A DNA stretch of 33,803 nucleotides from Desulfobacterales bacterium (GTDB lineage Bacteria; Desulfobacterota; Desulfobacteria; Desulfobacterales; JAFDHS01), in NCBI GenBank assembly GCA_030589165.1, contig JAUUWG010000006.1, positions 1-33,803 on the forward strand, read 5' to 3'. Below the pieces are notes generated by a model. That model saw only the letters and a program-made list of their open reading frames with translations. It ran no database searches and was not told the origin of the DNA. Positions 1 through 33,803 of this stretch are shown here, one piece after another. The stretch's first letter is position 1. Each line of letters opens with the position of its first letter. A program made the position numbers and the translations under genes.

Positions 1-709
1 TTAACTGGGGCTGTTCTCTTTGAGATTCCCGGGTAGCGCCATCAAGATATTTTTCCCGGATATATGCCTTAAAACCGGACAAACCTACAATGCCACTCTC
101 CTTTCCCATCTCCAGGGGGTTCTCTGCGTCCTTTTCAAGTCCCTTATATACAAATTGCCTGTATTTTCGTCTTCCTTCAATGGTATCCCCGTCAAAATTG
201 CCAAGGACTTTTGTGTAATTGACAAAATCAACCCGTGCTTTTAATTTTATGTATCCCGCAAAACTGCTGTATTTATATTCGGAAAGGATGTGGATTTTCT
301 CCTTAACTGTTTTGTCGGAATATTTTTTTACTCGCACCGGGTTCAGATGAATATAGCGGGACACTTCTTTTGAATAATTGTCGGCATCGATCAGAAAAGA
401 TTTGTATCGCCCCTGGTAAAGATGACCGGAGCGTTTGTGGCGACGGTTAAACGCAGATGTATAGGAAATGTTAAAATGACGCATGAATTCAGCCAGATTT
501 CCATCCGGTGTGGTTAAAAAGAGATGGAAGTGATTGGTCATACAGACATAAGCAAGCAATGATACATTATAAACACCTAAAGACACAGCAAGTTTTTCAA
601 GAAAAATGTCATAATCCGCATTATCCCTGTATATTTTTTGCCTTTCATTTCCTCGGGAAGTTACATGGTAGTAAGCCCCGGGATATTGTATACGAAGTGG
701 TCTGGCCAT
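1..709 (-). CDS. REP-associated tyrosine transposase (Y1_Tnp/IS200-like HUH family), 3' end outside window
   Basis: Reverse-strand translation from ATG at 709: MARPLRIQYPGAYYHVTSRGNERQKIYRDNADYDIFLEKLAVSLGVYNVSLLAYVCMTNHFHLFLTTPDGNLAEFMRHFNISYTSAFNRRHKRSGHLYQGRYKS; contains the HFH (HUH) motif and the HLYQGRYKS signature. No stop before the window edge, so it is missing from the ORF track. Confidence 0.9.
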   Translation of the reverse strand, partial: MARPLRIQYPGAYYHVTSRGNERQKIYRDNADYDIFLEKLAVSLGVYNVSLLAYVCMTNHFHLFLTTPDGNLAEFMRHFNISYTSAFNRRHKRSGHLYQGRYKSFLIDADNYSKEVSRYIHLNPVRVKKYSDKTVKEKIHILSEYKYSSFAGYIKLKARVDFVNYTKVLGNFDGDTIEGRRKYRQFVYKGLEKDAENPLEMGKESGIVGLSGFKAYIREKYLDGATRESQREQPQL

Positions 710-785
710 AGTCCCTTTTTAACATCTCAACGCAACTTGTCAATATTAAAGATTTGACCCCAAAGCTTCCTCAGTCTGGGCCAGG

Positions 786-842
786 GTTAATGAGTCGCTT
801 CGCTCCGTCTTTTTATATAAGATTGACAATAATACCTATTAT
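786..842. repeat. Palindromic repeat family B, truncated core (copy 1)
   Basis: gagtcgcttcgctccgtctttttatataagattgacaataatacct shares the B core. Confidence 0.6.
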
Positions 843-1090
843 ACTAAAAATATAAACGATTCGCACCAGGAGGATCTTGAGAATGGGTTATGCCGGGGCT
901 TTTATGACGGGTATTCTTGAGAAGAAATACAAAGAGGCAGGCAGGGAATTAACCTGGCAGTAGTTTTTCCAGGCCAAAACGTTAACTTGGGTTGAGGATT
1001 CACAGGAATACAGGAGATTCCATCTTCACAGAGGCAAAAAGTTCGCTCGATTTTTAGAAGCCTTGTCCTTAGGGGTCTGACCCGTACTAT

Positions 1091-1579
1091 CTAATTTATA
1101 CATTCTGCAATATTCCGGCAATAGGGTTCCAAAAGCTTCCGCACGGCTTTTTCGTATACCGGAATCCGCGATTCCAGAATTTTTGACAGTTTGGGTTGCC
1201 AGGCAATCGTTGCCGGTTGAATGGCCATGATATGGAGTTGTTCCGGCAGTTCTTCCATGACCTTCGAAATTTCGATGGTCTTGATCAGATCCCATTCATG
1301 AACGGAAAATCCACTGAACCGCTTCAGGGAAACAATCTCTTCCGGCGAAAAAATACGGAACTCGCCCGGTTTTCCACCAAAATCACCGGCATCCACGATG
1401 ACGGCCGTATCCAGTTTGGCCAATTCATGCACGATTGTCATCCCACCGGCCCCGCCATCGATGAAACAGACCGTATCGCCGAAAAGACGGGAAGCGTACA
1501 GCCTGTGAATCAGCAAAGGGCCAATGCCGTCATCACCCATGTTCGGGTTCCCGATGCCGATGACGCCAATTTTTTTCAT
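1091..1579 (-). CDS. Hydrogenase maturation protease (HycI/HyaD/HoxW family)
   Basis: MKKIGVIGIGNPNMGDDGIGPLLIHRL..., GxGNPxxGDDG motif; directly downstream of the NiFe hydrogenase large subunit. Confidence 0.88.
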   Translation of the reverse strand: MKKIGVIGIGNPNMGDDGIGPLLIHRLYASRLFGDTVCFIDGGAGGMTIVHELAKLDTAVIVDAGDFGGKPGEFRIFSPEEIVSLKRFSGFSVHEWDLIKTIEISKVMEELPEQLHIMAIQPATIAWQPKLSKILESRIPVYEKAVRKLLEPYCRNIAECIN

Positions 1580-1583
1580 ACAT

Positions 1584-2879
1584 TCACTTGAATTCCACTT
1601 TCAGATAGTGCGTCGAACAGGAAATACAGGGATCATACGCCCGCACCAGCATCTCGAGGGTCAGCTCGATTTCATTTTGGGGGCGATCAATAATGGTCGG
1701 CACCAGGGCTTCCATATCCTTTTGAATATTGGCGTTATTCTGATTCGTGGGAATGATGCAGTTGGCCTTGATACAATTGCCCAGCTCGTCAATCGTATAG
1801 TCGTGAAACAGAATTCCGCGAGGTACTTCCACCGCGCCGATACCGCGGCCGGGACGGATTTTGACTTTTGGCTGTTCCTCCTTTAATCCCCGTGCCATGA
1901 GTTCATCAATAATGGCGATTGAATCCTCCATCGAATCGGCAATTTCAACCAGTTGGGCGATCGTATTCATGAAGGGGTTGTAATTGACGGGTTCCAGATC
2001 GAAGCGTGCGGCAATTTCTTTTGCCAGAGGGCCGAGTTGAGCGGCGTTGATGTTAAATCTGGCCAGCGCCCCCACCATATAGGACTCACGGTTGTGGCGG
2101 GTATATTTAGCCGTTGAGTGGGGAAGAACATATTCATTGGTGATGGAGAGATAATCATTCACCGGGTGAATTCCGGTATCCGTCGATGCCACTGGACCGT
2201 CATACAGGGCATAGAGATTGTCGGCCGTCAAAGCGATGTATTCGGTTTCTCGGAAGAAATCCGGCAGATGGTGGACTTTTGCTTGAATGGCTTCTGCAAC
2301 TTTCCGTACGGTGTCCTTGCCGTTTAGAAGTTCTTCACGCAATGTTTGCAGTTCCTTTAGGGTGGGCAGGAGCGTAAATCCACCCACACAAAATCGCAGA
2401 GGATGGGTGGTGCGACCGCAGATCAGATCGGACATGAAATTGGCCAGGCGGTGAATCTTGACGATATTGATCACTGCTTTGTGCGCGGTTTTGAGTAGCG
2501 GCATGATGCTGCCCGCACCAAACAGATCCGGCGCCACCAGATACCCGACGTGCAGAATATGGCTTTGCATATTCTCTCCGTGAAGGGCAAGACGCCTGAG
2601 CAGCACGGTTTGTTCGCTGATCTCAACGCCCAGAGCCGCTTCCGTGGCTTTCAGGGAAGCCAGGGAATGCCCGATCGAGCAGATGCCGCAGATTCGCGAG
2701 GTAATCGGCTGCAGCTGATTGAAATGCTTGCCCCGCAGCATGGCTTCAAAAAACCGCGGCGCTTCGGGAATATTCCATTGCAGCTTTTCGATCCGGCCCG
2801 CTTTGACATTCAGGACAATATTGCCATGGCCCTCCACACGAGTGATATGCTCAATATGAATGTTGAGGTTGCGTTTCAT
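1584..2879 (-). CDS. hydA: [NiFe] hydrogenase large (alpha) subunit, group 3-like
   Basis: RICGICSIGHS (L1) and DPCISCSTH (L2) Ni-ligand motifs. Start trimmed to MKRNLNIHIEHITRVEGHG at 2879, overlapping the upstream stop codon; the ORF track start at 2927 is probably too long. Confidence 0.93.
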   Translation of the reverse strand: MKRNLNIHIEHITRVEGHGNIVLNVKAGRIEKLQWNIPEAPRFFEAMLRGKHFNQLQPITSRICGICSIGHSLASLKATEAALGVEISEQTVLLRRLALHGENMQSHILHVGYLVAPDLFGAGSIMPLLKTAHKAVINIVKIHRLANFMSDLICGRTTHPLRFCVGGFTLLPTLKELQTLREELLNGKDTVRKVAEAIQAKVHHLPDFFRETEYIALTADNLYALYDGPVASTDTGIHPVNDYLSITNEYVLPHSTAKYTRHNRESYMVGALARFNINAAQLGPLAKEIAARFDLEPVNYNPFMNTIAQLVEIADSMEDSIAIIDELMARGLKEEQPKVKIRPGRGIGAVEVPRGILFHDYTIDELGNCIKANCIIPTNQNNANIQKDMEALVPTIIDRPQNEIELTLEMLVRAYDPCISCSTHYLKVEFK

Positions 2880-3625
2880 TTTTCCCTCTTGATTTTGCAG
2901 TTGAACATGTCGAAGCGTTTCAGCCATTTATCCATGGGAACGTTATATTTGCGTAATACGTCTTTGAGCGCATCCATGTTGGCATCTTCCAGAAATCCCC
3001 GGCAGCCGGCACAGCCGTCCCGATGGGTGGGACAGATAGCGTTGCACCCGGCCCGGGTGATGGGGCCCAGACAGAACATGCCCAATTCGAAAACGCATTG
3101 ATTCTCTCTGAGTTTGCATTCCACGCAAACCGGATAATTGGGCAGCCGGGGTTCTCTCCCCATGGCTATAGCGGTAATGACTTTGGTGAACTCGGCCCGG
3201 TCAATGGGACAGCCCGGCACGTAATAATCAACCTTTACGACTTCATCCACTGCCTTGGCCGGAAACACGTCGAACAGGGGATTGCCTTCGAGATCCGCAT
3301 CCCCATAAACCTCGCGCTTGACGTTTTCCGAAGTCCACTGGTTTCGCAGTTTGTTAACGCCGCCGATACAGGCGCAGGCCCCGATCGCCACGACGGTTTT
3401 GGCATTTTTCCTGATGACTTTCAGCCGCTCGGCATCCATGGGCCGCATAATGGAGCCATCAATGATGGCGATGTCATACAAATCGGAATGCTCCTTCATC
3501 CCTTCCCGAAAGGAAACCACATCCACGATTTTAATCAGATCGAGGAATTTTTCTTCAAGATTAAACAACTGCAGTTCACATCCCTCGCAACTGGAAAAAT
3601 CGAACACAGCAACTCTGGGTTTCAT
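2876..3625 (-). CDS. hydD: [NiFe] hydrogenase small (delta) subunit
   Basis: MKPRVAVFDFSSCEGCELQLFNLEE... with CxxC and further Cys motifs (GACACIGG, VPGCPID, C-terminal Cys cluster); overlaps the upstream stop (TAATG). Confidence 0.92.
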   Translation of the reverse strand: MKPRVAVFDFSSCEGCELQLFNLEEKFLDLIKIVDVVSFREGMKEHSDLYDIAIIDGSIMRPMDAERLKVIRKNAKTVVAIGACACIGGVNKLRNQWTSENVKREVYGDADLEGNPLFDVFPAKAVDEVVKVDYYVPGCPIDRAEFTKVITAIAMGREPRLPNYPVCVECKLRENQCVFELGMFCLGPITRAGCNAICPTHRDGCAGCRGFLEDANMDALKDVLRKYNVPMDKWLKRFDMFNCKIKREK

Positions 3626-5550
3626 TAAAATGCCTCCGGAAGATCTTTGATGTCACCATAATTGAAAACCGGCCCCTCAAGACAGACATACACACCATTG
3701 AACTGACAATGGCCGCATTTGCCCACACCGCACTTCATTCTCCGCTCCAACGATACGATGATGTTCTCATCCGTCATGCCGCGGTTCTTCAGCTCTTTGA
3801 TGACGAAACGATACATCACGGGCGGTCCCACAATAATTGCAGCCGTTTTGACCGGATCGAAATCGACCAGCGGGATCAGATTGGTAATCACGCCGATATT
3901 GCCGTCCCAGCATACTCCATCCTGACAATAATCAACGGTAAATTTCTGAACGATATCACTGCGGGTTTTCCAAACGTTCAAATCAGCGTTGAAAAGGATC
4001 GAATCCGGGTCCTTGCATCCGTAAAGCAGCGAAACCTCCCCGAATTCGCTGCGATGAGCAAGCACGTAATTGACAAGCGACCGCATGGGAGCCATGCCGC
4101 AACCACCGGCGATGAACATGAGATCCCGTTTTCGCAGACGCTCCACATCAAAACCGTTGCCGAACGGTCCCCGTATACCGACTTTTTCGCCGACGTTTAA
4201 TGCCTCAAGGTGAGTGGTCACGTTGCCGACTCTTCGAACCAACAGCTCAAACGAGCTTCTTCCCGCTTCGGGAGCGGATGCGATCGAAATCGGCGCCTCA
4301 CCAATACCGAAGATGGAGACCTCTACAAACTGGCCCGGTTGATGCCCCAGCGGTTCCTTGCTGTCCAGTTCAATTTCGTAGAAGGTATCGGTTTTGGTCA
4401 TTTTTTCCTTGCGAATGATGGTCGCACTTTTGGGCATGAAGACCGGCCCCTTTTGTCGATGCGGCTCCTCATGGGGGATTGGCAAATCCATCCTGGCTTC
4501 AACGGAAGAGGCGGCCAGCGTATTCATCACATTCAGGGGATCGGCGATATCGCTCAGACACTGGGTGGCGCATCGTCCGCACCCCACACAGGCCACAAAT
4601 CCGAAGCGCCGCGGAAGGTAGACGCCCTTGCGGTAGAATCGATGGCGGTATCGGTCGACCGGCGCCCGTCGGAAAATCTCACCGCTTCCGATCAGCGTGA
4701 AATCCCGGAGCAGACAACCGTCCCATGTCCGCACACGCTTTCCCTCTTTCATGTTCATGTCCATCACATCGTCCACGTCATAACAGAAACAGGTAGGGCA
4801 TACGAGGGTACAGGTGCCGCAGGAAAAGCATTTGCGGGCGTTTTCGTCCCATATGGGATGGGTGTAGTTGTTCAGCAGAAGTTCGGTCCATCTGAATTTA
4901 TCGATCTTCAGCTTGTGCTTGTATCTTGCGGGAAGCTCCGCGCGCAGTCGTTTTACCCGCTCAATCTCTGGCGTCAGAGCTTCCTGGAATTCGCCGAAGT
5001 CCTTGAGCAGGTCCCTGCCCGCTGTCGTGCCTTCGTCAATCACAACGGTATCTCCGAGATCGGTCACGAGAAGATCATATCCCGAAGTCACTACATGGTT
5101 TCCAAGGCTTCCTGCAAAGGAACGGTCGGCAATGCTGAGGATATCGGAAGCAATAATCAGCGTATTTTTGCGGCGGGCCTCATAAATGTCATCTACAGGC
5201 GGATTCTGATAAACAGCATCCATCTGCTGAATGGCGATGACATCATATGGATGAACACCGATGAGAATCTGCGGTCTATCCGGTTTGGAACAGGAAACTT
5301 CAAAAAGCTTGGAAATATCAAATCTGAACAGTTCTTCATGGGTGGGAAGCAAAAATTTCTTGGGGGGAAGGAGGGTCACATCATGGTCCAGCCTGAGATC
5401 CTGCACGCTTTCCAGGAAACCAAAGTGAAACCGCTTTCCTTTGGACTGAACGCCGATGATATCCCGAGTATCATCTTGAATAAGGCCGTCTACAAAGGTA
5501 AACCATTGATCCTTGGTCATTGATTTCATAGGCACCAACTCCTTTGTCAA
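3625..5550 (-). CDS. Fused hydrogenase beta-gamma subunit: 4Fe-4S dicluster module (HydB/AsrA-like) + FAD/NAD(P)-binding and 2Fe-2S module (HydG/AsrB-like)
   Basis: 641 aa uninterrupted. N-terminal half has CFSCGTCTLVCPTC and CVGCGRCATQC; C-terminal half has ferredoxin reductase-like FAD/NAD motifs (PISIASAPEAG, IAGGCGMAPMRSL) and CGVGKCGHCQFNGVYVC. Start may be at an internal Met (MTKDQW) about 30 nt downstream. Confidence 0.9.
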   Translation of the reverse strand: MTKELVPMKSMTKDQWFTFVDGLIQDDTRDIIGVQSKGKRFHFGFLESVQDLRLDHDVTLLPPKKFLLPTHEELFRFDISKLFEVSCSKPDRPQILIGVHPYDVIAIQQMDAVYQNPPVDDIYEARRKNTLIIASDILSIADRSFAGSLGNHVVTSGYDLLVTDLGDTVVIDEGTTAGRDLLKDFGEFQEALTPEIERVKRLRAELPARYKHKLKIDKFRWTELLLNNYTHPIWDENARKCFSCGTCTLVCPTCFCYDVDDVMDMNMKEGKRVRTWDGCLLRDFTLIGSGEIFRRAPVDRYRHRFYRKGVYLPRRFGFVACVGCGRCATQCLSDIADPLNVMNTLAASSVEARMDLPIPHEEPHRQKGPVFMPKSATIIRKEKMTKTDTFYEIELDSKEPLGHQPGQFVEVSIFGIGEAPISIASAPEAGRSSFELLVRRVGNVTTHLEALNVGEKVGIRGPFGNGFDVERLRKRDLMFIAGGCGMAPMRSLVNYVLAHRSEFGEVSLLYGCKDPDSILFNADLNVWKTRSDIVQKFTVDYCQDGVCWDGNIGVITNLIPLVDFDPVKTAAIIVGPPVMYRFVIKELKNRGMTDENIIVSLERRMKCGVGKCGHCQFNGVYVCLEGPVFNYGDIKDLPEAF

Positions 5551-6299
5551 GAAGACGGATTTGCCAACTTCGCGAGCAAATCCTCACGAATGTATGAAGA
5601 AAGTCGATCAGTTCCCAAATTTGCATAATACAATTTAAATATACAATATAATTTCGTCAAAAGCAAAGCCAAATCAGGGCGAACCAGACAAAATCATTAC
5701 AAAAACAGGCTTCAGCCCGAAAATAGCCGTGTACCGGGGAAAGGTCCGCCTGAGGCGCGTAATGGGAATCATTAATCCCCGTTCCTAAAGTTTTTCGACC
5801 TGTACTGAAATAACACCACGGTCAGATATAATCGGAAAACATTTCAATTTCTATGGTGTTGGACATTTGTTATTCCTTCAACATCATTTTTTGTAAAAAT
5901 ATGATGGTCTCTAAGGAACGGCAATTAAATAAATTGCACAATCCGGAAAATGGAATATTGGCATTCTGCTGCCGATTGTACCGATTGGGGGATTACATTA
6001 CAATTACATTACAATCAAAAATCCTATATCGTGCTTTTTGCGATTCCCTGACAGCATTCGATGATTATTGCTGTTGTCTTTGTAGAGGGATTAAACCATG
6101 CTATCGATGAACTATGACTCGATCAAAGCAAGTATAATTGAATTTGATATTTTCCGGGAATTGATATAGAAAAATGTTATTCACGGATGATACGCCTGTT
6201 GGGATTGTTTTGTGGTGCTTCAATTTTTAAAGGATTAACACCGATTTCAGAACTTCACTTGGGTGAATTTTGAGTACTTAGGAGCAGTAAAGAAGATCT

Positions 6300-6719
6300 A
6301 TGTCTGCGGAACAGGTATTCGAGTTAAGCAATAAGAAGCGGATAATCATCGATCATCTGAAACAATTGCCCGGTCTTATGGCTGTGTTTGTTCATGGATC
6401 TGTGGCCAAGGGAACTGAACACCCTGGAAGCGATCTTGATCTGGCATTGTTATTTCATCATGACTATTCTGTTTCTACATTACAACTCTTGATGATTTCC
6501 GGAGAACTGGAATCTCTTTTGGGAAGGCCGGTACATATCGGTGTGCTTTCCATGGATAACGTGGTTTTTGCCAAAGAAGTTGTTGAATCCGGTCGATTGA
6601 TTTATTCTAAAGATCAGATTTATTGCGATACTTTTATTATGTACGCCCTCTCTTTTTATGCGGATCTGAACAGGCAAAGAAAAAGCGTCCTCGATTCGAC
6701 ATCCTTCATATCCAGCTAA
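6300..6719 (+). CDS. MNT-type minimal nucleotidyltransferase (MntA-like)
   Basis: VFVHGSVAKGTEHPGSDLDLALLF matches the GSxxKGxxxxxSDxDL nucleotidyltransferase motif. Confidence 0.82.
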   Translation: MSAEQVFELSNKKRIIIDHLKQLPGLMAVFVHGSVAKGTEHPGSDLDLALLFHHDYSVSTLQLLMISGELESLLGRPVHIGVLSMDNVVFAKEVVESGRLIYSKDQIYCDTFIMYALSFYADLNRQRKSVLDSTSFISS

Positions 6720-6724
6720 AAGTA

Positions 6725-6831
6725 GTTTACACTTTTTGATCTGATCGAGACAAACTCGACGCCGGTATGCATTCCCACGCAGGAGCGTGAGAACGAGGAA
6801 ACAATATGATTGTTCCCCCAAAAGTGTAAAC
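6725..6831. repeat. MITE-like element D with about 12-bp terminal inverted repeats
   Basis: gtttacactttt (6725-6736) is complementary to aaaagtgtaaac (6820-6831); internal hairpin cattcccacgcaggagcgtgagaacg. Six bases after the MNT stop codon. Confidence 0.65.
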
Positions 6832-6880
6832 CGACAAATGAAGGATGCCAAATAATGCAGTTAATATTCCTGTTGTGATA

Positions 6881-7387
6881 CTATAGCTTCGCCAGTGCTT
6901 GCAGAGCTGCGTCATAGTCCGGTTCCTGTACAATCTCCGGGACCTGTTGGGTGTAAGCGACTTTGCCGTTCTTGTCGATGATCACGACCGCCCGGGAAAG
7001 CAAGCCGGTCAACGGACCGCTTGTAATGGTTACGCCGTAGTCCTTTCCAAAATCTGCCGAACGGAATACCGACAGGGGTATCACGTCATTCAGACCTTGG
7101 GTTTCACAGAACCTCTGATGAGCAAAAGGCAGATCGGCAGAAATGCAAAGAACAACCGTGTCTTTGAGTTTGGCGGCTTCTTCGTTGAATCGCCTGACGG
7201 AAGTCGCGCACACATCTGTATCAATACTGGGAAAAATATTGAGAACGATTGTTTTCCCTGCAAAATCTTCCAGGGTAGCATCGGAAAGATCGCTTCGGGT
7301 CAGCCTGAACGTCGGCGCTTCCGTATCGACTTCGGGCAAATTACCGATCGTTTCGATGAGACTGCCTTTGAACGTAATTCCGGCCAT
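6881..7387 (-). CDS. tpx: Thiol peroxidase (Tpx-type peroxiredoxin)
   Basis: MAGITFKGSLIETIGNLPEVDTEAPTFRLTRSDLSDATLEDFAGKTIVLNIFPSIDTDVCATSVRRFNEEAA..., typical Tpx active site. Confidence 0.93.
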   Translation of the reverse strand: MAGITFKGSLIETIGNLPEVDTEAPTFRLTRSDLSDATLEDFAGKTIVLNIFPSIDTDVCATSVRRFNEEAAKLKDTVVLCISADLPFAHQRFCETQGLNDVIPLSVFRSADFGKDYGVTITSGPLTGLLSRAVVIIDKNGKVAYTQQVPEIVQEPDYDAALQALAKL

Positions 7388-7466
7388 GTGACCCTCCTTT
7401 CAACTGAAAAATTTCTGATCAGAAATGTTGTATTTACACGGCATCTTCATGGGTGACTTCAAGTCA

Positions 7467-7505
7467 TCCCCCCTTTTTTAAAGAGGGGAAAGGGGGGATT
7501 TTTTA
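7467..7505. repeat. Inverted repeat / terminator-like hairpin
   Basis: tccccccttttttaaagaggggaaaggggggatttttta: tccccccttt pairs with aaaggggga, followed by a T-run on the + strand. Confidence 0.55.
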
Positions 7506-7561
7506 TGATTTAGCGCGATTTTAACCTGGAACAGAAACAGGAGCCGCCTCGCCGATGAACA

Positions 7562-9070
7562 TCATTGCCCAGTGGCTTTGGCCCGATCCTCTTGAGACAT
7601 CTCCGCCAGGCGCTTGACCTCTTTTGTGTCCAGCCCCAACCCTTCGGCCACGCGGCTTCCATAGTCAGGGTCGGCTTTATAGAAGACGGCGGTTTGGCGT
7701 AACTGGATACGCTTTTGTGCATTACACAGGTGGGAGGTAATGTTTGTAATGAGATGATCCCGATCTTCATCGGTCATCACCCGGCGGTAGAGTTCCCCGG
7801 CCTGGAAAAAATCGTCGTTGGGGTGGGTAAAGGGATGACGATCCGCCATTCCGGAAACCTCGAAAGGCGGCTCAGCAAAATCCGGATTGGGTTCAGGGCC
7901 GCCAAAGCTGTTGGGATAATAGTTCGGAGTCCCCCCGCCGTTGTCATCAAAGCGCATAAACCCGTCGCGCTGATAGTAATTCACCGCTGCCCTGGGCCGG
8001 TTGATAGGCAGGATATGATAGTTGGGCCCCAACCGATGGATATGGGTGTCATGGTAAGAGAAGAGCCGACCCTGAAGCATTTTGTCCGGAGATGCCGCAA
8101 TTCCTGGAACAAAGTTGGCAGGAGAAAACGCCGATTGCTCAACCTCGGCAAAATAATTTTTCGGATTTTGGTTGAGCACCAATCGGCCGATGGTAATGGG
8201 TGGAAAATCCGCATGGAACCAGACCTTGGTGATATCGAACGGATCAAAGCGGTATTCCCTGGCTTGTTCAGGAGTCATGATCTGTACTTCCAGCCGCCAG
8301 GAGGGGTACTCACCCCGCTCGATGGCCTCATGGAGATCCCGCGTCGCATGATCAGGGTCCTTCCCCTTCATTTTGATGGATTCCTCCAGGGTGAGATTCT
8401 GAATACCCTGTTCTGTTTTGAAGTGATACTGTACCCAGTAATATTCGCCCTTATCGTTGTACCACTTGAACGTATGGCTGCTGTAGCCGTTCATTTGGCG
8501 GAATGTCCTTGGTGTGCCCCGATCGGAAAACAGGATGGTCACCTGATGGATCGACTCCGGGGTAAGTGAAAGGAAATCCCAGAACATATCCGCATCCTTC
8601 AGGTTCGTGCCCGGATGACGTTTCTGGGTATGGATGAAATCAGGGAACTTCAGCGGATCACGGATGAAGAAAACAGGGGTATTGTTCCCGGTCATATCGT
8701 AATTGCCTTCTTCGGTATAAAACTTTACCGCAAAGCCGCGAGGGTCTCGTTCGGCATCCGCCGATCCTTTCTCACCACCGACAGTGGAGAACCGGGCAAA
8801 CACATCCGTACGCTTTCCAATCTCGGAAAGAAACTTGGCCTTTGTATACTTGGTGACATCAGCGGTAACCTCAAAGTAGCCGTGTGCGCCTGCTCCCTTG
8901 GCGTGCACCACACGTTCAGGTATACGCTCACGGTCAAAATGGCTGAGTTTCTCCAACAAGTGGGTATCCTGCATTAACACAGGGCCTGTACTGCCCGCAG
9001 TTTTGCTGTTTTGGTCATCATCGACCGGAGCACCGAATCCGGTAGTGTATGTCTTTTTCCCTTGTGACAT
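7562..9070 (-). CDS. katA: Heme catalase (monofunctional)
   Basis: [69 protein letters not shown]... catalase core. Start set at 9070 behind GGAGGTCTCAA; the upstream extension to 9163 is likely non-coding. Confidence 0.96.
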
Positions 9071-9294
9071 TTGAGACCTCCTATTACCTGATATTAATAT
9101 CGATCTTAAGATGTTTTGACTGCCTGATGTAGGAATTAAACTGCCCGAGGCCCACAGGCCCATCCGGCCAAGTTGAATGAAAGGTTCGGCGAAATCTTAA
9201 ATCGGCTAAAAAATTTTGTGCCCGGACAATTTACCCTGGCAAAAAGCTACGTTCTTATGTTGTTTTTCGAGGGACTGAGGAAAGTGTAGAAAGA

Positions 9295-9744
9295 TTATTT
9301 GCCTTCAAAATAGAGTTTTTGAAACGCTTCAACAAGACTTCTCAATTCTTTAACATGCTTAAGATCTGTTGTCTGCTTACATCTCATACTATAAACCAGC
9401 ATTTTGTGAAGAACACCCAGTTTTTTTTCATAGTCTTTCGCATCCGGCTTGATCCGTTGGGTCATAAAATACTGACTGACTATTTCCTGAAGTTTATCGG
9501 CATGGCGCTCCTTATTCATGATCCATCGAACAAGCTGGTTGGCATTATGGTCTTTTTTCTTTTGTATATACAGGATTTGATTCATGGACTTTTCAATCGT
9601 TACGATGTGTTCAAGAATCATGTCGACTCGCATCTCATCATCGTAAATTCCACAGGGTATTTCACAATGTGCGGATGCGTTGCTAACAATAAAAAGAAGT
9701 GAAGCAAGACCGATCACAAACTGAAGGAATCTCTTTTTCATCAC
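9295..9744 (-). CDS. sodN: Nickel superoxide dismutase with N-terminal Sec signal peptide
   Basis: MMKKRFLQFVIGLASLLFIVSNASA|HCEIPCGIYDDEMRVDMILEHIVTIEKSMNQI: Ni-hook motif HCxxPCGxY immediately after a predicted signal peptidase site. Confidence 0.92.
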   Translation of the reverse strand: MMKKRFLQFVIGLASLLFIVSNASAHCEIPCGIYDDEMRVDMILEHIVTIEKSMNQILYIQKKKDHNANQLVRWIMNKERHADKLQEIVSQYFMTQRIKPDAKDYEKKLGVLHKMLVYSMRCKQTTDLKHVKELRSLVEAFQKLYFEGK

Positions 9745-10241
9745 ACCCTCCTATTATCTTCATTGCCATTCATACGAAAAATTAAGAAACTTTGAATCTG
9801 AATTCAAGACAAAGCAATTTAAGTGCCAGAGGTAACCGAGTTTTTATATTATTTTAATCAAAAAAATATTATCGCTAAATATCAACTTGTTATAGAAAAG
9901 ATCGGAAGAAGATTATTCTGATCTTCGGAACAAATTTTATGAATCAGGTTTTCTCACTATGAAAAGTACGTAACAATTACATAAATTTGTGAAATTTGCT
10001 TCACAGTCTTTTACGGTGTTTACTTCTCAAAAATGTGTTTAAAATTATTTCTTGTAAATTATCAGAAAATCATTCATACTATTTTTAAAATAATACAACT
10101 CTCTGTTCTTTTTAAAAAACATTGCGAATGATCATAAGACGTTGAACTCCTGCCGGTATAATCTTGATCCGCCTTTTCCTTGTAAAGGAAAGGGAGGGTC
10201 CCATACATAACAACATATATTATTAAAGGAGCTTATGACTT

Positions 10242-10712
10242 ATGGGTAAAAGAATATTAGTGGCATTCGATGATTCTGAAAATGCTATGAGGGCAGTGGA
10301 ATACATTGCTGATTCCTTCAAACCGGAAAATGAAATCATCCTCTTTAGCGTTATTCCTGATACTGCTACGCTAGGTGGGATGTTTGATCCTGAGTTTACC
10401 TATTACTCCTCATCTTATCAGGAAGCTTTAAGTGAAGTGGGAGAAAAAAAGAAAGCGGCGCTGGAAAAAGCGCTGCAAAAAGCCAAAGAAGTTCTCCTTG
10501 AAGCAGGATTTGAAGAAAAGAATGTCATCATAAAAGCAAATATCAAAAAGGTAGGAGTGGCAAGGGATATCATCAATGAAGCCCGTTCGGGTTATAACGC
10601 CGTCGTAATGGGGAGAAAGGGGATATCCGGTGTCAAGGAATTTTTCATCGGCAGTGTTGCACAAAAAGTGCTTCACTCGGTAAAAGATGTATCGGTTCTA
10701 ATTGTAGATTAA
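10242..10712 (+). CDS. Universal stress protein (UspA family)
   Basis: MGKRILVAFDDSENAMRAVEYIA... and C-terminal VVMGRKGISGVKEFFIGSVAQKVLHSVKDVSVLIVD; RBS aaaggag upstream. Confidence 0.95.
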   Translation: MGKRILVAFDDSENAMRAVEYIADSFKPENEIILFSVIPDTATLGGMFDPEFTYYSSSYQEALSEVGEKKKAALEKALQKAKEVLLEAGFEEKNVIIKANIKKVGVARDIINEARSGYNAVVMGRKGISGVKEFFIGSVAQKVLHSVKDVSVLIVD

Positions 10713-10732
10713 ATCATTAAAATCAGTTTTAG

Positions 10733-10762
10733 GGCAGGGTCTTAATTGGACTCTGCCTTTTC
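10733..10762 (+). terminator. Rho-independent terminator of the usp gene
   Basis: ggcagggtc-ttaattg-gactctgcc followed by ttttctatttt. Confidence 0.75.
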
Positions 10763-10807
10763 TATTTTACAACCTCCTAATATCTATATATTTTTTGTTC
10801 CAATATA

Positions 10808-10869
10808 GAGATTTCCCCTAGGGGAATGAGATTTTCCCCTATAAAAATGAGCCTTTCCCCTTATAGACA
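10808..10869. repeat. Three 21-bp-spaced TTTCCCCT direct repeats upstream of the cold-shock gene
   Basis: TTTCCCCT at 10812, 10833 and 10854, each in a gag..tttcccct unit; the first lies in the perfect palindrome ttcccctaggggaa (10813-10826). Confidence 0.7.
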
Positions 10870-10988
10870 AGACAAACTTTTTTCTTGTATATATCAACCA
10901 TAATTTTAATAGTTTTGATTCCATGGCAATTTTAAATCTTTCATGAGTCATGGACGAAAAGAAAGTATTCAATAAGGAGGGCGAAGCT

Positions 10989-11189
10989 TTGTTATCAGGA
11001 AATGTAAAATGGTTTAACGACAAAAAGGGATTTGGATTCATTGAAAAAGAAGAAGGTGGAGACGTATTTGTCCATTACTCATCAATCAATATGACTGGAT
11101 TTAAAACGCTTACTGAAGGGGACAGGGTGAATTTTGAGGTAGAAGAGAGCAACCGCGGCCCTGCGGCAAGGAACGTTACTAAAGAATAA
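10989..11189 (+). CDS. Cold shock domain protein (CspA family)
   Basis: [68 protein letters not shown] at 10989 lies 8 nt after AAGGAGG; the ORF-track ATG at 10950 would give a 13-aa extension. Confidence 0.88.
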
Positions 11190-11223
11190 CTTCCTTATAA
11201 TGCTCTTTCCAAAACCTATCCAA

Positions 11224-11252
11224 GGCAGGGCTTTACCGGCCCTGCCTTTTTT
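11224..11252 (+). terminator. Rho-independent terminator of the cold-shock gene
   Basis: ggcagggctttaccggccctgcctttttt: GC-rich stem followed by a T6 run. Confidence 0.85.
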
Positions 11253-11299
11253 AATTGGAAAAAATTTAAAAATGTTGTTTTAGTTCCGGCTTGTCCGGG

Positions 11300-11881
11300 T
11301 CAGGTATTCTCCAACTCGATCCATTTTTTCACCTCAGGCGCCCGGTACGATTCAAATCTGTCGATCAACTTTTCCGGATTATCTTCGACAATCAACATGG
11401 AACGGGTCACCTCCTTGACAAACCGTTGACTTACGGCATGATTAATAAATTCGGCCAATTTGTCGTAGTACTGACATATATTGAGCAAACCACATGGTTT
11501 CCGGTGAATTCCGAGTTGCGCCCATGTCACGATTTCAAATAATTCCTCGATCGTTCCCAGACCTCCGGGCAAGGCGACAAATCCATCAGACAACTCAGCC
11601 ATGAGGGTTTTTCGTTCATGCATGGACCCCACGATTCTCAAGTCGGAAAGTCCGGCATGCGCTACCTCCTTGTCCACAATAACCTCCGGGATAACTCCGA
11701 TAACCTCCCCTCCTTGTTCAAGAACCGTATCGGCAATCACTCCCATCACCCCGATACTTGCGCCCCCATATACCAGACCGATATTTTTATCCACGAGAAC
11801 CTTGGCCAAGTGCTTTGCTCCCTGGGCATATTCGGGGCGGCTGCCGGTATTTGATCCGCAATATACACAAAGTCGATTCAC
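11300..11881 (-). CDS. LOG-family protein (TIGR00730, cytokinin riboside 5'-monophosphate phosphoribohydrolase-like)
   Basis: MNRLCVYCGSNTGSRPEYAQGAKHLAKVL...VYGGASIGVMG...PGGLGTIEELFE. Confidence 0.92.
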   Translation of the reverse strand: MNRLCVYCGSNTGSRPEYAQGAKHLAKVLVDKNIGLVYGGASIGVMGVIADTVLEQGGEVIGVIPEVIVDKEVAHAGLSDLRIVGSMHERKTLMAELSDGFVALPGGLGTIEELFEIVTWAQLGIHRKPCGLLNICQYYDKLAEFINHAVSQRFVKEVTRSMLIVEDNPEKLIDRFESYRAPEVKKWIELENT

Positions 11882-12093
11882 TACCTATCGCCTCCTTACA
11901 AATCCAAAGATTTTCAATATTCATTTTTGTCGAATTCCTTATAACACAAAGAAGACGGCCCCGACAAATTGCACACTTTTATCTTGAATACTCTTTAAGA
12001 AAAAGCCAACAAGAGAATATTTTTTGACAGTCCATGTTGAAATGAGCTACAAAATAAAACAAGGTAATTTTTTAACTTATCAATAAGGGTCAA

Positions 12094-12465
12094 CTACCCC
12101 TCCTGAATCATAGATTCAGAAGGGGCTTGTAAAAGCCCCGGTTGACTAGCCTCAGCTAAGGACAGAAGGTGAAACAGAGACTTCCGTTATCGGGCTACGT
12201 TATAAGCGAATACATAGGCACTCTGAGATATTCCGCACGTCTCAGACCCTGCGGCAAGTGATTAAACAATCTTTAAGAAGGGCAAAGATAGTGTTGCTTG
12301 TAAAAACCGCTTAATAACTTTGGCGATGCGGCTCTTACTGGTTTGGTAGTTCCAGGGAAAATATTTTTTATTTTCCACAAAAACTACCTTTTTTCTAAAC
12401 TCGTTAACTGAAAGGAGGCAGCATTCCTCCACGCCTGAATCAAAGATTCAGACGGGGTCTCCTGC
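12094..12465 (+). ncRNA. Candidate structured RNA element flanked by IS200/IS605-like subterminal hairpins (omegaRNA/HEARO-like hypothesis; no nuclease or transposase ORF)
   Basis: Paired direct-orientation hairpins: cccctcctgaatc-ata-gattcagaagggg (12097-12125) and cgcctgaatc-aaa-gattcagacg (about 12432-12454). Between them are several stems (ggggctt/aagcccc, tctgaga/tctcaga, gcggcaag/cttg..ccgc) and an intrinsic terminator. No ORF of 60 aa or more on either strand. Confidence 0.5.
12345..12394 (+). terminator. Intrinsic terminator inside the structured element
   Basis: ggtagtt-ccag-ggaaaata-ttttt-tattttcc-acaaa-aactacc-tttttt: nested 7-bp and 8-bp stems followed by T6. Confidence 0.75.
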
Positions 12466-12472
12466 TGTATTT

Positions 12473-14632
12473 ATGATGAAGATGAACTACACTAACAAAT
12501 ATCGTATATCACCTGTTTTATATATTCTCATACTGTGCACGTTTACAGTCGGCTTTCTCTTCACCCCCCCCTCTTTAAAAGCCCATGCCAAGGACATTTC
12601 TTTATCCTTAGCAGCCGATTCCTCTCTTGGAATTGATGATTTCATTGAAATTCTTCCCCCTACCCGAAAACAATCAAAAACCAATGTTGATATCGTCAAG
12701 CAGCTCGAAAAATACCATTACAAAGATCTGGAAATAGACGACCACGTATCATCCAAGGTATTCGATCGTTACCTGTCCGACCTTGACGGCAGACGAAGCT
12801 ATTTTTTTTCCGAAGATATCAAGGAATTTGAAGCCTACCGCTATCGTTTGGACAATGCGTTGAAAATCGGTGACCTCAAACCGGCTTTCATGATTTTCAA
12901 TCGTTACAGGCAACAGGTCGCTGAAAGACTTGCTTTCCTGGTCAACCGCATTGAAAAAGGCTTTGATGACCTGGATTTTGACATTGAAGAAAGCATAACC
13001 ATTAACAGGGAGAATGCACCCTGGCCGATAAATACGACCAAAATGGACGATTTATGGCGCAAGCGTCTGAAAAACGATATTCTGAACCTTAAATTAACCG
13101 GCAAACCATTGGATGAAATCCATAAATTACTCAAGCAACGTTATCGTAACCGGTTGAGCCGAATCCGCCAGACAGACAGCGAAGATGCCTTCAGAATTTA
13201 CATGAACGCATTTACACAAATCTATGACCCGCATACCCAATACTTTTCACCGCGTCTTTCGAAAAACTTCGATATAATGATGAGTTTGTCATTGCAAGGT
13301 ATCGGCGCTGTCCTGCAAAATAAAAACGAGTACACCCAAGTCCTTCGCCTGGTCCCGGCCGGTCCGGCGGATAAATCCGGGCAACTGAAGCCTGGAGACC
13401 GCATCGTGGGAGTAGGTCAGGGTAAAGATGGAGAAATTGTCAATGTCATCGGCTGGCGTCTTGACGACGTGGTGGAACTTATCCGCGGCCCCAAACAGAC
13501 CGTGGTGCGGTTGGAAATAATCCCTTCCGATATCGATGGTGATCACCCGACCAAAAAAATCATGATCACTCGAAACACCGTCAAACTTGAAGAACAAGCC
13601 GCACAAAAAAAGCTGGTCGAGCTCAAATACAAAGATCAAACCCATAAAATCGGCATCATCGAAATCCCAACCTTCTACATCGACTTCAAAGCCCTTCAAG
13701 CCGGTGAAGAAAATTACAAGAGTACCACACGTGATGTGCGCCGTCTGCTCAAGGAACTGATCGCTGAGAAAGTCGAGGGTATTATCATCGACTTGCGCGA
13801 CAATGGCGGGGGGGCACTTCAAGAAGCCAACTCTTTGACCGGACTCTTTATCAATAAAGGACCTACCGTTCAGATCCGTGAAAGCAACGGTCAAATCAGC
13901 GAACTTCGTGATCCGGATCCGGAAATTGTCTATGATGGTCCCTTGATTGTGTTGGTTAACCGCCTGAGTGCATCAGCTTCAGAAATTTTTGCGGGTGCCG
14001 TTCAAGACTATCAACGCGGTATTATCGTTGGTTCACAAACCTTCGGCAAAGGGACTGTTCAATCTCTGGAAGACCTCAGACAGGGCCAACTGAAACTTAC
14101 CCGGGCCAAGTTCTATCGCGTATCGGGAAAAAGCACACAGAACCAAGGAATCATACCAGATATCGTATACCCGACAATCTACGACATGAAAAAGATAGGC
14201 GAAAATGCACTTCCGGAAGCGCTTGCCTGGGATAAAATTCATCCTGCCCGCTACCAGCCCTGGCCGAATTTAGTATTATGGATTAAGCTGCTGGAGAGCC
14301 TTCACAAAAGCCGTATTAAAGATGACCCTGATTTTTCCTATCTGATCTCCGATATTGAGCGTTTAAACGAAGCAAGGCAAAAAACTGAAGTTTCGCTAAA
14401 CGAAGCGACCCGCAAGCGTGAACGTCAAGTATCCGAACAGAAGATGTTGGCTCTGGAGAATAAACGTCGAGCCATCAGGGGCTTAAAATTATTGAAAAAG
14501 ATATCTGACCTTGAGACAACTGATAACACGGAAGAAAACGAGGGAAAACCTGACCCGTTATTGGCTGAAAGCCAGTATATTCTTCTTGATCTCATATCAA
14601 TGGCACATCAAAAAGGATCTGTTCAGTACTGA
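12473..14632 (+). CDS. prc: Tail-specific (C-terminal processing) protease, S41A family, PDZ-containing
   Basis: N-terminal signal sequence, PDZ region (SLQGIGAVLQNKNEYTQVLRLVPAGPADKSGQLKPGDRIVGVGQG), and catalytic motifs (RLSASASEIFAGAVQDYQRGIIVGSQTFGKGTVQ). Confidence 0.93.
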   Translation: MMKMNYTNKYRISPVLYILILCTFTVGFLFTPPSLKAHAKDISLSLAADSSLGIDDFIEILPPTRKQSKTNVDIVKQLEKYHYKDLEIDDHVSSKVFDRYLSDLDGRRSYFFSEDIKEFEAYRYRLDNALKIGDLKPAFMIFNRYRQQVAERLAFLVNRIEKGFDDLDFDIEESITINRENAPWPINTTKMDDLWRKRLKNDILNLKLTGKPLDEIHKLLKQRYRNRLSRIRQTDSEDAFRIYMNAFTQIYDPHTQYFSPRLSKNFDIMMSLSLQGIGAVLQNKNEYTQVLRLVPAGPADKSGQLKPGDRIVGVGQGKDGEIVNVIGWRLDDVVELIRGPKQTVVRLEIIPSDIDGDHPTKKIMITRNTVKLEEQAAQKKLVELKYKDQTHKIGIIEIPTFYIDFKALQAGEENYKSTTRDVRRLLKELIAEKVEGIIIDLRDNGGGALQEANSLTGLFINKGPTVQIRESNGQISELRDPDPEIVYDGPLIVLVNRLSASASEIFAGAVQDYQRGIIVGSQTFGKGTVQSLEDLRQGQLKLTRAKFYRVSGKSTQNQGIIPDIVYPTIYDMKKIGENALPEALAWDKIHPARYQPWPNLVLWIKLLESLHKSRIKDDPDFSYLISDIERLNEARQKTEVSLNEATRKRERQVSEQKMLALENKRRAIRGLKLLKKISDLETTDNTEENEGKPDPLLAESQYILLDLISMAHQKGSVQY

Positions 14633-14777
14633 TTAAGGATCTTAACGCAATACCGATTTGACAAAAAAAGGATATGTGTATAATTTATAAAAGGTGATGA
14701 CCCAACACAAAAAATAAGAACCATAATTCAAGAGCGTTGCAGAAGCTCTCACCATAAAACTTAAAGGAGGATTATCA

Positions 14778-14960
14778 ATGCCGGTTTATGAATTTGAGTG
14801 CCCTGAAGGAACGATAACGGAAAAGTTTGTCAAGATGGGTACAGAAGAGATAGAGTGTCCGAAGTGTCATAAAAAAGCAAAAAAAATCATATCGCGCTGC
14901 ACATTTGAATTAAAGGGAGGCGGATGGTTTGCAAACGGTTATTCGTCTACTAAAAAATAG
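14778..14960 (+). CDS. FmdB-family zinc-ribbon protein
   Basis: MPVYEFECPEGTITEKFVKMGTEEIECPKCHKKAKKIISRCTFELKGGGWFANGY; RBS aaaggagg. Confidence 0.85.
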   Translation: MPVYEFECPEGTITEKFVKMGTEEIECPKCHKKAKKIISRCTFELKGGGWFANGYSSTKK

Positions 14961-15023
14961 AGATTAAATTCCCGGACACGTCTTTAAAATTAAAGAAACA
15001 ATCAGATTATTTGATTCATGCCC

Positions 15024-15190
15024 CTTAGTATATGGCGGCATAAATACGTACCTGTTTTTTAAAACAAAGATTCCGGATTTGAGTGGTGAGTATTGAGATT
15101 TGAGAAAATGTTTGCTCTCATTTCTCACATCTCAACACTCAAGACTTCGATACAAAAAATAGCAGCGCAATTGTGCCGTTGTGTACTTAG
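15024..15190. repeat. MITE-like repeat family A, copy 1 (right end interrupted by the downstream IS)
   Basis: cttagtatatggcggcataaatacgtacctg...ttgtgccgttgtgtacttag; near-identical to copy 2 at 28522-28673; ends are imperfect inverted repeats (cttagtacatggcg / ctaagtacatgacg). Confidence 0.8.
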
Positions 15191-16845
15191 TATCTGCTGA
15201 TTTTCTGTCAAATTAAGAGCATCTGCTCATTTAGCTCTTTGAAAATTTCCGTTTTGCGTTTTGAATGATGCTTGGAAAAACTTATTTGGAGTGCAGTCTG
15301 TTTTCCAAAGCTGTTTTATCGTATTTCGCGCACACTTATCCATCCGGCGAACTTCCGGTGATCATCAGAGGACTGCAATAAATGTGAATCAGCCCAACAA
15401 TCCCATTTTCATCAAGCTTTCTTCGCTGATTTCTTCATCATTATAAAGCTGAAGGAACTTTTTAAGATTGTATGCGGTTTGACATAAGAGAGACCATATG
15501 CGGTCTCCATCAAATCCCCGGTAAAGACTGCGACCAAAGCCCCGGATATTCTTCGCAACTGCAATAAATCCTTCCGTTGCGGAACGGGCTTTTCGGCAAA
15601 AATCTCGTTTTTCTTCGCAAACATCGGAGCTTTTGCCGAGAAAAATGTGTAGCGTGCCTTCGGGTATTTTTCGATTTATTCGGCTTCGGTATCCATTGTC
15701 ACCGATTGCATGTTCAGGAAGCCCTTTCATTCTTTCTTCGAATAGTCCCGCTGTTTTTGGCCACAGGATTTTGTCGTTTGGTTTTCCTATGAAATTTTCC
15801 ATTGTAACCATAAAGCCTTGACGGTTGAATGATATCTCAAGGGTAGTTCCGAATTCACAGTCTGGATGTTTTTTACCTTTCTTGATTGGTCGGGCATCCG
15901 GTTCGTCGAGGGAAACGATCCGGTTTTCAATATGTTTCTCTCCCTCAAGTTTTTGTTCACTCTGCTTTTTAAGCAAACTCAAGAGATCCAGAAGTTGCCG
16001 GGCTTTTTCTACTTCTTTATCCGAGGCTTCGAAATTTTGGACGATTTCCTCGAAAATTTTGAACGCATCGGCAAATATCGACATAAATTCAAAAAAATAT
16101 CTAAAAATCTCATCTTTCTTTTTGTTCAGGTTGTACTCACGCCAAAGTTTTTGAAGATACTGTTCATCCCACCAGAAATCGATATGATAACGTTCAGCAA
16201 ATTGCTTCATTTTACCAAAGGCCTTAAAAATTAATCCGATATCTGTGGGATAAATGATATTGTTTGGCAAGACCGTCGAATCAATCAGCATGCTGTCCCC
16301 ATTGATAACGCCAGCAACACGTAACACGTTAAAAATTGAGGATTCAATAACTTCCATACCCTTGACACCGAAACGTTTCCGCAATTTAATCAGATTGCTG
16401 GGATGCATGAACTTGTTCACAGATTTATCGGGAACATTGCAAAAATATTGAATATAACGATTTTCCTTGACCTGATCAATTACTACCCGGTCACTGAGCA
16501 AGCGAAGTTTCGCAACCATGAAAATGGCTACAATTGTCCGGAGGGGGGTGCCGATTCTTCCCTGTTTATCGTTATAATAGGGAACCAATAGGTCGATTAT
16601 TCTTTGCCAAGGTATAATCTTGCGCAAAATGACAAGTTCCTTCGTTGGGTCATTGATATTGTACTTTACCCATTCGTCGGTGAAAGCCTCCGTAATTTTT
16701 TTTCGATCATCGCATATCCTCAGTTCATGGCCTTGAACCTCATATAAGAAGCGTAAAGCACGTTAAATTTAAATTTTGTAAAATACCATGTGACAGTATG
16801 TAATAAAAGCTTTGAAGCCGATAAAATAGAAAATCAGCAGATACT
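15189..16845 (-). mobile_element. Complete insertion sequence of about 1657 bp with 18-bp perfect TIRs and candidate 4-bp TSD (ACTT)
   Basis: Left end agtatctgctgattttct (15189-15206); right end reads agtatctgctgattttct in reverse complement (16828-16845); ACTT at 15185-15188 and 16846-16849. Confidence 0.82.
15389..16627 (-). CDS. IS transposase (DDE family with DUF772-like N-terminus; IS5/ISNCY-like)
   Basis: MRKIIPWQRIIDLLVPYYNDKQGRIGTPLRTIVAIFMVAKL...DSTVLPNNIIYPTDIGL...GDNGYRSRINRKIPEG...; N-terminal coding probably extends upstream (see findings). Confidence 0.85.
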   Translation of the reverse strand: MRKIIPWQRIIDLLVPYYNDKQGRIGTPLRTIVAIFMVAKLRLLSDRVVIDQVKENRYIQYFCNVPDKSVNKFMHPSNLIKLRKRFGVKGMEVIESSIFNVLRVAGVINGDSMLIDSTVLPNNIIYPTDIGLIFKAFGKMKQFAERYHIDFWWDEQYLQKLWREYNLNKKKDEIFRYFFEFMSIFADAFKIFEEIVQNFEASDKEVEKARQLLDLLSLLKKQSEQKLEGEKHIENRIVSLDEPDARPIKKGKKHPDCEFGTTLEISFNRQGFMVTMENFIGKPNDKILWPKTAGLFEERMKGLPEHAIGDNGYRSRINRKIPEGTLHIFLGKSSDVCEEKRDFCRKARSATEGFIAVAKNIRGFGRSLYRGFDGDRIWSLLCQTAYNLKKFLQLYNDEEISEESLMKMGLLG

Positions 16846-16911
16846 ACTTAGTGACTAAGAAACTACGAGCTCCCCATTAACTTTTTGGGTAACCGGCAAC
16901 AAATAACGGCT

Positions 16912-17220
16912 TTACAAATTGATAATCTCCATATTTGTATCAATAATTTCAGCCAGTCCCAACTCGTCGGTGAAATTGAAAATCTTGTCGATTTTAGAAT
17001 TTATCACCCGACGATCATTACCTGACAGGGAAAATCCGATTTCCGCGCGTTGATAAATGTCATTTGATCCAACCTCTGCGACAGACGCATTAAACGTATT
17101 GCGTATTCTGCTGATTATCGATTTTATTATCTTTCTTTTACCTTTCAGAGATTGGCAATCATACAGTCTTAACGTTATACTTCCAATACCTACAACCATT
17201 GTTCCTAATACCAGATTCAA
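16912..17220 (-). CDS. DUF503 family protein (YlxP-like)
   Basis: MVVGIGSITLRLYDCQSLKGKRKIIKSIISRIRNTFNASVAEVGSNDIYQRAEIGFSLSGND. Confidence 0.88.
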   Translation of the reverse strand: MNLVLGTMVVGIGSITLRLYDCQSLKGKRKIIKSIISRIRNTFNASVAEVGSNDIYQRAEIGFSLSGNDRRVINSKIDKIFNFTDELGLAEIIDTNMEIINL

Positions 17221-17273
17221 TTTTTAAGCCGGCATATCAAGCGCCGGTTTTTTTGTTATACATTGACAAAACT

Positions 17274-17350
17274 CAGGAGTTCAGACTTTAAGTCTGAATT
17301 CCAACCTTCGACTCAAACTTAAAGTTTGAACTCCGGAATTCAGCATTCAA
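17274..17350. repeat. Cluster of short REP-like palindromes
   Basis: ggagttcagactttaagtctgaattcc, ctcaaacttaaagtttgaactcc and the partial attcagcattcaagtctgaaac: three related units in tandem. Confidence 0.7.
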
Positions 17351-17390
17351 GTCTGAAACTTCCGGGGAGGATTCTGTATAATACGGATCT

Positions 17391-18101
17391 TCAAATTTTG
17401 TTGCTTAAAGAATCAACTGTTTGCTTTTTAATCAGCCGGTGTCTTAAAAGCACGTATGTTCCCCCGGTTCCACCATCACATAATCTTGCACTGGTAAAGG
17501 CAATGACCCATTTACGCCAGAATCCGCGGGTAAGCCACTCAAAAACCTTGGTCTTTAAGACCGGCTCTCCAGGTGAAGAGAGGCCTCGGCCATGGACGAT
17601 CAGAACCGCTGTTTTCCCGATGGACAGGGAGTCTTTTAAAAATGAATCCATGGCATCCTTTGCCGTCAAAACGTCAAATCCATGAAGATCGATATGAGCC
17701 TGTATGGAAAACTCTCCCCGGTGCAAAAGCCGTGGAACTTCAGGGCTGACGTTATATCCCCTGCCCTCCATGTATTCCGGGGTGTGGGAAACAACAAAGC
17801 CTTTTCCATACTTTACAAGATCATCAAGCTTTAATACAATCTCATCTTCCGGATCTTTCTTGTTTTTCTTGGGCATCCTGACCCTGCTGTTTCTTTTGAT
17901 TATATTTTTGGAATGAATCGGCTTGACATCCGCCATAGCCTTTAAAAAAAGCTGCTGTTCATTTTCAGCATCCGGCATGCCGTCCTTTTTATCTTCAGCC
18001 GAATCAAGGGGAAAACTCTGTGTTGAGAAGGATTTGCTTTCAATCAAGGCTTTAAGGTTTTCAAAAGGTCTGAACATTTCAGATGAGTTAAACGATTTCA
18101 T
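17391..18101 (-). CDS. Smr-domain protein (MutS2 C-terminal-like)
   Basis: IDLHGFDVLTAKDAMDSFLKDSLSIGKTAVLIVHGRGLSSPGEPVLKTKVFEWLTRGFWRKWVIAFTSARLCDGGTGGTYVLLR. Confidence 0.9.
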   Translation of the reverse strand: MKSFNSSEMFRPFENLKALIESKSFSTQSFPLDSAEDKKDGMPDAENEQQLFLKAMADVKPIHSKNIIKRNSRVRMPKKNKKDPEDEIVLKLDDLVKYGKGFVVSHTPEYMEGRGYNVSPEVPRLLHRGEFSIQAHIDLHGFDVLTAKDAMDSFLKDSLSIGKTAVLIVHGRGLSSPGEPVLKTKVFEWLTRGFWRKWVIAFTSARLCDGGTGGTYVLLRHRLIKKQTVDSLSNKI

Positions 18102-18226
18102 CGATATACCTCCGATCCTGTTGAAAGTCGTTTCAAAGCTGCTTAAGAAACTCGGCAGTTTTAGCTTTTCAAATTCATCCGAACTAGGTATATAAAAAAA
18201 TATGTTTTTTCAAGAAAAATGGTTAG

Positions 18227-18339
18227 GTCGTGTTTTCAAATTCAGACATTCACTGTGAAATCAAGAAGTTATTAAAAACCGAAAAAATAACCTTTTCCAT
18301 CAAAAAAACAGAAGGTTAAAGCTATTTTGAAAACACGAC
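18227..18339. repeat. MITE-like element with 14-bp perfect TIRs
   Basis: gtcgtgttttcaaa (18227-18240) / tttgaaaacacgac (18326-18339); no ORF inside. Confidence 0.75.
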
Positions 18340-18404
18340 ATAGACTCGTTTTCTTCTTGATTTTATTTCTTCAGATTAGTTTTCAGAATCATTCAGCCCA
18401 GTAA

Positions 18405-18565
18405 GAGCCTGTTTAAAAACTGATGAATCCGCTGCAAAACCGTGAGAGCGGTTCAAATTGTCGTAAATTTTCGGCAAATAGGCTTGCTATTCACCTCAAA
18501 TTTACGATAATTTGCCCTCACTCTCACACTTTTCCACTTCGATTCCCTAATTTTTAAACAGGCTC
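18405..18565. repeat. MITE of 161 bp with 15-bp perfect TIRs and TAA target duplication
   Basis: gagcctgtttaaaaa (18405-18419) / tttttaaacaggctc (18551-18565); TAA at 18402-18404 and 18566-18568; inner inverted repeat aaattgtcgtaaattt / aaatttacgataattt. Confidence 0.88.
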
Positions 18566-18593
18566 TAAAAATTACTCAGCAAGGAGAACTACC

Positions 18594-19421
18594 ATGTGGA
18601 ATTACACGGATAAGGTCATAGACCACTTCCTGAATCCGAGAAACGTGGGCGAAGTTGAAAACCCTGACGGTATCGGAGAAGAGGGGTCGCTCATATGCGG
18701 CGATGCCTTGAAACTCACCTTCAAACTGGATGATCAAAAACGGATTAAGAAGGTTAAGTTTAAGACGTTCGGCTGCGCAAGCGCCATTGCCACGTCGTCG
18801 GCGCTGACCGAAATGATCCAGGGAATGACCCTGGAAGAAGCCGAAAAGGTTACCAATGAAGATATTGCCCGTTATCTCGGAGGGCTTCCCAAAGAGAAGA
18901 TGCACTGTTCCGTAATGGGACGAGACGCCTTGGAAAAAGCGATCGCCTATTACCGCGGAGAAACTGAAAAGAAGGTGGAAGGTGAAATCGTCTGCGAGTG
19001 TTTCGAGGTTACGGATATGGAAATCGAACGGGTCGTCCGTGAAAACAACCTGAACACAGTGGAAGATGTTACCAATTATACCAAAGCAGGCGGAGGGTGC
19101 CAGAAATGTCATGACAAGATCAAAGCGATTATTGACAAGGTTTATGGCAAGCCGCATGTCGTCTCCGAAAAACCGGTTCGATTGACCAATATTCAGAAAA
19201 TCAAGCTCATCGAAAAGACATTGGAAGATGAAATCAGGCCTTTGCTTAAAAAAGACGGGGGAGACATAGAACTGATCGATGTTGAAGGCAATACGGTCCT
19301 TGTGAAGTTCCAAGAAGCCTGCGCCACCTGTGCCGCCTCACGGGCTACACTGAAAAACCTTGTGGAATCCGGACTGCGCGAATCCGTTACACCGGAACTG
19401 ATCGTCGAGGAGGTAAAATAA
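18594..19421 (+). CDS. nifU: NifU Fe-S scaffold protein, three-domain (IscU-like + BFD-like 2Fe-2S + NifU C-terminal)
   Basis: MWNYTDKVIDHFLNPRNVGEVENPDGIGEEGSLICGDALKL..., GEIVCECFEV..GGGCQKCHDKI, and GGDIELIDVEGNTVLVKFQEACATCAASRATLKN. Confidence 0.95.
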   Translation: MWNYTDKVIDHFLNPRNVGEVENPDGIGEEGSLICGDALKLTFKLDDQKRIKKVKFKTFGCASAIATSSALTEMIQGMTLEEAEKVTNEDIARYLGGLPKEKMHCSVMGRDALEKAIAYYRGETEKKVEGEIVCECFEVTDMEIERVVRENNLNTVEDVTNYTKAGGGCQKCHDKIKAIIDKVYGKPHVVSEKPVRLTNIQKIKLIEKTLEDEIRPLLKKDGGDIELIDVEGNTVLVKFQEACATCAASRATLKNLVESGLRESVTPELIVEEVK

Positions 19422-20602
19422 TGAAAGTTGTTTATACCGATAACAATGCCACAACACAAGTTGCACCCGAAGTTTTGGAAGTGATGCTCCCCTATTTTCA
19501 CGATCTTTACGGCAACCCGTCAAGCATGCACAGTTTTGGGGGTAAAGTGGCTCAAAAGTTACAGGAGGCGCGCGAAAAAGTTGCTCTTCTGATCGGGGCA
19601 AGCCCCGATGAGATATTATTTACAAGCTGCGGCACGGAAAGCGACAACACAGCCATTCGCTCCGCTATTGCCTCATGTCCTGATAAAAAACATATCATCA
19701 CCACTCGGGTGGAACATCCCGCAGTTAAAAATCTTTATGAATATTTGGGTAAAAACGGATACAGGGTGACATTCCTGCCGGTGGACCGGCAGGGACGATT
19801 GAACATGGAAGATTTGGAAGAGAGCCTTTCCGACAATACCGCCATTGTCAGCATTATGTGGGCCAACAATGAAACCGGCGTGATATTCCCCATAGAGGAG
19901 ATCGCCCGGATGTTGAACGAAAGGGGGATTTTGTTTCATACGGATGCGGTGCAGGCCGTGGGAAAAATTCCCGTGGATGTGCAACAGGTTCCGGTAAACA
20001 TGCTTGCTCTTTCAGGCCACAAGCTTCATGCATCCAAGGGAGTGGGCGCCCTTTATATACGAAAGGGGACGCCGTTTTCCCCTTTTCTGATCGGTGGGCA
20101 CCAGGAAAGAGGACGGAGGGGCGGCACCGAAAACATTGCCTCCATCATCGGGTTCGGCAAAGCTTGCGAGTTGGCTGCAAAAAATATAAAACAAGAGCAA
20201 GTACAGGTGAAAGATCTAAGGGACAAGCTTGAAAATGAAATTCTCAGACAGGTTCCCAATGCCATGATCAATGGAGATCGCAAGCACAGGCTCCCGAATA
20301 CCACCAACATCAGCTTTGAATATGTGGAAGGTGAGGCGATCCTTCTCATGATGAATGAATTCGGCATATGCGCTTCTTCAGGTTCGGCCTGCACGTCAGG
20401 TTCCCTGGAGCCGTCACATGTACTCCGGGCCATGGATGTTCCCTTTACTGCAGCCCACGGCTCGATCCGCTTCAGCCTGAGCATATACAACACTGAAGAA
20501 GAGATCGATTTTATAATCGAAAAACTCTCTCCAATAATTAAAAGACTGAGAGAACTGTCGCAATTCTGGACTGAATCAAAAACAGCGCAAAGGCCCTGTT
20601 GA
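19421..20602 (+). CDS. nifS: Cysteine desulfurase NifS-type
   Basis: MKVVYTDNNATTQVAPEVLEVMLPYF...ALSGHKLHASKGVGALYIRKG...GICASSGSACTSGSLEPSHVL; start overlaps the nifU stop (TAATG). Confidence 0.96.
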   Translation: MKVVYTDNNATTQVAPEVLEVMLPYFHDLYGNPSSMHSFGGKVAQKLQEAREKVALLIGASPDEILFTSCGTESDNTAIRSAIASCPDKKHIITTRVEHPAVKNLYEYLGKNGYRVTFLPVDRQGRLNMEDLEESLSDNTAIVSIMWANNETGVIFPIEEIARMLNERGILFHTDAVQAVGKIPVDVQQVPVNMLALSGHKLHASKGVGALYIRKGTPFSPFLIGGHQERGRRGGTENIASIIGFGKACELAAKNIKQEQVQVKDLRDKLENEILRQVPNAMINGDRKHRLPNTTNISFEYVEGEAILLMMNEFGICASSGSACTSGSLEPSHVLRAMDVPFTAAHGSIRFSLSIYNTEEEIDFIIEKLSPIIKRLRELSQFWTESKTAQRPC

Positions 20603-20640
20603 TAAGGTATTCAAAAAATCCGGAATGTTATTTTAAAGGT

Positions 20641-20752
20641 GTTTCCCGATATAGTGGTAAGATTTGAGCAATGAGAGTAAATATCAACATTGCAGGGGCA
20701 CGTTGCAACGTGCCCCTACCTCAAATCCGGAATCCTCGTTTAAAAAAATAGC
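20641..20752. repeat. Degenerate inverted copy of repeat family A carrying a 24-bp perfect palindrome
   Basis: Reverse complement contains attccggatttgag and ctctcattgctcaaatct, resembling family A; palindrome aggggcacgttgcaacgtgcccct at 20694-20717. Confidence 0.55.
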
Positions 20753-20796
20753 TTAACAATTTGTATTTATAGCCTTATTCAGTTTTCATTCAAACA

Positions 20797-22017
20797 CTAC
20801 ATAACTTCTTTGTCACTCTGTTCCACGGCACGATCAATCTCAGCCTTAAGCCCCGGGGGAAGGCCGGGGATATCGACACTTAAAAATCCGCGGACAATGG
20901 TTGAAGTCGCCTCATCTTCACTGAGCCCCCGTGACATCAGGTAAAGTATTTCTTCTTGAGCGATCTTGCCTACTGCCGCTTCGTGAGACATCTCCACCCC
21001 ATCAATATTGCCCTGCAGCTCGGGGATGGCATGAATGTTTCCCCCGTTCAGGATAAGACCGCGACACTCCAGATGTGCCTTTATTCCAGGTATTTCACCG
21101 ATCAGATCCCCACGGGCAATAATCTTTCCACCATTGGTGATGGCTCTGGAAACAATTTCGGCCCGGGTTTCTTCAGCTTCCAATAGAACTCGACCGCCCA
21201 CGTCGATTTCACCGCCAGGGCTTCCCACAAGCAGGGAGTAGAAACGGGAGACAGCCCCCTTACCCACCAGGTGAGTCGTCGGATACATCTGAAGAGACTT
21301 CACAGGCTTCATACAAATATAATTATTGAGGAAAAGCCCCCCTTCCTCAACCCGTCCCACGGATCTGGGCCGTACCATCACCTGCTCGGACCAGTTATGA
21401 ATCATGGTGAAACTCAATTTGGCATTTTTCTTGACATAAAATTCGGAAATACCCACATGAAGGGCCCGTTGCAAATGCTCGGACGTGGCGCAACCGGTAA
21501 TGATATGAAGTTCTGAATCCTCTTCGGCAATAATGATGTTATGGACATTCTGGCTCAGGTTTTCTTTGGCCAGGTATAAACACGACTGTACGGGATTGGT
21601 GACCTTACTGCCCGGAAGGGATCTGATAAAATACCCATTTTGCAGGTCAAGCTGGGCTAAGGACGTGTACTTGTCGGTCTCCACCGAAACCAAATTCCAG
21701 TAATACTCCTCGAGCCAGTCATATTTTTCCAGGGCTTCTTTGATCGACATCACCTCCAGTCCTTCCTGTTTCGATCGGGAATGAATGACTGCGGTGTCTT
21801 TCTGAATGAAGGTGCCGGATCTCTCCTTTTCATGTGCATCCACTCCAGCCAGAATCATCCTGGCTTTGTCGGATTCGGACAAGGAGACCAGATTCTCTAC
21901 ATAGTCATGGGAAACAGTTTCTGATCCGTAGGAAGAAATATCCACATCCGGTCCGAGCTTTGCCTTTTTTTCCTTTGCCGTTAAGGCCTTTTCATCTAAA
22001 TTGCGCATCGTATACAC
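20797..22017 (-). CDS. sufB: SufB/SufD-family Fe-S cluster assembly protein
   Basis: SufBD-core-like C-terminal half (VGRVEEGGLFLNNY...GSPGGEIDVGGRVLLEAEETRAEIVSRAITNGGKIIARGDLIGEIPGIKAHLECRGLILN...MSHEAAVGKIAQEEILYLMSRGLSEDEATSTIVRGFL). Confidence 0.92.
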   Translation of the reverse strand: MYTMRNLDEKALTAKEKKAKLGPDVDISSYGSETVSHDYVENLVSLSESDKARMILAGVDAHEKERSGTFIQKDTAVIHSRSKQEGLEVMSIKEALEKYDWLEEYYWNLVSVETDKYTSLAQLDLQNGYFIRSLPGSKVTNPVQSCLYLAKENLSQNVHNIIIAEEDSELHIITGCATSEHLQRALHVGISEFYVKKNAKLSFTMIHNWSEQVMVRPRSVGRVEEGGLFLNNYICMKPVKSLQMYPTTHLVGKGAVSRFYSLLVGSPGGEIDVGGRVLLEAEETRAEIVSRAITNGGKIIARGDLIGEIPGIKAHLECRGLILNGGNIHAIPELQGNIDGVEMSHEAAVGKIAQEEILYLMSRGLSEDEATSTIVRGFLSVDIPGLPPGLKAEIDRAVEQSDKEVM

Positions 22018-22751
22018 TCCTCATATCCGACCTTGCTGATCGTCCTGAAAATTTCTCTCGGGTTACTTGCGCAAACCAATACCCCATTATAGAGAACCTG
22101 TCCTTTATCCGCTGTCAGGTAATCCAGAATGAATCCGGTATGGGTAATGATGAGTCCCATCTTGGTGCGCTCTTTAAGTCGCTCTTTCTGTGTTTTTTCA
22201 GGGTCTATCTTAAAATCCCGTTGCAGCAAGTGGCTGATCGTGTTGCCTATAAGAACAATATTTTCCAAATCAACACCGGACTCCGGCTCATCAAAAAGCA
22301 GCAGATCCGAATCCTGTGCCGTCAACTGCAACAATTCGGAACGCTTGATCTCGCCTCCGGAAAATCCCGCATTAATGTCGCGTTCCAGGAATTCGGAGCA
22401 GTTCAATTCTGCAGCCAGGGCCTCTGGATCAACCTTGTTTTTGGCGCAAATCTCCACCATTTGCCTTGTTCTTACCCCATGAATGGTGGGCGGCCGCTGA
22501 TAAGACATGCCGATGCCCATTTTCGCCCTCTCATTAACAGGCATATGGGTGATATCCTCCCCTTTAAAGAAAATCTTTCCACCCGTTACCTTGTACTGAG
22601 GATAGCCCATAATGGTCATTAACAACGATGTTTTACCAGATCCATTGGGCCCGAACAGGATATGGGTTTCACCCGGATTGATTTCAAGATCGATGTGTTT
22701 CAAAATTTCCTTGTCGCCAAGCTTGACCTGCAAATCCTCGATGTGTAACAT
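21996..22751 (-). CDS. sufC: SufC-type ABC ATPase
   Basis: MLHIEDLQVKLGDKEILKHIDLEINPGETHILFGPNGSGKTSLLMTIMG... Walker A; NAGFSGGEIKRSELLQL signature; LLLFDEPESGVDLENI Walker B; overlaps sufB by about 22 bp. Confidence 0.95.
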   Translation of the reverse strand: MLHIEDLQVKLGDKEILKHIDLEINPGETHILFGPNGSGKTSLLMTIMGYPQYKVTGGKIFFKGEDITHMPVNERAKMGIGMSYQRPPTIHGVRTRQMVEICAKNKVDPEALAAELNCSEFLERDINAGFSGGEIKRSELLQLTAQDSDLLLFDEPESGVDLENIVLIGNTISHLLQRDFKIDPEKTQKERLKERTKMGLIITHTGFILDYLTADKGQVLYNGVLVCASNPREIFRTISKVGYEECIRCAI

Positions 22752-23008
22752 ATTCTCTCTCCTTAAAGATAGTCACCGTAAAGACGCATCTTATTTTGCA
22801 TAAAGCTGATATTTTCGGCTCATCCCTCCCCGACTCATGGAATCAATAAAAAACAGAGAGCCATGGTTTTCAAACAAACGCTTAACTAAACAAAGACTGA
22901 AACATCGCCAAAGGTAGTTAAACATTGACGTTCAAAACAATTATTGTTAGTTTTTTAAAAAGATTGTTTCCTGAAAATTACCGGCCGCTAACACACTGTG
23001 GCCCCATT

Positions 23009-23093
23009 GTGAAACTGTTAGACTTTTGTTTGTGAGATTTTTTGGACTTTTACTTGTGAGACGTTTGGACGATTTGTGTTGTGAGACGTTGAA
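23009..23093. repeat. Four phased TGTGARAY repeats
   Basis: TGTGA motifs at 23009, 23031, 23055 and 23080 with recurring ttggac/ttagac spacers. Confidence 0.6.
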
Positions 23094-23161
23094 ATATTTT
23101 TATAAAAACAATACTAAACGAGCTTTCAGAACACAATAAAAAAATAGTTGCGAGATACATC

Positions 23162-23542
23162 ATGAAAAAAATCATTCATTCCGACAAAGCACCCAAAGCA
23201 ATAGGCCCATACAGTCAGGCAATTCATACCCCAAACTTTGTGTTTACCTCCGGCCAGATACCCATTGATCCTGCTTCAGGAAAATTAATAGAAGGGGGAA
23301 TTAAAGAGCAGACCCGACGGGTCCTGGAGAATCTCAAAGCCATATTGGAGGCCGCAGGAACTGATTTTACAAAAGCGGTTAAAGTGACGGTCTACCTCGT
23401 TGATATGAATGAGTTCAGTCAGTTTAATGAAATATATTCCGAATATTTTACTTCGGATCAACCTGCACGCAGTACCGTTCAAGTCGCCGCACTGCCCTTG
23501 GGCGCAAGCATAGAAATAGAAATAATTGCCTATTCAGGGTAA
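23162..23542 (+). CDS. ridA: RidA/YjgF-family reactive intermediate deaminase
   Basis: [66 protein letters not shown]... Confidence 0.95.
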
Positions 23543-23580
23543 TATTTAATTTGGCCTTGGTCATAACATAGGCCATTTCA

Positions 23581-23664
23581 TTCACCACGAAGAACACGAA
23601 GAGTCACGAAGGTGAAAAAATATTTAATTATTTCTTCGTGTTCTTCGTGCACTTCATGGTTAAA
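23581..23664. repeat. Palindromic intergenic repeat
   Basis: accacgaagaacacgaagagtcacgaag ... cttcgtgttcttcgtgcacttcatggt inverted repeat. Confidence 0.7.
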
Positions 23665-23684
23665 ACGACATCTCAATTCTAATC

Positions 23685-23963
23685 ATGGTGGCCGAAGATA
23701 CGATCAAGGCCTTTAATTTCAAGGATAAGGGAAAACCATATATGATTATTCATAAAGCCGAAGCCAGGGTAAAAGGAAAAAATTACAGCGACGTCGTGTC
23801 ATTGACACTGGTGCAAAAACAAGACGGCTGGACATATGAAGTTGACAATATGACCGGCGACAATCTTACGTTAACCTGGAGGGCCAAAACACCTGAAAAA
23901 GCATCTGCAAAGCTTCAAGACAGCTATAAAGACGAAGTCTGGAATTTTAAAATCATAGCGTGA
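23685..23963 (+). CDS. Hypothetical protein, 92 aa
   Basis: MVAEDTIKAFNFKDKGKPYMIIHKAEARVKGKNYSDVVSLTLVQKQDGWTYEVDNMTGDNLTLTW...; protein-like composition, no recognised family. Confidence 0.55.
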   Translation: MVAEDTIKAFNFKDKGKPYMIIHKAEARVKGKNYSDVVSLTLVQKQDGWTYEVDNMTGDNLTLTWRAKTPEKASAKLQDSYKDEVWNFKIIA

Positions 23964-24092
23964 AAGTACTTAACCCGGACAAACCGGAATAAATGACCTA
24001 AAGTTAAGGAATCGCTTCGCTCCATCTTTTTATAAAATTGACATAATTTCTTAACTTTAGATATCTTTAGTCACTTCACACTTTTTAAAATT
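23960..24092. repeat. Palindromic repeat family B, copy 2
   Basis: ccggacaaaccgg...ctaaagttaaggaatcgcttcgctccatctttttataaaattgacataatttcttaactttag...ctttagtcacttcacactt; inner IR ctaaagttaag / cttaactttag. Confidence 0.75.
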
Positions 24093-24141
24093 CTTAATTT
24101 TTTTGACATAAAATACACGAATTTTAGAATTAATACTAAAG

Positions 24142-25212
24142 TTGAAAATTCTGCAATTAACATGGGCCGAACTGGCTGACGAATTTAAAATCCGTTACGG
24201 TAAAGGGAAATATCATGCAACAGCCGTTTACCGTGAAGTTTATAAAAACGGGAACCTTGATTTCAGTCATGTGGATGAATTTTCCAAATCACAAAAACTG
24301 GCCGGTAAAATTCAAAGCGATCTGGTACTCAACCCGGGTTTGGTGATAGAAGAACAAAAGGACAAGAGGCTTGTAAAATTCATCACCCGGCTTGCTGACG
24401 GCCTTGAAATTGAATCGGTTATCATTCCCATGGCCACCCATAACACCCTCTGTGTCTCCTCCCAGGTCGGATGCCGCATGGGATGTACGTTTTGTGAAAC
24501 CGGACGGCTGGGATTGCTCAGGAACCTTGCAGTGGAAGAGATTGTCGGACAGCTCTACACGGCAAGGTTTTTCCTCGGTTCCCCTATCAAAAATATTGTT
24601 TTTATGGGCATGGGAGAGCCTTTTGACAATTTCGACAATGTGATTCAGGCCATTCGGGTCATGAATGATCCAAGAGGCCTTGACATTGCGCACAGTCATA
24701 TTACACTTTCCACAGCAGGACGTATTGACGGAATTCGCAAACTGGGTTCGCTGAACTGGCCGCGTCTGAATCTTGCCGTATCCCTGAATGCACCCAACGA
24801 CCGACTGCGTTCAAAAATAATGCCGCTGAACCGGGCGGTTCCCATGGACAAACTCAAAGAATCCCTTATGGCGTATCCATTGAAAAAATCCGGCACATTT
24901 TTTATCGAGTACGTTTTAATCAAAGGCTTGAATGATTCACATGAACATGCTCTTGAACTGGCTGATTTTTTAAAACCCCTGCCCGTAAGATTGAATTTGA
25001 TCCCGTATAATCCGCTCTCCGATTCTCAATTCAAGGCCCCATCCGATCAAGACGTTCATCGTTTTTCCGGCTGGCTTGAACAGGAAACCATTTTTGTCCG
25101 GAAACGATGGAGCAAAGGTCGATCAGTCATGGCCGGTTGCGGACAATTAGGGAACAAAAGTGAACTAAAACAAAAATTTCAAAATTACAAGACGCATGCA
25201 AATACCAACTAA
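24142..25212 (+). CDS. RlmN/Cfr-like radical SAM methyltransferase (divergent)
   Basis: SSQVGCRMGCTFCETGRLGLLRNL radical SAM CxxxCxxC; FMGMGEPFDNFDNV; HITLSTAGRIDGI; AVSLNAPND; LNLIPYNPL; C-terminal VRKRWSKGRSVMAGCGQL. Start is TTG in the ORF track. Confidence 0.87.
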   Translation: MKILQLTWAELADEFKIRYGKGKYHATAVYREVYKNGNLDFSHVDEFSKSQKLAGKIQSDLVLNPGLVIEEQKDKRLVKFITRLADGLEIESVIIPMATHNTLCVSSQVGCRMGCTFCETGRLGLLRNLAVEEIVGQLYTARFFLGSPIKNIVFMGMGEPFDNFDNVIQAIRVMNDPRGLDIAHSHITLSTAGRIDGIRKLGSLNWPRLNLAVSLNAPNDRLRSKIMPLNRAVPMDKLKESLMAYPLKKSGTFFIEYVLIKGLNDSHEHALELADFLKPLPVRLNLIPYNPLSDSQFKAPSDQDVHRFSGWLEQETIFVRKRWSKGRSVMAGCGQLGNKSELKQKFQNYKTHANTN

Positions 25213-25792
25213 AACAGAATGCTATCAGCTGATACATGAAATGGGAATGCTGGACCATATCGTGGCCCATTCTTTCCGGGTCTGTGAGATCGCAACCTAT
25301 CTGGCGGATCATATGATCAAGCAAAATATACAACTGAATCGCGATCTGGTTCATACATCAGCCCTGCTTCATGATATTACAAAGACAAGAAGCATTAAAA
25401 CCGGTGAAAAACATGCTCAGACAGGTGCCCGGATTTTGAATGACATGGGGTATCCTGAAGTGGGCAGCATTATCGGTCAGCACGTCCGGCTGAACAATTA
25501 TTCTTTCTCAACTTTACCCGAAGATGTGGAAATTGTATATTATGCCGACAAGAGAGTGCTTCACAACAAGGTGGTTCCCCTTCAGGATCGCATGGAATAT
25601 ATATTGAAACGTTATGGAAGTGATCCGGAACGCCGGCAGCAGATTCGACAGGGCTGGGTTGAAACCGAAAAACTGGAAGATAAACTTTTCAGATACCTGT
25701 CGTTTGCGCCTGAAGAACTTAATGCCATCACAACTGAAAACCGGGAATCCGATTTTTTTGCCTACCGGGAATCCATGGAAACCAACCTGTAA
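25196..25792 (+). CDS. HD-domain (HDIG-like) phosphohydrolase
   Basis: HSFRVCEIATYLADHM...LVHTSALLHDITKTRSIKTGEKHAQTGARILNDMGYPEVGSIIGQH; overlaps the radical SAM gene by 17 bp. Confidence 0.87.
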   Translation: MQIPTKTECYQLIHEMGMLDHIVAHSFRVCEIATYLADHMIKQNIQLNRDLVHTSALLHDITKTRSIKTGEKHAQTGARILNDMGYPEVGSIIGQHVRLNNYSFSTLPEDVEIVYYADKRVLHNKVVPLQDRMEYILKRYGSDPERRQQIRQGWVETEKLEDKLFRYLSFAPEELNAITTENRESDFFAYRESMETNL

Positions 25793-25844
25793 TTTAAAAA
25801 ACTTTTTCCGGGCACATCAAGATTTGGTTTAAAAAGGAGAAAAC

Positions 25845-28526
25845 ATGCGGAAGTGGAAACGCTGGTTACTTATAACGGGATCTACTCTTATCGGACTTGG
25901 AATTTTATACGTTGTTTTCAGTTTCCGGTTTCTCGATTTTTTTGTAGACCTCTGGTGGTTTCGTTCTCTTAATTATGAAGGATATTTTTTACAAAGGCTG
26001 ATTTATCGTTATCTGATTGTTGCATCGGTAACACTTGTTTTCTTTTTGATCTTTTTTCTCAATTTCTGGCTGGCTTCGAGATATCTGGGCACGGCAATCC
26101 CTGAGGGATCTCAGGTAAAAGGTTCAGCCAAAAAACGCTATTTGGATCTGCTCAAAAAGTTTCAATCCGGTTCTCTGAAAATATATACCCCGCTTTCCCT
26201 TATATTCGCCGTCCCGATTGCAATCCCTTTTTACGAGCAATGGGAAAAAGCCCTGCTCTATATATTCTCCCCCCATACAGGAACCATAGACCCGGTATAT
26301 GGAAAAGATATCGCTTATTATCTATTTTCATTTCCCGTCTATACGCTTGTCCAGCATAAACTTGTTATTGTTTTTTTGCTTCTGTTCTTTGCTCTGGTAT
26401 CACTTTACTGGATTGAGAGCCATCTATTATCCAAAGAGAATCAACAACTTCCCCGGGGAGCGAAAATCCATCTGACAATCCTCTTTTTGATTATCACTTG
26501 CGTCCAGGCATGGGGCTTTGTGCTCGAACGCTATGCACTTCTTTATACCAACACCCACATGCCGCTTTTTTTCGGACCGGGCTTTATGGAAATACGGTTT
26601 GCCTTACCTTTCATCTGGTTTACGCTTCTCTCTTTTATGGGACTGGCCGTATCATTAATTTTTTTAATCCATAAAAAAAAGGCCGTAAAAACATCTGTTT
26701 TTTTCAGCATCTGTTTTTTGCTTGCATTATGGGGTAGAAATGCTTCTTTTTTTCCGAAAATGATAGAAAACTACATTGTCAAACCCAATGAGCTTGTCAG
26801 GGAAAAACCATTTATAGCCGCCAACATCAAAGCGACATTGGCAGCTTACAACCTGGAGAAAGTCGAAACCCGAAAATACCAGGTAGCTAATGGATATGAG
26901 ATCATCTCAAATCCTGATGTAAAAAAGAGCCTGCGCAACGTTCCCACGTGGGACAGGGAATTTCTCGATGATGTGTATAAACAACTTCAGGGGATACGCC
27001 CATACTATTCATTTCCTGATGTGGATGTGGACCGGTATGATGTGGGCGGCAATTCTCAGCAGGTTTATCTGGCGGCACGGGAGTTGAATATCGAGGCACT
27101 TCCCGGTTCCGGAAAAAATTGGGTTAACATCCATCTGCAATATACCCACGGATATGGAATCGTCATGACCCCGTCAGCCCAGGACGGTGATGAACCCATG
27201 ACCTGGTTTATCCAGGATATTCCGCCGAAATCGGATTACGGAATCAATGTTACACAACCCCGTATTTATTACGGAACAGGAAATTACGAGTATATCATTG
27301 CGCCCAATGATATCGGCGAGATCGACTATTCCGAGGAAGAAACCAATGTGATGGTGAATTATGAGGGTAAAGGCGGCATCCCGATCTCCTCTCTTTTTAA
27401 AAAATTATTGTTTGCAACATATTTCGAGGATAGAAATATTTTTCTTACCACAAAAACCAACGAAAAAAGCCGAATCCTCTTTCGAAGAAATATTACAACA
27501 ATTATTGAGACCCTGACCCCTTATTTTCTTTTAGATGAAGATCCATACATAGTGACAACCGACAAGGGTCTTTTCTGGATTCAGGATGCTTACACCATTT
27601 CAGACAAGTATCCCAATGCTCAGCCTTATGACAAAGAATTAAACTATATACGCAATTCCGTTAAAATTGTTATTGATGCCTACAATGGGGATGTAAATTA
27701 CTATATCGCCGATCCCAAAGATCCTTTTATCCTGACATACGACCGAATCTACCCGGGATTGTTGAAGAATATGGATAAAATGCCTTCCGAGCTCAAAAAA
27801 CATCTCCGATACCCCAAAGATTTTTTTAAGATACAGATGGATCTCTATGCCAAATATCATCAAACAGATCCGGAAATTTTTTACAGGCAGGAGGACACTT
27901 GGAAACCTGCGGAAATGATTAAAAACGATCAATCCATTCCCATGGAACCGTATCATTTGACCCTGAACTTGTTAGACCCCGAGAGCCATGAGTTTCTTTT
28001 GCTCAATCCCATGAGTCCCGTGGGACGAGACAATTTGCGATCTCTTGCCATCGTGAGATGCGATGAAAAAAATTATGGGGAAATCGTCGTTTACAGTTTT
28101 CCAAAGGGAGAACAGGTTTACGGTCCCTCTCAAATCAGCAGTCTGATTGATCAGGATACGGACATTGCCCAGCAGCTCACCCTTTGGGACCAGGCCGGCT
28201 CGGAAGTAAACCGGGGAAGAATAATAATCCTTCCCATCGGCAATTTAATGCTTTATATTCAACCGATTTATATCAGTTCTGCTTCGCGTTTAAAAATTCC
28301 GGAACTCAAACGACTCATCGTCAGCCAGGGAGATCTGGTAACAATGGATGCGTCTTTGGAAACAGCGTGTCAAAAACTTGAAAACAACCTTAAAGAGAGA
28401 AAGGAGAGAAGAAAAGGCCGTTTTCCAGTATTGAAAAAGAAACCTGAAATTGAGGCGGAAACAAAAACCACTACCGGGCAGGAACAAAAAGAACCCATTA
28501 AAGATGTGATGGTTGAACAGCCTTAG
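25845..28526 (+). CDS. UPF0182 (COG1615) family membrane protein
   Basis: 893 aa; N-terminal transmembrane segments then conserved blocks such as NYIVKPNELVREKPFIAANIKATLAAYNLEKV and VNIHLQYTHGYGIVMTPSAQDGDEPMTWFIQDIPP; RBS aaaggag. Confidence 0.94.
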   Translation: MRKWKRWLLITGSTLIGLGILYVVFSFRFLDFFVDLWWFRSLNYEGYFLQRLIYRYLIVASVTLVFFLIFFLNFWLASRYLGTAIPEGSQVKGSAKKRYLDLLKKFQSGSLKIYTPLSLIFAVPIAIPFYEQWEKALLYIFSPHTGTIDPVYGKDIAYYLFSFPVYTLVQHKLVIVFLLLFFALVSLYWIESHLLSKENQQLPRGAKIHLTILFLIITCVQAWGFVLERYALLYTNTHMPLFFGPGFMEIRFALPFIWFTLLSFMGLAVSLIFLIHKKKAVKTSVFFSICFLLALWGRNASFFPKMIENYIVKPNELVREKPFIAANIKATLAAYNLEKVETRKYQVANGYEIISNPDVKKSLRNVPTWDREFLDDVYKQLQGIRPYYSFPDVDVDRYDVGGNSQQVYLAARELNIEALPGSGKNWVNIHLQYTHGYGIVMTPSAQDGDEPMTWFIQDIPPKSDYGINVTQPRIYYGTGNYEYIIAPNDIGEIDYSEEETNVMVNYEGKGGIPISSLFKKLLFATYFEDRNIFLTTKTNEKSRILFRRNITTIIETLTPYFLLDEDPYIVTTDKGLFWIQDAYTISDKYPNAQPYDKELNYIRNSVKIVIDAYNGDVNYYIADPKDPFILTYDRIYPGLLKNMDKMPSELKKHLRYPKDFFKIQMDLYAKYHQTDPEIFYRQEDTWKPAEMIKNDQSIPMEPYHLTLNLLDPESHEFLLLNPMSPVGRDNLRSLAIVRCDEKNYGEIVVYSFPKGEQVYGPSQISSLIDQDTDIAQQLTLWDQAGSEVNRGRIIILPIGNLMLYIQPIYISSASRLKIPELKRLIVSQGDLVTMDASLETACQKLENNLKERKERRKGRFPVLKKKPEIEAETKTTTGQEQKEPIKDVMVEQP

Positions 28527-28673
28527 TACATGGCGACATAAATACGTACCTGGTTTTTCAAACAAAGATTCTGAATTTGAGTGGTGAGTATTGAGATTTG
28601 AGAAGATGTTTGCTCTCATTCCTCAAATCTCAACACAAAAAATAGCAACGCAATTGTGCCGTCATGTACTTAG
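28522..28673. repeat. MITE-like repeat family A, copy 2 (152 bp)
   Basis: cttagtacatggcgacataaatacgtacctgg...caattgtgccgtcatgtacttag; imperfect TIRs; matches copy 1 at 15024-15190. Confidence 0.82.
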
Positions 28674-28732
28674 CTTGACAGGTTAATAATTGTAACCCTT
28701 TTTTTGATTTTATCAACTATTTGGAGAATCGT

Positions 28733-29494
28733 ATGAAATACAAGCCGTTTCGATTTCGACCTTTTGTTTGGGTGATTTTGATATGCCTTATGGTTTTATC
28801 AAGTGCCTGTACTTCAAAAATCAAAGGCTGGTCTCAGGAATCCTATCGGATCGCCGGCTTCAACAGTAGTTCCCTGAACCATCATGGCTTGGCGATTCTG
28901 CCTGTCATCATTCTGAAACAGCCTTTAGAAAATACTACGGAACGTGATGGGGAAATTCCCTCTGCTCCTTATGCTCCAGGGAACACTTCCGATCGCACAG
29001 GAAAGAACCAATCCCTGATCAATCAAGACATCTACCGAAGCATCCTGAGCGAAATTCTCCTCAGTAAAATTCAATTACAGCACCCGTCTCTCAGGGTTGT
29101 TTCTCCCGGAAATGCTCTCAAAGAACTCAATGACAACGGCTTGACCGGCTCCTATATAAAATTCAATCGTGATTTCCCGAAATTAGGATTTGGGAGCGCT
29201 CTACTCAAGCAATTTGGGAAAGCCCTTAACTGCCGTTATCTGTTCATCAGCCAAGCCATTGTGAGCGAATCAAAATCAGAAGCATCGCTTACGTTTGTCT
29301 GGACCTTTGGCCGCAAATCAGCACATCGTTCGGTCAAGATGGCCGGACAGATCTGGGATACCCACAATGGCCGCCAGGTTTGGGAAGGACTCGGTGTCGG
29401 CTACAACGACCTCTTCTCTTACGAAAAAGCGCCCCTCATCGAAAAAATCGCAAGCCAGGCCATAGACAGTCTGTTGAAAAATATTATGCCGTAA
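28733..29494 (+). CDS. Putative lipoprotein
   Basis: Signal peptide with lipobox (ICLMVLSSAC|TSKIKG); ATG at 28733 follows ggag; the ORF-track start at 28721 is a TTG. Confidence 0.78.
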   Translation: MKYKPFRFRPFVWVILICLMVLSSACTSKIKGWSQESYRIAGFNSSSLNHHGLAILPVIILKQPLENTTERDGEIPSAPYAPGNTSDRTGKNQSLINQDIYRSILSEILLSKIQLQHPSLRVVSPGNALKELNDNGLTGSYIKFNRDFPKLGFGSALLKQFGKALNCRYLFISQAIVSESKSEASLTFVWTFGRKSAHRSVKMAGQIWDTHNGRQVWEGLGVGYNDLFSYEKAPLIEKIASQAIDSLLKNIMP

Positions 29495-29540
29495 ATTAAC
29501 CGTATTAAGGACTCGGCAAAAATTCAAGAATCAAAAAAAA

Positions 29541-29559
29541 GTGTGAAGTGACTAAAGTT
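29541..29559. repeat. Repeat family B, copy 3, left fragment (split by IS insertion)
   Basis: gtgtgaagtgactaaagtt; ends in the AAAGTT duplication; continues at 31439. Confidence 0.75.
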
Positions 29560-31438
29560 GATGGCCTCGTAAAAAGTCGGGTGTGATATGAGTCAAGTTG
29601 AAGCACATTTATCATATTAACACTCATTATATTCTGAAAGAGTCAATACTTACGAAATTTTGCTCTTTGATAAACAAAAAAATAGTATCCCGGACGGTTT
29701 TATGCTGCACAGAGACACTCTTCCGGCATCATTGCCGCTTTTCTGATGACAGCAGCCCTGAAAATATTTACTCCCAAGGCCTTTAAGGTTGCACTGAACT
29801 TTACTGCTTTCAGGCCTCGCACTCGAAGATGTTTGACACCGGTTCGTCTGTCGTACTCAGACATGGTGGCTTCAACACCTGCACGCCACCTGTAACGATC
29901 TTTGAACTTGTCTGACTGTTCGTATATTCTACGCTTTACTATTCGCATTTGTTTATCAGAAAACCGGAGGTAGTAATATTTCTTCCCCTTTTTAACTGGG
30001 CAGTTCAATAGTTTAGGGCAGTTCTGGCAATGATCTGAAGCAAAACCGATGCTGACTTTTTTCTTCTTTTTGACTTTTGAGGGGGCATGACCCTGTGGGC
30101 AGGCAAGAACTTCGCCTTTTTCTGAAATTTGGAAATCAGCAAGGCTCAGTTTGTCTTCCTTGACTGAACCCATGGTCGGAGCAATAAGCTCTACGTCATG
30201 TTCTTTTGCACGTTCACAGTTATCATCGCTGCCGTAAAGGGAGTCAGCTGTCAGTTCTTTTGGTTTTAGGTTTTGTTTTTCTGTGGACTCGATTGCCGGA
30301 ATAAGAGCATTGGCATCACTGTTATGAGCAGGTTCAACATTCACATGTGTTATCAGGCTAAGGGTTTTTCCCTTTTGTTCTTCATCTTCACAGAATGTTT
30401 CCATGACTTGAACCTGGTAGCCTTGACCTTTGTGACCGCTGTAGGTTGCATCAGGATCAGAAGGATTTTGAAGAGAATCAAAAGCGATCTCTTTCGGCTT
30501 TTTCAGCTCAACTGGATTGTCTTTATCATCGGTAAGATTGCATTGATCGTTCAGAACCCTTTCAAGTAGTTTGTAACTATACATGGCCGCTATTTCTGGG
30601 CATTCTTTGAACTGTTGTACCAGATCAAACAGGTCTTTGCTCACCTCTGTGAGGGTTTTTCTCGATTCAGATGGTTTGACTCTGGAAAAACACCCAAGAG
30701 AGTCTTTGGACAGATATTTGTCGATAACTTTTTCATCTATGGTGTTGAGGTAGTCTTGATGGCCTCGTTTCAAGTTCACTAAAAACTTGTGAATGCTTTC
30801 AGAGAAGATGCCGATTCGACCCAGACGCCGCATGTTTGATTTGATATGGACCGAGTCAATTCGCTGTTTATCGATATTAACGTTGAAAACTTGCGCCAGT
30901 TTGTCTGTGCCAGCTTTGAAAATATCGTCCTCAAGATTATTTTGAGCAACGATATTTCGATTATTCCATAGTGTTTTCAATGATATGTATTTGGCATCAT
31001 CGGTCTCTTCGCAAATATTGAGTGAATAGTGCCATTGAATATTAAAGGCATATTGCTGTACTGTTTCTTCGTCGGTGAGATCGAAAGTCTGCTGAAGAAT
31101 AAGAGCTCCCAGCATGGAATAAAGTTCCTTCGTCGGTCGGCCGAAAGTGGTGTTAAAATGCTTGACGACCTTATCGACAGGAATTGAGGGCAGTATTTGC
31201 TCGCGAAACAGACCGGGCCATCCGGCGTCAAGCATCTTCCGTCTTTTGGGAGTAAGAAAATCCCAGGGATCGAAAATGTTAAGCTGATTCGGATTGTTTA
31301 CTTTGATCATTATTTTGCCTTTAATGGTTTGATTATTTAAGCTTTTTATATCAAACCGTAGGAAAAAAGGCAAGAGTTATTATTATATTTTTGTAATTAT
31401 TTCAAAGAGATACATTTTTGACTTTTTACGAGACCATC
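29560..31438 (-). mobile_element. Complete IS1182-like insertion sequence (1879 bp) with 19-bp TIRs and 6-bp TSD (AAAGTT)
   Basis: gatggcctcgtaaaaagtc (29560-29578) versus reverse complement gatggtctcgtaaaaagtc (31420-31438), 18/19 identical; AAAGTT at 29554-29559 and 31439-31444. Confidence 0.87.
29700..31373 (-). CDS. IS1182-family transposase (DUF772 + DDE)
   Basis: MIKVNNPNQLNIFDPWDFLTPKRRKMLDAGWPGLFREQILPSIPVDKVVKHFNTTFGRPTKELYSMLGALILQQTFDLTDEETVQQYAFNIQWHYSLNI...; likely start is the internal MIKVNN (about 31313). Confidence 0.9.
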   Translation of the reverse strand: MPFFLRFDIKSLNNQTIKGKIMIKVNNPNQLNIFDPWDFLTPKRRKMLDAGWPGLFREQILPSIPVDKVVKHFNTTFGRPTKELYSMLGALILQQTFDLTDEETVQQYAFNIQWHYSLNICEETDDAKYISLKTLWNNRNIVAQNNLEDDIFKAGTDKLAQVFNVNIDKQRIDSVHIKSNMRRLGRIGIFSESIHKFLVNLKRGHQDYLNTIDEKVIDKYLSKDSLGCFSRVKPSESRKTLTEVSKDLFDLVQQFKECPEIAAMYSYKLLERVLNDQCNLTDDKDNPVELKKPKEIAFDSLQNPSDPDATYSGHKGQGYQVQVMETFCEDEEQKGKTLSLITHVNVEPAHNSDANALIPAIESTEKQNLKPKELTADSLYGSDDNCERAKEHDVELIAPTMGSVKEDKLSLADFQISEKGEVLACPQGHAPSKVKKKKKVSIGFASDHCQNCPKLLNCPVKKGKKYYYLRFSDKQMRIVKRRIYEQSDKFKDRYRWRAGVEATMSEYDRRTGVKHLRVRGLKAVKFSATLKALGVNIFRAAVIRKAAMMPEECLCAA

Positions 31439-31548
31439 AAAGTTGAGGTATTCTATCAGTTTTATAAAAGACGGAGCGAAGCGACTCCTTAACTTTAGCT
31501 CACTTCAAACTTTAGCTCACTTTAGCTCACTTTTCCGGTTTATCCGGA
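31439..31548. repeat. Repeat family B, copy 3, right fragment
   Basis: aaagttgaggtattctatcagttttataaaagacggagcgaagcgactccttaactttagctcactt...ccggtttatccgg, colinear with the reverse complement of copy 2. Confidence 0.75.
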
Positions 31549-31560
31549 TTAAATCACACC

Positions 31561-32376
31561 ATGTTCAAAAGCCGTACTGAAAAATTAAATCTATCCATAC
31601 TGATACTTTCATTAATTTTAGTTTTGGGTTTCAGTGGAAAAATCAGGGCATTTGAAAGCAATCTTCCCTTTTGCCCCGGTGAAAAACTTACCTTTGCGCT
31701 CAAATGGAATTTTATACCGGCTGGAGAAGCTGTTATTGAAGTTCTTCCCTTGGAAACCATCAATGGTATCAACGTACACCATTTTGTGTTGACTGTAAAA
31801 ACCAACCCATTTATTGATCTTTTTTATAAAGTCCGGGAACGAATAGATGCTTATGCGGATCTGGAAATGCCCCACTCGATTTTATATAAAAAAAAGCAGA
31901 AACAAGGAAAAAGAAAAAGGGATATTATCGTAACTTTCGATTGGAAAAAAAAAGAGGCTCAATATTCCAATTTTAAAAAAAAGGAAGGACCCATTTCAAT
32001 ACTGCCGGGCACATTGGACCCCTTGTCCGTTTTTTATTATTCTCGACTTGTTGATCTGGAAAAAAATACGAAAATTACGATTCCGGTAACTGACGGCAAA
32101 AAATGTATAATAGGAAAGGCAGTTGTCAAAAAAAAAGAGAGAATCAAAAGTGCAGCCGGAACGTATGACACATATTTGTTGGAGCCTGAATTAAAACATT
32201 TCAGCGGTGTATTTGAAAAAAGTAAAAATGCTACACTTAAATTATGGATTTCAGCAGATAAAAGAAAAATTCCCGTTAAAATACAAAGTAACGTCAGCAT
32301 CGGGAGCTTTACGGGAAAACTCATAAAAGCTGAAAACACTGGCTGCGTTGATCATAAAAGGGACAAAAAAGATTGA
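31561..32376 (+). CDS. DUF3108 family exported protein
   Basis: Signal peptide then FCPGEKLTFALKWNFIPAGEAVIEVLPLETINGINVHHFVLTVKTNPFIDLFYKVRERIDAYAD... Confidence 0.87.
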   Translation: MFKSRTEKLNLSILILSLILVLGFSGKIRAFESNLPFCPGEKLTFALKWNFIPAGEAVIEVLPLETINGINVHHFVLTVKTNPFIDLFYKVRERIDAYADLEMPHSILYKKKQKQGKRKRDIIVTFDWKKKEAQYSNFKKKEGPISILPGTLDPLSVFYYSRLVDLEKNTKITIPVTDGKKCIIGKAVVKKKERIKSAAGTYDTYLLEPELKHFSGVFEKSKNATLKLWISADKRKIPVKIQSNVSIGSFTGKLIKAENTGCVDHKRDKKD

Positions 32377-33335
32377 GCGGACAAGTGCAGCTCATGCGCT
32401 GTTTGTATGGCTTTTTCTTTCAATTCTTCGCTCAGAAAGCCCGATTTAAAGCACCGGTTGAGTAGTTCTTCATCGATGATCCCGGCTTTTCCATCCGGCC
32501 ATCTCACCACATCGATTTCCAGATCGACATATCTGATTTTATCGGGATAAAACTCGATGAACGTATTGATGTTATAGTATTCACCGATCAGATGAGCATC
32601 CCGGCGGAAATAGCTGTGTTTATAGAACCATTGTTTTTCCTTTATCCGGGTGATGGCATAATCACCCTCTTTTTTTTCGATATTCAGGCCGTCGTATTTA
32701 TATTTGCCTTTGAACATTGGTCGTTTAAGAATCATTTCCCTGTTTTTTGGATTGGCTTCAACAATTTGTCCCTCTGAAAGAGAAATCACCCGGCCATTCA
32801 ATTTAACGTGGTCGATGGCGATCTCTTTTCCTTTTTTATAGGTTTCCCAAATCAATCTGTTTTCCAGGTTCCGGCTGATTGTTTGTCTTTTCTCGGGATG
32901 ATTCAACAAGTCTTTTGTCTCCATCAAATCAAGATATTCCGAGTCAATGAGTCGTAACCGATGATGATTGAAGACAGTGGGCACAACACGATTTCTCAAT
33001 TCATCCAGGCCGGCTTTTGCAAGATACGGAAATTGAACTTCCATAGCATCGAACGGATGTCCCCTTGTTTTGCGACAGACGGAATCAAAAAAAGCCTCTC
33101 TGATCACCTCAACAACATGGTTGACCTGATCGCCCTGCCCTTTCAACAAAATTCCCTGGCCGTCTTCCGTATCGCTGATTTCCACGTCAACCGGCTTGTC
33201 AGATTCAAATTTCCGGTAATCCCCAAACCTTTGTGCGATTACTTTTGAGGAAAAAACGATCGACAAGCCCTTATCCATAAAAAATCTTGTCAATGCCGTC
33301 GCATAAATCCCTCGTATTTTAAGCGTTACGTCCAT
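32352..33335 (-). CDS. DUF402-containing protein resembling ribonuclease FAU-1
   Basis: MDVTLKIRGIYATALTRFFMDKGLSIVFSSKVIAQRF...FKGKYKYDGLNIEKKEGDYAITRIKEKQWFYKHSYFRRDAHLIGEYYNINTFIEFYPDKIRYVDLEIDVVRWPDGKAGIIDEELL. Confidence 0.83.
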   Translation of the reverse strand: MDVTLKIRGIYATALTRFFMDKGLSIVFSSKVIAQRFGDYRKFESDKPVDVEISDTEDGQGILLKGQGDQVNHVVEVIREAFFDSVCRKTRGHPFDAMEVQFPYLAKAGLDELRNRVVPTVFNHHRLRLIDSEYLDLMETKDLLNHPEKRQTISRNLENRLIWETYKKGKEIAIDHVKLNGRVISLSEGQIVEANPKNREMILKRPMFKGKYKYDGLNIEKKEGDYAITRIKEKQWFYKHSYFRRDAHLIGEYYNINTFIEFYPDKIRYVDLEIDVVRWPDGKAGIIDEELLNRCFKSGFLSEELKEKAIQTAHELHLSAQSFLSLL

Positions 33336-33467
33336 TTAACTCTCCCATGTCAGGTAAAACGGATGATTAAAATCCAGCATAAAAACAATTGATCCCGATA
33401 TCAATCATTTGCTAATATCAGATCATCTCAAGCCTGCAACAAAAATGCCTTCAGAGACTGGAAAGAC

Positions 33468-33668
33468 ATGCAAAAAACGCTTATCATCATCGGAATTGTG
33501 ATTATCATTATCGGGTTGGTTTGGCCATTGATCGGCAAAATACCCCTTGGCCGTTTACCCGGAGACATCATCATCAACAGGCCGAATCTGAAAATATATA
33601 TCCCTGTAACGACCATGATCTTAATCAGCGTTATTGTTTCGGTGATACTATGGATTTTTCGCAAATAG
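33468..33668 (+). CDS. DUF2905 family small membrane protein
   Basis: MQKTLIIIGIVIIIIGLVWPLIGKIPLGRLPGDIIINRPNLKIYIPVTTMILISVIVSVILWIFRK. Confidence 0.9.
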   Translation: MQKTLIIIGIVIIIIGLVWPLIGKIPLGRLPGDIIINRPNLKIYIPVTTMILISVIVSVILWIFRK

Positions 33669-33803
33669 AAGAAGTGTGAAGTGCTTAAGGGACTCGGAAC
33701 AAACAAATTATCCCATTTAGCATCTCCTCTTCAGGCCATCTTTATCCGATCCTCAATCAAATCGTCCTCGAAATAGAACGACTATTCCTGTGGCGATTAG
33801 ATT

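Follow-up and report, generated by a model that had tools for sequence, protein, structure and literature searches.

A HEARO (omegaRNA) element without an IscB gene at the start of prc in a Desulfobacterales genome

The element at the prc start

The window, i.e. the whole stretch of DNA analyzed here, covers 33,803 nucleotides of a Desulfobacterales bacterium (contig JAUUWG010000006.1, assembly GCA_030589165.1). The element described lies in the 5′ untranslated region of prc, between a divergent LOG-family gene and the prc start. The search of the window by cmscan gave HEARO (RF02033) as a full-length match at 12089-12338 of the plus strand (model positions 1-211, E-value 5e-24, 117.9 bits against a gathering cut-off of 83), and this was the sole Rfam match above cut-off in the window. 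The omegaRNA of IscB is the HEARO RNA (PMC9755519). The features of the locus are as follows.

12073-12088, plus strand: predicted omegaRNA guide in the left flank, TAACTTATCAATAAGG, lying 5′ of HEARO model position 1
12089-12475, plus strand: ORF-less IscB-type (IS200/IS605-like) element of 387 bp, with boundaries taken from filled/empty pairs at related copies and from sibling copies in the same draft genome (G000)
12089-12338, plus strand: HEARO/omegaRNA scaffold, from cmscan with RF02033
12089-12156, plus strand: left end common to IscB-bearing elements, 95% identical over 68 nt to locus L001 (G000:C214)
12345-12394, plus strand: 3′ double hairpin with T6, an intrinsic-terminator-like module where IscB would be, from fold and covariation
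12404-12475, plus strand: right end, about 90% identical to the right ends 3′ of the IscB C-terminus on C230 and C231
12434-12457, plus strand: subterminal hairpin of the right end, second copy of the direct repeat, from repeat comparison
12473-12475, plus strand: ATG contributed by the element and in frame with the start of the gene itself; GTTTATG stands on the element side of related filled/empty junctions
12476-12480, plus strand: ATGAA, the target/TAM motif, in which the right flank has its first codon; it follows the right end in 13/13 copies of the genus and 31/32 copies of G092 (a genome from a different family)
12476-14632, plus strand: Prc/tail-specific protease gene, the host gene (Pfam TSP_NTD, PDZ, Peptidase_S41 and DUF3340)

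A direct repeat of 29 nt (86% identical, spacing 332) forms the two hairpins at 12102-12125 and 12434-12457, exactly where the original prediction, made from the letters of the sequence, had placed them. At the left end the first hairpin belongs to the initial stem region of the HEARO, and the second lies subterminally in the right end; such imperfect hairpins are present at both ends of the element and are common to other copies. The left-end hairpins fold at -27.5 kcal/mol (z -5.3), and the region 12061-12400 has a fold z of -3.6. The interval had been described as free of ORFs, which is borne out, as no stop-to-stop frame in 12089-12475 is longer than 61 codons and no IscB ORF follows the HEARO. 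The proposed nuclease-less omegaRNA/HEARO-like locus is likewise supported by the RF02033 score and by ends common to IscB-bearing copies, and the cmscan search that had been suggested found HEARO far above the cut-off. The proposed limits had to be corrected on both sides: the right end reaches 12475 and not 12465, and both the RNA and the element begin at 12089 with the guide ending at 12088, where a guide flank ending at about 12096 had been supposed, GTCAAC being the 5′ strand of the first stem. Compared with its siblings the window copy has small stem lesions (CAGAAG/CTTCCG against CGGAAG/CTTCCG in C217), and because of these it may be losing function.

Other transposase genes are also found in the window. 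A Y1_Tnp-family frame similar to REP-associated tyrosine transposases runs off the window edge (2-709, minus strand) and has no evident link to the element. Two genes for DUF772-type transposases, of which one has DDE domains, are located at 15389-16627 and 29700-31373 (both minus strand) and are unrelated to it.

Related copies, insertion sites and start codons

The draft genome of the window (2.17 Mb, 247 contigs, about 65% complete) has 15 HEARO matches, of which 12 are above cut-off, together with IscB parts on six contigs, all at contig ends. Among these parts, which answer the suggested search for IscB, C111 has an intact IscB with a frame of 452 aa carrying RRXRR (PF14239) and HNH (PF01844). 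Right halves of the window type (HEARO, hairpin and right end) were tracked on C144, C145 and C170, where they end at contig breaks, and a left half on C217, which gives at least three further copies of the exact type. The word "orphan" in the original prediction is therefore right for the locus and wrong for the genome. The same module also stands upstream of unrelated genes (Sir2 and a 4Fe-4S protein).

Relatives bearing IscB are C211 with C231, C214 with C230, and C319 of the congener G001 (IscB of 417 aa). On C214, whose left end is the one compared above, the IscB ORF begins about 27 nt after the HEARO. The HEARO body of the window element differs from that of the IscB element with the same ends, and for this reason its recognition in trans by IscB is not assured. 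Reduced derivatives also occur, namely a copy of about 60 bp with fused left and right ends (C130), 10 nt of left end with a right end (C176) and a solo right end (C116). At a further locus, L015 (G000:C234), a HEARO that is truncated right before ATGAATAAATTT lies at the apparent start of psd, and a solo right end lies at the pssA start just downstream.

Y1_Tnp genes are present in the genome, and no TnpA gene with the ends of the element was found in its roughly 65% complete sequence. A left-end match near one TnpA gene (G092:C12) belongs to a separate HEARO element. The right-end pattern has no copy in viral contigs, and its scan over whole-species genomes, in which records of the own genome were possibly left out, returned only the congener (JAFDHS01, "Deltaproteobacteria bacterium isolate Meg22_1214_Bin_289").

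Comparison of filled and empty sites at related copies, between the draft genome and the congener, showed that the elements insert exactly 5′ of ATGA(A) and leave the target unduplicated. At tadA the filled left junction reads ...GAGAAAGCAAACA|GTCAAC (C211) and the filled right junction ...GTTTATG|ATGAACTATGAA (C231), the two contigs being joined by inference, and the empty site in G001:C58 reads ...GAGAAAGCAAAA|ATGAATTATGAA. For one copy of the window type the right junction is available (C144, ...GTTTATG|ATGAAAATATTAACC against G001:C292, ...GGCAATCAC|ATGAAAATATTAACC), and another pair gives the left junction (G001:C143, ...AAAAAGGAAAGG|GTCAAC against G000:C176, ...AAAAAGGAAAGG|ATGATCATAG). 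The suggested check for empty sites thus succeeded for related copies; the prc region of the window is absent from G001, and the window's own empty site would read ...TTATCAATAAGG|ATGAAGATGAAC. At glnD different HEARO elements occupy the identical site in two species, an IscB element in the draft genome (C214 and C230, presumably one element given that the left flank matches) and an ORF-less one in G001:C120, which suggests replacement or repeated targeting. Overall, ATGAA stands next to the right end in 44 of the 45 right ends scored.

The right end stands exactly at a start codon in 29 of these 45 cases (9/13 in the genus and 20/32 in G092), and the genus sites include prc, dnaN, tadA, pssA, glnD and Sir2. 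In the scoring a start counted when its frame had about 90 codons or more, and the gene identities were read by eye from the protein sequences; in G092 there were 33 sites with 20 starts, of which L238 was dropped after inspection as a chance match without an element end, leaving 32. As background, the share of non-coding-or-start ATGAA sites that are starts was 6/28 (21%) in the window with hand-picked genes and 11/59 (19%) in G092 pieces with rough ORF calls and starts allowed up to 20 codons in. By these crude numbers the ATGAA motif and the avoidance of genes do not by themselves account for the bias. One-sided Fisher tests gave P values of 0.005 (genus) and 4e-5 (G092), to be read with small backgrounds, copies that share history within a genome and several cut-offs that were free to choose. 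The genus pattern was spotted before it was counted, and the 20 newly fetched G092 sites are the nearest to an independent check. Placement on start codons is a clear trend and not a measured preference.

The genome G092, from the same order and a different family, is 99% complete and has 58 HEAROs above cut-off, of which the match tables show 34 with IscB just downstream and 24 without. The downstream sequence of 20 of these 24 was inspected, and in about 16 of them no IscB start follows the HEARO. C12, C233 and C244 proved to be IscB-type copies cut by the contig end and C32 an internally deleted IscB copy; because inspection reclassified these four, the number 24 is an upper bound. On these counts ORF-less HEAROs are frequent in the order. 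The best-scoring HEAROs of G092 are ORF-less copies, with 157-159 bits. The IscB expansion there is very large, with more than 20 near-identical IscB copies of 443 aa beside the 58 HEAROs. In G089, HEAROs are followed by short frames of about 97-142 aa holding only the IscB N-terminus (PLMP and part of RuvC-I), for example at C144:61595-61792 (L174), C136:17998, C644 and C1057, with a similar C-terminal tail IGKASIDTVSKYIESQG; these may represent a miniature IscB that recurs or a deletion derivative that is spreading.

The 3′ hairpin and the right end

In the place of IscB the window has a double hairpin with the outer stem GGTAGTT/AACTACC (12345-12351/12382-12388), an inner hairpin at 12356-12376 and T6 at 12389-12394. 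A nested hairpin ending in T6 had been predicted and is real, with a fold of -16.6 kcal/mol and z of -3.4, and none of 200 shuffles was as stable. The pattern of an intrinsic terminator, a stable hairpin followed directly by a T-run, was found at 12345-12394; a simple terminator scanner did not call the double hairpin, presumably because the hairpin is nested.

Other ORF-less elements have, 3′ of the HEARO, hairpins built on this plan: an outer stem, a CCAG-like bulge, an inner hairpin and an ACAAA-like bulge. A second ORF-less subfamily of the genus has AGGCTT/AAGCCT and a T-run in most copies (C101, C33, G001:C380 and C31), and the ORF-less copies of G092 have the outer stems GTAGAGTT/AACTCTAC, TTAAGGT and TGGCAGTT/AACTGCCA without a T-run. 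In an alignment of 15 ORF-less sequences from two bacterial families, standard pairs fill 87.5% of the outer-stem cells. Covariation in the outer stem is 0.604; shuffles give 0.222 +/- 0.041 and slid controls do not exceed 0.136. The 15 hairpins amount to about five distinct stem versions and not 15 independent events, and their choice by resemblance to the plan favours the covariation result. Two measures, the pairs changed on both sides and the further pair types, were no higher than in shuffles, and the result for the hairpin arms is drawn from the alignment count and the fold.

The inner hairpin in the AGGCTT subfamily and in G092 matches the IscB start region of full elements (acttgcgagtatttgtc), and these ORF-less elements therefore look like internal deletions with a remodelled IscB start. 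The architecture of the window type is consistent with the same origin, which may apply to it also. A third type of terminator-like hairpin, GGCATAT/ATATGCC with TTTT, follows many ORF-less HEAROs of G092.

The right end of the window has AAAGGAG at 12411-12417, an outer stem of GCAGCA (12418-12423) and TGCTGT (12463-12468), an inner hairpin and ATTT-ATG. In right ends of the genus and of G092, AAAGGAG or a similar sequence usually stands before a GCGGCA/TGCCGC stem. The 3′ arm of this stem is separated from ATG by 4-5 nt, and in most copies the stem is the predicted minimum-energy fold. Relative to this consensus the window stem has one two-sided change and one G-U, and the minimum-energy fold of the window right end is a different form, 1.5 kcal/mol lower than the stem form. 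Among the 15 listed right-end copies a stem mismatch occurs in four (G001:C225, C144, C231 and G001:C319) and GGAG or GGAA is missing in two (C231 and C234); one right-end alignment that failed to register B-type stems with the others was excluded from counting, and the idea of a ribosome-binding site in the right end arose from inspecting the same folds. The stem could set AAAGGAG 4-7 nt from the start codon, possibly allowing translation of the disrupted gene. A Shine-Dalgarno sequence bridged by a hairpin has a precedent in gene 38 of phage T4.

Interpretation and comparison with known systems

The HEARO identity of the locus, its common ends, the multicopy mobility of its family and the target motif are established. 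The window locus is probably a non-autonomous, IscB-less derivative of ISC (IS200/IS605-like) elements, which carries only the omegaRNA, is presumably moved by a TnpA and would use IscB in trans. The absence of IscB here, its presence elsewhere in the genome and the covarying 3′ hairpin are also plain observations. The PATE-like derivative acting in trans that the original prediction had offered is the best reading of them.

An unlikely alternative is that the element spreads as a dead MITE, its ends being bound by TnpA, and that the HEARO is a relic without guide function. In its favour are the shortened and fused derivatives (C130, C176 and C116) and the minor stem lesions of the window copy; against this, the HEARO covers the model in full (211 positions), the ORF-less copies of G092 score best in that genome, and the 3′ hairpin covaries across families, which is unexpected for a relic. 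It is far less probable that the element has become an exapted regulator, in which the RNA and terminator would control prc by attenuation or repress a chromosomal target via IscB. Its placement in the prc 5′ untranslated region with a terminator-like hairpin before the gene would suit this, but the same module stands before unrelated genes, as expected for a mobile element, the guide has no second target in the genome, and the locus has no sign of conservation. The reading as an ordinary leader or riboswitch that belongs to the protease gene, with no tie to mobile elements, has the position in its favour and can practically be dismissed, since HEARO is the sole Rfam match over cut-off and the multiple copies with common ends and the sibling empty sites refute it.

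The following mechanism is proposed for the non-autonomous omegaRNA element, where transcription, termination, loading in trans, guide activity, TnpA action in trans and translational rescue are what we infer. The element, composed in order of left end, omegaRNA, terminator-like double hairpin and right end, would have been inserted by single-strand "peel-and-paste" exactly 5′ of the ATGAA overlapping the prc start. Transcription would enter from the prc 5′ region and pass through the guide; no sigma-70 promoter reached the scan threshold in 11880-12600, and a weak TTGACA-18-TACAAA at 12025-12054 was spotted by eye only. The RNA would have the flank-derived guide (12073-12088) at its 5′ end, the length of 16 nt being taken as usual for IscB guides; the HEARO scaffold would come next, with an end at T6 (12394). 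It would load onto IscB from another element of the genome, and the complex would cut the empty site (guide and ATGAA), so that excised copies could then be repaired from a filled copy. The search for guide matches, which had also been suggested, returned only the occupied site itself: the guide with ATGA, at up to 3 mismatches, has no other match in the draft genome, of which a third is missing, or in the congener. TnpA would act in trans to move the element, and AAAGGAG with the right-end stem near the start codon could keep prc translated.

We also put forward, tentatively and with rather more doubt than confidence, that these elements form, in this bacterial order, a class of omegaRNA-only elements serving as stand-alone guide-RNA genes. 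In this class the IscB start would have become a covarying 3′ hairpin, insertion would fall on start codons with the right end as a portable ribosome-binding site, a shared IscB would do all homing in trans, and insertion even at essential genes would be tolerated. In the partial coverage of the literature available to us, neither a dedicated 3′ hairpin of ORF-less HEARO elements nor insertion on start codons together with a ribosome-binding site in the right end was reported. Should the guide RNA function with IscB encoded elsewhere, a single nuclease would serve many tiny elements, each needing only the scaffold and its own flank as guide. This, if true, would be a natural step from a transposon with one element and one guide to many guides with one nuclease, as in CRISPR-Cas9. 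Placement on start codons and the possible right-end ribosome-binding site would explain spread at low cost in compact genomes, and the covarying 3′ hairpins would make for naturally minimal omegaRNA genes that lack a nuclease and have a defined 3′ end.

ORF-less HEAROs are themselves already known; they were reportedly described by Weinberg et al. in 2009, with integration at ATGA/GTGA. A downstream HNH/IscB ORF is typical of HEARO and is not required, as RF02033 is defined by the RNA. The window element resembles the HEARO/omegaRNA of IscB in its full-length covariance match, the guide position at the 5′ flank and ATGA(A) on the right flank, and differs in having, instead of an IscB ORF, the covarying double hairpin (with a T-run in the genus). 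The IscB-bearing ISC elements of the same genome and the congener share its ends (left about 95% and right about 90% identical) and the ATGAA target, whereas they carry the IscB ORF and another HEARO body, the window element being 387 bp. Stand-alone, trans-acting omegaRNAs are said to have been reported with IscB by Altae-Tran et al. in 2021, and like these the window has an omegaRNA locus without an adjacent nuclease and IscB elsewhere in the genome; compared with that report, the element here stands apart as mobile DNA in which both ends are defined, with several copies, sibling filled and empty sites and a dedicated 3′ hairpin. PATEs are usually described as carrying only ends, and the window element is like the PATEs and MITEs of IS200/IS605 in having ends without genes and presumably being moved by TnpA in trans; unlike them, it keeps a complete guide RNA.
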